Assembly (NCBI GenBank): GCA_022821085.1
Contig: JAJEEG010000006.1
Span: 186,001 to 250,000 of the forward strand
Length of the DNA: 64,000 nt
Source: Candidatus Latescibacterota bacterium
GTDB taxonomy: Bacteria > JAAXHH01
Direction of reading: 5' to 3'
A program made the position numbers and the translations under genes. Below the pieces are notes generated by a model. It was given only the letters and a program-made list of their open reading frames with translations, ran no database searches and had not been told where the DNA came from. Position 1 is the first letter of the stretch; each line of letters begins with the position of its first letter. Positions 1-64,000 of this stretch are shown here, piece after piece.

Positions 1-206
1 AAGGCGATTTTGTCAAGCCGTCTTTGGCCCGAACGGTCACATCCGACAGGAAAAATCGAATACTATTCATATGTCATGTCCTTGTCTGCTGTTCGTAACA
101 GAATCGTCAAATAAACCTTTTATAATAGCACCGTGTTCGATTCAAACTTGCTTTCCAGACACCTGCAGACGGACTGATTCGACGTACACAAGGGGAGATG
201 CCGCAC
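1..206. other. Upstream region at window edge
   Basis: No gene is seen in this leader. TGTCAA at 11-16 reads TTGACA on the minus strand, so it could be the -35 box of a divergent gene outside the window; its -10 would lie beyond base 1. The right half holds the Pho-box-like elements listed separately. The open frame at 71-259 overlaps the receptor start, has no ribosome binding site and is not called. Confidence 0.4.
72..126 (+). promoter_or_regulatory. Putative Pho-box series with -10 TATAAT
   Basis: TGTCAT at 72-77 and TGTCTG at 83-88 are 11 bp apart, the spacing of PhoB direct repeats. Weaker repeats in the same phase are CGTAAC (94) and CGTCAA (105). TATAAT at 121-126 starts 10 bp after the last repeat, and no TTGACA box sits at the usual distance. 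That layout fits an activator-dependent promoter, and the downstream pst genes make phosphate control sensible. Only the first repeat is a full match, so this remains a hypothesis. Confidence 0.4.
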
Positions 207-3155
207 ATGACGAAGTCCTACCGGTTCCGGAACAGCCATACCGCGATAAGCGACAGTAGCCGGCTGGCCGCATCGATACTGGCAGCGGTATTCGTGGCCG
301 CGCTCGCGCTCATGGCTGGCACGGCGACGGAGGTCCGCGGACAGGCGTCCATGGGCCGCATATCGGGCACGGTCGTAGACGCGGAGACGGGCGATCCGCT
401 CATCGGCGCCACGGTGGTGGTGGTGGGACTGGAGCTTGGCGCGATGGCCGATCTCGAAGGCGCCTACCTGATCCGGAACGTCCCCGCGGGAATGCACACC
501 GTCCAGGTATCCATGATCGGGTACGCGCGGAAGCGGGTCACCGAGATCCGGGTCGACCCGGGCCAGGTCAGCAGAATAAACATAACCGTTGATCAGGAAC
601 TCATCGTAGCGGACGTGGTGGAGGTGACGGCCCGATCCCTGGAAAACACGGAAGCGGCGCTGCTCAAGCGCCGCCAGAACGCCCTTTCCATCAGCGACGC
701 CATCAGCGCCGAGGATATCTCCCGGGGCGCCCAGGGCGACGTGGCCGCGGCCATGACCCGCGTCACCGGCGCATCGGTGGTGGACGGCAAGTACGTCTAC
801 ATTCGCGGACTGGGCGAACGCTACAGTACCGCGCAACTCAACGGCACCTCCCTGCCGAACGCCGATCCCAACAGCAAGTCGGTCCAGATGGATATCTTCG
901 CGGCGAACCTCCTGGACAACATCACCACGGAAAAGACCTTCACGCCGGACAAGCCGGGCAACTTCACCGGCGGCAGCGTCAACGTGAAGACCAAATCCCT
1001 GCCCGAGTCTTTCACCATGTCCTTCTCCACGTCCACGAAGTACAACACCCAGTCTTCCTTCAAGGACATGCTGAGTTACGACGGCGGTGAGTACGATTTC
1101 CTGGGCTTCGACGACGGCACCCGGGATATACCCCTGCCCCTGCGGAATCCCGACGTGGAGATTCCCAGCATCACCAGCGCGCTCCGTGACCCGAAGGCCG
1201 CGCAACTCCTGGATCTGTATTCCAAATCGTTTGCCGATAAATCGATGACGCCGTCCACCATAGAAGGCGGACTCGGCCAGAGCTACGCGTTTTCAATAGG
1301 CAACCAGACGGAGATCGCGGAACGTCCGTTCGGGATGCTGGGCAGCGTGAGCTACAACCGGAACATCTCGGCGTATGACAACGGCGCGACCGGGATCTGG
1401 AAGCGCGTGTCCCGGGAGTCCGAAGGGTTGAACAGGGAGCGGTTCGCGACGGACATGAGCGGGTCCGAAGAAGTGCTCTGGGGCGGCCTCGTAAACGCTA
1501 CCTACCAACCGAGCATCACCCACGAGATCGGCGTCAACGTGCTTTACAACCGAAGCGGCGAAAAACTGTCCCGGTTCCAGACCGGCGCCTGGCCTTCCTC
1601 CCTGCCCGGCGAGAACGTGCGGTACGAGACGCGCGTGCTGTCATTCATCGAGCGTGAGATGCGGTCTTTGCAGTTCCGCGGCAAGCACGTAATGCCGTCC
1701 GTATCCAACATGGAAATCGAATGGACCGGCGCCTTCATCAGGTCGAACCAGGACGAGCCGGACCTTCGTTACTTCACCAACGAATTCCAGACGGTCGACG
1801 CGGCTGGCGAAGGGGCCCCGGATATCGACAGCTACACGATCGCCCTGTCCAACTACGCGGCGCCGACCCGTTACTTCAGGAACCTGGAAGAATCCAACCG
1901 GGACTTCAAGCTGGACCTGACGCTGCCCTTTACGCCATGGTCCGGACTCACGGCCCGTCTGAAGTTCGGTGGGGCCTACCTGGGCAAGGACCACACCTTC
2001 CGGGAGCGGCGTTTTTCCTTCAGGCAGGACGCCCTGCAGTACCGAAACGACCCGGTGGTCTTCTTCTCCACGGCGCGCACCGGGATCCTGCCCGATGCAT
2101 ACCAGGATACGCCCGGTTTTACCCGGTTCGGAAATTTCGTATCCGAGGACTCGGACCTGAAGAACAACTACGACGGCGATCAGGAAATCCGGGCCGGTTA
2201 CCTGATGCTGGACCTGCCGCTCACCAGGCGGTTCAAGGTCACGGGCGGCGCCCGGTACGAGTCCACCCTGCTGGACGTGGCCAGCCATGAGACTTCGCTT
2301 ACGCCCGGCAGACTGGATGAGAAGGACTGGCTGCCCTCGATCAACACGGTGTACCAGGTCGTGGACAACATGAACGTCCGGGGCGCCTACAGCCGGACCC
2401 TGGCGCGGCCCTCCTTTCGCGAACTGGCCCCATTCGCCTCTTTCCTCTTTGTCGGCGATTACATCTTCGTGGGGAACAGCGAGCTGAAGCGGACGCTGAT
2501 CGACAACTACGATTTCCGCTGGGAATGGTTCAACCGTCCCGGCGAGATCTATGCCCTCAGCTATTTCTACAAGAAATTCGAGAACCCGATCGAGCGCGTA
2601 ATCGTGACGACGAACGGCGAAATCCAGTTTCAGAATGTCGACAGGGCGCTCGTCTCCGGGTTGGAACTGGAATTCCGGAAGCAGCTCGACCAGCTTCATC
2701 CCTCTCTGGGCAACTTCCAGGTCGGCGGCAACCTGTCCCTGGTCAGGTCCCAGGTGGATATCGCGCCGTCGGAACTCGCCATCATCCGGGCGCTCGATCC
2801 CGGTGCGGCGGAGACCCGAAAGCTGCAGGGCCAGTCCCCCTACGTAGTCAATATCGACGCCATGTACGACAACACGGACACCGGTACCCTGGTGAGCTTC
2901 CACTACAACGTATTCGGCGAACGGCTTTCCGAGGTGAGTACGGGCGGGACGCCCAACGCCTTCGAGCAGCCCGCGGGCATGCTCGACATCACGGGATCGC
3001 AGCGGCTGTGGGACCGGGTAACGCTTAAGTTCTCCGCCAAGAACCTGCTGGATCCGGACATCAAGAAGGTGCATACGTTCAACAGCGAACAGTTTATCCG
3101 CAGCCTGTACAAGCGGGGCCGGACGTTCTCCTTAGGTCTCTCGTACGGGATATAG
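207..3155 (+). CDS. TonB-dependent outer-membrane receptor with CarboxypepD_reg-like domain
   Basis: A 982-residue outer-membrane receptor. Residues 1 to about 46 are a signal peptide (hydrophobic run, then VRGQA). Residues 50-130 form a carboxypeptidase-regulatory-like beta-sandwich, followed by a plug with the conserved RGLGERYS near residue 197 and TFTPDKPGNFTGGS. The rest is a TonB-type barrel. ATG 207 is preferred over ATG 198 because AGGGGAG at 191-197 touches 198 but lies 9 bases before 207. The gene stands 89 bases before a secreted T9SS-sorted protein and ahead of pstCAB-phoU, so uptake of a phosphate-containing compound is a reasonable inference. Nothing in the sequence fixes the substrate. 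Confidence 0.9.
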   Translation: MTKSYRFRNSHTAISDSSRLAASILAAVFVAALALMAGTATEVRGQASMGRISGTVVDAETGDPLIGATVVVVGLELGAMADLEGAYLIRNVPAGMHTVQVSMIGYARKRVTEIRVDPGQVSRINITVDQELIVADVVEVTARSLENTEAALLKRRQNALSISDAISAEDISRGAQGDVAAAMTRVTGASVVDGKYVYIRGLGERYSTAQLNGTSLPNADPNSKSVQMDIFAANLLDNITTEKTFTPDKPGNFTGGSVNVKTKSLPESFTMSFSTSTKYNTQSSFKDMLSYDGGEYDFLGFDDGTRDIPLPLRNPDVEIPSITSALRDPKAAQLLDLYSKSFADKSMTPSTIEGGLGQSYAFSIGNQTEIAERPFGMLGSVSYNRNISAYDNGATGIWKRVSRESEGLNRERFATDMSGSEEVLWGGLVNATYQPSITHEIGVNVLYNRSGEKLSRFQTGAWPSSLPGENVRYETRVLSFIEREMRSLQFRGKHVMPSVSNMEIEWTGAFIRSNQDEPDLRYFTNEFQTVDAAGEGAPDIDSYTIALSNYAAPTRYFRNLEESNRDFKLDLTLPFTPWSGLTARLKFGGAYLGKDHTFRERRFSFRQDALQYRNDPVVFFSTARTGILPDAYQDTPGFTRFGNFVSEDSDLKNNYDGDQEIRAGYLMLDLPLTRRFKVTGGARYESTLLDVASHETSLTPGRLDEKDWLPSINTVYQVVDNMNVRGAYSRTLARPSFRELAPFASFLFVGDYIFVGNSELKRTLIDNYDFRWEWFNRPGEIYALSYFYKKFENPIERVIVTTNGEIQFQNVDRALVSGLELEFRKQLDQLHPSLGNFQVGGNLSLVRSQVDIAPSELAIIRALDPGAAETRKLQGQSPYVVNIDAMYDNTDTGTLVSFHYNVFGERLSEVSTGGTPNAFEQPAGMLDITGSQRLWDRVTLKFSAKNLLDPDIKKVHTFNSEQFIRSLYKRGRTFSLGLSYGI

Positions 3156-3244
3156 CCACGGCCATCAGGCCATCCGGTCGACCTGCGAGGATGTTTTATG
3201 CATTCGTCATCACCATATCACCGCAAGACCTATAAGGAGAAGGC

Positions 3245-4972
3245 ATGTTTCGGTGGATATCCATCGCCTTAGTCGCTGTTCCGATCATTGTTCCAGTCCT
3301 CGCAAAAGCACAATCCCCCACCGATCCCGTAGTAACCGTCACAGACGCAGATATCGTTGGTAATACACGCTTTACCTCGGACAACACCTACCTGCTGTCC
3401 GGCCTGGTCTTCGTCGAAGACGGCGAGACGCTGACCATCGAGGCCGGCACGGTGATCAAGGCCCGTCCCACGACCACCGAGGGCGAGGATACGGCCTTGA
3501 TCGTAGCCCGCGGCGGCAGGATCTTCGCCGACGGCACGGCCAGGAATCCGATTATCTTCACGGCCGAAGCGGACGACGTCGATGATCCGGACGACATTCT
3601 GCTGTCATCCCCCACCGCTTCCCGCGGTCTGTGGGGCGGCGTCATTATCTTGGGCCGGGCGTCCATCAACACCGCCACCGGTGAAAACAACATAGAAGGC
3701 ATCGACGCGACGACCGAGCCCCGGGGTATCTACGGCGGTGGGTCCAATCCCGACGACGACGACAATTCGGGTGTGCTCCGCTATGTGTCGATCCGTCACG
3801 GCGGCGCGGTCGTTGGCGCGGACAACGAGATCAACGGGCTGACCATGGCCGCCGTGGGCCGCGGCACGACCATCGAGTACGTGGAGGTGTTCTACAACCA
3901 GGACGACGGCTTCGAATGGTTCGGTGGCACGGTGAATACGCGCTACCTGATTTCCGCTTTCGCGGGAGATGACGCCTTCGACTACGACGAGGGCTTCCGG
4001 GGCGAGCACCAGTTCTGGTTCTCGATCCAGGACCCGTCCCTGGGCGACCATGCCGGCGAGCACGACGGCGGCACGGACCCCGAGGACGGCAGGCCCTACG
4101 CCCGTCCCACGATCATGAACGCCACCTACATCGGCCGCGGGGCTTCGTCGATGGGCGGCAAGGACAACAACGCCGTCATCTTCCGCGACAACGCGGGCGG
4201 GATGTATTTCAATAGCATCTTCACCGAGTTCCAGGGCCACGCACTGTCGATCGAGGACCTGGACCCGACCCGCGGCGCGCAGGACAGCAGGACGCGCCTG
4301 GACGCGGGCGACCTGGCTTTCCAGTATAACATCCTGGGCGCCTTCGGCGCGGGAATCACGGCCGATGAGCTGGGCGGCGACGCCCAGACGGCCGCCCTGC
4401 TTGCCGATGCATCGAACATGAACCGGATCACGGACCCGTTGCTCCAGGGCATCAGCTGGAACAGGAACCTGGGGCTTGATCCGCGTCCCGGCAACACCAG
4501 TCCCGCCTGGGATGCGACCAGGCTCATGGAAGAACCGCGGAGCAGCGGGTTCTTCACGGACGTCGATTACGCGGGCGCTTTCGGAACGGAAAACTGGGCG
4601 GACCAATGGTCGGCGCTTGCAGCATTGGGTTATTTCAGTACCGCACCGGCACCCATACCCCCGGAACCGGTTGAACCCGGCGTAGATGCACCCGACGGCT
4701 TCAGCCTGGCGCAGAACAGTCCGAACCCCTTCGGCATGGCCACGAACATCGATTACACCGTATCGTCGACGAGCCACATATTGATCGAGGTGTACAATCT
4801 CCTCGGACAGCGGGTGGCGACGGTGGTGAACGATATCAGGCTTCCGGGTCACTACACCGAGCACTGGGAAGCGCGGCATCTCTCGAGCGGCGTGTATTTC
4901 TATCGCTTCGAGGCTACCGCGGATGGACGGACCGCCCACGTCTTCAACCGGAAGATGACCCTGCTGAAGTGA
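3245..4972 (+). CDS. Secreted protein with T9SS type A C-terminal sorting domain
   Basis: 575 residues with an N-terminal signal peptide ending near KAQS. The central region has repetitive beta-rich segments (VFVEDGETLTIEAGTVIKA, then WGGVIILG) resembling right-handed beta-helix surface proteins. The last ~90 residues form a Por-secretion sorting domain: FSLAQNSPNPFG, IEVYNLLGQRV, LSSGVYFYRFEA and a terminal basic KMTLLK. Export through a type IX system to the surface or medium is expected for this domain. AAGGAG at 3235-3240 sets the start. It sits between a TonB receptor and pstC and may be a surface partner of the receptor. The function of the body is unknown. Confidence 0.8.
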   Translation: MFRWISIALVAVPIIVPVLAKAQSPTDPVVTVTDADIVGNTRFTSDNTYLLSGLVFVEDGETLTIEAGTVIKARPTTTEGEDTALIVARGGRIFADGTARNPIIFTAEADDVDDPDDILLSSPTASRGLWGGVIILGRASINTATGENNIEGIDATTEPRGIYGGGSNPDDDDNSGVLRYVSIRHGGAVVGADNEINGLTMAAVGRGTTIEYVEVFYNQDDGFEWFGGTVNTRYLISAFAGDDAFDYDEGFRGEHQFWFSIQDPSLGDHAGEHDGGTDPEDGRPYARPTIMNATYIGRGASSMGGKDNNAVIFRDNAGGMYFNSIFTEFQGHALSIEDLDPTRGAQDSRTRLDAGDLAFQYNILGAFGAGITADELGGDAQTAALLADASNMNRITDPLLQGISWNRNLGLDPRPGNTSPAWDATRLMEEPRSSGFFTDVDYAGAFGTENWADQWSALAALGYFSTAPAPIPPEPVEPGVDAPDGFSLAQNSPNPFGMATNIDYTVSSTSHILIEVYNLLGQRVATVVNDIRLPGHYTEHWEARHLSSGVYFYRFEATADGRTAHVFNRKMTLLK

Positions 4973-5002
4973 TCAGATTATAACCCGATCCAGGACCCCC
5001 GG

Positions 5003-6133
5003 ATGACCGATCGCACCCGCCATCGCCGGATGGACCGGCGCCGCCTGCTGGACTTGCTGGTTGGTCGCCTGGCCGCGCTTGGCGGCGTGGTGCTGATACT
5101 GACCATCCTGTCGGTCTTTGCCGTGATCCTGTGGGTGGTTTACCCCTTGTTGCTGTCGCCCGCGGAATACCGCTGGGGAGTTTCCGGTCCCGATGGGATC
5201 GATGCCGGGTACCGCATCCTGCCGCTGATCTTCGGGACCCTGAAAGGCGCGGTGTATGCCCTGCTTTTCGCGGTGCCCGTATCGGTGCTCGCCGCGCTCT
5301 ACGCGTCGCAGTTCCTGCCGCGGGCAATGAAGGAAAGACTGAAACCGGCGGTGGAAATCATGGCCGCGGTGCCGAGTGTCGTCCTCGGGTTTATCGGCGG
5401 AGTCTGGCTCGCGCCGTACCTGGCGTCCCATGTCTTCGCCCTCTTCCTGGCGCCGGTGTTCATTTCAGGCGTTGTGACGGCCGTTTTTCTGATCAGGCAC
5501 CATGCCCCGGTCTCTTTCCGGGCGTTCAATCCTCCGGGCCGGGAAATCTGGCTGCTGATGGTTGCCGTCCTGGCCGGGGGATGGCTGGCCCTGGAATGCG
5601 GGACGTGGCTGGAGACCGCCTGGCTGCGGGCCGGTTATGAAACCTGGTTCGAGGAGTCCCTGGGACTGACCTACGCGCAGCGGAATGCGATCGTCGTTGG
5701 CATGGTCATGGGCCTGGCCGTGACCCCGGTCATATTCACCATTTCGGAGGATGCACTTTCCGCCGTGCCCCGCTCATTCCTGGAAGGATCCATGTCACTG
5801 GGGGCGACGCGCTGGCAGACCGCATTACGCATCGTCCTCCCCGCCGCGGGAACCGGCATACTGGCCGCCGTCCTGCTGGGATTCAGCAGGGCGATCGGGG
5901 AGACCATGATCGTGCTGTTTATCTCGGGCAATGTCCCGGTGATGGACTGGTCCGCCTTCTCCGGGTTCAGGGCCCTGTCCGCCAGCGTGGCCCTCGACCT
6001 GCCGAACGCCGCGCGGGACGATACGCTCTACCGGGTCCTGTTCTTTGCCGCCTTTCTCCTGCTCGTTTCGACTTTTGCGATCAACATCGTGGCCGAACTG
6101 GTTCGACGACGGCTGAGACGGCGGTATGCTTGA
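5003..6133 (+). CDS. pstC: Phosphate ABC transporter permease PstC
   Basis: 376-residue inner-membrane permease, somewhat longer than the usual ~310. Membrane segments begin at VVLILTILSVFAVILWVVYP. The binding-protein-dependent permease loop includes LGATRWQTALRIVLPAAGTG, followed by GFSRAIGETMIVLFISGN, typical of PstC. It would form the phosphate channel with PstA, driven by PstB. The gene starts 30 bases after the T9SS-protein stop and the next gene follows at once, so pstC-pstA-pstB-phoU read as one operon. No pstS lies between the TonB receptor and pstC. Confidence 0.9.
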   Translation: MTDRTRHRRMDRRRLLDLLVGRLAALGGVVLILTILSVFAVILWVVYPLLLSPAEYRWGVSGPDGIDAGYRILPLIFGTLKGAVYALLFAVPVSVLAALYASQFLPRAMKERLKPAVEIMAAVPSVVLGFIGGVWLAPYLASHVFALFLAPVFISGVVTAVFLIRHHAPVSFRAFNPPGREIWLLMVAVLAGGWLALECGTWLETAWLRAGYETWFEESLGLTYAQRNAIVVGMVMGLAVTPVIFTISEDALSAVPRSFLEGSMSLGATRWQTALRIVLPAAGTGILAAVLLGFSRAIGETMIVLFISGNVPVMDWSAFSGFRALSASVALDLPNAARDDTLYRVLFFAAFLLLVSTFAINIVAELVRRRLRRRYA

Positions 6134-6168
6134 GCGCCGGATGCAACGTCCGCACACGAGGTAATGCG

Positions 6169-7596
6169 ATGGGTTCGAAGTGGTCAAAGGATGACGCCCT
6201 GATCTGGCTGTCCGGCGGCGCCCTGGTTCTTGGTTTCCTGATGGTGGCGGGACTGATCCTGGTGATCGTCGTGCATGGCCTGGGCCGGTTCTGGCCCCAG
6301 GAGCTGACCCGGTACGTCATGCACGACGGCAGGGTTGTCCTGGGCCACGAGACGTCCCGCGCGAGCGTCCGTACCACCGGCTCCACAGGTGAGCGTTCCA
6401 GGGCGTATCGATTGAGGGTCCGAACCGGCGACCGCAGGTTGTATCCGCAGGAATACATCTGGCTGGAGGAAAGCGGAGTCGCAGGACGGGACGCCCCCCG
6501 CGAGGCCGTGGTCGTGGAGCAGGTTCGGGGCGGGGACCTCTTTGGTTACCTGGATTCGTTTGAGGATGACGGTGTGGTCGTCGCCCGGGGTTACGATGCC
6601 GTCTGGGCGCATTACCGGGAACGGTATCCGGAACTGGAACGCCTGCGCCGTCAGCAAGCGCTTTCCATCGTCCTGACTTCGACGGATGGCCGGCGGCACG
6701 CCGTTTCCCTGGCGAGTGTCCAGCGGATCTACGCACCCAACACGATGACCGCGTGGACCAGCGTCCGTCACTACGTGGGAAGCGCCTGGTCCTACCTGTG
6801 GGCGCCCCCGAGGGATGAAAACCGGCTTGGCGGGGTCTACCCGGCGATTTTCGGCACGGCGGCGATGGTCATCCTCATGTCGGTCGTCGTCATGCCCTTC
6901 GGCGTGCTTGCGGCCTTCTACCTGAGAGAATACGGAAGACCGGGCCCGTTCCTGAACGCGGTGCGTATCGCCGTGAATAGCCTCGCCGGGGTTCCTTCCA
7001 TCGTATTCGGGGTTTTCGGACTCGGTTTCTTCGTGTATTTTCTGGGAGGCACCCTGGACCGCCTGTTCTTCCCGGCGGATCTCCCGGAACCGACTTTCGG
7101 CCGGGGCGGCATCCTGTGGTGCTCGCTGACCCTGGCCCTGCTCACCCTGCCCGTGGTCATCGTGGCCGTGGAGGAAGGGCTGGCCGGTGTGCCCCGGGAA
7201 CTCCGTGAAGCGTCTCACGCCCTGGGCGCGACGCGGTTCGAGACGCTGTGGCGTGTCGTCGTGCCCGTGGTGCTGCCGTCCATACTCACGGGCCTGATCC
7301 TGTCCGTGGCGCGGGCGGCCGGTACCGTGGCGCCGCTGATGATCACGGGGGTCGTCGCCTTTTCCGCCGAGTTGCCCGTGGACGGCGCGTGGCCCTTCGT
7401 GCACCTGGAACGGGAATTCATGCACCTGGGGTTTCACATCTTCGACACGGGATTCAGGCCGGACGGAGGGGAGGCGTTTCTACCGATGTCGTACACGTCC
7501 ACCCTGTTGCTGCTGGCCATCGTGGTTTCATTGAACGCGGCGGCCATAGGGCTCAGAAGCCGGCTGCGGAGACGCTATTCTGTGGCCGCGGCATAA
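6169..7596 (+). CDS. pstA: Phosphate ABC transporter permease PstA with large periplasmic insert
   Basis: 475 residues, against about 280-300 for a short PstA. After the first membrane helix (residues ~15-40) comes a soluble segment of about 150 residues ([10 protein letters not shown] to SVQRIYAPN). This resembles the N-terminal extension of long proteobacterial PstA proteins (DUF3333 type). The permease core follows, with [20 protein letters not shown] and [16 protein letters not shown]. An upstream TTG at 6130 overlaps the pstC end, but ATG 6169 has GAGGT at 6158-6162 and begins a sensible MGSKWSKDD terminus. The insert would face the periplasm, possibly taking part in substrate capture where pstS is absent (inference). 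Confidence 0.88.
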
Positions 7597-7683
7597 GTTT
7601 ACCGCGGCCCGTGCGGGTAGCACGCACGCGAGGCAGCGCAAGCTGCGCACGCAAGCAGTTCACAAGCAGCGCGCACAGCGCGC
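7584..7683 (+). promoter_or_regulatory. Three stem-loops between pstA and pstB
   Basis: The first hairpin pairs GGCCGCGG (7584-7591) with CCGCGGCC (7602-7609) and straddles the pstA stop codon. The second is GCAGC-GCAA-GCTGC (7633-7646), with a GNRA tetraloop. The third pairs GCGCGC (7669-7674) with GCGCGC (7678-7683) around ACA and ends 2 bases before the pstB ribosome binding site AAGAGG (7686-7691). No T-run follows, so these are more likely mRNA-stability or translation elements than terminators. Confidence 0.55.
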
Positions 7684-7700
7684 ATAAGAGGTTCTGGCAA

Positions 7701-8498
7701 ATGACGACGGAAAACACGCCGGTCACGCCGAAGATCCTGCGTGAGGAAACGATCATCGATGTCGAGCGCGTGTCCTTCTGGTACGGGGGCCGGGCCGCGC
7801 TGAAGGACGTGACCATGGCGATCGACCGCCAGGTCATCACGGCCTTCATCGGTCCGTCAGGCTGTGGAAAGACGACCCTGCTCAGACTGATCAACCGCAT
7901 GAACGATCTCGTTCCCCAGGTCCGGATGACGGGCACAATCCGGATGAACGGGGTGGACATCTACGGACCGGACACCGACGTCACGCGGCTGCGCCGGCGC
8001 GTGGGCATGGTCTTCCAGCAACCGAATCCCTTCCCCAAGTCGATCTACGAGAACGTGGCCTATGGCCCCCGGATCCATGGCGTGAAGTCCGGCGTTTTTC
8101 TCGACGAGATCGTGGAACGGTGCCTGCGCCGGGCCTTCCTGTGGGAGGAAGTCCAGGAACAGCTCGAGGAGAGCGCCCTCGGGCTCTCGCTCGGACAGCA
8201 GCAGCGCCTCTGCATCGCGCGGGCGATCGCGGTCGAACCGGAAGTCCTGCTCATGGACGAGCCGTGCTCGTCGCTGGACCCCGTCGCCACGTCCAGGATC
8301 GAGGAATTAATGCTTGATCTGAAGGACGATTACACCATTGTTATCGTGACGCACAACATGCAGCAGGCGGCGCGTGTGTCCGAATACACCGGGTTCATGC
8401 TCAAGGGCGAGCTGGTGGAAATGGGCGTGACTGACGCGATGTTCACCACGCCCCGCGACCGGCGCACGGAGGACTACATCACGGGCCGTGCGGGATAG
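7701..8498 (+). CDS. pstB: Phosphate ABC transporter ATP-binding protein PstB
   Basis: 265-residue cytoplasmic ATPase. Walker A is GPSGCGKTT (residues ~53-61), the Q-loop follows in [20 protein letters not shown], the ABC signature is [10 protein letters not shown], Walker B is VLLMDEP and the switch histidine is in [17 protein letters not shown] and the C-terminal [15 protein letters not shown] are PstB hallmarks. The frame is open upstream to 7248, but ATG 7701 has AAGAGG nine bases before it and gives the normal family length. Confidence 0.95.
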
Positions 8499-8545
8499 CG
8501 TTGCGGCCGGCTGGCGCCGCGGCCTGAATCCCTTGGACAGCGACC

Positions 8546-9250
8546 ATGGAAACCCATCTTCAACAACAACTTGAAGGCCTGCGGTCCGCCCTGCTGAGCA
8601 TGGCGGCGCTGGTCGAGGAACAGATTGCCCGGGCAATCACGGCGCACGTGGAACGCGACGTCGAGATGTGCGAGCAGGTCATTGCCGGCGATGGGCCCAT
8701 CGACGCCATGGAACTGGAGATCGACGAGCAGTGCATCCGGCTGCTGGCGCTCCAGCACCCCATCGCACGGGACCTGCGCTTCGTCGCGGCCAGCATGAAG
8801 ATCACGATCGACCTGGAACGGCTGGGCGACATCGCCGTCAACATCGCCAAGAAAACGAAACAGCTCGCCGGGTTGCCCATCCTGAAACCGCTCGTCGACC
8901 TGCCGCGCATGGCGGACCTTTCCCAGTCCATGGTCAAGGACAGCCTTAACGCATTCGTGCGCGGTGACGAGCAGCTGGCCATGGACGTCTGCGACAGGGA
9001 CGAGGAGGTCAATCAGCTGCAGGACCAGATCTTCGAGGAACTGCTGGCCTGCATGAAGGAGGATTCAGGGTCGGTCCCCCAGGCGATGCAACTGATCTTC
9101 ATTTCCCGCCACATCGAGCGCCTGGCCGATCACGCCACGAACATCGCCGAAGGCGTGGTGTATTTCTCGGAAGGCCGCGTGATCAAGCATCATGCGGTTG
9201 ACGATCCGAATCAGACACCCATTCGTCAAGAATCCGGTGGGCCTGCGTGA
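8546..9250 (+). CDS. phoU: Phosphate uptake regulator PhoU
   Basis: 234 residues made of two PhoU helical repeats. The first carries the DRFxxAS-like metal-site region LRFVAASMKITIDLERLGD; the second has MQLIFISRHIERLADHATNIAEGV. PhoU normally links Pst transport to the PhoR sensor kinase; no phoR/phoB pair lies in this window. It is the last gene of the pst operon. The final 68 bases overlap, tail to tail, the end of the dus gene on the other strand. Confidence 0.93.
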   Translation: METHLQQQLEGLRSALLSMAALVEEQIARAITAHVERDVEMCEQVIAGDGPIDAMELEIDEQCIRLLALQHPIARDLRFVAASMKITIDLERLGDIAVNIAKKTKQLAGLPILKPLVDLPRMADLSQSMVKDSLNAFVRGDEQLAMDVCDRDEEVNQLQDQIFEELLACMKEDSGSVPQAMQLIFISRHIERLADHATNIAEGVVYFSEGRVIKHHAVDDPNQTPIRQESGGPA

Positions 9251-10187
9251 CGGTGTCCACCTGCACGAGGTTGGTCCTCAGGTGCGACGCGTTGGGGAAG
9301 CCTTTGAAGTAGGAGGCGAAGAACTTGCGCATTTCCATCACGCCTACCTTCTCCCCCTTGTACTCCACCATCATGCCCAGGTGGTCCCGTGCGAGCCGGA
9401 CGCGCTCGGTAAAGGTCGGTATCCGCGCTCCGGAGAAGATGTAGGGGTTGTCTCTCGCGGCCCGGGCGATCATCACGCCGGCGCACCCCGTCTCTTCCAC
9501 CATGCGCACCGCGTCCTCGTAGGTGAACACGTCGCCGTTTCCGAAGATCGGCACGGGGGAGACATCCGCGGCGCGGGCGATCCATGACCAGTCCGCGGTC
9601 CCGTTGAACTTCTGCGCCACGGTGCGGGCGTGCACCGCCACGGCGTGGGCGCCGGAATCCGCGGCGCGTTTCACCACCTCCAGGATGCTGATGTTGTCGT
9701 GGTCCCAGCCCAGCCGCGTCTTGATGATGACGGGGATCGAGACGGCGTCGGCCACGCTGCGCACCGCGTTCATCATCCGGTCGATGTCCTTGAGGAAGGC
9801 GGCGCCGGAATCGGAACGCAGGATCTTGGGCACGGAACACCCGAAGTTGATGTCCATGATCTGCGCGCCCTTTTCCTCCAGCACCAGCGCGCCTTCCACC
9901 ATGCGTCCGATGTCGTTCCCGTAGATCTGCGCCGCGAGCAGCGACATGCCGGTATCGCGGTAGATGTCGGCGTCGCAGAAGTTCATCATCTGCAGCGTCT
10001 TCGGGTTCTTGTGGAGGATGGCGTTGCAGTTGATGAATTCCACGCCGACCATCTGGGCGCCCATCTTCGCGCAGATCAACCGGAACGGCCAGTTGCTGAT
10101 GCCCGCCATGGGCGCCAGCGTCAGGATGGGCATGCCCGGTCTGAGCGACTTTATGCGGTGCGGGCCTATGGCGATTTCATGGGTCAT
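9183..10187 (-). CDS. tRNA-dihydrouridine synthase (DusB-like)
   Basis: 334-residue FMN enzyme that would reduce uridine to dihydrouridine in tRNA. The TIM barrel begins with LAPMAGISNWPFR. The catalytic-cysteine segment is INFGCSVPK, where the usual GCP proline is Ser. FMN/phosphate-site motifs IKTRLGWD, VHARTVAQKFNG, PIFGNGDV and VMIARAARDNPYIF follow. The frame is open up to 10364, but ATG 10187 gives the family's normal N-terminus. It overlaps phoU convergently by 68 bases. The paralogue (DusA/B/C) cannot be fixed with certainty. Confidence 0.88.
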   Translation of the reverse strand: MTHEIAIGPHRIKSLRPGMPILTLAPMAGISNWPFRLICAKMGAQMVGVEFINCNAILHKNPKTLQMMNFCDADIYRDTGMSLLAAQIYGNDIGRMVEGALVLEEKGAQIMDINFGCSVPKILRSDSGAAFLKDIDRMMNAVRSVADAVSIPVIIKTRLGWDHDNISILEVVKRAADSGAHAVAVHARTVAQKFNGTADWSWIARAADVSPVPIFGNGDVFTYEDAVRMVEETGCAGVMIARAARDNPYIFSGARIPTFTERVRLARDHLGMMVEYKGEKVGVMEMRKFFASYFKGFPNASHLRTNLVQVDTVTQAHRILDEWVSDSDRQPHDA

Positions 10188-10250
10188 GGGCTCAGCGTCG
10201 GTTCCGCGTTTTGCCTCTTGCGTGGCATACCGATCCGCACGTGATGCCGG

Positions 10251-10279
10251 TTGACAACCCGGCGTTGCGCGGATACATT
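10251..10279 (+). promoter_or_regulatory. Sigma-70-type promoter of the cupin gene
   Basis: TTGACA at 10251-10256, a 17-base spacer and TACATT at 10274-10279, about 100 bases before the cupin ATG at 10379. The same pair of boxes with the same spacing recurs upstream of the aminomuconate-semialdehyde dehydrogenase gene. Confidence 0.55.
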
Positions 10280-10378
10280 CAATCGCGTTCAAAGTAAGCC
10301 GGGGCACCGACGGATCGCAAGGTCTTTGTCTGCCCGGGCCGACCGTCCTTCGACTCATCCTCACAGGAGCCTTTCATC

Positions 10379-10696
10379 ATGCCGGTGGCGTACGTGCCGG
10401 ACCAGAAACGCTTTTCGGACGACAAGTTCCAGAAGGTCAATCTCTTCGATACGGATCGCATGTTCTGCGATATCTACTGTTTCGAACCCGGCCAGGAACA
10501 GAAGGCCCACAGCCACGCCGAGAACGACAAGATCTACTACGTACTGGAAGGGCACGGCGATTTCACGGTCGGCGACGAAACCGTAAAGGGCGTTCCCGGT
10601 ACGGCGGTGATGTGTCCTCCGGGCGTGGACCACGGCGTGCTCAACTCGAGCGAAGGCCGGCTGGTGGTCCTGGTGTTCATGGCGCCCCATCCCTGA
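10379..10696 (+). CDS. Small cupin-domain protein
   Basis: 105 residues, a single conserved beta-barrel cupin_2 domain. The first metal motif reads HSHAENDKIYYVLEG (His, His and Glu ligands) and the second PPGVDHGVLN supplies another His. Proteins of this size are diverse metal-binding enzymes or sensors, and no substrate can be inferred. It has its own promoter upstream and CAGGAG before the ATG. It lies between the dus gene and an outer-membrane porin. Confidence 0.8.
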   Translation: MPVAYVPDQKRFSDDKFQKVNLFDTDRMFCDIYCFEPGQEQKAHSHAENDKIYYVLEGHGDFTVGDETVKGVPGTAVMCPPGVDHGVLNSSEGRLVVLVFMAPHP

Positions 10697-10714
10697 ACCG
10701 GATCAGGATTTTCT
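10692..10714 (+). terminator. Weak intrinsic terminator after cupin gene
   Basis: CCTGA (10692-10696) pairs with TCAGG (10703-10707) around a six-base loop, followed by ATTTTCT. The 5-bp stem includes the stop codon and the T-run is interrupted, so termination may be partial. Confidence 0.35.
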
Positions 10715-10725
10715 TAAACTAATCA

Positions 10726-10754
10726 TTGACACATATCTCATATAACTATTTATT
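10726..10754 (+). promoter_or_regulatory. Promoter of the LbtU-like porin gene
   Basis: A perfect TTGACA at 10726-10731 is followed after 17 bases by TTTATT (10749-10754, 4 of 6 consensus positions). The surrounding 60 bases are strikingly AT-rich against a GC-rich background. No clear Fur-type palindrome was found. Confidence 0.5.
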
Positions 10755-10816
10755 TAGTACAGGCTAAAAGTAAGGATTGCTTTCCTGGTTGTCACGAGTC
10801 ACCGGTAGGACACACC

Positions 10817-12025
10817 ATGGGGATTTACCAGTTGAAAAGCCCGGCGCGGATCCTGGTTTCCTTTGCCGTGGCGCTTCCGGCCGTGCTTTGCATGGGCTTC
10901 GCCTCCGCGCAGGAGTCCGACGAGCATCCCGGCGAGAAATCGTTGCTCCGGTTTATTGAAGTCGGGGGTGTGGCGGAGGTAACCGTATCGCGCAATCAGG
11001 TGTCCGAGGGAGAAAGCTCCACGTCCACGGCGGCCGAACAGTTGGAAATGGGCGTTGGCATCGAGCCCCACCCATGGATCGGATCGGAGTTCGGATGGAT
11101 TCACGAGCACGAAGAAGATCACGGGGAAGAAGAAGAAGAAGAGGGGCACGGCCTGGGGATCTTTACGGGCACGATCATCGTCGGTCCGCCCGATGGCCGC
11201 TGGTGGCTGAAAGGCGGCGTGCAATTCCTGCCCTTCACCATGTTCGAACTGGCCGAAGTCCACGCGGCGCACGATGCCAGTATCGGTCCCTTCGAGACCG
11301 GCGCGATTGTCGATCCGCTGTCCTTCGAGTACGGATCCAAACGGGAGAAGTCCCTTCTGCTGGGCGTTTCAATCGGCCAGTTCCTGGGCAGCGTCTACGG
11401 GTACCGTGGGGACGATGCGCGATCGGATGAACCCCGGTCCGGTTTCGGCGCCGCGGTGGGTTACAAGAAGCACGTGGAGGAGGAAGAGGAAATCGCCTTC
11501 AACCTGTCGTATATCGATGACCTGGGCACGCTGGCCAGTTTTCAGGAAGAGGTGTTCGGACACGAGGAGGAAGCGCGCGCAGAGGATGCACACGGAGCGG
11601 GTCACAGCGGGCCGCCTGTCGACAGCGATGAACGGATGCCCGGATGGTCTGCGGCTACGGCCATTCACCTCCGCGGTGTCGCGTTCTCCGCCGAGTACAT
11701 GATTTCCCAGGATCGATACGCGCCCGGCGTGCTGGCGTTCGATGGCCGGGGCGCCCGCCCGGCGGCCTGGTCGCTGGAGGCCGGCTATGGATTCGAACTG
11801 GCGGGAAGGGGTGGGGAACTAACGCTGGGGTACCAGGGTACATCCGAGGCGTCAGGACTCGGCCTGCCGTCGCTTCGTTACCTTTCCGTGCTCACGGTCG
11901 ATGTCTGGAAGGACACGCTCTTCGGCACGTTTGAATGGATTCACGACAGAGCATACGGGACGGCCAGCGGTGGAAACGGCGAGTTCAGGAACAAATACAC
12001 CCTGCAACTTGGCCTGGCGTTCTGA
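10817..12025 (+). CDS. LbtU-family siderophore porin-like outer-membrane protein
   Basis: 402 residues. A signal peptide (residues 1-33, ending FASAQ) precedes a predicted beta-barrel. Features shared with LbtU-type porins are GGVQFLPFTMFE, followed by IVDPLSFEYG and the strand-rich VSIGQFLGSVYGYRGD. Two surface-loop segments are extremely acidic and histidine-rich: HEHEEDHGEEEEEEGHG near residue 95 and GHEEEARAEDAHGAGHSG near residue 250. These suggest metal binding. LbtU itself takes up legiobactin in Legionella; the substrate here is unknown. It has its own promoter and is monocistronic. Confidence 0.65.
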   Translation: MGIYQLKSPARILVSFAVALPAVLCMGFASAQESDEHPGEKSLLRFIEVGGVAEVTVSRNQVSEGESSTSTAAEQLEMGVGIEPHPWIGSEFGWIHEHEEDHGEEEEEEGHGLGIFTGTIIVGPPDGRWWLKGGVQFLPFTMFELAEVHAAHDASIGPFETGAIVDPLSFEYGSKREKSLLLGVSIGQFLGSVYGYRGDDARSDEPRSGFGAAVGYKKHVEEEEEIAFNLSYIDDLGTLASFQEEVFGHEEEARAEDAHGAGHSGPPVDSDERMPGWSAATAIHLRGVAFSAEYMISQDRYAPGVLAFDGRGARPAAWSLEAGYGFELAGRGGELTLGYQGTSEASGLGLPSLRYLSVLTVDVWKDTLFGTFEWIHDRAYGTASGGNGEFRNKYTLQLGLAF

Positions 12026-12093
12026 GCAGCAGGCAAAGGCCGACACGTGCTACGCCCGGTCGTTTTCCACCAGCCGGATTCCGCCAGCCGCGA

Positions 12094-12348
12094 TCAGTGC
12101 ATGGCGATCCCATCGCCGAAGGGCGTGGTCGGAATGTGCCGCTCGTTGAGAGCCATTCCCAGGCGGGACAGGCCTTCAGGATCTCCCCAGGCCAGGACCG
12201 ACTTGCCGGCGCGGGTTTCGTCCAGCACGCGGCTGATGCACCGGCTGTAGAAGGGCTTCGCCGGAAACATCACGCTGACCCGGTCCGAGTCTCCACGGCA
12301 CCACTTGAACACCCTGTTGCCTTCGAATCCGCGGTAAATCAGGACCAT
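12094..12348 (-). CDS. Small hypothetical protein with own regulated promoter
   Basis: 84 residues, no recognised family, no signal peptide or membrane segment. Evidence that it is a real gene is contextual. A ribosome binding site AAAGGGGG lies six bases before the ATG. A consensus promoter (TTGACA, 17, TATCTT at 12391-12419) would start transcription about 36 bases upstream, and that promoter is overlaid by a perfect palindrome. The protein has two cysteines (WCRGD and YSRCIS) and is moderately basic. Confidence 0.5.
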   Translation of the reverse strand: MVLIYRGFEGNRVFKWCRGDSDRVSVMFPAKPFYSRCISRVLDETRAGKSVLAWGDPEGLSRLGMALNERHIPTTPFGDGIAMH

Positions 12349-12390
12349 ATTCTACCCCCTTTCCGAAAGCATCCCCGGACTACTAAACAA

Positions 12391-12436
12391 AAGATAAGCA
12401 CAAATCGACGATTTGTCAACTTTTTGTCGATTTTTG
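12391..12436 (-). promoter_or_regulatory. Promoter overlapped by operator-like palindrome
   Basis: Minus-strand TTGACA (12419-12414), a 17-base spacer and TATCTT (12396-12391). A perfect 8+1+8 inverted repeat, ACAAATCG/CGATTTGT, covers 12400-12416, overlapping the -35 and spacer. Another GTCGATTT at 12426-12433 repeats the half-site in inverted orientation. This is the classical arrangement of a repressor site over a promoter. The downstream gene is the 84-residue protein. Confidence 0.6.
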
Positions 12437-12633
12437 CTGTGAAATCCGGACTAAGAACGCGTTTTTTCTAAGGATTCCGAAATCCGTGCCGAAATCCCTG
12501 CCGCATTCCGTGCGAATGGACGTTGAATCCCTGTAAACGCGATCCTCGATGCATGTAAACGCTATAGTCGGAAAAGGCCTGCGTTTGCCCGTAGAAAACA
12601 AAAACCGGTCTTCGAAGGGTATGGGTCTCCCGA
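12420..12633. other. Spacer between HAAO gene end and the small gene promoter
   Basis: Apart from the second operator half-site at 12426-12433, this holds no gene. TGTAAACGC occurs twice (about 12531 and 12553). A T-rich stretch (minus strand) about 30-40 bases beyond the HAAO stop could help transcription end, but no convincing GC hairpin precedes it. Confidence 0.4.
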
Positions 12634-13158
12634 TCACCCGCTTTCCGGTTTCGGCATGACCGCGCCGCAGATCCTGCAGGTACGGTGATTCTCGCTGCTG
12701 AAGAACCGGTTCATGACGGGCGGCAGCTGGCTGACGATGTCTTCCAGTTCGAAACGCTCCTCGTAGAGTTTCTCTCCGCAGCTTTCGCAATACCACATGA
12801 ACCCGTCGATCTCACCGCTTCTCCGCTTGGTTTCCATGACCAGGCCCACGGTGTCCGCCGGTCTCTGGGGCGAATGGGGAACGCCGGCCGGCAGCAGGAA
12901 GATCTCGCCTTCCCGGATGTGGATGTCCACGGGCTTGCCGTCGTCGATGATCTTCAGGACGATGTCGCCCTCCACCTGGTAGAAGAACTCTTCGCCTTCA
13001 TTGTAGTGGTAGTCCTTTCGGGCGTTCGGTCCGCCGACGACCATGACGATGAAGTCTTCGGCCTCCGTATAGACGCACTGGTTGCCGACCGGAGGTTTGA
13101 GCAGGTGCCTGTGTTCGTCTATCCAGGCCTTGAAGTTGAATGGAGCCGTTACGGCCAT
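12634..13158 (-). CDS. 3-hydroxyanthranilate 3,4-dioxygenase
   Basis: 174 residues, normal for the bacterial enzyme. It opens the ring of 3-hydroxyanthranilate to 2-amino-3-carboxymuconate semialdehyde. The catalytic iron site of the cupin is seen in DYHYNEGEEFFYQVEG (His and Glu) and PAGVPHSPQRP (His). The C-terminal rubredoxin-like iron site is seen as CESCG and CRICG. AAGGAGG lies seven bases before the ATG. It is the last gene of the kynurenine operon, and its product is the substrate of the ACMSD encoded at the operon's head. Confidence 0.95.
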   Translation of the reverse strand: MAVTAPFNFKAWIDEHRHLLKPPVGNQCVYTEAEDFIVMVVGGPNARKDYHYNEGEEFFYQVEGDIVLKIIDDGKPVDIHIREGEIFLLPAGVPHSPQRPADTVGLVMETKRRSGEIDGFMWYCESCGEKLYEERFELEDIVSQLPPVMNRFFSSENHRTCRICGAVMPKPESG

Positions 13159-13174
13159 GATCGGACCTCCTTGT

Positions 13175-13588
13175 TCAGATCGTAGCGATGCATTTCAATT
13201 CGATGGCAATTGGGGTGGGTAGCCGGGAAACCCCGACCGTGGTGCGGCAGGGCTGATGCTCCTTGAAATACTCGCGGTAGATCCTGTTGAATGCCGCGAA
13301 GTCTTTTTCCATGTCGGTAAGGTACACGGTGATGTCCACGAGGTTCTCCCAGGCGCTGCCCGCGTCTTCCAGGATGGAGCGGACATTGTGGAAAACGGCG
13401 TGGCACTGCTGCTCGATATCGTAGGACGCGATCTCACCGTCCGGCCCCAGGGTCACGCCCGGTATGTCCTGACGGCCCCTGGCGCGGGGCCCGATGCCCG
13501 ACAGGAACAGCAGGTTCCCCACCCTTCGGGCATGGGGATAGGGTCCCACCGGCTCGGGGGCCCGATCGGAATCGTAATGCTGTTGCAT
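13175..13588 (-). CDS. RidA-family 2-aminomuconate deaminase
   Basis: 137 residues. RidA/YjgF fold with GPYPHARRVGNLLFLSGIGP at the N-terminus and the conserved arginine in CRTTVGVSRLP. In 2-nitrobenzoate and tryptophan degraders, RidA relatives encoded beside ACMSD and aminomuconate-semialdehyde dehydrogenase deaminate 2-aminomuconate. The position between the dehydrogenase and dioxygenase genes supports that role over general imine detoxification. The assignment to the deaminase rests on context. Confidence 0.82.
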   Translation of the reverse strand: MQQHYDSDRAPEPVGPYPHARRVGNLLFLSGIGPRARGRQDIPGVTLGPDGEIASYDIEQQCHAVFHNVRSILEDAGSAWENLVDITVYLTDMEKDFAAFNRIYREYFKEHQPCRTTVGVSRLPTPIAIELKCIATI

Positions 13589-13631
13589 GGCCGTGTCTCC
13601 GCGTTCCGCCTGGTCCAGGGGATACCGTCCG

Positions 13632-15071
13632 CTACATCTTGATGCACACGTTCTTGGGCTCCGTGAAGAACCGAAGGGCCTCGAATCCTCCCTCGCGGCC
13701 CACGCCCGACTGCTTCATGCCGCCGAAGGGCGTGCGGAGGTCCCGCAGCATCCAGCAGTTGATCCAGATAATGCCCGCGTGCAGGCGCTCGGCCACGCGG
13801 TGGGCGCGGCCCAGGTTCTCGGTCCAGACCATGGCGGCCAGGCCATAGGGCGTGCCGTTGGCCCGGGCCACTGCTTCGTCGTCGGAATCGAAGGGCAGGA
13901 GCGTCACCACGGGACCGAAGATTTCTTCCTGGTTGGTCCGGCAGTCCGGCGGCAGGCCTTCGATTACCGTGGGCGCGACAAACCACCCGTCCCGGCAACG
14001 GCCGTTTACCCGCACCCGTTGCCCGCCGCACAGGATCCGTCCGCCTTCTTCCCGAGCCAGTTCCACGTAGGACAGGATCTTGTCCATGTGCGCCTCGGAC
14101 ACGACGGCGCCGAGCCGGTTGCCGGCCTCCCTCGGGTCCCCGACGACCAGGCGGCGGGTCCGTTCGACGAAATCGTCCCGGAAGGTCTCGTACAGGGACC
14201 GTTCGACGAGGATGCGCGGACCGCACAGGCAGATTTCTCCCTGGTTGGAGAAGGAGGACAGCAGGGCGGTCTGCAGGGTGTCCTCGTAAGGACAGTCCGC
14301 GAATACGATATTCGGGTTCTTGCCCCCCAGCTCGAGGGAGACGCGCTTGAAGTTCGGCGCGGCCGCGGCAGCGATGCGCCTGCCCGTCGCCGTCCCGCCC
14401 GTGAAGGAAACGACCGGGATGCCGGGATGGTCCGCCACGGCAGCGCCCGCCTTGTGGCCGAGGCCGTGCACGATGTTCAGCACCCCGGCGGGCAGTCCCG
14501 CTTCGATGCATATCCTGGACAGCAGGAACGCGGTCGAGGGCGTCAGTTCCGACGGCTTGCCGATCACGCAGTTGCCGGCGGCAAGGGCCGGCGCGATCTT
14601 CCACGTCAGCAGGTAGAGGGGCAGGTTCCAGGGGGAAATGCACCCGGCGAGGCCGATCGGCGCCCGGAGGGTGTAATTCAGGGCGGTACTGCCCATGGCG
14701 TGGGCGTCGCTGGCGAAGTGCTCGATGGCCGTCGCGTAGAACCGGAAATTGCTCGCGGCGCGGGGGATGTCCACCGTTTCCGCCAGGGCCACCGGCTTGC
14801 CCGTATCGTCCGATTCCGCCCGGGCCAGTTCCTCCCGGTTCTCCTCGATCAGGCCGGCGATGCGGAGGAGGTGGCCGGATCGTTCCTGGACGGACAGGGA
14901 CGACCAGGCCGGAAAGGCCTTTTCCGCCGCGACGACCGCTTCCTCCACGTCCGGCGTGCCGGAGTCGGGCATCCTGCCCATCACGGCGCCCGTGGCGGGC
15001 TCGATATTGTCCAGGTAAGCGCCGCCGGCCGGTTCGCGCAATTCGCCGCCGATGTAGTTGAGTACATGCAT
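13632..15071 (-). CDS. 2-aminomuconate-6-semialdehyde dehydrogenase
   Basis: 479-residue NAD-dependent aldehyde dehydrogenase. The catalytic cysteine lies in SNQGEICLCG and the general-base glutamate in VSLELGGKNP; the coenzyme site includes SFTGGTATGR. The best specific assignment is oxidation of 2-aminomuconate (or 2-hydroxymuconate) semialdehyde, because ACMSD and a RidA deaminase flank it in one pathway. The start codon ATG 15071 has only a weak ribosome site. An internal promoter lies in the 154-base gap upstream. Confidence 0.9.
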   Translation of the reverse strand: MHVLNYIGGELREPAGGAYLDNIEPATGAVMGRMPDSGTPDVEEAVVAAEKAFPAWSSLSVQERSGHLLRIAGLIEENREELARAESDDTGKPVALAETVDIPRAASNFRFYATAIEHFASDAHAMGSTALNYTLRAPIGLAGCISPWNLPLYLLTWKIAPALAAGNCVIGKPSELTPSTAFLLSRICIEAGLPAGVLNIVHGLGHKAGAAVADHPGIPVVSFTGGTATGRRIAAAAAPNFKRVSLELGGKNPNIVFADCPYEDTLQTALLSSFSNQGEICLCGPRILVERSLYETFRDDFVERTRRLVVGDPREAGNRLGAVVSEAHMDKILSYVELAREEGGRILCGGQRVRVNGRCRDGWFVAPTVIEGLPPDCRTNQEEIFGPVVTLLPFDSDDEAVARANGTPYGLAAMVWTENLGRAHRVAERLHAGIIWINCWMLRDLRTPFGGMKQSGVGREGGFEALRFFTEPKNVCIKM

Positions 15072-15142
15072 ATTGCTACGAAACCGCCGGGAATGTGGTG
15101 TTGGATTGGTCAGGCCAGGTGCGCCACGCCAAGTAACAAATC

Positions 15143-15171
15143 AATGTAGACCAGGCCCGCAGCCCTGTCAA
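15143..15171 (-). promoter_or_regulatory. Internal promoter of the lower kynurenine genes
   Basis: Minus-strand TTGACA (15171-15166), exactly 17 bases, then TACATT (15148-15143), in the gap between kmo and the dehydrogenase gene. It would let the dehydrogenase, deaminase and dioxygenase be expressed apart from ACMSD-kynU-kmo. Confidence 0.55.
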
Positions 15172-15225
15172 GCCGGCGGACGGCCGTCCAGCGCGATCAC
15201 CCTGCCATGTACAGGCTGCCGGTCG

Positions 15226-16677
<1,452 letters not shown>

Positions 16678-16714
16678 GAGAACCCTCGATTGCTTCCGGA
16701 CCGGTACGAAAACA

Positions 16715-16795
16715 GGTTCGCCCGGTTCACCCGGCACGCTCGACAAACCCGGCCCGGCTGACCCGATCGGTTCACCCGGCCCGCTCAGCCCGCTC
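16715..16795. repeat. Degenerate 9-bp array across the kynU/kmo junction
   Basis: Nine diverged 9-bp units such as GGTTCGCCC, GGTTCACCC, GGCACGCTC and GGCCCGCTC, in continuous phase. The array fills most of the 94-base kynU-kmo gap and runs into the last codons of kynU (ERAERAG). The units resemble those inside kmo and in the GT9 leader. Confidence 0.75.
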
Positions 16796-18058
16796 CATGC
16801 CCTCCGCCATGACCTCCACGAAACGGCGGACGTCCACAAAACGGTTGTACAGCGGTACGGGGGCGACGCGGATCACGTCGGGCTCCCGCCAGTCGCACCA
16901 GATGCCGCACTCGGACAGATGCCGGTGCACGCGGCCGCCCCGCGGCCCCGTCCGGAGCGAAAGCTGGCATCCCCGCTGCTCCGGGTCGGATGGCGTGATG
17001 ATGGACAGGTCATCCGGAAAGCGGTCCCGGAGCAATTGTTCCAGGTATCCGGTCAGTCCTCTGCTCTTCGCGCGCAGCCGGTCCATGCCCGCCTCGTCGA
17101 AGAGCTCCAGGGAGGCGCGCAGGGCCGCCAGCGGGAGAATGGGCGGATTGCTGAGTTGCCAGCCTTCCGCGCCCGGGATCGCCTCGAAAGCCGGGGGCAT
17201 CCGGAACCGGGTGGACTTGTCGTGTCCCCACCATCCGGCGAACCGGGGCAGGTCGTCTCTGCGTCCGTGCCGTTCGTGGACGAAGCACCCGCCTACGCAG
17301 CCGGGTCCTCCGTTCAGGTACTTGTAGGAACACCAGACGGCGAAGTCCACGTCCCAGTCGTGCAGCCGCAGCTCCAGGTTTCCCATGGCGTGGGCGAGGT
17401 CGAACCCCACGACGCAGCCCTGCCGATGGCCCGCCGCGGTGATCCGGTCCATGTCGAAGGCCTGGCCGGTCAGGTAGTTCACTCCGCCCAGGAAGACCAG
17501 GGCGATGGACTCTCCCTCCCGTTCGAGCAGTTCCTCGATGTCCCCGGTACGGACCATGTCCTCCCCTTCCCGAGGCCGCAATTCGATCACGCTATCCGCG
17601 GGGTCGAAACCGTGCCAGGCCGCCTGCGAGGCGACGGCGTACTGGTCGGAGGGAAAGGCGGCCCCTTCGACGAGGATGCGGTATCTCTCCGGGGTCGGAC
17701 GGTAGAAGGAGACCATCATCAGGTGGAGATTCACCGTGAGGGTGTTCATGGCGACGACTTCGCCGGGCAGGGCGCCGGCCAATCGGGCCAGCGGATCCGC
17801 CAGCGCTTCGTGGTAGGGCATCCAGGGATTCTCCCCCTTGAAATGCCCTTCGACGCCGAGGTTCCGCCAGTCGTCGAGCTCCCGTTCCACGTATTCCCGA
17901 GCGACTACGGGCTGGAGTCCGAGCGAATGGCCCACCAGGTAGACCGCATCCGCCCCGTTTCCGGTCCTCGGGAAGTGAAAACGCGACCGGAAAGCCGAAA
18001 TCCCGTCCCTGGCATCCATCTCGCCGGCATCCATTCGCTGTTCGGGTCGCGTGTCCAT
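16772..18058 (-). CDS. kynU: Kynureninase
   Basis: 428-residue PLP enzyme of aspartate-aminotransferase fold that cleaves (3-hydroxy)kynurenine to (3-hydroxy)anthranilate and alanine. The PLP lysine is in CSYKYLNGGPG; FDLAHAMGN, the VGHSLG N-terminal loop and RFAGWWGHDKSTRF are kynureninase signatures. ATG 18058 lies just after the upstream ACMSD stop (TAG at 18061-18063), suggesting translational coupling. Its C-terminus ends inside the degenerate 9-bp array. Confidence 0.95.
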   Translation of the reverse strand: MDTRPEQRMDAGEMDARDGISAFRSRFHFPRTGNGADAVYLVGHSLGLQPVVAREYVERELDDWRNLGVEGHFKGENPWMPYHEALADPLARLAGALPGEVVAMNTLTVNLHLMMVSFYRPTPERYRILVEGAAFPSDQYAVASQAAWHGFDPADSVIELRPREGEDMVRTGDIEELLEREGESIALVFLGGVNYLTGQAFDMDRITAAGHRQGCVVGFDLAHAMGNLELRLHDWDVDFAVWCSYKYLNGGPGCVGGCFVHERHGRRDDLPRFAGWWGHDKSTRFRMPPAFEAIPGAEGWQLSNPPILPLAALRASLELFDEAGMDRLRAKSRGLTGYLEQLLRDRFPDDLSIITPSDPEQRGCQLSLRTGPRGGRVHRHLSECGIWCDWREPDVIRVAPVPLYNRFVDVRRFVEVMAEGMERAERAG

Positions 18059-18060
18059 GG

Positions 18061-19113
18061 CTAGTCTTTCCCACCGAAAAACCGGTCTGCTTCCAGGTTC
18101 AGCCAGTTGAGTGCAGAGCGGTACAGCAGCCTGGACTTGACGTCATCGTCCAGGTGGCCCATGGATTCGATCATCAGGCCCGGCACCGCTTCACCGAGGG
18201 GGAAGGGATAGTCCGATCCCATGGCGATGTGGTCCGGCCCGATGAGTTGGATCAGGTAGTCCAGGATGCGGCTGTCGTGGACGAGGGAATCCAGGTAGAA
18301 TCGGCCCAGGTAGTCGCTCGGCAGCACGTCGTTGTCCACCGCGCACAGGTCGGGGCGGATCTTGAATCCGTAGTCGATCCGCCCGATGGTCGCGGGAAAG
18401 GATCCGCCGCCGTGGGCGAAGGCCACGCGCAGGCCGGGGAGGCGCTCGAGCACCCCGCCGAAGATCATGGAACAGATCGCCCGGGAGGTCTCGGCGGGCA
18501 TGCCCACCAGCCAGGGCAGCCAGTACTTCTCCATGGACTCCTGCCCCATGATGTCCCAGGGATGGATGAACACGGCCGCTCCCAGTTCCTCCGCCGCTTC
18601 GAACACCGGAAACAGGTGGGGTTCGCTCAGGTTGTTCCCGTTGATGTGGGTCCCGATTTCAATGCCGGAAAGCCCCAGTTCCCGGACGCACCGTTCCATT
18701 TCCCGGATGGCCAGGTCGGGCGCCTGCATGGGCACGGTCCCCAGGCCGATGAAACGCCGGGGCCAGGTGCGGACTACGTCGGCGATGTGGTCGTTGAGCA
18801 TGCGGGACAGGTCCAGCGCGTCCGCGGGTTGCGCCCAGTAGCTGAACATCACCGGGACGGTGGAGAGGACCTGGACGTTTACGCCGGCGTCGTCGCATTC
18901 CCCGATCCGGGTCGGCGGGTCCCACGAGTTGGCCTGGATCTCGCGGAACTGCCTGCCGTCGATCATCATGCGCGCGCATCCCGGCCGGTAATGGTCCAGT
19001 TCGACGAACCCGCCGTACCCGTAACGCTTGTGCAGATCGGGCCAGTTCTCCGGCAGGATATGGGTGTGGATGTCGATCCTGGGTATGGGGTTGGGGCCGG
19101 TGTATTTGCACAT
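18061..19113 (-). CDS. 2-amino-3-carboxymuconate-6-semialdehyde decarboxylase (ACMSD)
   Basis: 350-residue amidohydrolase-superfamily decarboxylase. The zinc site is visible in [15 protein letters not shown] (HxH), AVFIHPWD (His) and GSDYPFPLG (Asp); FAHGGGSFP supplies another conserved His. [18 protein letters not shown] closely follows known ACMSDs. It diverts aminocarboxymuconate semialdehyde from spontaneous quinolinate formation to aminomuconate semialdehyde. ATG 19113 begins the conserved [16 protein letters not shown]; the longer frame to 19218 has Arg-rich, non-family sequence. First gene of the operon. Confidence 0.93.
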
Positions 19114-19219
19114 GGTTCCAGGAGAGGTTCTGGGACGGCGTCGGGACCTCCGGACCGCCTTCCCGAAGCGTTTACGGCGACGCGTCCCGCATCCTGAAAG
19201 GGACGGTCCATGCAGCATC

Positions 19220-19249
19220 AGGATAACGGGAAACGCGCGTTATTGTCAA
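19220..19249 (-). promoter_or_regulatory. Kynurenine-operon promoter with inverted repeat
   Basis: Minus-strand TTGACA (19249-19244), an 18-base spacer and TATCCT (19225-19220). The spacer and -10 carry the inverted repeat ATAACG-N9-CGTTAT (19223-19243), with a nested palindrome AACGCGCGTT (19232-19241). It begins 3 bases beyond the stop of the upstream PhyH gene and about 100 bases before the ACMSD ATG. An operator over the promoter is the natural reading. No regulator gene lies beside it. Confidence 0.6.
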
Positions 19250-19251
19250 GG

Positions 19252-20202
19252 TCATGATGCCCGGTGCAGAGCCTGGCGATAGGGGTCCAGGTCGATACCG
19301 GGGAAGGCCCGCGCGAGGAGGCCCAGGGTCTGTTCCGTGTAGTAGGGATGACCGGGTTCGGGCCAGCCGAACAGCGACCGGACGCGCGGGTTCGTCTGCG
19401 TGATGAAGGGAAGCATGTACTCCCGCTCACCGTAGATGAAGGGATTCGAGAACCGGGTCCACCGGTCGGCGTCGCGCCGGCACATGGACAGGGTCCAGAA
19501 CGCCCGCTGTTTCTTTCGGTTTTCAAAAGGCTGCGCCGAATGGAGCAGGTAGGAAGAATAGAAGGCCGCGGTTCCCTTTGTGCCCACGGCCGGGACCGGC
19601 TCCTCCAGGCCGGCCTTGCGGATGTCCCGCACATGGCTGACGCTCGCCATGTTGCCCGTGTCCCATCCCTCGGCAAAGACCTCGGCCGCCCGGGTGTGCG
19701 ACCCCGGAACGAGCAGCATGGGCGCGCCGTCGTCTTCGACGTCGTGGAGGTATACGCCGGAGTTGATGTAGGAGAACCGACCGGCGTCCGAAGATGGGGG
19801 AAGGACGCAATTGGTGTTGTGATCGACGTGGTAACCGCTCCAGGATTCGTCGGGATACCGCTCATCCACCGGTCCGGTGCGCATGAAGAGATGGGCGTTG
19901 CAATAGCTGGGCCGGTTGCCCAGGAACAGCTCGTAGAGATCGAGGTAACGGTCGTTCTCGATGAGCCGGTCGAGGGCAGGATCGCCCACGGGAAACTGGG
20001 ACCGTCCCACCACTTCGTCCTGCTTCGTGGTGAACCCGTCTCCCACGGATCCCTGTTTACCCCGTTCGAAGTCCCCGAGCCAGTCAGCGTAGGGTTTTCC
20101 GTAGAAATTCCGCTCCATGGCCTCCAGCGCGGCGTCCATTTCCTCGGCGCTGAAGACGTCGGGAACGAGGATGTAGCCGTCGCGTTGAAACTGTTCCAGC
20201 AT
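19252..20202 (-). CDS. Phytanoyl-CoA dioxygenase (PhyH) family protein 1
   Basis: 316 residues. Fe(II)/2-oxoglutarate oxygenase fold: the metal motif is HVDHN (HxD) at about residue 145, and the distal histidine is in YSSYLLHSAQPFENRKKQ with the co-substrate arginine following. An N-terminal FQRDGYILVPDVFSAEEM is typical of the family. AAGGGGG precedes the ATG by five bases. Likely hydroxylates a small molecule; substrate unknown. It is one of four PhyH genes on this strand within 18 kb, all different from one another. Confidence 0.88.
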   Translation of the reverse strand: MLEQFQRDGYILVPDVFSAEEMDAALEAMERNFYGKPYADWLGDFERGKQGSVGDGFTTKQDEVVGRSQFPVGDPALDRLIENDRYLDLYELFLGNRPSYCNAHLFMRTGPVDERYPDESWSGYHVDHNTNCVLPPSSDAGRFSYINSGVYLHDVEDDGAPMLLVPGSHTRAAEVFAEGWDTGNMASVSHVRDIRKAGLEEPVPAVGTKGTAAFYSSYLLHSAQPFENRKKQRAFWTLSMCRRDADRWTRFSNPFIYGEREYMLPFITQTNPRVRSLFGWPEPGHPYYTEQTLGLLARAFPGIDLDPYRQALHRAS

Positions 20203-20236
20203 GTCGCCCCCCTTGATTGGGCCGGATACGCCGGCG

Positions 20237-21646
20237 TCAAGCGTTGCGGATGAGGTCGTCCCACGACGGAGCTATGCCGTCACGCCGGCGCCGGGAGATA
20301 TTCAGGGCGGGACCGTCGGGACGGACGCCGTGCTGCACGATCACGTCGAAATAGGGCTCCCGCGTGGCTTCCAGCAAACTCAGCAGACGCGTTCGCATGT
20401 CCTCCCGCAGGGCCGGATCCGCGTCCGCCAGGTTGCGCGATTCGTACGGATCTTCCCACAGGTCGAATAGCACTTCGTGGCCGGTCTCGTAGAATGCGTA
20501 CTTCAAGCGGTCCGTGACCAGTCCGCGCCAGTCCGCATAGTCGAAGTGCACCCTTGGCGCCCCAACCATTTCGAGCAGTACTTCCCCTGGCCCGCGGAAG
20601 TCGCCGCCCCTCAAGGCCGGCGAGAAGTCGGCGCCCTGCATGTGAACCGCCACAGGCACCCCGGCCAGGCCCAGGGTCGTGGGCGCCATGTCCACCAGGC
20701 TGAACAGGTCCGGCCTCGCGCCCTGCAGCGCGAGGACCCCCGGTCCGTGAAAGATCGCGGGTACCCGCACGGACTCTTCGTGGGGATGCCCCTTGTCCTC
20801 CATCTGGCCGTGGCTTCCCATGAAGTCGCCGTGGTCCGAAAAGTACACCGTGACCGTGTTGTCCCGGAAACCGTCCTGGGCACCTACTGCGTCGAGCAGG
20901 CGGCCGATGTTCTCGTCGAGGTTCTCGATCATGGCGTAGTATGCCGCGAGCCGCTCCCGCAGATCGGGTTTGCCGCCGAAATTCGGGCGGGTCTTCAGGG
21001 AAGCGGGATCGAACCGCATGTTGCCATCCGGCGCCTCGAGCGGCCAGTGAGGCGGCTCCACGCTGAGGACGAGAAAGAGCGGCCGCTGCCCGTCGTAGTC
21101 CCGCAGGTACGCGATGGCCATGTCGGTCAAAGCGTCGGTCTGGTAGCCCGGCATGCGCGTCGGGTCGACGTCGCCTTCCCGGTAGTAGAATCCCTTGAAC
21201 GGCGCGTTGTTCATCTCGAATCCGTACCAGTCCTGGAAACCGCCCCGGTGGAATTCCGGTGTGCGCGGCGCGGCTTCGAGGTCGTAGTAGCCCGGATCGC
21301 GCCGTACCTCCGGGGGGATCTGGTCGCGCACCGTCCCGCAGTGCCACTTGCCGAAGTAGGCGGTATGGTAGCCGGCTTCGCGTAGCAGGGTAGCCGTGCT
21401 CGGCGCCGCCGGCTTGTACACGTCGTGAAACCCCTGCACCGGTCCGGCGTGGGCGTGGCGGCCCGAGAAAATCGTGCCCCGCGAAGGCGTGCACACGGGA
21501 CAGTTGGCCCGGGCGCGCACGAAACTCACTCCTTCCGCGGCCATGCGGTCCATGTTGGGGGTCCGCAGGTTGGGATCCCCCGCGTGGCCCATGGCCTGGC
21601 CCGCGTGTTCGTCGGACAGGATGTAGATGACGTGCGGTCGGGGCAT
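20237..21646 (-). CDS. Sulfatase (formylglycine-dependent arylsulfatase family)
   Basis: 469 residues. The N-terminal metal site is ILSDEHAG. The formylglycine motif is CPVCTPSRGTIFSGR (C-T-P-S-R), so an FGE-type activase must exist elsewhere. YFSDHGDFMGSHG gives the second metal cluster. No clear signal peptide is seen, so it may be cytoplasmic or a phospho-/choline-sulfatase-type enzyme. It lies just downstream of an APC permease gene (9-base gap) and is probably cotranscribed. Substrate unknown. Confidence 0.9.
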   Translation of the reverse strand: MPRPHVIYILSDEHAGQAMGHAGDPNLRTPNMDRMAAEGVSFVRARANCPVCTPSRGTIFSGRHAHAGPVQGFHDVYKPAAPSTATLLREAGYHTAYFGKWHCGTVRDQIPPEVRRDPGYYDLEAAPRTPEFHRGGFQDWYGFEMNNAPFKGFYYREGDVDPTRMPGYQTDALTDMAIAYLRDYDGQRPLFLVLSVEPPHWPLEAPDGNMRFDPASLKTRPNFGGKPDLRERLAAYYAMIENLDENIGRLLDAVGAQDGFRDNTVTVYFSDHGDFMGSHGQMEDKGHPHEESVRVPAIFHGPGVLALQGARPDLFSLVDMAPTTLGLAGVPVAVHMQGADFSPALRGGDFRGPGEVLLEMVGAPRVHFDYADWRGLVTDRLKYAFYETGHEVLFDLWEDPYESRNLADADPALREDMRTRLLSLLEATREPYFDVIVQHGVRPDGPALNISRRRRDGIAPSWDDLIRNA

Positions 21647-21655
21647 GTGCCGGAT

Positions 21656-23056
21656 TTACTCCGTGACGGTCGAGCCGGCCACCGGGTTCGCCCGTTGCTG
21701 CCGCTTCCAGTAAAAGTAGAATGGCAGGCCGATGGCCAGGATGACGAGGCCCAGCAACGGACGCGTGTAGTCGCCGATTAGTGCGTTGACCAGTACGCCC
21801 GCGGCGATCAGGAGGAACAGGACGGGCGTCACGGGATACCCCCACACCCGGTACGGCCGGTGCAGATCCGGTTCCTTCCTCCGCAGGATCATGAGACCGA
21901 CAACCGCCAGTGTCAGGAATACGTAGGTGTAGAACATGGCGAAACTGACGATCTCGACGAAGGTGCCGGTCAGCGCGAAGACCGAGGCCCACAGCCCCTG
22001 CATCACGATGGAAACCACCGGCGTCCGGAAACGGGGGTGTACGTACTGGCACACGCGGAAGAAGATCTCGTGATTCGCCATGGCGTGATAGACCCTGGGC
22101 GCCACCATCAGCTGGGCGTTGACCGTGCCGAAAGTCGTCAGCATGATCGCAGCCGAAATGGCCATGGCACCCGAGGGACCCACCAGGGCCTGCAGGGTAT
22201 CGGCGGCCGGCCGGCGAGACGCCTGGAGTTCTTCGAAGGACAGGACCGTCAGGTAGACGACGTTGGCCAGGATATAGACCGTGGCCACAATGGCCAGCGC
22301 GGCGAAAATCGCCCTCGGTATGCTCCGCGCCGGGTCCTTGATTTCGGTCGCGATGAACGTCACGAAAAACCAGCCGTTGTAGGCGAACAGCGCACCCAGG
22401 ATCGCCAGGCTCAATCCGCCGAGGAGCGCGGTCCCCGTCTTTTCCTGCACCAGCGGGGTCCAGGAGACTTCCGTTCCCGAGGCCAGGGAAAACCCGAGGA
22501 GGATGACGGCCAGGACGGCGCCGACCTTGATGAAGGCGAACACGTTCTGGACCGATCCGCCGATCTTGACGCCCAGGCAGTTGACCACGGTCAGGAAGAG
22601 GATGCATCCCACGGCCATCCACCGTTCGGTCCAGACGTCTTCTGTGCCGAAGAGTCCACCGGCGTACCGGGCGAATACGGTAGCCACCGCGCCCATGGCC
22701 CCGGTAATGATGATGAAGAGAAAAGCCCATCCGAAAAGAAAGGCGATCAGGTCCGTGTTGTAGGCCCGCCGGAGGAAGGCATAGGTGCCCCCGCTCCTCG
22801 GTATGGCCGCGCCGAGTTCCGCGTAGCACAGGGCGCCCGCCAGGGCCAGCACGCCGCCGATGATCCATACGAACAGGCTGAGCGCGGGCGAGCCGACCTG
22901 CGTGGCTACCGTGCTCGGCACCATGAAGATGCCGGATCCGATGATCGCGCCGATGATGACCGCCGTACCGGTTTTTGCCGTCAGTACCCGGAGCAGCCGG
23001 GGTTGTCCCGCCGGCAATATCTCCTCTACGAGTTCGTCGTCATGGGTATGTGACAT
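21656..23056 (-). CDS. APC-family amino acid permease
   Basis: 466 residues with about 12 membrane helices. The first helix carries the APC substrate motif GAIIGSGIFMVPS, followed by GGVLALAGALCYAELGAAIPRSGG. It resembles the LAT/serine-threonine exchanger group. CAGGAG precedes the ATG. Lying between the homoprotocatechuate genes and the sulfatase, it may import an aromatic amino acid or amine feeding these catabolic genes (inference). Confidence 0.88.
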   Translation of the reverse strand: MSHTHDDELVEEILPAGQPRLLRVLTAKTGTAVIIGAIIGSGIFMVPSTVATQVGSPALSLFVWIIGGVLALAGALCYAELGAAIPRSGGTYAFLRRAYNTDLIAFLFGWAFLFIIITGAMGAVATVFARYAGGLFGTEDVWTERWMAVGCILFLTVVNCLGVKIGGSVQNVFAFIKVGAVLAVILLGFSLASGTEVSWTPLVQEKTGTALLGGLSLAILGALFAYNGWFFVTFIATEIKDPARSIPRAIFAALAIVATVYILANVVYLTVLSFEELQASRRPAADTLQALVGPSGAMAISAAIMLTTFGTVNAQLMVAPRVYHAMANHEIFFRVCQYVHPRFRTPVVSIVMQGLWASVFALTGTFVEIVSFAMFYTYVFLTLAVVGLMILRRKEPDLHRPYRVWGYPVTPVLFLLIAAGVLVNALIGDYTRPLLGLVILAIGLPFYFYWKRQQRANPVAGSTVTE

Positions 23057-23096
23057 GAGCGCTCCTGTTTGATTGCGGCCTGGATGTACGTCATGT

Positions 23097-23126
23097 ATTC
23101 ATTTTGCATTCATTTGCATTCATTCC
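23097..23126. repeat. Short 10-bp tandem repeat at the hpaD stop
   Basis: About three copies of a TTGCATTCAT-like 10-mer, an AT-rich island covering the hpaD stop codon at 23120-23122 and part of the 63-base gap upstream of the permease gene. Confidence 0.6.
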
Positions 23127-24115
23127 GGCGCGATGACCGGTGCGGCTTCAAGTCGGGAAGGTACGGGTTCGATCCCGTGAAAGCAGGTGCCGTGCTCGAA
23201 CCAGGACCGCGGGGCGGCCTGTCCCCACAGGGTCTGCCGCCGGGTGTCCTTCAGGTCCCAGACCCGCGCAGGATGATCCGGGTCGACGGTGACGTAGTCT
23301 CCCGTGAACAGCTCGATCCGGTGGCCGTCCCGGTCGAACAGGTACAGGAAGAAGGCGTTCGAGATGCCGTGGCGCCCAGGCCCCCGCTCGAAGGCGTCGC
23401 GGTGCTGCGAGCTGGCCAGGCGGTCGCAGAAGTGGATGATGTCCATGGCCGTGGGCACGTAGACGCCGATGTGATGCAGGCGCGGCCCCAGTCCGTTGGT
23501 GAAGGCGATGTCGTGGACGCCTCCCCGGCGGTGCAGCCAGGTGGCCCAGAGGTCGGCGTCCTCGTCTGTGATGTCGGCCACGGTCACCTCCGTCGGCCGG
23601 AATCCGAGCGACTCGGCGTAGAAGGCCGTCATCCCGTTCACGTCATGGGAGAACAGGTTGAAATGGTCGATGCGCTGGATATGAGCGCCGCGGTAACGGT
23701 GGTACGCCTGCAGCAGCAGGTCCCGGCGCTCCATCTCTTGATAGAACTCCAGGGGGATGCCGAAGGGGTCTTCCACGTGCAGCGTACGGCCCTGGGCGTA
23801 CCGGTCGACGAAAGCCGTCCGGCAACCGGCCTTGCCGTAGAAGGCTTCGGCCCGGTCCAGGTCGGCATCGCCGGCGACCTTGAAGGCGATGCGGTGCACG
23901 ACCGGTTCGGCCGCCTTCGTCAGGATCAGCGAATGGTGGTTGCGTTCCTCCATGCCGCGCAGGTAGAGCGTGTCACCCGTGTCGTCCTCGCAGACGTACC
24001 CCAGCAGATCGACATAGAAGTCCCTCGCGTAGTCAAGGTCCGTCACCCCCCACTCCGCATGGCTCGCGCGGACGATGTTGAAGGGCGGAGATGGATTCGC
24101 TTCGGGAAGGGCCAC
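23120..24115 (-). CDS. hpaD: Homoprotocatechuate (3,4-dihydroxyphenylacetate) 2,3-dioxygenase
   Basis: 331-residue extradiol dioxygenase of the vicinal-oxygen-chelate fold with two VOC modules (about 14-130 and 150-290). Iron ligands can be read in HAEWGV (His), LHHIGVYV (His) and the downstream RIELFTGDY (Glu). It cleaves the catechol ring of homoprotocatechuate to carboxymethyl-hydroxymuconate semialdehyde, the substrate of the next enzyme. Start is GTG 24115 with AGAGGA about five bases before it, right after the hpaE stop. Other catecholic substrates remain possible. Confidence 0.85.
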   Translation of the reverse strand: MALPEANPSPPFNIVRASHAEWGVTDLDYARDFYVDLLGYVCEDDTGDTLYLRGMEERNHHSLILTKAAEPVVHRIAFKVAGDADLDRAEAFYGKAGCRTAFVDRYAQGRTLHVEDPFGIPLEFYQEMERRDLLLQAYHRYRGAHIQRIDHFNLFSHDVNGMTAFYAESLGFRPTEVTVADITDEDADLWATWLHRRGGVHDIAFTNGLGPRLHHIGVYVPTAMDIIHFCDRLASSQHRDAFERGPGRHGISNAFFLYLFDRDGHRIELFTGDYVTVDPDHPARVWDLKDTRRQTLWGQAAPRSWFEHGTCFHGIEPVPSRLEAAPVIAPE

Positions 24116-24126
24116 GATGCGTCCTC

Positions 24127-25655
<1,529 letters not shown>

Positions 25656-25659
<4 letters not shown>

Positions 25660-26411
25660 GATCCGCCCTCCTTGAGACTGGCCACCACGTCGTTTTCCAG
25701 GGCGCCCAGTCCGTCCACTTCCAGCCGGAGGCTGTCGCCCGCGTGGATGTGGGATATGCCTTCCGGCGTGCCCGTCCAGATCATGTCCCCGGGGTTCAGG
25801 GTCATGTAGGCGGTGATGTACTCGATGAGTTCGGCGACGCCGTGGCGCAGGTCGCCGGTCCAGCCTTCCTGGCGGAGTTCCCCGTTCACGAACGTGCGGA
25901 GCCGCACGTCGGTGGGATCGATTTCGTCCGCGGTGGTCAGGAAGGGACCGAGCGGGCCGAAGGTGTCGAAGCCCTTGGCCTTGATCGGCGGCCTGAAGTA
26001 GTTGCTCACGAAGTCCCGGATCGTCAGGTCGTTGCCGATGGTATAGCCCCCCACGTAGTCCAGGGCCCCAGCGGCCTTCACCTTCCGGGCGGGCCGGCCG
26101 ATCACGGCGACAAGCTCGCATTCGTAGTGCAGGTAGTCGAATTCCGGGGGCACGACGATCTTCGCGCGGTGGCCGATGAAGGTCTGGGGCATTTTGTTGA
26201 ACAGGATGGGTTCCTCGGGCAGGTCCAGGTTCAGTTCCTTCGCATGCTCGGTGTACCCCAGCGCGACGCCGATGGCCTTGCTCGTATGGGCCACCGGCGG
26301 CAGGAACATAACGTCCTCCGGATCGTAGGCGACCGTGCCCACCATGAGTTGTCCGTTTTCGAAGACGGCCTCGAGGACCTGGCCGTTACAGGCGAATCGC
26401 GCTGTTTTCAT
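25656..26411 (-). CDS. hpaG: Fumarylacetoacetate hydrolase-family isomerase/decarboxylase
   Basis: 251 residues, one FAH domain. Metal-binding and active-site motifs are HYECELVAVIG (two Glu), YTIGNDLTIRD and WTGTPEGISHIHAGD. In the homoprotocatechuate route, HpaG decarboxylates and isomerises the dicarboxylate made by HpaE. The order hpaG-hpaE-hpaD supports this. The remaining hpa steps (F, H, I) are not in the window. GGAG lies seven bases before the ATG. Confidence 0.85.
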
Positions 26412-26433
26412 GCTTGATCTCCGTTATGCACCA

Positions 26434-27306
26434 TTACACCTCATACCACTGTTCCACGGCTTGCGCCAACGCTCCGGGACGGGCATACCGGTCCTCCATC
26501 TCCCGTATGGCGGCTTCCACTTCCCGCGCCGACGGGACGAGGTCCCGCTGTCCGGCGGACAGGTCGTAGACCGACCGGCCTTCCGTGGACAGGAGCATGT
26601 CCAGGTCGATCCGGCCCGCGGGCCGGCGCTTGAGCAGGGCGGAATAGGTATCGAAATACAGGTCCGGATCGTACGCGCCCGTCCCGCATGCCTTCCCCGC
26701 TTCATCGAGCAGGCCGAAGCGCAACGCCACCGCGCGCAGGTCTTCCCACAGCGCATACATGATGTCGGGCTGCGCGTCCCCCTTCTCCCGCTCGTGCAGC
26801 GGGCTGACGCTTCGTTCCTTGCGCTGTGCCTCGATGATCCGCCTGACCCGCAGGGAGGGCGTCGGTATGGCGAAGTAGGCGGATTCCCCGTCCGAAAGCA
26901 GGCGCTCGACGGGGTCCTTTTCCCTGCGGACGAGTTCGACCAGCCGGTTGCCGATGATCGGGACCTCGCCGATGAGGATATCCCGGTCGTCCCGGTGCGC
27001 TTCGGCCCAATGCCCGACGGCGCGCCTGGACCACAGGCCCACCGCCTTGCGGACGCCGGCGTGGGTGATCCCGTTCTCTTCGTGATAATGTTCCTTCACG
27101 CGGTCGTTTGTCAAGAACGGCAGCCGGCAGACATCCCACTGGAGCAGGTGGGGCGTGCGTCCGCGGCCGTGGGCCAGGATGGCCAACTGCTGCAGCAGCA
27201 GGCTCTTCCCGGTGCCCGGCAGTCCGGCGAGGAAAACCATCTTCCGGGTGTCTACCAGGCATTGAAGGGTCCGAAACAGTCCGCTGTCATCGGGTATCAG
27301 AAACAT
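26434..27306 (-). CDS. P-loop NTPase/kinase-like protein of unknown function
   Basis: 290 residues. A canonical Walker A GLPGTGKS is near residue 28, preceded by a strand (MVFLA), as in small nucleotide kinases and shikimate-kinase-like proteins. A possible lid or substrate region is rich in Arg (SLRVRRIIEAQRKERS). No family is recognised. M27306 is chosen over 27336 because it begins the compact P-loop domain, although no strong ribosome site is visible. A few imperfect GTCCGTGCA repeats lie just upstream. Encoded between catabolic genes, it could act on a pathway intermediate or signal molecule. Confidence 0.6.
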   Translation of the reverse strand: MFLIPDDSGLFRTLQCLVDTRKMVFLAGLPGTGKSLLLQQLAILAHGRGRTPHLLQWDVCRLPFLTNDRVKEHYHEENGITHAGVRKAVGLWSRRAVGHWAEAHRDDRDILIGEVPIIGNRLVELVRREKDPVERLLSDGESAYFAIPTPSLRVRRIIEAQRKERSVSPLHEREKGDAQPDIMYALWEDLRAVALRFGLLDEAGKACGTGAYDPDLYFDTYSALLKRRPAGRIDLDMLLSTEGRSVYDLSAGQRDLVPSAREVEAAIREMEDRYARPGALAQAVEQWYEV

Positions 27307-27360
27307 GTCTGTGCATGTCCGTGCAGGTCCGTGCATGTCTTCCGGGAGCGCGGCCGGGAC

Positions 27361-29019
27361 CTACCATTGCAGGGCGTGTTCGGAGCGTTCCGCCGTGCCC
27401 CGCACGCGGGCTCCCCGCTTGAAGCGGTCCACGTCCGGCATCTCTCCCACCGGGATCTCCACCAGGGTGGGACCGTCTTCGGCGAATCCCGCGCGGATGG
27501 CCCGGCGCAGCTCCTCCGGGGTCTCCGCCCGGATGCCCCGGGCGCCGAAGGATTCGGCCATCCTGACGAAATCGGGGTTGTGCAGATCGGATGCGATCAC
27601 CCGGTTGCCGTAGAGTTTCTGCTGCATCCGCTTTACGTTGCCGTAGGCGTTGTCGTTGAACAGGAGCGTCACCAGGCCGATGCGGTGCTGGACGGCCGTG
27701 GCCAGTTCCTGCACGCCGAACATGAATCCGCCGTCGCCCGTTACGGAGATGACGGGCCGGTCCGGGTGGGCGACCTTCACGCCGAGGGCCGTGGGGAAAC
27801 CCCAGCCCAGGGTGCCCTGGTAACCCGTGGAGATGAAGGTGTAGGGTTTGTACACCGGCATGATCTGCCGGGCGGCGTAACCCACCTGGGTCAGTTCTTC
27901 CACGAAGAGGCCGTCCTCGCCCAGTTCTTCCCGAATCACCCGCAGAAAGGAGGTCTGGGGTTCCAGGAACGCGAACATCTCCTCGGTCTCCGCTTTCAGC
28001 GCGCGCATTTCGGCTTCACGGGACGCGCGGATGCGGTTATGCCGTTCCACCGCTTCGACCAGCTGGGGCATGGCGTCTTCGGTCCGTGCGGTGATGGCGA
28101 TGTCCGGCCGGACGATGCGGTCCTGGGCCCGGGCGTCCACCTCGATGCGTATGGTCGTCAGGTTCTCGTCCACACCCCAGTAGAGTTGGGGGATAGCGAG
28201 CCTGGACCCCACGGCGAGGACAACGTCCACCTTCGGCCAGAGCTTGTGGGCCGCGGGGTTGGGATGGCTCAGGTAGTGGCGGCTGTCGAGCACGCCGCGG
28301 CCCGTCCGGTACCCGATGACCGGCGCCTGGAGCAGTTCAGCGAGCCGCGTGATCTCCCCGGAAACGTTCATGGCCCCGCGGCCGACGAAGATCATGGGGT
28401 TTTCGGCCCGTCCCAGTTTCAGCGCGGCGGCTTCCAGCATCTCCGTGTCCACCGGGGGATGGGAAATGGGCAACGGATCCGGGATGCCCGCCACGGCGCC
28501 CTCGGACGCGAGCACGTCCCAGGGGCACTCCAGGCCCACGGGGCGCGGCCGGCCGGAATTCAGCTGACGGATGGCCTCGGCCGTCCGTGACGGCGCGCCG
28601 GCGGTGCTGTCGATCCGGGCGGCCCACTTGGTCAGGGACCGCAGCACGTCGAGCTGGCCGTTGATCTCGTGCAGCTGGCCCGTGTGCCGGCCGAGATACT
28701 TCGTCGGGATCTCGCCCGTCAGGCAGAGCACCTTCGCGTTGGTGGCATAGGCCGTGGACAGGGCGGCGGTACCGTTGAGAAACCCCGGTCCCGGGACCAC
28801 GTTGTAGACCCCGGTCCGGTCCGTCGAGAGGGCGTATCCGAGCGCCATGTACGCCGCGCCCTGTTCGTGGCGCGTGTGGACGACGCGGATTGCGTCCCGA
28901 TGGTCGAAGAACGCGTTGTAGAGGGCGTCATTCTGCACGCCCGGCAGTCCGAAGACGGTATCGATACCGTGGGCGGTCAGCGTCCGGACGATGGCTTCGG
29001 CGGTGGTCATCTGTTGCAT
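27361..29019 (-). CDS. Thiamine diphosphate-dependent enzyme (acetolactate synthase-like)
   Basis: 552 residues with the three-domain pyruvate oxidase/AHAS layout. The N-terminal catalytic glutamate is in HTRHEQGAAYMALGYAL. The central domain is Rossmann-like. The C-terminal ThDP motif is TGDGGFMFGVQELATA, ending with LLFNDNAYGN, so the metal-ligand Asn is present. The longer frame to 29277 has Pro/Ser-rich filler, and ATG 29019 begins MQQMTTAEAIVRTL. Decarboxylase, carboligase or oxalyl-CoA-type activity cannot be told apart by eye. Confidence 0.85.
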   Translation of the reverse strand: MQQMTTAEAIVRTLTAHGIDTVFGLPGVQNDALYNAFFDHRDAIRVVHTRHEQGAAYMALGYALSTDRTGVYNVVPGPGFLNGTAALSTAYATNAKVLCLTGEIPTKYLGRHTGQLHEINGQLDVLRSLTKWAARIDSTAGAPSRTAEAIRQLNSGRPRPVGLECPWDVLASEGAVAGIPDPLPISHPPVDTEMLEAAALKLGRAENPMIFVGRGAMNVSGEITRLAELLQAPVIGYRTGRGVLDSRHYLSHPNPAAHKLWPKVDVVLAVGSRLAIPQLYWGVDENLTTIRIEVDARAQDRIVRPDIAITARTEDAMPQLVEAVERHNRIRASREAEMRALKAETEEMFAFLEPQTSFLRVIREELGEDGLFVEELTQVGYAARQIMPVYKPYTFISTGYQGTLGWGFPTALGVKVAHPDRPVISVTGDGGFMFGVQELATAVQHRIGLVTLLFNDNAYGNVKRMQQKLYGNRVIASDLHNPDFVRMAESFGARGIRAETPEELRRAIRAGFAEDGPTLVEIPVGEMPDVDRFKRGARVRGTAERSEHALQW

Positions 29020-29053
29020 GGATGGAGGATTTCCGGTAAAGGTGACCGGTTGG

Positions 29054-30025
29054 TCACAGGTCGATCCGGTACAGGGGTTCCAGTCCCCGGGCGACCCGGT
29101 CCGTGTTCTCCGCGGCGGCGGCGGCCCGCCGGCGGGAGGTTCCGTCCGTGACCCCGGCGATATGGGGCGTGACGACCACGTTGGGCAACTGGTAGACGGG
29201 CAGGGAGGGATCGGGCGGTTCCTGGGCGAAGACGTCGAGGCCGGCCCCGCCGATCTTCCCCTCGACCAGAGCGTCATAGAGGGCCGCTTCGTCCGCGAGG
29301 GCGCCGCGGGCTACGTTGATGACGCTGGCCGTCGGTTTCATGAGGGCCAGACGCCGGCCGTCGATGATATGGCGGGTCTCGTCATTCAGATGCAGGTGCA
29401 GGGAGAGGAAGTCGCTTTCGGCCACGACCCGGTCCAGATCGTCCGGGCCGCCGATGAAGTCCGGCTGGATGTCGTCGAGCACCTCGGGTTCGATCTCCCG
29501 GACGTCGATGCCCAGGATACGCATGCCGAAGGGCCTGGCCCGGCGGGCCAGCGCCTGGCCGCTCGCGCCGAATCCCACGATGCCCAGCGTCTGGCGTTCC
29601 AGCTCGTATCCGAGAGGATCGTACATTCGGCCCTGTCGAAGGTTGTCCACCGCTTCCTGGTAACGACGCGAAAGCATGATAATGAACATCATCGCCGTCT
29701 CGGCCAGGGCGACGTCGCTGAAAAGTCCGGGCGTGTTGGCCGTGGGGATGCCCTTCGTCTTGATATAGACCAGGTCGAAGTGGTCGAATCCCGTGCCCAC
29801 GATCTGCCACAGCCGGCAGCCGTCCGCGGCGTCCATCATCTCCCGCGTGCCCCGGCTTCCGCCCTGGTCGATCACCACGTCCACGCCGGCGAACTGGGGC
29901 GCCATGGGGCTGGCATCGTCGAGGTCCCGCAAATCATGGCGGTCGCCGATGGCGGTCCGGATGTCCACGCACCACGGGCTGTAAATGGGGCGTACGGGAA
30001 GCAGCAGGACGTTCAGGCGTTCCAT
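29054..30025 (-). CDS. D-isomer-specific 2-hydroxyacid dehydrogenase
   Basis: 323 residues. The NAD-binding Rossmann motif is GIVGFGASGQALARRARPFG. The catalytic arginine lies in INVARGALADEAALYDAL, followed by GLDVFAQEPP and the histidine in VTPHIAG. It resembles phosphoglycerate or glyoxylate/hydroxypyruvate reductases. GGAG sits six bases before ATG 30025; the upstream extension to 30289 is a shadow of the PhyH gene. Substrate unknown. Confidence 0.88.
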   Translation of the reverse strand: MERLNVLLLPVRPIYSPWCVDIRTAIGDRHDLRDLDDASPMAPQFAGVDVVIDQGGSRGTREMMDAADGCRLWQIVGTGFDHFDLVYIKTKGIPTANTPGLFSDVALAETAMMFIIMLSRRYQEAVDNLRQGRMYDPLGYELERQTLGIVGFGASGQALARRARPFGMRILGIDVREIEPEVLDDIQPDFIGGPDDLDRVVAESDFLSLHLHLNDETRHIIDGRRLALMKPTASVINVARGALADEAALYDALVEGKIGGAGLDVFAQEPPDPSLPVYQLPNVVVTPHIAGVTDGTSRRRAAAAAENTDRVARGLEPLYRIDL

Positions 30026-30048
30026 CGATTCTCCAGTAATTGCGCGGG

Positions 30049-30825
30049 TCAGGCCCCCGGCAGATCCACCGGGGTCGTATCCTGCACGTCGGTCCGGAAC
30101 ACCCAGGTGCCATCCTTCACGTAGTGGACGGCGAAGGCCAGGCGCGGCCGGGTGTGCGACCGGTTGGCGTAGGAACCGTGGACCGTCCTGCTGGTGAAGA
30201 ATACCCCGCTGCCGCGCGGCACCGTCAGCCGGACCAGGTCTTCTTCGCCGATGCCGACCACGTCGAAGGAGTAGAGCTTCTCGGTCCACTCGCGGCCGTC
30301 CGGCGATCTCATGCCGTAGTCACTTTCCCAGCTCATGTGTTCCGGATTGGTATTCAGGGTCGTGTCCCGCAGGGTGTCCGTGTGGCTGCCCGGCGCCACG
30401 CACAGTCCGCCGTTCTCCGGATCGGTGTCGCTCATGGCGATCCAGCAGGCCATCAGCGTGTCGGGCTCGTTGGGCAGGTAGTGGGAATCCTGGTGCAGCG
30501 AGATGCCGGCGCCGCCCAGCTCCTCGTCCGGTCCGGCCGGTTCCTTGGCCATGTACATGGTCTGTACGATGCGGGGGCGTCCGCCCAGGATCTGGCGGGC
30601 GACGCCGGCGACGTTGGGATGGTGGGCCAGCCGGCGCCAGAAGGGGTCCGAAAGGTGGGTACGGAGCCCCTGCCGCAGGGACTCGGCTTCCGGATCGGCC
30701 TGGTGCCGGACGAACGCCTCGACTTCATCCGCCGTCAGCAGGTCCGGGACGACGAGATAGCCTTCGTCGTGGAACCGGGCGACCTGCGCGTCGGTAAGCT
30801 GGATGGACGGGGATTTCTGCGTCAT
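30049..30825 (-). CDS. Phytanoyl-CoA dioxygenase family protein 2
   Basis: 258 residues. The HxD motif is LHQDSHYLPNEPD and the distal histidine is in SRTVHGSYANRSHTRPRLAF, with the 2-oxoglutarate arginine two turns on. N-terminus FHDEGYLVVPDLLTADEV. It matches the group of PhyH proteins that act on small polar metabolites. ATG 30825 is preferred; the longer start at 30954 adds Arg/Pro filler. Confidence 0.87.
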   Translation of the reverse strand: MTQKSPSIQLTDAQVARFHDEGYLVVPDLLTADEVEAFVRHQADPEAESLRQGLRTHLSDPFWRRLAHHPNVAGVARQILGGRPRIVQTMYMAKEPAGPDEELGGAGISLHQDSHYLPNEPDTLMACWIAMSDTDPENGGLCVAPGSHTDTLRDTTLNTNPEHMSWESDYGMRSPDGREWTEKLYSFDVVGIGEEDLVRLTVPRGSGVFFTSRTVHGSYANRSHTRPRLAFAVHYVKDGTWVFRTDVQDTTPVDLPGA

Positions 30826-30949
30826 ATTCCGCCGTGGCCTCGCAGGCCTGGAGTGAAGAAATGGACGCGGAACGCGGCGTTGATTCGCGTCGGAAGACAA
30901 TCCATTTAAGAAAACGGCCCGGGGATTCCCGGTCAAGGAGTATGTCCCG

Positions 30950-30993
30950 GCCATACCGGCCGCCCGACGCAGCCATACCGGTCGCCCGACGCG
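30950..30993. repeat. Tandem 22-bp direct repeat in intergenic DNA
   Basis: Two adjacent 22-bp copies (30950-30971 and 30972-30993) with two mismatches, starting GCCATACCGG. The 182-base gap between the PhyH-2 start and the DUF523 gene holds nothing else recognisable. Confidence 0.8.
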
Positions 30994-31007
30994 GCGATTC
31001 CGGGGCG

Positions 31008-32000
31008 CTACAACTGGTTGAGCAGCATCAGTTCGCCAGGAAAAGGATGGAGGTAGGTCTGGTCCTGCAGGTAGGTGATGTCGAATTCCCGCACGTAGTG
31101 CCGCAACATGACCACGGGCACGATCAGGGGCAGCAGCTCTTCGTGGTATTTCTGAATCATGCGCGTCAGTTCACGACGGGTGCGTCGGTCGAGCCGGTCG
31201 GAGACGTAGCCCGCCATGTGCTGCAGCACGTTGGTGTGGTTCCGCCGGGACGGCGTTCTTTTCATGACCCGGTTGAATTCGCCCAGGTAGGCGTCAGCCA
31301 GTTCGCCGATGGTGGCGTAACGATCCGGATTCGCCAGCAGCCGTCCGAGACGGCGCGTGCCTTCCTGGCTGTGCGCCATGAGGAGGTACTTGTACGCCCG
31401 GTGATAGCTCATCAGCGATTGCCGGGTCAGGCCCGATTCGGCGAGCTGCAGCCACCGGTAGCAGGCGAATACCCGGCTGATGAAGTTCTCCCGGACCCGC
31501 GGGTTATGCAATCGTTGCTCTTCTTCCACGGGCAGATGGGGCAGGGCTTCCATCAGCCGCCGGGCGAATACCCCGCGCCCGTTCCGAAGCGCCGCGCCCT
31601 CGGGCTGGACGACGGGTACCCTTTCCATGCCGCAGGAGGGTGACCGGCTCTTCAGGATGTAGCCGCTCAGCCTGGCCTGCTCCAGGGTCTGCACGCGCTG
31701 GCGGGCGAACCAGTCCACCTTGTCGGTGTGATCGACGCCGTTTTTCGTCAGCATCCGTACATCGCCGTCGACACGGGTCAACTGCACGGTCTCCCGCGGG
31801 GTACCCATGCCTGCTTCCACTTCCGGACAGACCGGGATCCACTCCACGTAACGGCCGACCACGTCCACCAGGTAGTCGTCACGCTTGTGTCCGCCGTCGT
31901 AGCGGACACGCTCGCCGAGCAGGCAGGACGAGATGCCGATGCGTACGGGCATTTCGGCCCGGTGGATATCCATCACGGACAGTTCAATTGTCTCGCTCAT
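31008..32000 (-). CDS. DUF523 and DUF1722 domain protein (YbgA-like fusion)
   Basis: 330 residues. Residues ~17-150 form DUF523 with its cysteine-rich motifs ISSCLLGERVRYDG, VCPEVEAGMGTPRETV and LKSRSPSCG. Residues ~200-320 form DUF1722 (RVFACYRWLQLAESGL, FHxxYKYLLMAHSQ-like AYKYLLMAHSQEG, YQDQTYLHPFP). Such fusions often sit near photolyase or redox genes, but their reaction is not established. GAGGCACT precedes the ATG. No partner gene is evident here. Confidence 0.88.
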   Translation of the reverse strand: MSETIELSVMDIHRAEMPVRIGISSCLLGERVRYDGGHKRDDYLVDVVGRYVEWIPVCPEVEAGMGTPRETVQLTRVDGDVRMLTKNGVDHTDKVDWFARQRVQTLEQARLSGYILKSRSPSCGMERVPVVQPEGAALRNGRGVFARRLMEALPHLPVEEEQRLHNPRVRENFISRVFACYRWLQLAESGLTRQSLMSYHRAYKYLLMAHSQEGTRRLGRLLANPDRYATIGELADAYLGEFNRVMKRTPSRRNHTNVLQHMAGYVSDRLDRRTRRELTRMIQKYHEELLPLIVPVVMLRHYVREFDITYLQDQTYLHPFPGELMLLNQL

Positions 32001-32037
32001 AGTGCCTCGCGCAATGCCGGGCGGTCATCCGTAAGCG

Positions 32038-32784
32038 CTACCACCGGTCGATAGCGCCGAGCAGCAGCTTCTGTTCCTTTGTTCCGTTTTCCCGCATGGC
32101 CGACACCCGGGGACCATCGAAAGGCTCCCGGGACTTCATCCAGGCGTTCTGATAGCACATCAGGCAGACCCTGCGGTTCCGTTCCGACTGGTTGGCGGCG
32201 CCGCGGTGAAACAGCCAGCCGTCGAACAGGACGGCCTGTCCCGGTCTGGCCAGCACGTGCTTCTCGTCCGGGAAGCGGGCGTGAGTCTCCGGCGGCTTGA
32301 ACGGCGCGCGGTGGCTTCCCGGCACGATGACGACCGGGCCGTTCTCCATGGTCAGCTGGTCGAGGTAGTACCCGCAGTTGACCTGCCCCGGCTCGTTGCC
32401 GTAGGGTGGCGGATCCGGGTCCTTGGGCCAGGGAATGTCCCGGTGCCAGTTCTGGTCCGGTTCGCCGGGTCCCGTCACCCTGGCCGTGGCACTGTGCAGC
32501 TGGATGCAGTTGCCGAGAATGGCCTTCATGCGGTCCAGCACGGGCGGGTTGTCGAGCAGGAAAGCGAACCGGCCGTCTTCTTCCAGGAGCTGGTGGGTGA
32601 ACGTCTCGCCGTGCCGGTCGAAGGTCTCGTCGAGGGCATCGCGGAGCTGTTCGATCTGCGACAGGGTCAGCGCGTCTTCCACGATGAGGTAGCCCCATTT
32701 CCGAAAGAAGGCGGTCTCCCGCTCCAGTTCGGGCGTGAGGTCCGGGTTCATCCTCGGACCGACGATTTCGGCGTCATATCCCAT
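32038..32784 (-). CDS. Phytanoyl-CoA dioxygenase family protein 3
   Basis: 248 residues. Iron ligands are NWHRDIPWP (HxD) and the distal WLFHRGAANQSERNRR, which also holds the 2-oxoglutarate arginine. A conserved VIVPGSHRAPF lies between. CAGGAC five bases before the ATG gives the start. It adjoins an enolase-superfamily gene (82-base gap) and may belong to the same operon. Confidence 0.88.
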   Translation of the reverse strand: MGYDAEIVGPRMNPDLTPELERETAFFRKWGYLIVEDALTLSQIEQLRDALDETFDRHGETFTHQLLEEDGRFAFLLDNPPVLDRMKAILGNCIQLHSATARVTGPGEPDQNWHRDIPWPKDPDPPPYGNEPGQVNCGYYLDQLTMENGPVVIVPGSHRAPFKPPETHARFPDEKHVLARPGQAVLFDGWLFHRGAANQSERNRRVCLMCYQNAWMKSREPFDGPRVSAMRENGTKEQKLLLGAIDRW

Positions 32785-32866
32785 GGCTTGTCCTGCCGTC
32801 GAACCATGCTCCAGAAGCCAGTGGAAGCTCGGTCCCGCTGCTTTCCTGCCTGGACCGTATCAGATA

Positions 32867-33991
32867 TCAGAAGAAGCCCAGGTCCTCCCGGGCCGCGCGC
32901 CGGGCCACTTCCTCGTCCAGCGTAACGCCCAGGCCCGGTTTCATGGGCAGGTCGATGTGGCCGTCCCGGATCAGGTCCCGTTCCACGGTCAGCGTGTTCC
33001 ACACCTCGTCGTCCAGGTGATGGAATTCGAGCACCTGGAAATTGGGCACCGCCGCGCACAGGTGGCACACGGCCATCGTCCCGATGGGGCCGCAAATGTT
33101 GTGTGGAGATATGGGAATGTAGTACATGTCCGCCAGGTCGGCGATCTTCCGGCCCTCCAGCAGGCCCCCCGCCTTGGCGTGATCGGGCGAGATGATGTCC
33201 GCCGCCTGCGCCTCGATGAGGTCTCGGAAGCCGTGGCGGGTGTAGAAGTTCTCCCCGGTACAGATGGGCACGCGCGTGGCCTGGGTCACCTTCGCCATGG
33301 CCTCGATGTTCTCCGGCGGCACGGGGTCCTCCAGCCACATCAGGTCGAGGTCCTCGATGCCGTAGGCCACCTTCAAAATGTCCACCGGGGCGTAGTTCCA
33401 ATGGGCGTCGATGAGCAGATCGGTATTGGGGTCCAGGGCCTCCCGCAAGGCGGTGACGACGTCGACGAAGTAGGCCACGTCGTGATTGCTGATGGTCCGG
33501 TTGTAGCGGTCCCGCCGGGAAGGTTGCGGATCGATGTCGAACTTGATGGCGTCGAAACCCCGGGCTTCCACGGCCCGGGCCTTCTCCGCGTAGGCTTCCG
33601 GCGTTTCTTCGTCCCCGGCGTGACAGTCGTTGTATACGCGGATGCGGTCCCTGAACTTGCCGCCGAGCAACTGCCAGATGGGCACCCCGCAGGCCTGTCC
33701 CGTGAGGTCCCACAGGGCCATTTCGATCCCGCTTATGGCGCTCATGACCGCGCCCTGGTAAAACCCGGAGGCGGACATGGATCCCATCATGTCGTGGAAT
33801 AGCTTGTCCACGTTCCGCGGGTCCTGGCCGAGGAGCGCCCGGTCGACCAGCCTGGTATCCGTGGCGATCTGGTGCACCCCGGCGCCGTGATAGGCCTCGC
33901 CGATGCCGACCAGTCCCTCGTCGGTCGTCACCTTCACCAGCACCCAGGGCATGGGCTGGAGCAGTACCGCGCCTACGTGCGTTATCTTCAT
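32867..33991 (-). CDS. Mandelate racemase/muconate lactonizing-family enzyme 1
   Basis: 374 residues, enolase superfamily. The N-terminal capping domain ends near GFYQGAVMSAISGIEMALWD. The barrel carries acid/base and metal residues in FDAIKFDID (Lys), DAHWNYAP (Asp), WLEDPVPPEN (Glu), CTGENFY (Glu) and ISPHNICGPIG (His). The pattern resembles sugar-acid dehydratases of this superfamily. GGGGAG precedes the ATG. The substrate is probably an acid sugar or similar alpha-hydroxy acid, but this is inference. Confidence 0.87.
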   Translation of the reverse strand: MKITHVGAVLLQPMPWVLVKVTTDEGLVGIGEAYHGAGVHQIATDTRLVDRALLGQDPRNVDKLFHDMMGSMSASGFYQGAVMSAISGIEMALWDLTGQACGVPIWQLLGGKFRDRIRVYNDCHAGDEETPEAYAEKARAVEARGFDAIKFDIDPQPSRRDRYNRTISNHDVAYFVDVVTALREALDPNTDLLIDAHWNYAPVDILKVAYGIEDLDLMWLEDPVPPENIEAMAKVTQATRVPICTGENFYTRHGFRDLIEAQAADIISPDHAKAGGLLEGRKIADLADMYYIPISPHNICGPIGTMAVCHLCAAVPNFQVLEFHHLDDEVWNTLTVERDLIRDGHIDLPMKPGLGVTLDEEVARRAAREDLGFF

Positions 33992-34017
33992 CTATGCTCC
34001 CCGATCGGGACGGCTTG

Positions 34018-34629
34018 TCACTGCATCCGGGTCAGCGCGTCCCGCGTGTTGAGGTACGGAAAGGACCGTTCCAGGAATGTGCCCAGCAGCTCTCCGGGTG
34101 TCAGATCGGACGTGTCGATGGCGAATTTCCGGTGGATCCAGGACTGCGCGACCTCTTCACCGAACCGTTTCAGGATGTGCTCGACGTCCTCCGGCGGGAC
34201 CAGTTGCCGGGGATGGGGATTCGCCTGCATGCGACCCCGGATGACCTCCGGCCGGGCGTGGAGATGGACCAGGATGGCGTCGCCGGGCATGTCCGGCTCG
34301 TATTCCCGCACGGCGATGTTGATCCCCGGGTAGTAGTATCGGGGCCCGTAGACCATTTCCTCGATGTGAAACCCGCCGAGGAGGATGTGGTCGAACTTGT
34401 GCATCAGCCGGACGTGGTACACGATCTGGAACCGCTGGAACCGTTCCTTGATGGCCGGCAGCATGTCGATGAATCCCTGCTGCTCCGCTTCATCGAGGTG
34501 GTACGCGTCCGGTATGGTGAAGTGGTCGTCGAGATGGTGGTGGACGCCCCGTTCGTTTCCCCAGGCGTGGAGGCCGTCGATCAGCGTCGTGACCCCGGCG
34601 TATTCACAGCCCACGGCGATCAACCGCAT
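34018..34629 (-). CDS. P-loop-like small protein with degenerate Walker A
   Basis: 203 residues. The N-terminal strand and loop MRLIAVGCEYAGVTTLIDGL has the shape of a P-loop, but the invariant Lys is Val (GCEYAGVTT). A DHF motif and an Arg-rich helix (HLHARPEVIRGRMQANPHP) recall the lid of small kinases or sulfotransferases. AAGGGAG sets the start. It lies between the two enolase-superfamily genes. If ATP or PAPS is bound, it must be by other residues; a non-catalytic or different-cofactor role is possible. Confidence 0.6.
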   Translation of the reverse strand: MRLIAVGCEYAGVTTLIDGLHAWGNERGVHHHLDDHFTIPDAYHLDEAEQQGFIDMLPAIKERFQRFQIVYHVRLMHKFDHILLGGFHIEEMVYGPRYYYPGINIAVREYEPDMPGDAILVHLHARPEVIRGRMQANPHPRQLVPPEDVEHILKRFGEEVAQSWIHRKFAIDTSDLTPGELLGTFLERSFPYLNTRDALTRMQ

Positions 34630-34660
34630 GGGAGCTCCCTTCGTGGTTCCGCATGGCGCA

Positions 34661-35782
34661 TCAGCTCAGTTCCTCGTATTCCTGCGTGTACCGCTGCAGC
34701 GCGTCGTAGTCCAGGTCGCAGCCGAGCCCCGGTTTCATCGGCGTGGGCACGTGTCCGTCCACGAAGGGGATGGGCTCCACGATGAGATCGTCCTCCCGGG
34801 TCCAGCTGCCGACGAAATCGGACGCCATGGTGCAGTTCGGCGCGGCGGCGGCGGCATGGACGAAAGACGTGTCCGAGATCCCCAGGTCGTTTCCGGAGCC
34901 GTGCCAGCAGGGCAGGCCGGCCGCGGCGGCCACGGCGGCGTTACGCTGAAATCCGAACATGCTGCCGCCCAGGTTCACGCAGTCCACCACGCCCCGTCCC
35001 CCGTCCGCCTGCAGGGCGCGCACGACCCCTTCCCCGTTCCCCAGGTGCATGGCCAGGGGGAAGGGGATGGCCCGGTGGATCTCCTCGTAGCCCGCGATGT
35101 CCGTCTTGGGTATGGGATCCTCGAAGACTTCGACGTTGCCCAGGGTTTCCAGTCGACCGGCAAGCTCGATGGCCTGGGCGGCCGTGTAGAACCGTTCATT
35201 GGGGTCCACCGTCACTTTGAATCCCGGACCGGCCACGTCGCGCATGGCCTTCAGGCGCTCGTACATGGGTTCTTCGAGCCGGCACTTGATCTTGACGCCC
35301 GTAAATCCCAGGCGCAGCCCCCTTTCCACGGCCCTGGCGCCGTCCTCCGGCGTCTGGTGGCCCATCCAGTAATCGGCCCGGACACGGTCCCGTACCGCGC
35401 CGCCCAGGAGGGTGTGCACGGGCAGTCCCCGGGCCCGTCCCACCAGGTCCAGCACGGCCATTTCGTAGGCGTCGTAGGCCGGGCCCGTTCCCACGGTGAT
35501 GTCGTCCGCCGCCCGTTCGGCGCGGCGTCCGAAGATGTCCTGCGGCGTGATCTCCTCGGGATCGCGGCCGATGAGCAGCCTTGCCCCTTCCCGGACCTGT
35601 TCGATGGGCAGGCCCCGGCCGGTTTCCCCGATCCCGGCATGCTCGGTGTCGGTATCGACCCGGATGATGTGCTTGGGCACCTCGTCCCACCCGGTCTTTT
35701 CCGCGTATTCCGGACTGTGCACCCGGCCGGGTATGGTAGGTACGACGACGGTCCATACGGAAACGGCGGTGATCTTCATCAT
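34661..35782 (-). CDS. Mandelate racemase/muconate lactonizing-family enzyme 2
   Basis: 373 residues, enolase superfamily. The barrel shows a KxK pair (GVKIKCRLEEP), metal ligands VDPNERF (Asp) and EDPIPKTD (Glu), and GNGEGVVRALQADGGRG further on. This is the MLE/MR-subgroup layout, but clearly distinct from the enzyme encoded 0.7 kb away. GGGGAGACC precedes the ATG at 35782 (a second ATG follows at once). Substrate unknown; a sugar-acid or dipeptide role is possible. Confidence 0.87.
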   Translation of the reverse strand: MMKITAVSVWTVVVPTIPGRVHSPEYAEKTGWDEVPKHIIRVDTDTEHAGIGETGRGLPIEQVREGARLLIGRDPEEITPQDIFGRRAERAADDITVGTGPAYDAYEMAVLDLVGRARGLPVHTLLGGAVRDRVRADYWMGHQTPEDGARAVERGLRLGFTGVKIKCRLEEPMYERLKAMRDVAGPGFKVTVDPNERFYTAAQAIELAGRLETLGNVEVFEDPIPKTDIAGYEEIHRAIPFPLAMHLGNGEGVVRALQADGGRGVVDCVNLGGSMFGFQRNAAVAAAAGLPCWHGSGNDLGISDTSFVHAAAAAPNCTMASDFVGSWTREDDLIVEPIPFVDGHVPTPMKPGLGCDLDYDALQRYTQEYEELS

Positions 35783-35813
35783 GGTCTCCCCGGGAGGGCG
35801 CGAAAGCGGTTCG

Positions 35814-37007
35814 TCAGTTGTTCCGCCATCCCGCCATGAAAGATTCGATATTCAGGCCGGAAGGCATTTCTTCGAAATAGTAGTGCATGGGGTCCGACTG
35901 AAAGCCCGGCACGTACTGGAGTGCATCGGACTGCATCTGCCCGTCCAACGGTTCGAAGCGCCTCCAGAGCGTGTCCACCTCACCGCTGGTAAACCGGGGT
36001 TTCAGGTCTTCGTCGTGCGAGATGTCGCTGCCGTAATGCGCTCGGACCGGATGGGTGGCGAACTTCATCTTGTACACGATCTTGGACAGGAGCACGACGC
36101 ATACGATTCGGCCCGCTTCACCGGGATGCAGCTCCGCGACGCCTTCCAGGAAAGCGTCCTCGTCGCCGGCGATGACGGTGCGGAAAACAGATTCGATCCG
36201 GTCGGACTCCTCGTCATACCTGCGCCGGATGTCCCTGAAAACCGCCTGCAGATCGGAGGGCAGGCATTCAATGAATCCGAGGTCTCGGAAGGTCCGGTTG
36301 ACGTAGGGGAAAATCGGCCCGCCGAAGGAACGGTAGCCCAGGTGGATGGTGCGCCGGGTCCTGGCGCTGTAATTGCTCCCCCAGTGCAGGATCGTGTTGG
36401 TATAGACCACGCCGTCGCCGGCGTTCAACTCGACCTGCACCCCGCCGGGCAGCGGCTCGCGGGGATTCTGTGCGAGGCAACGGTTCTCCTGGTCCGTGTT
36501 CCCTCTGCGGTGGCTTTTCGGCACGACCCAGAGCACGTTGTCGTCGTAGAGGGGGATGTTCCACTGGAGGTAACCGGGCGCGTTGTGCAGCAGGTCGTCC
36601 TGGAGACCCCGCAGCGGCGCCTGGTCGATGGGGTGTATGTCCCGGTGCCACGCCGCGGGTCCGCGGTCGGTCACCGGGTTGCACATGAACATGAACCCCG
36701 TGTTGCCCGCCGCTTCCGCGCCCATGATGCGCCGGCTGACGCCCATGGTGTGCTCGTGGAGGCAAAAGGCCATCGTATTAGCCGTGTCCCGGTCCACGAG
36801 GGTCTCGAAATGCAGCCGGGGCTGGTGGCCGGTTTCCCACTCTCCCCCAGGCGGATCGCCCGGTTTTCGCTCCCTGGCCCAGATCTCCCGCTGGCGGTCC
36901 ACCATGCGCTCGAAGCTGTCCCTCAGGGGACCGAGCCAGTCAGGGGGAACCACCCCACGAAGCACGATGAAACCGTCTTCGAACAGTTTCCGAGGATCGA
37001 AATTCAT
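35814..37007 (-). CDS. Phytanoyl-CoA dioxygenase family protein 4 (long form)
   Basis: 397 residues, longer than its three paralogues. The metal motif is AAWHRDIHPID (HxD). The distal histidine and arginine lie in ILHWGSNYSARTRRT. The extra C-terminal ~130 residues (from GFIECLPSD) look like a separate helical region of unknown role. It is the first gene of the long minus-strand run and has its own promoter at 37074-37101. Confidence 0.86.
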   Translation of the reverse strand: MNFDPRKLFEDGFIVLRGVVPPDWLGPLRDSFERMVDRQREIWARERKPGDPPGGEWETGHQPRLHFETLVDRDTANTMAFCLHEHTMGVSRRIMGAEAAGNTGFMFMCNPVTDRGPAAWHRDIHPIDQAPLRGLQDDLLHNAPGYLQWNIPLYDDNVLWVVPKSHRRGNTDQENRCLAQNPREPLPGGVQVELNAGDGVVYTNTILHWGSNYSARTRRTIHLGYRSFGGPIFPYVNRTFRDLGFIECLPSDLQAVFRDIRRRYDEESDRIESVFRTVIAGDEDAFLEGVAELHPGEAGRIVCVVLLSKIVYKMKFATHPVRAHYGSDISHDEDLKPRFTSGEVDTLWRRFEPLDGQMQSDALQYVPGFQSDPMHYYFEEMPSGLNIESFMAGWRNN

Positions 37008-37299
37008 GTATGGATTACCATAAAACGATGCGACGCGGGACGATGCCCGCGCCGTAGAACAGGGTTAACGTTCAATCTACACCGGCCCATGGGAATGTCA
37101 AGGGCGGGAAAGCAGAAATACCCGCATTGATTAAAAGGTTTTTGACCGGTACATAAATCCACTGGTAACTACTCTGCCGAATGAGCAGAATCGCCTTGCC
37201 CGGAGCTTGCCTTAACACAAGATTGGGAACGAAGGAAAACGTGTTTCCATGTGTCAGAGAGGAAACGACATCGCTTCGCCTTCAGTCGAAGGAGTTCTC
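37008..37299. other. Divergent intergenic region
   Basis: 292 bases between the PhyH-4 gene (-) and the isochorismatase gene (+). It holds the minus-strand promoter listed separately. A plus-strand candidate TTGACC at 37142-37147 is followed only by a weak TGGTAACTA extended-10-like sequence, so no plus promoter is called. No small gene is seen. Confidence 0.5.
37074..37101 (-). promoter_or_regulatory. Promoter at the head of the minus-strand run
   Basis: Minus-strand TTGACA (37101-37096), a 16-base spacer and TAGATT (37079-37074). Transcription would start about 60 bases before the PhyH-4 ATG at 37007. Confidence 0.55.
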
Positions 37300-37905
37300 A
37301 TGTCCGCCCAACGAGACTGGCGCCGTTTCGTGCTGTTGCTCATCGATGTCCAGCGGGATTTCTGGCCGGCGGAGACGGCGAAGGCCTTTCCGGACTTCCC
37401 GTCGAACGTCGAACGGCTGCTGGCCTACAGCCGGTCGTCCGGCCTCGACATCGTGCACGTACGGGCTGAGTTCGAACCGGACGGCACGGACTGGATGGCG
37501 CTTTACCGGGTCAAGGGAAAGATGCCCTGTGTCCGGGGAACGTCCGGCGCCGGCGTGTTGCCCTGCGCCGCGGAGCGGACCGGAGAAACGGTTCTGTGCA
37601 AGCAGACCTTCGACGCCTTCCTGCAGCCTGACCTATTAACCCATTTACATCGCGCGCGTAAATCCTTTATACTGGTTGCGGGACTGGAAACTTCCGTCTG
37701 CGTGCTACTGACCGCGGCTTCCGCCGTGCAGCGCGGGTTCCTTGCCGCGGTCGTCGAGGACTGCTGCGCCGACGATCCGCACAAGCACGCGTCGGCGATG
37801 GCGGGCTATCCCTTTATTTTCGAGCGGACCTCCCTCGCCACGCTGGAATCCGATCACGGCCCGTGGACGGCCATGTTGAACGACCTGCAAAGCACCGGAG
37901 GCTGA
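37300..37905 (+). CDS. Isochorismatase-family cysteine hydrolase
   Basis: 201 residues. The catalytic triad regions are [10 protein letters not shown] (Asp), CKQTFDAF (Lys) and [12 protein letters not shown] (nucleophilic Cys, with the cis-peptide loop before it). This fold covers nicotinamidases, N-carbamoylsarcosine amidases and biuret hydrolases as well as isochorismatases, so the substrate is open. AAGGAG five bases before ATG 37300 sets the start. The next gene begins 2 bases after its stop. Confidence 0.88.
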
Positions 37906-37907
37906 CC

Positions 37908-38948
37908 GTGGACCAACTGAATGTAGGCATCGTCGGCCTCGGCTGGGTGGCCGGGGCGCATATCGATGCGTTCAAGGCCGTGACCGGGGCGGACGTCACC
38001 GCCGTCTGCTCCCGCAGGATCCATGACGACGCAGCCCTGGCGGCCCAGTTCGGCACGCCGCTGAAATCCTGTGTCGACTATGGCGACTTGCTTTCCGACC
38101 CGGATATCCACGTGGTCGACATCTGCACGCCCCATCCCTTTCACGCCGACCAGGCCGTGGCCGCCGCGGAGGCCGGCAAGCACCTCATCATCGAGAAACC
38201 CATCTCCCTCACGCCCGGGGACGCGGCGCGCATCCAGTCCGCCGTGGACCGGGCCGGCGTATCGGTCTGCGTCTGCTTCGAATGCCGTTACAGCGCCCAC
38301 TTCACCCTGATACGGTCCGTCATCGACCAGGGCCTGCTCGGCGACCTGCACTACGCCGAGGTCGACTACTACCACGGCATCGGGCCGTGGTACGGGCAGT
38401 ACGACTGGAACGTGAAGAAGGCTATGGGCGGGACCAGCCTCCTGACGGCCGGCTGCCACGCCCTCGACGCCCTGCTGTTCTTCATGGACGGCTCGGTGGA
38501 GGAAGTGACGAGCTACAACACGAAGTCTGCCAGCCCCCACTTCGCGCCCTACGAGTACGACACGACCAGTGTTTCCATCCTGAGGTTCGAGGGCGGAAGC
38601 CGGATCGGCAAGGTGACCTCCTGTATCGACTGCCTGCAACCCTACTACTTCCACGTGCACCTGGTGGGCAGCGAGGGCAGCCTCCTTGACAACCGGTTCT
38701 ACTCCGAGAAGATCCGGGGGATGGACCGAAGCCGGTGGAGCACCCTCGAGACCTCGCTGATCGATTCGGGCGATGTCCAGGATCATCCCTACGAGCCCCA
38801 GTTCCAGGCCTTCGCGGACAGCATACGGGGCGGTGGCCCCATGCCGCTGACCGACATGGCCACGGCCTACGAATCCCACCGGGTCGTCTTCGCGGCCGAC
38901 CGGTCCGCGGCGGAAGGCCGGCCCGTGCGCCTGGACGAGCTGGACTAG
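37908..38948 (+). CDS. Gfo/Idh/MocA-family oxidoreductase
   Basis: 346 residues. The Rossmann motif [18 protein letters not shown] is at the N-terminus, and the conserved [11 protein letters not shown] of this family follows. The C-terminal domain is the GFO/IDH alpha/beta fold with the substrate histidine region [20 protein letters not shown] 37908 is the start, with GGAGG six bases before it. Tight spacing to the isochorismatase-like gene suggests a two-gene operon acting on one pathway. Confidence 0.88.
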
Positions 38949-38951
38949 CAA

Positions 38952-39005
38952 TCGCCAGCTGGACCGGCGACAGACAGCTGTCTCGCCGTCGCCAGTTGGA
39001 CTGGC
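38952..39005. repeat. Direct repeats flanking a palindromic hairpin
   Basis: Two 17-bp copies (38952-38968 and 38989-39005), starting TCGCCAG and two bases different, flank a hairpin: AGACAGCTGTCT is a perfect 12-bp palindrome (38972-38983) flanked by GGCG and CGCC (38966-38987). It fills the 77-base gap before the kinase gene. No T-run follows, so this is not a plain terminator. Confidence 0.7.
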
Positions 39006-39025
39006 AATCGCCATGGAGTAAGCGC

Positions 39026-41908
39026 ATGCAGCAGGGCGACGCCGTCCTCCATTACCGCATCGAACGCATCCTCGGACGGGGAGGCATGGGCGAGGTCTAC
39101 CTGGCCGAGGACACCCGTCTGAAGCGAAGGGTTGCGCTCAAGCTGCTGCCGGAGGACCTGGCCCGCGACCCCGCGCTGCTCCAGCGGTTCCGGATCGAGG
39201 CGGAGGCGGCCGCCAAGCTGAACCACCCGAATATCTCCCAGGTATACGCCATCGAGGAAGCGCGGATTGACGGCCCGGGCGACGCTGGCAGCGGCAGACC
39301 GGGCGGTCCGGACGACCCGGACGGCCCGGACGACGCCGCCATCGGCGGGCAGGACGGTCCCGGCATCGTGTATTTCATTACCATGGAATATGTCACCGGC
39401 CGGCCGCTCCACGAGCACCTGTCCGGCACGCCTCTCCCCCTGGAATCCTTCTACGACTGGTTCATGCCCATCGTGGAGGCCCTGGACCACGCCCACGAGC
39501 GCGGCGTCGTGCACCGGGACCTGAAGCCTGCGAACATCATGATTTCAGATGACGGCGTCCCGAAGGTCCTGGACTTCGGCCTGGCCCGGGTCGTCTCCGG
39601 GGCTTCCGGCGAAACCGATGGCGCCGGACCTACGATGAGTCTCACCCAGGCCGGCACAGTCCTGGGCACGCCTGCGTACATGTCCCCGGAACAGGCCACC
39701 GGCGACCGGGGCGATCACCGGAGCGACATATTCAGCCTGGGTGTCATGATGTACGAGGCGCTGACGGGTGTCCGGCCCTTCACGGGCGACAACTACGTGT
39801 CCGTCATCAGCAGTACCCTGAAGGATGATCCGGAACCGGTGAGCGTCACGAACAGCGAAGCGCCTCCCCTGCTGAACCGGGTCGTCCGGCGTTGCATGGG
39901 CAAGGATCCCAGATCCCGCTACCAGTCCGTCCTCGATGCGGGCCATGACTTGTCCGACAGCCGGAACGAACACGAGGCGGGACCGGCGGCCGGAGCGGCC
40001 GGCGACGTATCGCGTCCGGGGTCGGCCGTTACCTTCCTGCGGAGTCCAGTCGTGCTCGGTGCCTGTGCCGCCTGCCTGGTCGCCGGGTCGCTGGTCGCCG
40101 CGGCGCTGATGGGTGCACTTGGCGAAAAACCCGCGGCGCCGTTGCGCAAATTCCAGATGGACCTGGACAACCTGGGCCGGGACAACGCGGCCATCTCGCC
40201 GGACGGTTCGCTCCTCGCCTATGTCCGCGAAAACCGCCTTTGGGTTCGTCTCCTCGACCAGGATGAGGGCCGGGCGATTCCCGGTACGGAGGATATTGAA
40301 AGGATATTCTGGTCACCGGACAGCCGCCGGATCGGCTACCTTGCCGGACGGTCCCTGTGGAAAGTCTCGGCGGACGGGGGCGGCCAGGTGCATCTCTGCG
40401 ACCTGCCGGAGGGGGGCCTTATGGGCATCTCCTGGGGCGGCGACGGCCAGATCCTTTTAAGCACGGGCGGCGGGAGGTCCGGCGGCGGGTTATACGCCGT
40501 ATCCGAAAACGGGGGCGACCTGGCCCTTCTGATGGAACCGGACAGGGAGAATGACGAAAGGGCGTTGATTTCTCCCTTGAACCTGTCCGAGTTCGGTCTG
40601 CGCCTGTACGCGGTGGTTCTGTACTCCGACGATCCGCAGGTGATCGCCGACCTAAGCGAAAAGTACCGGGGAAACGGAAACCTGAGCATGAGGATCTCCA
40701 TGGCCCGGATCACCGCGTCCCGCATTGCCGTGGAATCTACCGGCCCGTCCGGCTCGACTGGCTCGTCTGGCTCGTCCGGCTCGTCCGGGACCGGCCGCCG
40801 CCTGCTGTCCCTGGAGGGCGATTTCCTCATGGTCGCGGGGTATGCGTCCGGCCATCTCCTGTACTACCGGGAGACCACGACCCATCCAGAGAACGACCTC
40901 TGGGCCGTGCCCTTTTCGCCGGGATCGGGTGAATTGACCGGCGAGCCCTTCCTGGTTGCCCGCCACGTCCATACGCTGAGCGTGTCCGACGACGGGGTCA
41001 TGGCTTACCGGAAAACCTACCAGTCACCGCAGCGCCTGGTCCTGGTAGATCGCCGCGGACGGGTAGACCGGATCATCGGCGAGGCGAGGGAAAGCATCGG
41101 GGAACTGGTCCTTTCCCCTACTGGAGAGCAAATCATGGTGGAAGTCGCGGAAGGCGGCCAGACCGCGCTGTGGCTGTACGAGCTCGATAGCGGTATCGGT
41201 ACCCGGCTGACCTTCGCGGATTTGAACTACAGCAGACCGAGCTTTACGCCGGACGGAGGCTCGATCGTGTTTACGGCTTCCCCGGTCGTAAACCCCGGGC
41301 GATTGCGGGGGAATGCCCTGTTCATGCGGTTGGATCTGGACGTGCTGGACGAAATGACGGTTTTCTCCGCCGATTCGCTGAGAGGCTGGGGGCCCATGCT
41401 CTCCACGGACGGCCGGTTTCTCGTTTACTTGCAACAGGGGCAGGTTCGATCCGTGTCTTTGGAAGGGGGCGCCGAACCCCGGGTGCTCGTGGCCGACCAG
41501 GGACGTGTGGTCCAGGCCGCCCTGTCGCCGGACAACCGATTCCTGGCATACGTTTCGAACCAGGGTACTGGTTGGCAGGTCTTCGTGACCCTGTTTCCCT
41601 CCGGAACGGGGCGATGGCAGGTCTCGTCGAACGACGGCTGGACGCCCCGCTGGAGTCCGTCGGGCGATATCCTGTATTACGTGGAGGGTAACAGGCTGAT
41701 GGCCGTTCCCGTGGTAGAGGGGCCGGGTTTCCGCATCGGCCGTCCCGAAGCGCTCTTCGAAGGCGTCCAGGTGGGTGCCGATGACCTGAGGTTTCCCGGA
41801 TACGAGGTATACGGGGGCGGGGAATCCTTTATTATCGCGGCCAACACGGAAGAAGCCCGCCCATCGCTCACTATCGTGCAGAACTGGACGGGTGAATTCG
41901 AACAGTGA
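39026..41908 (+). CDS. Membrane Ser/Thr protein kinase with beta-propeller sensor
   Basis: 960 residues. Cytoplasmic kinase: G-loop GRGGMGEVY (17-25), VALKL lysine 39, HRDLKPAN (163-170) and DFGLA (183-187), all intact. A transmembrane helix near residue 350 (CAACLVAGSLVAAALMG) leads to an outside domain of TolB/WD40-like (PD40) repeats: NAAISPDGSLLAYV, IFWSPDSRRIGYL, RPSFTPDGGSIVFT, AALSPDNRFLAYVS, TPRWSPSGDILYY. Two repeat-encoded insertions occur: residues 82-112 (Gly/Pro/Asp) within the kinase N-lobe and about 573-587 (Gly/Ser) in the propeller. ATG 39026 has GGAG before it. Confidence 0.9.
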   Translation: MQQGDAVLHYRIERILGRGGMGEVYLAEDTRLKRRVALKLLPEDLARDPALLQRFRIEAEAAAKLNHPNISQVYAIEEARIDGPGDAGSGRPGGPDDPDGPDDAAIGGQDGPGIVYFITMEYVTGRPLHEHLSGTPLPLESFYDWFMPIVEALDHAHERGVVHRDLKPANIMISDDGVPKVLDFGLARVVSGASGETDGAGPTMSLTQAGTVLGTPAYMSPEQATGDRGDHRSDIFSLGVMMYEALTGVRPFTGDNYVSVISSTLKDDPEPVSVTNSEAPPLLNRVVRRCMGKDPRSRYQSVLDAGHDLSDSRNEHEAGPAAGAAGDVSRPGSAVTFLRSPVVLGACAACLVAGSLVAAALMGALGEKPAAPLRKFQMDLDNLGRDNAAISPDGSLLAYVRENRLWVRLLDQDEGRAIPGTEDIERIFWSPDSRRIGYLAGRSLWKVSADGGGQVHLCDLPEGGLMGISWGGDGQILLSTGGGRSGGGLYAVSENGGDLALLMEPDRENDERALISPLNLSEFGLRLYAVVLYSDDPQVIADLSEKYRGNGNLSMRISMARITASRIAVESTGPSGSTGSSGSSGSSGTGRRLLSLEGDFLMVAGYASGHLLYYRETTTHPENDLWAVPFSPGSGELTGEPFLVARHVHTLSVSDDGVMAYRKTYQSPQRLVLVDRRGRVDRIIGEARESIGELVLSPTGEQIMVEVAEGGQTALWLYELDSGIGTRLTFADLNYSRPSFTPDGGSIVFTASPVVNPGRLRGNALFMRLDLDVLDEMTVFSADSLRGWGPMLSTDGRFLVYLQQGQVRSVSLEGGAEPRVLVADQGRVVQAALSPDNRFLAYVSNQGTGWQVFVTLFPSGTGRWQVSSNDGWTPRWSPSGDILYYVEGNRLMAVPVVEGPGFRIGRPEALFEGVQVGADDLRFPGYEVYGGGESFIIAANTEEARPSLTIVQNWTGEFEQ
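39305..39331. repeat. 3 x 9-bp repeat inside the kinase gene
   Basis: Units GGTCCGGAC, GACCCGGAC, GGCCCGGAC in register, encoding the Gly/Pro/Asp-rich insertion between the alpha-C helix and strand 5 of the kinase N-lobe. Confidence 0.75.
40742..40786. repeat. 5 x 9-bp repeat inside the kinase propeller
   Basis: Units GGCCCGTCC, GGCTCGACT, GGCTCGTCT, GGCTCGTCC, GGCTCGTCC in register, encoding a Gly-Ser-rich loop. Same unit type as the kmo and GT9-leader arrays. Confidence 0.9.
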
Positions 41909-41920
41909 CCTGCGAGGCCT

Positions 41921-41944
41921 GTGCCACCGTGCCACCGTGCCACC
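41921..41944. repeat. 3 x 8-bp tandem repeat before apt
   Basis: GTGCCACC three times without mismatch. It lies in the gap between the kinase stop and the apt start codon, outside any gene. Confidence 0.95.
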
Positions 41945-41979
41945 ATCGGCTTGCGTGGACGTAAACATCGAGGTGTGAC

Positions 41980-42507
41980 TTGGACGCACTGAAACAGAAG
42001 ATCCGCAACGTACAGGACTTTCCCATTCCCGGCATCAACTTCAAGGACGTGACCACGCTCTTCAAGGATCCCGGCGCCTTCCGCATGGCCGTCGATCGTT
42101 TCGTCGATGAATACGCGGACGAGTCCGTCGATCTCGTGGCCGGCATCGAGGCCCGGGGGTTCATCCTGGCGCCGGTACTGGCCTACCACATGGGCAAGGG
42201 CATCGTTCCCTTGCGCAAGCCCGGCAAGCTTCCTGCGGAAACGCGGCGGATCGAATTCGACCTGGAATACGGGACGGACGCGCTGGAAATGCACCTGGAT
42301 GCCGTGAACCCCGGGGACCGCATACTCATCGTGGACGATCTGCTGGCCACGGGGGGGACCGCGACGGCGGCGTGTCAACTGGTCGAAGACGCGGGCGGGG
42401 TCGTGGCCGGCGTGGGGTTCCTGATCGAACTTTCCTTCCTGGACGGCCGGAAAAGGCTGGGCGACCGCCCCGTCTTCTCGCTTCTCGAATACGGCGCCGA
42501 CGAGTAA
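41980..42507 (+). CDS. apt: Adenine phosphoribosyltransferase
   Basis: 175 residues. It salvages adenine with PRPP to give AMP. The PRPP motif is ILIVDDLLATGGTA, the N-terminus is IRNVQDFPIPGINFKDVTTL, and GIEARGFIL and KPGKLP are family signatures. The start is TTG 41980 with GAGGTG about five bases before it; the resulting MDALKQKIRN matches the conserved Apt N-terminus. Confidence 0.95.
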   Translation: MDALKQKIRNVQDFPIPGINFKDVTTLFKDPGAFRMAVDRFVDEYADESVDLVAGIEARGFILAPVLAYHMGKGIVPLRKPGKLPAETRRIEFDLEYGTDALEMHLDAVNPGDRILIVDDLLATGGTATAACQLVEDAGGVVAGVGFLIELSFLDGRKRLGDRPVFSLLEYGADE

Positions 42508-42547
42508 TACCCCTACTCAGCGCCTCGACCCTTATTGATGCGGGCCT

Positions 42548-43609
42548 TCAGGCCGGTACCCGGCGCTCCGCCTCGGCAATAACGCGCCGGGGATCGAGCT
42601 CCTCCATGCACGCGTGGGTGCGGAGCCGGCAGGCCCGGTTCCCATGCAGGCTGCAGGGGCTGCACGGCAGGTCGAGCGTCACGGCGGTGTCCGCCGGTCC
42701 GACCGGAGCGAATCCCAGGCGGGGATGAGTGGCCCCGAATACGCCGATTACGGGTGTGCCCACGGCCGTTGCCACGTGCATGGGGCCGGAATCGTTGCTG
42801 ACCAGGAGTGCGCACCGCCGCACGGCCGCGGGCAGCATCGCGAGATCGGTCGCCCCGGTCCAGTCCACGGCCGGACGCTCCATGGCCCGCGCCACCTCGC
42901 CCGTGACCGGCCGGTCCGCCTCGTTGCCCAGCAGCAGTATCTTCATGTCCCGGGACTGCGCCATGTAGTCCGCTACCCGGGCGAACCGCTCCGGCGGCCA
43001 CCGCTTCGGGCCATGCGAAGCACCCGGCGCCACGCCGAGTACCCGGTCATCAGGCCCGACACCGGCTCCGGCCAGCCGTTCCGCAACCATGGCCGCCGCT
43101 GCGGCGTCGACTTTCAGCTGCGGCAGCCTTTTCTCCGGTGCGGTTTGTGCCCCTTCCAGGCCGGGAGGGGCGCCCACGTCGAGCCGCTCGAGCACTTCCA
43201 GGTACCGGTCGACCGTATGGGGTACGGGCTTGGACCGCCTTCGCCTTCTGACGATGGCCATCCGGGCGAACCGGCGCTTGTCGTACCGGAGCACCCGTCC
43301 CGCGATGCCCGCCATGACAACGAGCCGGCTGCGCAGGTTCCCATGCAGGTCGATCACCAGGTCGTAGCGTCTTGCGCGCAGGCGGGTGAAGAGTCTCACG
43401 AGACCGGTGCCGGGTTCGAAGCACTGCACGGCGTCGACCCCAGCGAGCGCGCGGGCCAGGGGAGCGTATTCACTTCGCGTAAGGAAGTCGATCTCCGCAT
43501 CCGGAAAGAGCCGGATCAACTGTCGGGTGACCGGTGACGTCAGCACGATATCGCCCATCGAACTGAACCGGATGACGAGGATGCGGGATGGCGTTTCGGA
43601 GACGGTCAT
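42548..43609 (-). CDS. Glycosyltransferase family 9 (heptosyltransferase-like) A
   Basis: 353 residues, two Rossmann-like halves of GT-B type. N-terminus ILVIRFSSMGDIVLTSPVTR is typical of ADP-heptose transferases, and the acceptor/donor segment has VSNDSGPMHVATAVGTPVIG-type motifs. The C-terminal CxxC pairs (CSPCSLHG, CRLRTHAC) are also known in the family. It probably builds lipopolysaccharide core or another glycolipid. A GTG 12 bases upstream of ATG 43609 is an alternative start. Convergent with apt. Confidence 0.87.
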   Translation of the reverse strand: MTVSETPSRILVIRFSSMGDIVLTSPVTRQLIRLFPDAEIDFLTRSEYAPLARALAGVDAVQCFEPGTGLVRLFTRLRARRYDLVIDLHGNLRSRLVVMAGIAGRVLRYDKRRFARMAIVRRRRRSKPVPHTVDRYLEVLERLDVGAPPGLEGAQTAPEKRLPQLKVDAAAAAMVAERLAGAGVGPDDRVLGVAPGASHGPKRWPPERFARVADYMAQSRDMKILLLGNEADRPVTGEVARAMERPAVDWTGATDLAMLPAAVRRCALLVSNDSGPMHVATAVGTPVIGVFGATHPRLGFAPVGPADTAVTLDLPCSPCSLHGNRACRLRTHACMEELDPRRVIAEAERRVPA

Positions 43610-43657
43610 CGTTTCGCACACCGAAGGTACAGGTTCATATGCCAGGTCGGTCAGGGC

Positions 43658-43735
43658 TTTGCCGCCATGCCATTTTCACCCTCTGACCAGCACGCAGACG
43701 GGTTTGCCGCCATGCCATTTTCACCCTCTGACCAG
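43658..43735. repeat. Perfect 33-bp direct repeat at the end of GT9 B
   Basis: Two identical 33-base copies, 43658-43690 and 43703-43735, 45 bases apart. On the minus strand each reads CAGAGGGTGAAAATGGCATG and so carries an AGAGGG ribosome-site-like motif with an ATG. The second copy contains the GT9 B stop codon. A 27-codon reading frame (43718-43635) starts in the second copy and runs through the first. Confidence 0.9.
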
Positions 43736-44749
43736 TTGTTCCCCGACCGCGTCCCCGACCATGTCCACGGTGATGCCGGACAGGTCGCAGAAGGGTCCGC
43801 GGTCGCAGGTCGGGCATTGTCCTTCCAGCGGCTGGAGGTTGCGGTCCCGGCCGCCCAGGGGACGCCACCTTTCGGGCGACCTGGCGGGCAGGGGACAAAA
43901 GACGGACACCGTCGGAACGCCCAGGGCGCCGGCCAGGTGCATGGGGCCCGTGCTGCTGCTTACCACGAGGTCCAGTTCGCCGATCACCGCGATGAGCTCG
44001 CCGAGTGTAAGCCGCCCCGCCAGCGAAAGGGCGGGTCCGTCCAGACGGGACAGGATCGTTTCGGCGAGATGCCCTTCCTCCGCGCTCCCGGTTACGACGA
44101 TCTTCGCGCCATGGCGATCCTGCAGGGTCCTCGCGAGCCGTGCGTAACGCTCTACCGTCCAGTTCGGCGCGTTGCGCCCGTTGCCGGGATGGATGCCGAT
44201 GACCGGCTGTCCCTGCGTCCGGGCCAGGACCGCGCGTGCCCCCTGACGTTCCTCCTCCTTCAATTCGATCAGGGGCCGGTTCCCGGGTTCCCGGGCGTCG
44301 ATGATCCGGGCCAGGTCCAGGCAGAAATCCGATTCGTGGCGGAGCGGAATGTAACGGTGGCGGCTGAGGGACCGGGTGCGGGTGAGCGCGTGGTAGACCT
44401 TCCGTCCCACGCTGATGCGCCGGGGGATGCCCGCCAGGTAAATCATCCACACATGACGCATGGTCGGCATGAGTACCAGGGCGGTGTCGAACGCCTGGGC
44501 GCGCAGCCGCCGCACCTGCCTTAAAAAGCCCGTCGGTCCACGGTGAAGAGACTCCGGGTCGTCTTCGAAAACAGCGTCCAGGCAGGGATTTCGTTCGAGC
44601 ACGTCGCGGGTGTAGGGACGCGCCAGCATGGCCAGGTAGGCCTTTGGCCAGCGATGCCGGAGGGCGTCGAGCACCGGCAGGGAGAGCACCACGTCTCCTA
44701 TCCTGTCCGGCCGTACCACGAGGATCCGGGGTGACGATTCATGATCCAT
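43721..44749 (-). CDS. Glycosyltransferase family 9 (heptosyltransferase-like) B
   Basis: 342 residues. N-terminus ILVVRPDRIGDVVLSLPVLD; the donor-site half has GIHPGNGRNAPNW, VTGSAEEG and VVSSSTGPMHLAGALGVPTV. The C-terminal cysteines (CPTCDRGPFCDL) are again present. ATG 44749 has GGAGG six bases before it. The open frame continues upstream to 44893 only because the 9-bp array there has no stop codon, so those extra residues are not called. Probably acts with GT9 A on the same glycan. Confidence 0.88.
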   Translation of the reverse strand: MDHESSPRILVVRPDRIGDVVLSLPVLDALRHRWPKAYLAMLARPYTRDVLERNPCLDAVFEDDPESLHRGPTGFLRQVRRLRAQAFDTALVLMPTMRHVWMIYLAGIPRRISVGRKVYHALTRTRSLSRHRYIPLRHESDFCLDLARIIDAREPGNRPLIELKEEERQGARAVLARTQGQPVIGIHPGNGRNAPNWTVERYARLARTLQDRHGAKIVVTGSAEEGHLAETILSRLDGPALSLAGRLTLGELIAVIGELDLVVSSSTGPMHLAGALGVPTVSVFCPLPARSPERWRPLGGRDRNLQPLEGQCPTCDRGPFCDLSGITVDMVGDAVGEQLVRG

Positions 44750-44760
44750 GGCGTTCCTCC

Positions 44761-44832
44761 GGTCCGCCTGGACTGCCTGGACTGCCTGGACTGCCTGGTC
44801 CGCTCGGTTCGTCCGGTCCGTCCGGTCCGTCC
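44761..44832. repeat. 8 x 9-bp array in the GT9 B leader
   Basis: Units in register: GGTCCGCCT, GGACTGCCT (three times), GGTCCGCTC, GGTTCGTCC, GGTCCGTCC (twice). It occupies nearly all of the 101 bases between the rlmN stop and the GT9 B ribosome binding site (CCTCC at 44756-44760, plus strand). Confidence 0.95.
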
Positions 44833-44850
44833 GGCCAAACCGGGCGACGT

Positions 44851-45978
44851 TCACCCGGATCTGCGGGATTCGGCAAGACGCAGTTGCCCGCATGCCGCGT
44901 CGATGTCCCGTCCGCGCTCCCTGCGAATGGTCAACTGCAGTCCACCAGCACGCAGCGCATCCGCGAATGCCGTACGCCGGTGTTCGTCGGGCGTTTCGTA
45001 GGGCAGGCCCTGTACCGGATTATAGGGAATGAGATTAAGCTTGCACTTGTCCTTTTTCAACAGCTTTACGAGGTTCTCCGCGTCCTGGAACCGGTCGTTC
45101 ACGCCCTTGAGCAGGACATATTCGAAGGTGATGATGCGGTCGGTGGCCCCGGTGTAATGGCGGCATGCCTTCATGAGTTGCTTGAGCGGATAGCGCCGGT
45201 TGATCGGGACGATCGAGGTCCTCGTCCGGTCGTCGGCGGCATGGAGGGAAACGGACAGCTCGAACTGGATCTTCTCTTCGGCAAGCTGATAGATCTTCGG
45301 GACCAGTCCGCTGGTGGACAGCGTGATCTTGCGGGCGCCGATTCCGAGTCCCCAGTCGGCGTTGATGATCCGGACGGCCCGAAGCGCCGGGCGGTAATTC
45401 GCCAGCGGTTCCCCCATGCCCATGACGACGATGTTGTTGATGGGTCGGGCATCACCGGACAGCATGACCTGCTTATTGACCTGCACGACCTGGTCGACGA
45501 TTTCAGCCGACGTCATGTTACGTACGAGGCCCTCGAGCCCACTCGCGCAGAACCGGCAGCCGATGGCGCATCCCACCTGGGTGGAGATGCAGAGCGTATT
45601 GCGCCGCGAGCCGCCGATCAGCACCGTCTCCACCTTCTGGCCGTCCTGGAGTTCGAACAGGTACTTCGTGGTCGGACCGTGACGGGACTTCGACCTCCGG
45701 ATGAGGGTCAAGGGGTTCAGACTGGCACGGCCGGCCAGTTCGGTCCGCAACGACTTGGACAGGTTGGTCATCTCGTCGAAAGAACCCGCGGCCTTCTTGT
45801 ACACCCACGAGGCGATCTGCCCGGCCCGGTACGCCGGTTCGTTCATCTCGGCGACGATCCCGGAGATCTCGGGCAGGGTAAGGCCTCTCAGTTCGGGCTT
45901 CCCGCCAACGGGCTTCCTGCCTTCCGTCTTCCGATCGCCCAGGTTCTTGACTTTTTCCCGTGTTATCTGCGCAGTCAT
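44851..45978 (-). CDS. rlmN: 23S rRNA/tRNA (adenine-C2)-methyltransferase RlmN
   Basis: 375-residue radical-SAM enzyme. The [4Fe-4S] motif is CAIGCRFC (CxxxCxxC) and the SAM-binding GEPLANY follows; the catalytic cysteine (CGQL) lies near the C-terminus. It methylates A2503 of 23S rRNA and A37 of some tRNAs. GGAG precedes ATG 45978; the upstream frame to 46035 is non-homologous. Confidence 0.95.
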   Translation of the reverse strand: MTAQITREKVKNLGDRKTEGRKPVGGKPELRGLTLPEISGIVAEMNEPAYRAGQIASWVYKKAAGSFDEMTNLSKSLRTELAGRASLNPLTLIRRSKSRHGPTTKYLFELQDGQKVETVLIGGSRRNTLCISTQVGCAIGCRFCASGLEGLVRNMTSAEIVDQVVQVNKQVMLSGDARPINNIVVMGMGEPLANYRPALRAVRIINADWGLGIGARKITLSTSGLVPKIYQLAEEKIQFELSVSLHAADDRTRTSIVPINRRYPLKQLMKACRHYTGATDRIITFEYVLLKGVNDRFQDAENLVKLLKKDKCKLNLIPYNPVQGLPYETPDEHRRTAFADALRAGGLQLTIRRERGRDIDAACGQLRLAESRRSG

Positions 45979-46068
45979 GTAGCCGCTCCGGTGTTTACGT
46001 GTAAGCCGGATCAAGATACGGCAAGAGGCACGCATTGTCTATTGAATAGTCTTACCGGGCCACCTGGG

Positions 46069-46108
46069 AAAAAATGAAACGCCCCGGAACCTGGGGGTCC
46101 CGAGGCGT
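46069..46108 (-). terminator. Strong intrinsic terminator of the TonB receptor gene
   Basis: Minus strand: a 13-bp stem (two G-U pairs, no bulge) between 46108-46096 and 46091-46079, loop CCCA, then TTCATTTTTT. It lies 53 bases beyond the TonB-receptor stop at 46161 and before rlmN. Confidence 0.88.
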
Positions 46109-46160
46109 AGTCGACGGCGCCTTAAGTCAGTCTGCCGGATATCAGCGCGACAATCCTTTC

Positions 46161-48809
46161 CTAGAGCGAGAAGCCATACTTGACATACCAGAATGCGCCG
46201 CTGAAGCCGAACGGACTGTACTGGCTGTACTTGTTGCCGGGTCCGCCCGAGGGGCCTCCGGCGGCATGCGGATTCTCGTCCGGATAGGTGTTCAGGATGT
46301 TCTGCGCACCGATGGTTATCCTGGACCGGTCGTCGTTGAACCTGATGGTACTCTCCAGATCCACCAGGACCCTGCCGTCATAGGTCTCGCCATCGCGGAA
46401 ATCGTACCAGGAACCGAAGTAGCTGGCCCGTCCCAGGGCGTTCCAGTTGTCGGCCAGGGACTGGGTCAGGGTCAGATTGCCGCGTTGCCTGGGCAGTCCC
46501 TCCTCCAGCGCCTTGATCTGCGTGGCGTCCAGGATTTCCGGATTGTGGTCGGTGACTTCGGAGCTCGTGTAGTTGTAGGCCAGGCTCATCGTACCTGTCC
46601 CCACCGGCGCCGAAACCACGACATCGATCCCACGGTTGGCGGAGTCGAAGTCGTTGGTGAAGAACTGAAATCCCTGCAGCCCCGCCGCGCTGGTGATGCC
46701 TTCGACGATCAACTGGGCTCTCTCCGCGTCGCTGAGCTCGAAATTCTGGGAGACCGTCAGCCGGTCGCGCACCCGGATATCGAAATAATCGATCGTGGCG
46801 CTCACGGCGCCCAGATCAAAAACGAGGCCCGCGGAGATATTCACGGATTTCTCCGCGTCGAGCGGCTTGCCGCCCTTCAACTCGGCCGCGCGGCTGTTGG
46901 AGGGCACCGTCCCGTTGTTCACCAGGTCGTTCAAATCCGAGTCGAACTCCGTCGTGATGTTGAACGCATTCTGCTGGCCGGGGGTCGGCGCCCTGAAACC
47001 CGTGCTGGCGCTGCCGCGCAGTTTCACTTCGTCGGACAAGCTGAAGTTCGTGGCCACCTTGTAGTTGGTGGTCGTACCGAAATCTTCGAAAACTTCAGCA
47101 CGCACGGCCAGGTCGAGCAGCCACCGGTCCGTGGGCGTGAGTCCGCCTTCCAGGTAGATCGCATTGTTGGAACGGCTCCACTCTCCAGCGGCGACCTTGC
47201 TGAATCCCGCGAAACCATTGGTAGCCGGTGCGAATCCCTGGCTGGCGAGGGGCTGGCCGATCAGGTAGGACTCGACCTGGCCTTCGACGAGCTCGAAGGT
47301 CTCGGTCCGCCTTTCGAGGCCGGCAGCCAGGACCAGGTTGTTACCGACCGGATAGGTCACGTCGAGGTTCAGGTTGACTTCGGACTGGACATAGGAGCCC
47401 GGGTCGAAATAGGTCGGGGTGTCGGGACCCATGGAGGCGTTGACCGTATTATAGATGAAGTAGTCGGCCTCGTTGCGTCCGTACGCCGCGCTCAGTTCCC
47501 AGCGCATCAAGTTCGCCGCCCGTCCTCTGATGCCAAGAATCACGGACTCGTCCGACGCGAAGGCGCCGAACCGGGGCGTGAACCCTCCGGGAAACTTCTT
47601 CAGGAACGAGAAGCAGTTGGGATCGTCGCGAATACGAAGCCAGGCTTCCTGGTCCGGACGGTCGTTGATGATGGGCACCGGTGCGCATTCGCCACCCTGG
47701 CCAATGCCGTCCAGGTCGCCGACCAGCAGCGTGGGCCGCATCACGCCGTCTATTTCCACCACGGGACCCTCGTACACGCCGGTGCGGGTGTGCGGATTGC
47801 GGAAGTAGAACCCGCCGTCGACTTCCTTGCTGGCAAAGTTGGCGTGGCCGAAGAACTCGAGGTTATCGGCGATCGCCGCGCCGTAGTTTGCGAAGATCTT
47901 CAGGTCGTCCCGTACAAAGGGCTGGCCCCAGAACGTCTCGGGATTGGCGATGTCGAGATTGCCGGCCGCGATCAGGGCCCTGCCGGAAGCCGTCTGCACC
48001 GAACGGACCGATTCGCTGGAATTGCCGTATTCCACGCTGAGACTGAGCCACGCGTCTTCGTGGCCCACGCCCACGTTACCCGCAATCAGGAATAGCTCTC
48101 CGTCGCCGAGAAACCTGCCGGAACCGTCCTGGAAGCTGCCGACCTTGGTCTCCAGGTTGAATCCGTCGTAGTTGTCCTTGAGCTGGAAGTTCAGCACCCC
48201 CGCGATGGCATCGGAACCGTACTGCGCCGATGCGCCGTCGCGCAGGACTTCCACCCTTTCGAGCGCAATGGACGGGATCGCGGCCAGGTCGGGGCCCTGC
48301 GCGCCTTCGGCCACGGCGTTGGCGTACCAGTTGATCACGGCGCCGCGGTGCCGGCGCTTGCCGTTGACGAGGACCAGCACCTGGTCGGGCGCCAGGCTGC
48401 GCAGATTGGCGGGCCGGACGATCGTGCCCGCGTCGCTGATCGGCTGGGTATTGACGTTGTAGGAGGGAACGACGTTCCGCATCAGGTCGGCCAGGTCCGA
48501 ACCGCCCTGCTGGATGAATTCCTCGACTTGAATCACGTCGATGGGTACGGTGGACTCGGTGATGGTCCGCGGCTGCGTCCGCGCTCCGACCACCGTCATG
48601 CTTTCCAATTCCCCTTCCAGCACGATGGGCAGTTCGGGTAACTGCTGCTCGGCTGAAGTCGCCTGGTCTTCACCGGTTGCCGCCTCTTCGGCGGCCTCCT
48701 GTGCCAGGGTCCGCTGAGCGGTAATCACGAGGAATACCGCCATGAAGCAAAACACCGCGACGGAGCGCAGCACGCGCGTCGCTGGTATGTTGCCGGAAAT
48801 ACACTGCAT
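46161..48809 (-). CDS. TonB-dependent receptor (OAR/vitamin B12-type plug)
   Basis: 882 residues. Signal peptide 1-37 (FCFMAVFLVITAQRTLAQ). The plug has VLVLVNGKRRHRGAVI and SIALERVEVLRDGASAQYGSDAIAGVLN, a common plug signature; the barrel ends in VKYGFSL. This subtype is frequent in environmental bacteria for oligosaccharide, peptide or siderophore uptake; the substrate cannot be told. AAGGGAG seven bases before ATG 48809 sets the start. No CarboxypepD_reg domain precedes the plug, unlike the other two receptors. Ends in a strong terminator. Confidence 0.92.
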   Translation of the reverse strand: MQCISGNIPATRVLRSVAVFCFMAVFLVITAQRTLAQEAAEEAATGEDQATSAEQQLPELPIVLEGELESMTVVGARTQPRTITESTVPIDVIQVEEFIQQGGSDLADLMRNVVPSYNVNTQPISDAGTIVRPANLRSLAPDQVLVLVNGKRRHRGAVINWYANAVAEGAQGPDLAAIPSIALERVEVLRDGASAQYGSDAIAGVLNFQLKDNYDGFNLETKVGSFQDGSGRFLGDGELFLIAGNVGVGHEDAWLSLSVEYGNSSESVRSVQTASGRALIAAGNLDIANPETFWGQPFVRDDLKIFANYGAAIADNLEFFGHANFASKEVDGGFYFRNPHTRTGVYEGPVVEIDGVMRPTLLVGDLDGIGQGGECAPVPIINDRPDQEAWLRIRDDPNCFSFLKKFPGGFTPRFGAFASDESVILGIRGRAANLMRWELSAAYGRNEADYFIYNTVNASMGPDTPTYFDPGSYVQSEVNLNLDVTYPVGNNLVLAAGLERRTETFELVEGQVESYLIGQPLASQGFAPATNGFAGFSKVAAGEWSRSNNAIYLEGGLTPTDRWLLDLAVRAEVFEDFGTTTNYKVATNFSLSDEVKLRGSASTGFRAPTPGQQNAFNITTEFDSDLNDLVNNGTVPSNSRAAELKGGKPLDAEKSVNISAGLVFDLGAVSATIDYFDIRVRDRLTVSQNFELSDAERAQLIVEGITSAAGLQGFQFFTNDFDSANRGIDVVVSAPVGTGTMSLAYNYTSSEVTDHNPEILDATQIKALEEGLPRQRGNLTLTQSLADNWNALGRASYFGSWYDFRDGETYDGRVLVDLESTIRFNDDRSRITIGAQNILNTYPDENPHAAGGPSGGPGNKYSQYSPFGFSGAFWYVKYGFSL

Positions 48810-49160
48810 CTGTACTCTCCCTTTAGTTGGGGTTGCCGGACGCAGGGTGCCTGTTTTAGCTCGAGGCATGGGTGCACTTACGCCGGCGAAGGACAAAATA
48901 CTGAATCCGATGTGGACGTAAGATCGGCAAGTGTGAATTATGAATCTTAATTTAACAGTTTAATTTTCCAAATACGTGATGTTACTGTGAGTAATCTATG
49001 AGCATTATATGTATTGATTCGCCAGCGCCGGGCAGGGTTGATCCGGTTCAGGTTGCTTTTGCGGGACCGAGTCGTTAGATTGGACGCTGCGGGAAATAGA
49101 TCGAACCTTAAAGTAATAGAGACAATAAGGCAGAATTACCCGGTTTGGGAGGAAATGGAA
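48810..49160. other. AT-rich divergent intergenic region
   Basis: 351 bases between the TonB receptor (-) and a 58-residue protein (+). The segment from about 48930 to 49010 is markedly AT-rich. No TTGACA box or clear operator palindrome was found. A plus-strand candidate pairs TTGCTT with TAGATT at 17 bases, but only three of six -35 positions match, so it is not called. Confidence 0.5.
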
Positions 49161-49337
49161 ATGGCTAAGGACAGGAGTTTTGCGGCCAAGATGGCCAAGG
49201 GAAGCGATAAGAACCAGGAGGAAGAGGTCCAGACCGTTCTGCTGGTCAAACCCGTCAAGTCCGAAGAGGGCCACTACAAGTTCAAGCGCACGCTGACCAG
49301 GCTGACCCCCGAGAACAAGAAAGCTCTCGGCGTCTGA
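49161..49337 (+). CDS. Small basic/acidic hypothetical protein
   Basis: 58 residues, starting MAKDRSFAAKMAKGSDKN and ending TPENKKALGV. Charged and soluble, no signal peptide. GGGAGG eight bases before ATG 49161 is a good ribosome site, better than for ATG 49155 six bases earlier. Convergent with the CPBP protease gene. Family not recognised; basic patches could bind nucleic acid, which is inference. Confidence 0.7.
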   Translation: MAKDRSFAAKMAKGSDKNQEEEVQTVLLVKPVKSEEGHYKFKRTLTRLTPENKKALGV

Positions 49338-49352
49338 AGCCGAACCAGTCCA

Positions 49353-50114
49353 CTAAAACAACGCGTTGACGAGCGCGTCCCTATCTGCCGTCATCTGCAG
49401 CGTGCTGAGCAGATTGTTCAGCACGTGGATGGCGAGGGGGACGTAGAGCGAACCGGTACGCTCGCGGGCGATCCCGAGCAGGATGCCGATCAGGGCGATC
49501 AGCGTCAGGAAGAACGGGTCGTACTGGGCTACGTGCAGCAGCGTCCAGAGCGCCGTGGTGACGACGATCGTTCCCCCGGCGCCCAGCCTCGTCCGCCTCA
49601 GCCCCTCGTAGAGAAATCCCCTGAACAGCGCTTCTTCGAAGACCGGCGCGGCGATCACGAGCGCGAACCAGAGCAGCGTCGTGTACCGGGTCGTTTCGAT
49701 GATCGATTCCATGACCGGCGGTATCGGCGACCGTCCGAGCTCCACGGTGACCAGGTCGGCCAGCTGAAGCAGCACGAAGGCGAATACCACCCAACCGAGC
49801 ACGGTCGAGCCCCGGACCGGCCGGAGCGCCAGCCAGGTTCGCAGGTCCAGGCCCCGTGCGCGGCCGCCGCGGTCCAGGATGAGCAGCAGGAGGAACGTAC
49901 AGGGTATGGCGGAGAGGATTACGCCCACGGCGATCAGGTCGCCCATGCGTTCCGTTGGATCCAGGTCCAGCACGGCTATCAGGACGACCGTCACAACGAC
50001 CTGCAATACCAGGTAGACGCCCAGCACCAGCGCGGTGGAAACGAGGGTGAAGCCGAGTCGCGGCGGTGGATGGATTCCTTCAGGCTCGACTGCGTCCAGC
50101 GGGGGTTCGTTCAT
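49353..50114 (-). CDS. CPBP-family intramembrane metalloprotease
   Basis: 253 residues with about eight helices. The family motifs are present: EEALFRGFLYEGLRR (EExxxR), ALWTLLHVAQYDP (His) and LAIHVLNNLLS (HxxxN). CPBP proteins cleave prenylated or membrane substrates or self-immunity peptides, and the substrate here is unknown. The frame is open far upstream, but ATG 50114 begins MNEPPLDAVEPEG and gives the usual length. It follows the phosphate transporter gene by 56 bases. Confidence 0.85.
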   Translation of the reverse strand: MNEPPLDAVEPEGIHPPPRLGFTLVSTALVLGVYLVLQVVVTVVLIAVLDLDPTERMGDLIAVGVILSAIPCTFLLLLILDRGGRARGLDLRTWLALRPVRGSTVLGWVVFAFVLLQLADLVTVELGRSPIPPVMESIIETTRYTTLLWFALVIAAPVFEEALFRGFLYEGLRRTRLGAGGTIVVTTALWTLLHVAQYDPFFLTLIALIGILLGIARERTGSLYVPLAIHVLNNLLSTLQMTADRDALVNALF

Positions 50115-50170
50115 GCGGGGTTTCCGGCGACTCGGGGGCCTGCAAAGGACAAGCGGGGCCGGCCGTCGGT

Positions 50171-51433
50171 TTAAAGTATGGCCCGGAAAACGTAGAAGAA
50201 GACAATCGCAAGCACGGCGCCGATGGGAACAGTGATGATCCAGGACGCCGCGATCCGGCCCAGGATGCTCAGGTCCAGGGCCTTGATCCCCTGGGCGAGT
50301 CCCACGCCCATGACCCCGCCGACCAGGGTCTGGGTCGTCGAGATGGGCAGACCGAGGCGGCTGGCAAGGACGATGGTGATGGCCGCGGCGAATTCGGCCG
50401 AGTATCCCCGGGTGGGCGTCAGTTCCGTGATCTTGGTGCCGATGGTCGCCATGACGCGGTAGCCCATGGTCGCCAGTCCGATGACGATGCCGATGCCGCC
50501 GACCAGGAGGAGCCAACTGGGTACCGGAGACTCGGGGTTGACCACGCCGGACTGGCTGATATTCACCACCGCCGCCAGCGGTCCGATGGCGTTCGCCACG
50601 TCATTGGACCCGTGGGCGAAGGCCACGGCGCAGGCGCTCATGATCTGGAGCACGCCGAACATCTTCTCGACGATGGCCATCTGGCCGTCGCCGGACGATG
50701 CGTCCACGGTCTCGGCGTCCGGCCGGTTACCGATCATCCCGAGCAGGAAGTGGCCGGCGATCACCGCGAAGATGCCCAGGATGCCGGACCAGAGGAGCGA
50801 TTCGGCGAGCGTGAGATCCAGGTCGACGTTCTGCAGTCCCTTGAACAGGGTGACCAGCGAAATGACGACGACGACGCTGAAGATATAGAGCGGCGCCCAT
50901 TTCCGGGTCCGCCGCACGGGATCCGGGTGGCGGAGGATCGTCCATTTGATCGCACTGAAGATCAGGTAGGCCAGGATGCCGCACAGCAGGGGCGAGACGA
51001 CCCAGGATGCGACGATCTGGGTCAGCTGTTCCCACTGTACGACGCCGACGCCGAAGGCGACGATGCCGAAGCCCGCGATGGCGCCCACGATCGAATGGGT
51101 GGTCGATACGGGCCAGCCTAGCCGGGAAGCGACCACGAGCCAGGTACCCGCGGCCGTGAGCGCCGCGAGCATGCCGTACACGATGAGTTCCGGCGCGGCC
51201 GCCGAAATCTCGGGGTCCAGTATGCCACCCCGAACGGTCTTGGTAACCTGGCCTCCCACCAGGAAGGCCCCGAGGAATTCGAGCACACCGGCGATCAGGA
51301 TGGCCTGCTTGATCGTAAGCGCCTTGGAACCCACCGAGGTTCCCATGGCGTTGGCCACGTCGTTCGCGCCGATGGAGAAGGCCATGTACAGCCCGAGCGC
51401 TACGGCCAGATACAGGGTAAAGTCGCTCCCCAT
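50171..51433 (-). CDS. PiT-family inorganic phosphate transporter
   Basis: 420-residue membrane protein with inverted repeats. The two PiT signatures are GANDVANAMGTSVGSKALT near the N-terminus and AHGSNDVANAIGPLAAV in the second half. It is a low-affinity phosphate (metal-phosphate) symporter and complements the Pst system on the same stretch of chromosome. A TATATT -10-like box lies upstream at 51523-51518, but no matching -35 box is clear. A DUF47 partner gene (PhoU-like) is not adjacent. Confidence 0.92.
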   Translation of the reverse strand: MGSDFTLYLAVALGLYMAFSIGANDVANAMGTSVGSKALTIKQAILIAGVLEFLGAFLVGGQVTKTVRGGILDPEISAAAPELIVYGMLAALTAAGTWLVVASRLGWPVSTTHSIVGAIAGFGIVAFGVGVVQWEQLTQIVASWVVSPLLCGILAYLIFSAIKWTILRHPDPVRRTRKWAPLYIFSVVVVISLVTLFKGLQNVDLDLTLAESLLWSGILGIFAVIAGHFLLGMIGNRPDAETVDASSGDGQMAIVEKMFGVLQIMSACAVAFAHGSNDVANAIGPLAAVVNISQSGVVNPESPVPSWLLLVGGIGIVIGLATMGYRVMATIGTKITELTPTRGYSAEFAAAITIVLASRLGLPISTTQTLVGGVMGVGLAQGIKALDLSILGRIAASWIITVPIGAVLAIVFFYVFRAIL

Positions 51434-51623
51434 TGGTGCTGTATTCTCCTGGTGTCCGGTGGGTGGTGAGAAGGCAGTCCGGGTCGGTAGTTGACCGGGT
51501 CCGCTTAAGGCGGGTTCAATATACCGACGGGGCGCTCCAGCGCCACGCTTTTTTTCGCTGCGCCGCGGATAGCCCTCCGTACCGCAGCGCTTGAATAACG
51601 GAACGTCCCGAGTACCGGGAGAA
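51434..51623. other. Intergenic region with plus-strand terminator-like hairpin
   Basis: 190 bases upstream of the PiT gene. GGCGCT-CC-AGCGCC (51531-51544) is followed by ACGC and seven T (51549-51555) on the plus strand, a terminator-like element with no plus-strand gene to end. It may block antisense transcription into the ThDP gene. Confidence 0.45.
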
Positions 51624-53288
51624 TCAGTACTTCAACCCGGTGTAAAGCCGCTCGTCCACGCGGGCGACCAGGACCCGCGCCTCTCGCCTGCGCACCCACC
51701 GCGCAACGGCGTCGCGGGTTTCGTCCAGGGTGCTTACGGCCTCAGCGGCGATACCGAACCCTTCGGCGACCTTCGCCCAGTCCACCGGCGCGAAGTCTAC
51801 GCCCGTCACGGGGAGTTTTCTGGCTTGCTGGGCGATCTTGATGACCGCCAGCGACGCGTCGTACAGGACGACGATCAACGGCGCGATGCCGGTTCGCCGG
51901 ATCGTCTCGAGTTCCTGGACCATCATGGCGAAGGCGCCGTCTCCCGTAACCGCCGCCACCGGGCGATCGGGCAGGACCAGGGCCGCGCCCATGGCCGCGC
52001 CTACCCCGTAACCCATGGATGAAAGGCCGTTGGACATGAGGAAGGTGCCCGGTTCCGGCGCCTGCCATCGTTGTCCCATCACATTCTTGTGTGCACCTAC
52101 GTCTGAAGAGACGACGGTATCTTCCGGGAGCGCTTCCCGAAGGGCGCCCACCAGGTGGTAGGGCGACATGCCGTCCGGCCCCTCCTCGGTCGGCGGGTGG
52201 TAGGCCGCGTCGACCCGCGCCTTCAGGTAACCGATATCTTCGGCCGTCCACAGGCACCGTCCGTGGTATCCTTCGGCGACGCGGCCCAGGAGGGCGGACA
52301 CGTCGCCCACGCAGGCCGCCGGCGGCGCATAGGTGCCGAAATCCACGGGGGCGTTGGCGACGATCTGCAGCGGCGCGTCGAAATGCCAGAGCCGGGAGAC
52401 CTCCACCGGATCGAACCCGATCCCCAGGACGCAGTCGCTTCGCTGCAGCCATTCGATGATCCGGTCTTCACCGGCGGCCGGCGCGATCGTGCCCAGGAAC
52501 CGGTCTCCGCGCTCATCGGCGATCCCCTTCGCCTGCACGGTCGTTGCATAGGGCAGGCCGGTGTCGCGCAGGAAACGACGGACGGCCGGCGCGTCCCTGG
52601 CCGCGTCCATGGCGATGCCGACGACGGCGACGGGTCTTTCGGCACCGTTCATCGTGGACAGGATACGGGGCAGGTCCGATTCGTCCGTGGGGACCGAAGG
52701 CGGTGGATGCGCGGTCCCTTGGCCGGCGGGGCTGGCCGGCCCGGCCACGCCGGCCGCGGATTCCGGACTGGCGGCCGGCTTCCCCGCCACGTCTGAAGGC
52801 ACGGCGAGATATACCGGACCCCGCGGGGGCCCCGTCGCGACGGAGAGTGAGTTTTTCACGGTGACTTCGACGTCCGCGCCTTCGAGGTCGACGGACCATC
52901 GGGCGATGGGGGTGAACAGGTCGGTCAGGGGCAGGTTCTGCTTGTTGCTCCGGTGGTGCCTTTCCGTCGACGTCCGTGCGGAGATGGCCAGGACGGGGTC
53001 GCGGTCCAGGTAGGCGGTCCCCACGCCGAGCACCAGGTTGCACGCGCCCGGTCCCAGGGTCGCCACGCAGACCCCCGGGATGCCGGTCAGGCGTCCCACG
53101 GCCGCCGCCATGAAGGCCGCCGTGGACTCGTGGCCGGTCAGGACGAATCGGATCCCCGACCGTTCCAGTGCGTCGATGAGCTCAAGGACTTCACCGCCGG
53201 GATGCCCGAAAGCGAATCGGACGCCGGCTTCGTGAAGGGTCTGCGCGATGACCTCCGCGCAGGTGTGATTTGGGGTCAAACCGGTCAC
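51624..53288 (-). CDS. Thiamine diphosphate-dependent enzyme 2, altered metal-site residue
   Basis: 554 residues. The catalytic glutamate is in LTGHESTAAFMAAAVGR and the ThDP motif is TGDGAFAMMVQELETIRR. The family Asn that follows as a magnesium ligand is replaced: the sequence reads VVLYDASLAV, with Tyr476 where an N(D/N) pair is expected. GTG 53288 is the start, directly after the DUF4340 stop (TAGAGGGTG). Related to benzoylformate decarboxylase/AHAS large-subunit-like proteins; activity uncertain because of the substitution. Confidence 0.83.
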   Translation of the reverse strand: MTGLTPNHTCAEVIAQTLHEAGVRFAFGHPGGEVLELIDALERSGIRFVLTGHESTAAFMAAAVGRLTGIPGVCVATLGPGACNLVLGVGTAYLDRDPVLAISARTSTERHHRSNKQNLPLTDLFTPIARWSVDLEGADVEVTVKNSLSVATGPPRGPVYLAVPSDVAGKPAASPESAAGVAGPASPAGQGTAHPPPSVPTDESDLPRILSTMNGAERPVAVVGIAMDAARDAPAVRRFLRDTGLPYATTVQAKGIADERGDRFLGTIAPAAGEDRIIEWLQRSDCVLGIGFDPVEVSRLWHFDAPLQIVANAPVDFGTYAPPAACVGDVSALLGRVAEGYHGRCLWTAEDIGYLKARVDAAYHPPTEEGPDGMSPYHLVGALREALPEDTVVSSDVGAHKNVMGQRWQAPEPGTFLMSNGLSSMGYGVGAAMGAALVLPDRPVAAVTGDGAFAMMVQELETIRRTGIAPLIVVLYDASLAVIKIAQQARKLPVTGVDFAPVDWAKVAEGFGIAAEAVSTLDETRDAVARWVRRREARVLVARVDERLYTGLKY

Positions 53289-53291
53289 CCT

Positions 53292-54743
53292 CTACTCGGA
53301 GGTTACCAGGTCTGCGCGTCTCAGGCGGATCCGGTCGAAGCTCTCCGCGGATATGACGTAATACCATTGGGCGAAACGGGCGTTCAGGTCCGCGGAGGTC
53401 CGTCGTCCCGTATCGACGCGCTGCCGCCAGTCCTCGTGTTTTTCGTGCAGATCGGCATTCGTCCGGTCGGCATCGGTCCAGAGGGAGTCCGCACGGGCCT
53501 GGAAACCCAGGTCGTCGGGCCTGGGGGGTTCCGGGAAGAGGCCGGCGTCGAATCCGGTCGTGATGAAGAGATACCGGTTCTCGCCCGGTCCTGCGGGGCT
53601 TCCGGGTCCAAAGCCGCCGGGGTCGAAGCCGCCGGTCCCGCCAGAGCCGCCGGTCCCGCCCGAACCGCCTGAAACGCCAGAGCCGCCGGTCCCGCCCGAA
53701 CCGGCCAGGCCGGCCGTGACCTCGTCTCCGGCGCCGTACACGATCTCCCCGAAGCGCAGCGTGTAGGTGACGCCGTCCTCCGTGCGGACCTGGGTCTCCC
53801 CTTCGTTGGAGACCAGCTGGCCGTCCCCCGTGAAGTAGTAGCCCTTCTGCTGCAGCGAGGCCAGATCGCCGCGGGTGATGCTGAAGCCTTCGTCGTTGTC
53901 TTCCAGGCTCCTGGAAAGACCGGCGGGCTTGGGCCGGACGCCTACGATCGTCAACTCGTCCAGGGCCCTGAGCAGGTCTTCCATCTTCACCGCGTCGACT
54001 TTCTGCCCGGGCTGCATGCGGTTGGCCGTCCAGTCGGGGTCCCCACGCGACAGCACGATCGTGTCGCGCTGGTCCAGCATGCGGGTGCCTTCGTCTATGG
54101 AGTAGTCTTTCAATATCACCTGCTCAATACGCGCCTGGTCCACTTCCAGCAGATCCTTTTCGATCCAGTCGCCGAACCGGGAAGAAACGTCCACGTCGAA
54201 CCGCGCCGCGTAGGTCCGCTTCTGGCCGGGTACCCGGAGGTAGCGGTACTGGCCCTCCCGGCCCGGGACGTTCCCGCCGACGATAAGGTCGGCGAGCAGG
54301 TTGTCGTTTCCGTCCTTGATCGTGACGCGCTTGCCGCGCCCGGCCAGGGAGGCGACCGACTCGTCCAGCGGGTCCACCACGCCCAGGGCTTCGTGGTCCG
54401 CGGCGATCTCGGCGACCACGTCGTCCTTGCGGACCTCGATGAGCCCGGCGGCCGTGCGGGCCAGGCGGTCCTTGTCGTCGGCGGGGTAGTTGTGGTGGGA
54501 GGGAATGCGCCAGCGCGTGCCCTTGAACACCACGCTGAAGGCATTGATGCCTCCGGTCGCTTCGTCAAAGTCGATGACCTCGAGGGAGACCGCGTCGTTC
54601 GGATCGACGAATTCCGGAAAGAAAGCCTCGCCGCGGTCCGAGAACGCTTCCGGCGTGGGGTCGTCCGGAGCCGCGAGGAAGGCGGCGGCGGTCACCACGG
54701 ACGCCGCGGCGACAAAGGCCAGGGTCTTGCGTGTTTCATCCAT
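53292..54743 (-). CDS. DUF4340 domain protein (GldG-complex partner) with Gly-rich insert
   Basis: 483 residues. A signal-anchor N-terminus (LAFVAAASVVTAAAFLAA) precedes DUF4340 repeats (VSLEVIDFDE, DLIVGGNVPGREGQYRYLRV). Proteins of this family lie beside GldF/GldG ABC genes and probably act on the outer side of the membrane. About 45 residues of nearly pure Gly/Ser/Thr and Phe-Asp-Pro-Gly are encoded by tandem repeats at 53604-53705. GAGGAG six bases before ATG 54743, and TGACCATG joins it to the GldFG stop, indicating translational coupling. Confidence 0.82.
   Translation of the reverse strand: MDETRKTLAFVAAASVVTAAAFLAAPDDPTPEAFSDRGEAFFPEFVDPNDAVSLEVIDFDEATGGINAFSVVFKGTRWRIPSHHNYPADDKDRLARTAAGLIEVRKDDVVAEIAADHEALGVVDPLDESVASLAGRGKRVTIKDGNDNLLADLIVGGNVPGREGQYRYLRVPGQKRTYAARFDVDVSSRFGDWIEKDLLEVDQARIEQVILKDYSIDEGTRMLDQRDTIVLSRGDPDWTANRMQPGQKVDAVKMEDLLRALDELTIVGVRPKPAGLSRSLEDNDEGFSITRGDLASLQQKGYYFTGDGQLVSNEGETQVRTEDGVTYTLRFGEIVYGAGDEVTAGLAGSGGTGGSGVSGGSGGTGGSGGTGGFDPGGFGPGSPAGPGENRYLFITTGFDAGLFPEPPRPDDLGFQARADSLWTDADRTNADLHEKHEDWRQRVDTGRRTSADLNARFAQWYYVISAESFDRIRLRRADLVTSE
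53604..53705. repeat. 2 x 15-bp and 8 x 9-bp repeats in the DUF4340 gene
   Basis: Two 15-bp units (from 53604 and 53619) ending AAGCCGCC, then eight 9-bp units in register from 53634: GGTCCCGCC and AGAGCCGCC or CGAACCGCC alternating. They encode Gly/Ser/Thr tripeptides and keep the frame. Confidence 0.9.
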
Positions 54744-54745
54744 GG

Positions 54746-57463
54746 TCAGCTCCTCAACCGCCGCGCGGCGGCGGCCGCCTCGTTCTCGCGACGCCTGCGC
54801 CGGAGGAAGATGAATACGCCCAGGAGGAAGACCGGCACGGGCGGAAGCAGGGCGGCCAGGTTCTTGATGGTGTTCTGAATCAGAAGGATCTGGCTTTCCA
54901 TCTTCTCCTTGCTTTCCTGGATACGGGCTTCCTTATCGGCCTCGATATTGGTCTGCAGCGTCTCGAACCGCCGGTTTTCCACTTCCTCCAGATTGCGGAC
55001 CATGATCCGCCGGGTCTGATCGTCCAGGTCGGTCCGCTGGCGGACCTCGTCCACGCGGGCCGTGAGCCGGCGTCGGGCCTGGTCCAGCGCCGCCTGCGCC
55101 TCCTCCTCGGCGGCGTCCTCGTCCCTGACCCGTTGTTCCGTGTAGGCCAGGGTCTGCCTTTCGACGGTCTCGAGCGTGCGGTAACGTACCCGCTTGCTGC
55201 GCAGGGCGATGAAGGATTCGTCACCGACCAGTACGTCCATGAGGTTCAGGAAGAAGGTGACGTTGTCGAAGCGTAGTCCGGCGGCGCCCATGCGGCGGAT
55301 GTCGAAGAACTGCTGCGAAGCGAAATCCACGTCGGCGACGACGACCAGGTTGACCGGCGCGTTTACTCCGGTTCCAGCCGTGGTTCCGGCCGCGCCCTCC
55401 CCGGCCGCCGCTTCGGCTGCGTTGCCCGTGACGCGGGCCGCCACCGTGTAGGCGTTCTGGGTTGCGCGCCGCGGGATATTGGTGAGCACCAGTTGCGAAC
55501 CGCCGAAGAAGTTGCGCTGAACGAGCTGGGAATAGACGGTCAGCCCCGACATGCTGCCGCTTTGCACCAGGGGGGTGAACGAGAAGTCCGCCGAGCCGGT
55601 ATGCTGCAGCCGGCCCGGGAAGATGAAGACGAGTTCCTGCAGCGCCGCGGTGCTGACGGTTTCCTGGTTGAAGGTGTCCGGATTCTCGTTGCCCGGGGAC
55701 GCAAATACCACTTCCGGCGGCAGGTGGGCCATGCCGGGGTGGGGGTTATACTGGTCCCATACGATCAGCCCGGTGTTCCATTCCACGCCGAACCTGCGCA
55801 GCAGGCCCTGGATATCGCCCTTCGGCACGGGGGCGGGCTGCTGGTTGCCGGCGAAGGGGTTGTTGCTCGCGCCTTTCTGCTCGGAAGGGGAAAGGGTCAG
55901 GTTGAAGGAGGGCAGCGGGTCCGTCAGGAGCAGCGTGGAGTTCCCCGAGGCGATATAGTCCGACAGCCGGTCCATTTCGGGCTGGGTCAGGGTATTGGGC
56001 AGGGCGGCCAGGAGCACGTCCAGGTCCTCGGGATAGTCCTCCTGGGGCTGGACCTGCACCACGTCGTACTGCTTGCGCAGCTCTTCGGTCATGGCCCAGG
56101 GCTGGCGGCTCTGCATGGTGTTGAAATCGAATCCCCCGAAGAGCCGCACTTCCGTGGCGAGTATGCCGAGTTTCGCGCGGTCCGCCCGCGCGGCCACGCG
56201 CAGGCTGCGCACCAGTTCGTACTCGACGGGAAGTCCCGTGTCCAGGAACCCGATCACCTCTTCCTCGGGTCCGCAGGTGACGGCGATCCCGGCGAAGACG
56301 TTCGTGAACCCCGACCGGGCGCTGCGCAGGTCCGGCAGCTCGCGGGGAGTTATGCCGAACCGTTCCCGGGCCTCCCGGGCCTCGGGAGAGTACATCTCCG
56401 TGGCCTGGATCCGCACCTGTACCCGGCTGCCGCCCACGGCGTCCAGCTCCTTGAGCACGTCGACCAGGTTCGATCGGGTCTGCACGTAGGATTCCGGCAC
56501 CTCCGGACTCACGAAGGCCTGGATGAACACGGGACGCTCCGGGTCCAGCTCCGAGAGCATCTGCACGGTCTCGTCGGAAAGCGAATGGAGTCCTTCCGCG
56601 GTTACGTCCAGGCGGACGCCCGCCCGGCCCAGGATGACGTTCAGTCCTATGACCACCGCGACGAGCGCCGCCGCCCTCGCGCCATGGTGGATCCCCATCC
56701 GGTATCCGCCGGCCTGCGGGGGCCAGTGGCGCCGGCCGATCAGCACTACGTTGAGATAGAGCATCAGACCGGCGAAGGAGATGAAGTAAACCAGTCCGGA
56801 GAAACTGACGACGCCGCGCGCGAAGTCGTCGAAGGCGGTAAACAGCCCCAGGGGCGAAAGCAGGTCCCGCAGCCCGTCGCTGATACCGCCGGCAATGGGT
56901 CCGATGAGTACGAAGGCGGCGCAGAACAGCGCGCCGAGGATGAAGGCGATGGTCGCGTGCGAGGTCAGCAGGGACGCCAGCATGCCGACGGAGATGAGGG
57001 CGGCGCCGGCGAGCCAGTATCCCAGGTAGTTGCCGGCCATGAGCCCGAGATCGGGACTGCCGAGGAACATCAGGACCAGCACGTGGGTCAGGGACAGCAC
57101 GAGCGAGGCCGTATAGACGCCCACTACCGCGAGGTACTTGCCCAGGACGATTTCCAGGTCCGTCGCCGGGAGCGTAAGCAGCAGTTCATCCGTTCCCTGC
57201 CGGGTCTCCTCGGCCCAGACGCCCATGGTCAGCGCCGGGATGAAGAAGAGGAGCAGGTATGGGAACACGGCGTTCAGCTGGTCGAGGTTCGCCAGGTTGT
57301 TCAGGAAGAACGGGACCTGCCAGAACGCGGCGGCCGCGCTGAGGAAGATGAACAGCGTAACGAAGACGTATCCCGTGGGATTACTGAAGGCCAGGCGCAG
57401 GTCCCTGCGTACGATGGCCGCGATCACGTTGCCGTTGAGTCGTCCGAGCGGTCCGAGGTTCAT
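54746..57463 (-). CDS. ABC-2 permease GldF fused to GldG
   Basis: 905 residues. The N-terminal ~240 residues are an ABC-2 permease with six helices (GldF-like, starting RRDLRLAFSNPTGYVFV). The rest is a GldG/ABC_transp_aux domain (LSDETVQMLSELDPERPVFI), a coiled coil (EEEAQAALDQARRRLTAR) and a final membrane helix (PPVPVFLLGVFIFL). In Bacteroidota GldA-GldF-GldG are needed for gliding, but fused GldFG genes are common in non-gliders, so gliding is not implied. ATGA overlaps GldA by four bases. Confidence 0.9.
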   Translation of the reverse strand: MNLGPLGRLNGNVIAAIVRRDLRLAFSNPTGYVFVTLFIFLSAAAAFWQVPFFLNNLANLDQLNAVFPYLLLFFIPALTMGVWAEETRQGTDELLLTLPATDLEIVLGKYLAVVGVYTASLVLSLTHVLVLMFLGSPDLGLMAGNYLGYWLAGAALISVGMLASLLTSHATIAFILGALFCAAFVLIGPIAGGISDGLRDLLSPLGLFTAFDDFARGVVSFSGLVYFISFAGLMLYLNVVLIGRRHWPPQAGGYRMGIHHGARAAALVAVVIGLNVILGRAGVRLDVTAEGLHSLSDETVQMLSELDPERPVFIQAFVSPEVPESYVQTRSNLVDVLKELDAVGGSRVQVRIQATEMYSPEAREARERFGITPRELPDLRSARSGFTNVFAGIAVTCGPEEEVIGFLDTGLPVEYELVRSLRVAARADRAKLGILATEVRLFGGFDFNTMQSRQPWAMTEELRKQYDVVQVQPQEDYPEDLDVLLAALPNTLTQPEMDRLSDYIASGNSTLLLTDPLPSFNLTLSPSEQKGASNNPFAGNQQPAPVPKGDIQGLLRRFGVEWNTGLIVWDQYNPHPGMAHLPPEVVFASPGNENPDTFNQETVSTAALQELVFIFPGRLQHTGSADFSFTPLVQSGSMSGLTVYSQLVQRNFFGGSQLVLTNIPRRATQNAYTVAARVTGNAAEAAAGEGAAGTTAGTGVNAPVNLVVVADVDFASQQFFDIRRMGAAGLRFDNVTFFLNLMDVLVGDESFIALRSKRVRYRTLETVERQTLAYTEQRVRDEDAAEEEAQAALDQARRRLTARVDEVRQRTDLDDQTRRIMVRNLEEVENRRFETLQTNIEADKEARIQESKEKMESQILLIQNTIKNLAALLPPVPVFLLGVFIFLRRRRRENEAAAAARRLRS

Positions 57464-58248
57464 TCCTTCGACTCCTCATCGTGCTCAATGCCGCCGGTCG
57501 CCTCGCCGCTTCCGGACGCCTCGCCGCTTCCGGACGCCTCCCCTCCATGTCCGGTCAACGCGTGGAAGGACGCTTCAAGCGATCCGCCGCGGCGCAGGTC
57601 GGCGGGCGGGCCATCGAAGACCAGCTTGCCCTCGTTGATCAAGAGAACGCGGTCGGCGATGAGATCCACTTCCTGCAGGATGTGGGTGGAAAGAAGGATG
57701 GTCCTGGTCTGCCCGAGCAGACGGATATCCTGGCGGAAGTCCCGGATCTGGTTCGGATCGAGCCCGGCGGTCGGTTCGTCCATGATGAGCACGTCGGGGT
57801 CGTGGAGCAACGCCTGCGCCAGGCCGACCCGCTGCTTGTTGCCCCGGGACAGCTTGTCGATGGGCTTTTCAAGCGCCTCGTGCAGGCCGCACCGGTCGAT
57901 GACGTAGTCCAGGCGCTCGGACAGCCGGAGCCGATCGAGACCACGGGCCTCGCCGAAGAACCGCAGGAGTTCCAAGGGCGTCATGTTCTGGTACAGCGGA
58001 CCGTTCTCCGGGAGGTATCCAAGGCGCCTCGACATGGCGAGGCGGTCGCGTCTGACGTCGAGTCCGGCGATGGCCGCGGTGCCCGCGCTCGCGCCCAGGT
58101 AGCCGCTGAGGATCTTCATCGTCGTGGACTTGCCCGCGCCGTTCGGTCCGAGGAAGGCCACGATCTGCCCCTCGGGTATGGTAAAGGAGATGTCTTGCAC
58201 GGCAACGAAGGAACCGTAGAATTTGCTCAGGCCCTTCGCCTCGATCAT
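57460..58248 (-). CDS. gldA: ABC transporter ATP-binding protein GldA
   Basis: 262 residues. Walker A GPNGAGKSTT, signature LSRGNKQRVGLAQALLHDP, Walker B VLIMDEPTAGLDP, and the switch HILQEVD. It powers the GldFG permease that follows it. ATG 58248 is chosen since GGGAAAA precedes it. The C-terminal tail GSGEASGSGEATG is repeat-encoded and probably disordered. The divergent promoter 58341-58370 drives the operon gldA-gldFG-DUF4340-ThDP enzyme. Confidence 0.9.
   Translation of the reverse strand: MIEAKGLSKFYGSFVAVQDISFTIPEGQIVAFLGPNGAGKSTTMKILSGYLGASAGTAAIAGLDVRRDRLAMSRRLGYLPENGPLYQNMTPLELLRFFGEARGLDRLRLSERLDYVIDRCGLHEALEKPIDKLSRGNKQRVGLAQALLHDPDVLIMDEPTAGLDPNQIRDFRQDIRLLGQTRTILLSTHILQEVDLIADRVLLINEGKLVFDGPPADLRRGGSLEASFHALTGHGGEASGSGEASGSGEATGGIEHDEESKE
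57500..57535. repeat. 2 x 18-bp repeat at the GldA C-terminus
   Basis: The unit GCCTCGCCGCTTCCGGAC occurs at 57500-57517 and 57518-57535 exactly. It encodes the repeated SGSGEA tail and keeps frame. Confidence 0.95.
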
Positions 58249-58340
58249 GGTTTTCCCGGACACCCCTGTTATCGCTCCTTTTCTTGCATTTAAAAGCAGA
58301 TGTCCGCGTACTTTTCGCTTTGCTTTTTTCGCGGCGTCGG

Positions 58341-58370
58341 ATAATAACAAGGGGGCACTGTCCGTGTCAA
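58341..58370 (-). promoter_or_regulatory. Promoter of the gldA operon
   Basis: Minus-strand TTGACA (58370-58365), an 18-base spacer and TATTAT (58346-58341). The expected start is about 86 bases before the gldA ATG. Confidence 0.6.
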
Positions 58371-58399
58371 GTCCGTATTGATCGAAGGCGCGAAATCAC

Positions 58400-58431
58400 T
58401 TGACAAAACGGCAGAAATGGCACAATATTAT
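58400..58431 (+). promoter_or_regulatory. Promoter of the metal-cassette small gene
   Basis: TTGACA at 58400-58405. Two overlapping -10 choices exist: AATATT (58424-58429, spacer 18) or TATTAT (58426-58431, spacer 20, 5 of 6 positions). Either would give a leader of about 70 bases before ATG 58510. Confidence 0.5.
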
Positions 58432-58509
58432 CTAACTGATATTTGCGTAAATGACTACCCAAAAGATGTCCACTTTGGATCGATTCTGTTACCGCGTGAC
58501 AAGTCCGTC

Positions 58510-58779
58510 ATGAAACTGCTTACGCTCTCCTCCATCCTGGTATTCGCCTTTCTTTTCACCAGTCCGCCGCATCACTGCCATGGACTGGAGCACGACGCTG
58601 CAAACGCGGACCAATGCCAGGGCTGCCTTTTCAGCACCGCATCCTCCGCGGTACTCGAGAAGTCGAATTCTTCTCTCCCGGTCCGTGCGTTTGTCGGCTT
58701 CGTGGCTGCCGCACCGGAAACCGGGTATCCCCAGGTGCGGAACGCGCAGCACCTTAACCGCGCGCCGCCCCTTCCCTGA
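58510..58779 (+). CDS. Small exported His/Cys-rich protein (possible metal-binding)
   Basis: 89 residues. A short signal peptide (LSSILVFAFLFTS) is followed by PPHHCHGLEH and CQGC, a cluster of His and Cys suited to binding a metal such as zinc or copper in the periplasm. No conserved domain is recognised. The ribosome site is poor. ATG 58510 is chosen because a hydrophobic signal starts there. It precedes an acidic/His-rich lipoprotein and a ZnuD-like receptor, which supports a metal-uptake cassette. Confidence 0.6.
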   Translation: MKLLTLSSILVFAFLFTSPPHHCHGLEHDAANADQCQGCLFSTASSAVLEKSNSSLPVRAFVGFVAAAPETGYPQVRNAQHLNRAPPLP

Positions 58780-59174
58780 CCTGACACTCCGCAGGCTCCC
58801 GCCGATCGCCCGATCCGGAAGGCACGGCCCGCGACCGCTTTTTGCTCATCCGATTCAATACGTCCAGGTCCGTGCCGTTACCGGTTGTCTTAATGCTGAC
58901 CGGTTGACGCCATCGGAAAGTGGTCGAGGGTGAATTCCCTTCGAAGAACACCGTATTCAAACCACGGCTATAGCGAAATTGGCACAGGGACCAGCGGTTT
59001 TCTGTCAGGTCACCAGGGACCGGCGCCGGTTGGTGGAGCGCAAGCCCCGCAGTCGGCCCTTACGCCGGCCCCGTTGGAGTCCGGCGATATGCTGATGATC
59101 ACGTAAGCCGTTCGATTCACAAGGCAGAAGCAGTTCAACTTACGCAACGCAACAAACTTTAGGAGAAGCTCGAT
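58780..59174. other. Leader region of the lipoprotein gene with hairpin
   Basis: 395 bases without a gene. The most striking part is the hairpin at 59011-59035 (listed separately). TATAGC near 58968 has no TTGACA-like -35 at the correct spacing. The stretch was checked for cobalamin, TPP and SAM riboswitch cores and none was recognised. Confidence 0.5.
59011..59035 (+). promoter_or_regulatory. Stable leader hairpin
   Basis: Outer arms CACCA/TGGTG enclose a GGG bulge and a perfect 12-bp palindrome ACCGGCGCCGGT (59019-59030). It lies about 140 bases before the lipoprotein ATG. It may be part of a leader structure controlling the metal cassette. Confidence 0.5.
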
Positions 59175-59819
59175 ATGTTCAGGCATCACTGGAACGTGCT
59201 GTCCATCCTGACCGCCGCGGTATTCGTCTCCGCCGCGTTGACGTTCGCCTGCGCCGACGATGACGACGTCAGTCCCACCGGTCCTACCGAACCGGAAGAA
59301 CATGAAGACGACGACGACCACCATGGACCGGGCGAAGAAGAGCTCATCACGACGCTTGCGATCACGCTCACGCCCAGTGGCGGAGGACCGTCGTACACCG
59401 TGCGGTTCAGGGATCTGGACGGCGAAGGCGGCAACGCGCCGGTCGTGGACCGGATCGAATTAGACGCGGGTACGGATTACGACTGCATGGCGCAGGTATT
59501 GAACGAGACTGAAAGCCCGCCTGAGGATATCACCGAGGAGGTGAAGGAGGAAGCCGAGGCCCACCAGTTCTTCTACCAGACGCTCGGGGGATTCTCGCCG
59601 GCCACCGTTACTTACGCGGACAAGGAATCCGATTACGGGACGAACTCGGGCGCGGATCATCCCGTCGGACTTGCTTTTACGCTTTCTGTGCCGGAAAACG
59701 CGCAGAACGGCCAGTTTCGCGTCATACTGAGTCACTTCGACGAAGCACCCAAGGACGGCGTGAACCAAAGCGACGAGACGGACATCGACGTAATATTCGG
59801 GGTCTTCGTACGGCCGTAG
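59175..59819 (+). CDS. Acidic/His-rich lipoprotein next to a TonB receptor
   Basis: 214 residues. Signal peptide with lipobox-like LTFAC (Cys about residue 27), then a very acidic, His-containing stretch (DDDDVSPTGPTEPEEHEDDDDHHGPGEEE in outline). The remainder is beta-rich and resembles periplasmic proteins found beside TonB receptors in Bacteroidota (TLAITLTP, NETESPPEDITEEVKEEAE, HQFFYQTLG). AGGAG at 59160-59164 precedes the ATG. It probably binds a metal near the receptor, by composition only. Confidence 0.6.
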   Translation: MFRHHWNVLSILTAAVFVSAALTFACADDDDVSPTGPTEPEEHEDDDDHHGPGEEELITTLAITLTPSGGGPSYTVRFRDLDGEGGNAPVVDRIELDAGTDYDCMAQVLNETESPPEDITEEVKEEAEAHQFFYQTLGGFSPATVTYADKESDYGTNSGADHPVGLAFTLSVPENAQNGQFRVILSHFDEAPKDGVNQSDETDIDVIFGVFVRP

Positions 59820-59870
59820 TACATTCGCGGTTGTGACCCATACGCGGAAACAAGCGCCAGGGGATTTCCT

Positions 59871-62219
59871 ATGAGCGTAACGAGAATCCTGTGCGTCATA
59901 CTGGCGATAGCCGTGTCCAGCCTGGTCTTTCCGGCCGTAGTGCATGCCGCCACGGTGAGCGGCAAGGTGCTGAACGAGGCGGGAGAGCCATTGCCGGCGG
60001 TGACCGTTGTCCTGCCCGATCTCGAAATCGGGGCGTTCTCGGACGAGGAAGGCCGGTTCCGCCTGGAGAACGTGCCGGTGGGCAGGCACGCGATCGAGTT
60101 CCGGTTCGTCGGTTACAGGACGATCCGAAGCGAGGTAATCGTCTCCGAATCCGAGCCGAAGGTGCTTGAAGTCAGCATGCAGCCGGAAGCGCTTATCGGC
60201 GAGGAGGTCACCGTCACCGGCGAACGGGACCTGACGGGCGAACTCACCGGGTCCAGCCAGTCCGTCCTGGTCCTGCCCCTTTCCGAACTGGAAGAGCGGC
60301 GGGGCCAGACAGTGGGTGAGACGCTGGAGTCTTTGCCGGGCGTATCCACCCTGACTACGGGTCCGGCCGTATCGAAGCCGGTGCTGCGAGGCGTCCACAG
60401 TGCCCGGGTCCTGGTACTCAACGCCGGCATCACCCAGGAAGGCCAGCAGTGGGGCGGTGACCACGCCCCGGAGATCGATCCCTTCTCCCCGGCCCGCATC
60501 GAGGTGCTCAAGGGCGCCGCCGGCGTGCAGTACGGCGCCGGCGCCATCGGTGGCGTCATCCGCATCGAACCGCCGGAACTGCCCACGAGGCCGGGCATGG
60601 GTGGCCGGATCAACACGAACCTGTTCTCCAACAACCGGCAAGGCGCGGGTTCTCTCCTTCTGCAGGGCGCCTTGCGGCGGCTGGGGGGGCTGAAGTGGCG
60701 GGTCCAGGGCAGCCTGCGGCGGGCCGGTGACGCCCACGCGCCGGTCCACGTGATTCGGAATTCCGGGTTCGACGAACGGGACTATTCGATGGCGCTGGGC
60801 TATACGTCGGACCGCGTGGACACCGAAGCCTATTTCAGCCATTTTGGGACCTGGATCGGGATCTTCAAAGGGGCCCATATCGGCAACACCACGGATCTGC
60901 GAAGGACCATCGAGCGGGGCGATCCGACGATCGTGGGCTCATTCACCTACGAAATCGACAATCCGCGCCAGCGGGTGGACCACGATCTCCTTTCCGTTCG
61001 ATCCCTGATACGTTTTGAAGGGAAGGGCAATCTCGAACTCCGGTACGGACAACAGTACAACCGGCGCGAGGAGTGGGACTCCCACGCCAGGAGCGGCGGG
61101 GTGGCCAGGCCCGGCTTCTCCCAGGGGCTGCAGACCCACAGCGGCGACGCGATCTTCCAGCACCGCAACTTCGGAAACTGGTATGGGAAAGTCGGCGTCA
61201 GCGGCATGCGCCAGGAAAACAGGCGCTTCAGTACCGGTTTCCTGATTCCCGACTTTCTGGCCTACAGTGCCGGCGTGTTCGCCCTGGAGTCCTGGACGAA
61301 GGGAAAGACCACGGTGGAAACCGGCCTGCGTTACGACTACCGGTGGATGGAGATCTACTCGAACACGGGCCGCCGCGCCACCGAGATCGTCGACGGGGGC
61401 ATTTTCACCTACCGCAACATGACCGGTGTGCTCGGCCTGATTTACGAGTTGACACCGGATATGGCCGTCGCTGCCAACATCGGACGGGCCTGGCGGCCGC
61501 CGGGGGTGAACGAGCTGTACAGCCACGGCGTCCACCACGGCACCGCGCAATTCGAGATCGGGGACAAGGAACTGGACACGGAATCGAGCCTGAACACGGA
61601 CCTGACCTTGCGGTACCAGGGGGACCGGGGCCGCGGCGAGCTGGGGTTCTTCCGTTCCCATTACAGCAACTACATCTCGCTGCTGCCGGCGGACGATCTC
61701 GTCTTGACCATAAGGGGCGCTTTTCCTAAATTCACCTATGTCCAGTCCGACGCGCTGATCCAGGGATTCGACGGGTACCTGGAATACGAACTGACGCCGT
61801 ACATCGACACCCATTTGTCCACCTCGTTCGTCCGGGGGCGAAACACGGCCGAAAGCCAGCCCCTGTACCAGATGCCGTCTACCCGGTTCATCGCAGGCCT
61901 GAGCTTGCACCTGCCCACCGGCGGGCGGCTCCTCGACGCCGGTATCGGGTTCGAAGGCCGTTTCGTCATGCGCCAGAGCAACTTTCCCGAAGGCATCGAC
62001 TACGCGGACCCGCCGGCCGGCTATAACCTCTTCGACCTGGACCTGCACGCTGAAATCGCCGTCGCCGACCAGCCCGTGCGCGTGCAGTTCGGCGTTCGCA
62101 ACCTGTTCAACCAGCGGTACCGGGACTACCTGAGCCGTTTCAGGTACTTCATCGACAACCCCGGCCGCAATGTTACTTTCGGCCTGTCCATTCCCTTCGG
62201 GCAGCCCATGGAGGAATAG
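59871..62219 (+). CDS. ZnuD-like TonB-dependent receptor (metal uptake)
   Basis: 782 residues. Signal peptide 1-26; a CarboxypepD_reg-like domain (28-105); plug with RIEVLKGAAGVQYGAGAIGG; barrel. A segment near residue 547, NELYSHGVHHGTAQFEIGD, resembles ZnuD and related zinc/heme receptors (NELYxxGxHxxTxxFEIG). The flanking His/Cys small protein and acidic lipoprotein fit a metal cassette. Zinc is the first guess; copper and others remain possible. The gene starts 51 bases after the lipoprotein stop. Confidence 0.85.
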   Translation: MSVTRILCVILAIAVSSLVFPAVVHAATVSGKVLNEAGEPLPAVTVVLPDLEIGAFSDEEGRFRLENVPVGRHAIEFRFVGYRTIRSEVIVSESEPKVLEVSMQPEALIGEEVTVTGERDLTGELTGSSQSVLVLPLSELEERRGQTVGETLESLPGVSTLTTGPAVSKPVLRGVHSARVLVLNAGITQEGQQWGGDHAPEIDPFSPARIEVLKGAAGVQYGAGAIGGVIRIEPPELPTRPGMGGRINTNLFSNNRQGAGSLLLQGALRRLGGLKWRVQGSLRRAGDAHAPVHVIRNSGFDERDYSMALGYTSDRVDTEAYFSHFGTWIGIFKGAHIGNTTDLRRTIERGDPTIVGSFTYEIDNPRQRVDHDLLSVRSLIRFEGKGNLELRYGQQYNRREEWDSHARSGGVARPGFSQGLQTHSGDAIFQHRNFGNWYGKVGVSGMRQENRRFSTGFLIPDFLAYSAGVFALESWTKGKTTVETGLRYDYRWMEIYSNTGRRATEIVDGGIFTYRNMTGVLGLIYELTPDMAVAANIGRAWRPPGVNELYSHGVHHGTAQFEIGDKELDTESSLNTDLTLRYQGDRGRGELGFFRSHYSNYISLLPADDLVLTIRGAFPKFTYVQSDALIQGFDGYLEYELTPYIDTHLSTSFVRGRNTAESQPLYQMPSTRFIAGLSLHLPTGGRLLDAGIGFEGRFVMRQSNFPEGIDYADPPAGYNLFDLDLHAEIAVADQPVRVQFGVRNLFNQRYRDYLSRFRYFIDNPGRNVTFGLSIPFGQPMEE

Positions 62220-62222
62220 TAA

Positions 62223-64000
62223 ATGTACTGGTATTGCGCCTGCTTGCGCGCACTTGCCGCGAATTGTCTTCGGCATGCGGCGGCCTTCCGATGTTTGACG
62301 ATAGCACTCTCTATGGCCGCCCTTCTGGCTATGCAGACCACCGGCACCGCGTCGGCGCAGGAGCGGGAAATCGTCCCGTTGCGCATCCTGGAAGCGTTGC
62401 ACATGGACGGCGTCCTGGACGAAGGCGTATGGCAGAACGCCCTGGCGGCCAGCGGTTTCACCCAGCAACGCCCCGACGAGGGCCAGCCGTCGTCCGAGCG
62501 GACCGAGGTGCGGGTCCTCTACGACGAGCAGACGCTGTACATCGGCCTCTGGGCGTTCGACTCGGACCCCTCCCAGATCATCGCCACCCAGATGGCGCGG
62601 GACGGCGACCTGGCGGACGACGATTATTTCCAGATCATCCTGGACACCTTCATGGACCGGCAGAACGGCATTCTCTTCGCCACCAATCCCGACGGCGCCC
62701 GCTATGACGCCCAGGTGCGTAACGAGGGCCGGTCCGAGGGCCGCTTCAACACCAACATCCTGACGGACTGGAACGGCGTGTGGGACGTGTACACCTCCCG
62801 GAATGAAGAGGGCTGGTATGCCGAGATGGCCATTCCCTGGAGCACGCTGCGCTTCGAGACCGGGGACGAAGTGAATTTCGGCATCAACCTGGAGCGCCAG
62901 ATCCGCCGCCGCAACGAGCAGGCCTTCTGGGCGCCCGTCATCCGCCCCTTCAACATCTCCCAGGTCTCGGTGGCCGGGACGCTGTCGGGCCTGAACCTCA
63001 CGCGGCACGACCACCGTTACCTGCAGGTTACGCCTTACTCCCTGGGCGGGGCCACGTGGACCTACGATCCCGGCCCTTCGACGCGGGACGAAGACTTCGA
63101 CGGCGGGGTGGACGTGAAGTACGGCCTGACCAACAACCTGTCCCTCGATCTGACCTACAACACGGACTTCTCCCAGGTGGAAGTGGACGACGCGCAGGTC
63201 AACCTTACGCAGTTCAACCTGTTCTTCCCCGAAAAACGCGCCTTCTTCCTTGAGAACGGCGGACTGTTCCGATTCGGCGTGGCCCGGGAAACGGAACTTT
63301 TCTACAGCCGAAACGTCGGCCTGGCGCGCGATAATACCGGCGCGCTGAGACAGGTACCGATCACCGGCGGCGGCCGCCTTACAGGCAAGGCCGGACGCAC
63401 GAACCTGGGCCTGCTGCTCATGCGCACGGGCGACGAGCGGTTCGGCGAGACCAAGCTCGAGGACAACATTTACGCCGTGGCGCGGATCAGCCAGGACGTG
63501 GGCGAGAAATCCAACGTGGGATTCATCGTCACCAACCAGCGGGTCGGCGGCGGCGACTACAACCGGGCGGCCGGCGGCGACTTCAACCTGGCCATCGGTC
63601 CCAAGCTGGCCGTCAGCGGGTTCCTGGCCGGCACCACCTACCAGTCAGGCGAGGAAAGCGAATCGGGCTTCGCGGGACGGCTGTGGTCGCGATGGAACGG
63701 TCCGCTCTGGCAGTTCGAGGGTCTTTACATGGGCGTGTCCGAGTTCTTCAATCCCGGCATGGGCTTCTTCAGCCGCCGGAGCCTGGCCCGGAACTTCGGC
63801 GGATTCCACGAGGTTTCGGCCCGCGCGTTCTTTACGCCCGAACCCACCAACAGCATAGTCCGCCGGTACTTTCCCCACATCGTGCTCGCGGCGACCTTCG
63901 GCGACGACGGAACGCAGCTGACCCGGCGGGAGCACTACCACTGGGAGCTGTTCTTCACCGGCGGCGAGCAGGCCGGGATTACGCTGGACCGCGCCTACAC
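62223..64000 (+). CDS. DUF5916-type outer-membrane protein with CBM9-like domain, partial at window end
   Basis: At least 592 codons, cut at the right edge. The N-terminus is hydrophobic (TIALSMAALLAMQ) with cleavage near TASAQ. Then comes a carbohydrate-binding CBM9-like sandwich (MDGVLDEGVWQ, RVLYDEQTLYIGLWAFDSDP) and the DUF5916 barrel region (FFPEKRAFFLENG). GGAGG stands eight bases before ATG 62223; the gene starts 3 bases after the TonB receptor stop, so the two are translationally linked. Function of DUF5916 is unknown, though such proteins often accompany proteases or metal/nutrient receptors. Confidence 0.82.
   Translation, partial: MYWYCACLRALAANCLRHAAAFRCLTIALSMAALLAMQTTGTASAQEREIVPLRILEALHMDGVLDEGVWQNALAASGFTQQRPDEGQPSSERTEVRVLYDEQTLYIGLWAFDSDPSQIIATQMARDGDLADDDYFQIILDTFMDRQNGILFATNPDGARYDAQVRNEGRSEGRFNTNILTDWNGVWDVYTSRNEEGWYAEMAIPWSTLRFETGDEVNFGINLERQIRRRNEQAFWAPVIRPFNISQVSVAGTLSGLNLTRHDHRYLQVTPYSLGGATWTYDPGPSTRDEDFDGGVDVKYGLTNNLSLDLTYNTDFSQVEVDDAQVNLTQFNLFFPEKRAFFLENGGLFRFGVARETELFYSRNVGLARDNTGALRQVPITGGGRLTGKAGRTNLGLLLMRTGDERFGETKLEDNIYAVARISQDVGEKSNVGFIVTNQRVGGGDYNRAAGGDFNLAIGPKLAVSGFLAGTTYQSGEESESGFAGRLWSRWNGPLWQFEGLYMGVSEFFNPGMGFFSRRSLARNFGGFHEVSARAFFTPEPTNSIVRRYFPHIVLAATFGDDGTQLTRREHYHWELFFTGGEQAGITLDRAY

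Follow-up and report, generated by a model that had tools for sequence, protein, structure and literature searches.

A small gene family of one candidate bacterial phylum with a well-kept sigma-70-type promoter and a probably incidental promoter palindrome

The locus and its features

The window is the whole stretch of DNA that was analysed, 64,000 nucleotides long. The gene under study is an ORF of 84 amino acids with an ATG start codon, occupying 12348 to 12094 of the minus strand. It has the following features, in order of coordinates.

12094-12348, minus strand: protein-coding gene of 84 aa for a small alpha/beta protein (ORF, homologues, purifying selection, structural model)
12355-12364, minus strand: ribosome-binding site GGAAAGGGGG, upstream of the ATG
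12382-12389, minus strand: TGTTTAGT, one base past the -10 box, identical in 13 of 13 orthologous promoters
12391-12396, minus strand: -10 box TATCTT, identical in 13 of 13 orthologous promoters
12400-12416, no strand: 17-bp perfect palindrome ACAAATCG-A-CGATTTGT, exact; dyad not kept in relatives, probably incidental
12414-12419, minus strand: -35 box TTGACA, with five of six positions unchanged across 13 orthologues and a constant distance of 17 bp to the -10 box
12420-12437, minus strand: A-rich stretch before the -35 box, holding the half-site of the original prediction; 8 of 22 positions invariant in 10 promoters of the genus

The original prediction, made from this DNA alone, had described a small gene with a good ribosome site under a TTGACA-17-TATCTT promoter overlapped by a perfect palindrome and a further half-site. 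These elements are all in place: the promoter runs from 12419 to 12391 on the minus strand, the palindrome is exact, and the half-site CGATTTTT at 12428-12435 agrees in 7 of 8 letters. The predicted distance of 36 bases between promoter and ORF held in part, the -10 box lying 42 nt from the ATG and the value of 36 fitting a transcription start about 7 nt past the -10 box. No intrinsic terminator was identified by a simple scan around the gene, and Rfam gave a single match over 11900-12800, far below the cut-off. The gene is apparently transcribed alone.

On the same strand, positions 12634-18058 hold a run of kynurenine-degradation genes, where 3-hydroxyanthranilate dioxygenase (3-HAO) was identified by a Pfam match and RidA, a semialdehyde dehydrogenase, a monooxygenase and kynureninase by reading. 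The FAD-binding monooxygenase ORF (15226-16839, minus strand; kynurenine 3-monooxygenase by reading) contains in-frame Gln-Ala-Gly repeats in its N-terminal part.

Coding conservation and distribution

Homologues with conserved coding sequence, the check that the original prediction had called for, were identified by profile in 14 of the 16 searched genomes of the phylum; in the family 12 of 14 genomes gave relatives. The own genome is counted in both cases. Comparison of the window gene with nine orthologues of the genus gave dN of 0.005-0.082 against dS of 0.18-0.54 over the first 82 codons (45 pairs computed, values listed from 11), and most of the changes lie at third codon positions. By this measure the gene is under strong purifying selection. 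That the ORF is spurious and lies beneath a chance promoter would suit its shortness and the want of a named family, but this can practically be dismissed given its conservation, dN far below dS, its kept position and a GC content by codon position that resembles that of the neighbouring genes.

The window gene itself, as an orthologue, is present in 13 of the 16 genomes. G015 has a gene of the paralogue type alone, sharing 69% identity with the paralogues and 45-47% with the orthologues of the window gene. The gene was missed in G006 and G012 (87% and 90% complete). The neighbouring 3-HAO gave no match in these two genomes either, in a search run without a positive control, so that the misses are compatible with an assembly gap; a real loss is also possible.

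Outside the phylum nothing convincing was identified in 272 genomes, in a loose first look at 288 relatives that scored at most 18 candidates per genome. One candidate there (G045, E 0.0056 over 39 positions) was dropped, having a stop within the match. Exact peptide patterns run against 84,980 species genomes hit seven loci, all within the phylum already covered and none in a new one; one of them, JAAXHH010000034, belongs to the genus of the window. In viral contigs no relative was found with three queries, by a method that reaches mainly close relatives, and plasmids and phages gave only partial matches to the window protein (E 0.2-0.8). In a review (PMC11382960) JAAXHH01 is listed as Candidatus Ifutiota, with genomes of 3.06-6.06 Mb from freshwater, marine and sponge sources. 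The phylum of the window and of the searched relatives is probably Candidatus Ifutiota.

Neighbourhood, paralogues and a prophage-borne relative

The neighbourhood was compared at 16 loci, which include some places fetched twice and the three paralogues. In 11 of the 16 the 3-HAO gene is found on the 5' side; one of the 11 is L041, from another family, where 3-HAO, a cupin gene and dus still flank the gene. Exceptions are L027 and L016 (genome G013, g3), where 3-HAO was not found and only the cupin is kept, L027 covering 3.2 kb on that side. Dus and the cupin are next in most loci, not in all. A porin-like gene, so named by reading and without a Pfam match, was found only within the genus and is lacking from L026 (g2), which covers 5 kb on each side. 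Judged by these loci, the neighbourhood of the gene is partly kept.

The paralogue clade is formed by L017, L018 and L040, which sit at other genomic places. L017 adjoins genes matching the C-terminus of the succinate dehydrogenase flavoprotein and an iron-sulphur subunit, and the neighbours of L040 are alike by reading. L018 has a pyridine nucleotide-disulphide oxidoreductase (lipoamide dehydrogenase by reading) on one side and an iron-type alcohol dehydrogenase on the other. The promoters of these paralogues keep a differing block of their own, from about the -35 box (GACATTA) to past the -10 box.

A diverged homologue (L044:1501-1755) was identified in a genome of the same genus (G009:C1), among the early genes of a prophage-like region (L059:6136 onward, L060). 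The surrounding genes include terminase, portal, head and neck genes, and the other half of the contig is chromosomal by reading. This copy is 34% identical over 60 residues and scores 35.6 bits against a profile built without it, where the best of 5000 shuffles reached 11.6. It stands within the row of phage genes, 36 nt past the preceding gene, and lacks the promoter of the cellular gene. Searched against phages it gave no match. In the protein tree two starred branches belong to the paralogue clade, and a very long branch leads to the prophage copy.

The protein

The product has 9.5 kDa and a predicted pI of 9.2. It has no significant match in Pfam, PHROGs, NCBIfam or PDB sequences, as the original prediction had anticipated in assigning it to no known family. 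Weak matches were dropped: PHROGs (E 0.13-0.48), the YfkB-type models of NCBIfam and Pfam (E 0.11-0.14), an insect TPR model (E 0.19) and PDB 2aeg (E 0.16). DUF2007 (PF09413, putative prokaryotic signal transducing protein) matched one of ten family members at a non-significant E of 0.078, whereas the window protein and eight other members gave no match.

The best AlphaFold2 model, from 17 sequences, has a pLDDT of 89.7 and a pTM of 0.81 and shows the order E-H-E-H-E-H-E; the other four have mean pLDDT of 86.1, 76.0, 74.6 and 73.7. The protein is accordingly predicted to be a minimal alpha/beta domain. Ten residues are invariant in all 17 aligned sequences (M1, F8, F14, W16, V26, P29, A30, W54, G55 and D56), of which F8, P29-A30 and W54-G55-D56 lie at the ends of strands 1, 2 and 3 in the model. 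Strand ends are the usual ligand-binding place in alpha/beta proteins of this type.

Structural neighbours are weak, the best Foldseek E being 0.06, and the best match in a viral fold library (E 0.048) is an unnamed phage protein of 110 aa with 18% identity. The highest Z, 9.5, is to a designed protein. P-loop kinase-like and designed alpha/beta folds (PDB 4j29 and 9drz) resemble the model in arrangement across 81 and 83 residues, with Z of 9.5 and 8.0, but identity is only 7% and 12%, and the window protein is shorter and lacks a Walker A motif. Z values near 8 are common for small models without a clear match, and the likeness may reflect just a common arrangement. By reading, no Walker A motif of the form [AG]x4GK[ST] follows strand 1, as a P-loop NTPase would have. 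The only GK[ST] (48-50) is found between helix 2 and strand 3; position 43 is D, and position 50 is S, N, A or T in the alignment.

The promoter and its conservation

TTGACA-17-TATCTT, on the minus strand, is the sole promoter-like match in 11900-12800, where 0.3 were expected in the promoter scan. It agrees with the sigma-70-type hexamers in 10 of 12 letters, and its spacer of 17 bp falls within the 16-18 bp of this class. The orthologous promoters comprise 13 sequences, excluding the three paralogues and the prophage-borne copy. All 13 have a spacer of 17, an invariant CTTATCTT and, one base further on, TGTTTAGT; none of 18 positions further upstream and none of 9 in the left half of the spacer is invariant. 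Judging from these alignments, the conserved promoter element is CTTATCTT.TGTTTAGT and not the palindrome. The A-rich stretch at 12420-12437 may be UP-element-like.

The pattern TTGACA-N-TAT-N-GTTTAGT was identified in the genome only as the window's own copy. A second place for CTTATCTTWTGTTTAGTA (two mismatches) was taken as chance, the control also giving one per strand; by reading it falls in a gap between two minus-strand genes, is directed away from them and lacks a -35 box.

A promoter resembling that of the window, TTGACAAATCGCCGTTTAGCGTGTATTTT, belongs to a gene with both YicC Pfam domains (L073:970-1065, G000:C6), and its spacer is kept in 12 of 12 genomes of the genus (L082-L096 compared). 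TTGACAAATCG is constant in all 12 versions, with no dyad kept. A pattern fitted to both promoters finds exactly these two without mismatch in the genome; with up to three mismatches allowed it finds 12 places forward and 7 in reverse (control 3 and 5), a count that is not independent, the pattern having been fitted afterwards. An AAATCG motif common to the two promoters in the genome of the window is possible. These letters vary in the orthologues of the window gene (AATTTG, AAATG, ATTAG and others).

The palindrome and a possible dedicated regulator

The palindrome is locally unusual, without enrichment over the window. Perfect palindromes with 8-bp arms and a 1-base centre occur twice in the window, and 20 shuffles gave 1.7 on average; with gaps of 0-9 the window has 14 and the shuffles a mean of 19. 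In 3000 shuffles of the 285-bp intergenic stretch such a palindrome arose in 4.9% (gaps 0-9) and 1.0% (gaps 0-1). This local chance of 1-5% leaves room for a site peculiar to the genome of the window, that is, a true operator of recent origin in the species, where a dimeric repressor would cover the -35 box and spacer and control the gene. Perfect arms over the spacer favour such an operator, as do seven promoters of the genus, that of the window included, with 6-8 of 8 pairs matching. The full series for the ten genus promoters, window first, is 8, 6, 6, 6, 7, 7, 6, 5, 6 and 4, to which the ACA of the -35 box contributes, helping the three outer pairs. The left arm drifts without compensation, however: in pairs 5 and 7 the right letters are fixed but the left ones vary, with complementarity in 4 of 10 promoters; in pair 6 the right letter varies too (complementary in 6 of 10). 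Beyond the genus the three promoters keep only 3, 3 and 1 of 8 pairs, so the dyad symmetry of a repressor operator is not kept among the orthologous promoters. The regulon search that had been proposed found only the palindrome's own place at up to two mismatches, with no second site such as a regulon would have. At up to three mismatches the genome has 14 such places and the backwards control 3, a contrast in favour of the operator, but all 13 others, inspected with about 1 kb on either side, carry three mismatches, and dinucleotide shuffles of the window (0.19 matches per 64 kb) scale to about 11 per genome, which places the 14 near chance. One of the 13 lies in a promoter-like pair in the same register, before the yicC gene; that promoter has no dyad, and its centre differs in 4 of the 12 versions from the genus. 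The operator is on balance quite improbable, and the tight control that the original prediction had read from the palindrome is not borne out. The palindrome is probably a chance feature peculiar to the genome of the window.

Another candidate site is TGTTTAGT itself. Each of the three orthologues from outside the genus has a TGTTTAGT-like sequence in its spacer as well, 22 bp upstream of the conserved one; the mismatches number 0, 1 and 2. Two copies 22 bp apart (two helical turns) could be where a dedicated regulator, perhaps the 84-aa protein itself, originally bound, and the genus would have kept the downstream copy only. The presence of that copy in all 13 promoters and an invariant -10 box that is TATCTT and not the consensus speak for such a site. 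Against it, the three promoters are homologous, and the tandem pattern occurs at 4 places in four genomes (one beyond the three promoters) against 7 for the backwards control, a count not above chance that leaves place and exactness as the points in favour. Moreover, the functionally unrelated yicC promoter is also kept through its spacer and past the -10 box in 12 of 12 genus genomes, TATCTT recurs in two yicC versions outside the genus (L094 and L096), and the predicted fold has no helix-turn-helix. With the yicC promoter kept about as closely, ordinary core-promoter conservation would be at least as good an explanation of CTTATCTT and TGTTTAGT as a regulator's site. Because of the backwards control and the yicC comparison, the regulator's site is considered unlikely. 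For the same reasons a bolder proposal is very doubtful, namely a core binding protein, specific to the phylum, that has tandem TGTTTAGT copies around its own -10 box as a dedicated site and of which a resident phage carries a version acting on the same cellular target.

Interpretation

The reading preferred here, at a probability of about 0.6, is a real gene with its own well-kept sigma-70-type promoter, encoding a small alpha/beta protein found here in one phylum that acts as a binder or adaptor, with a palindrome due to chance. Sequence comparison shows that the gene is conserved and under purifying selection, that its synteny is partial, that its promoter is conserved and that its relatives lack the palindrome. 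The promoter would drive the 84-aa gene by itself, with a transcription start near 12384 (minus strand), some 36 nt ahead of the ATG, and the palindrome would be a chance arrangement made partly of letters fixed by the -35 box. The product would be a strand-helix-strand-helix-strand-helix-strand protein, as modelled, in which the loops conserved where the strands end (Y5 to F8, P29-A30-x-P32 and W54-G55-D56-P57) may form a pocket or face for a small molecule or a partner protein. With such a putative pocket or face, the protein would be more a binder or adaptor than a classical enzyme.

The original prediction was right on the gene and probably wrong on the palindrome; a perfect palindrome over a promoter can mislead until relatives are compared. 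An anonymous ORF is now a defined gene family, present in most of the searched genomes of one candidate phylum, and its prophage-borne relative offers a handle on function.
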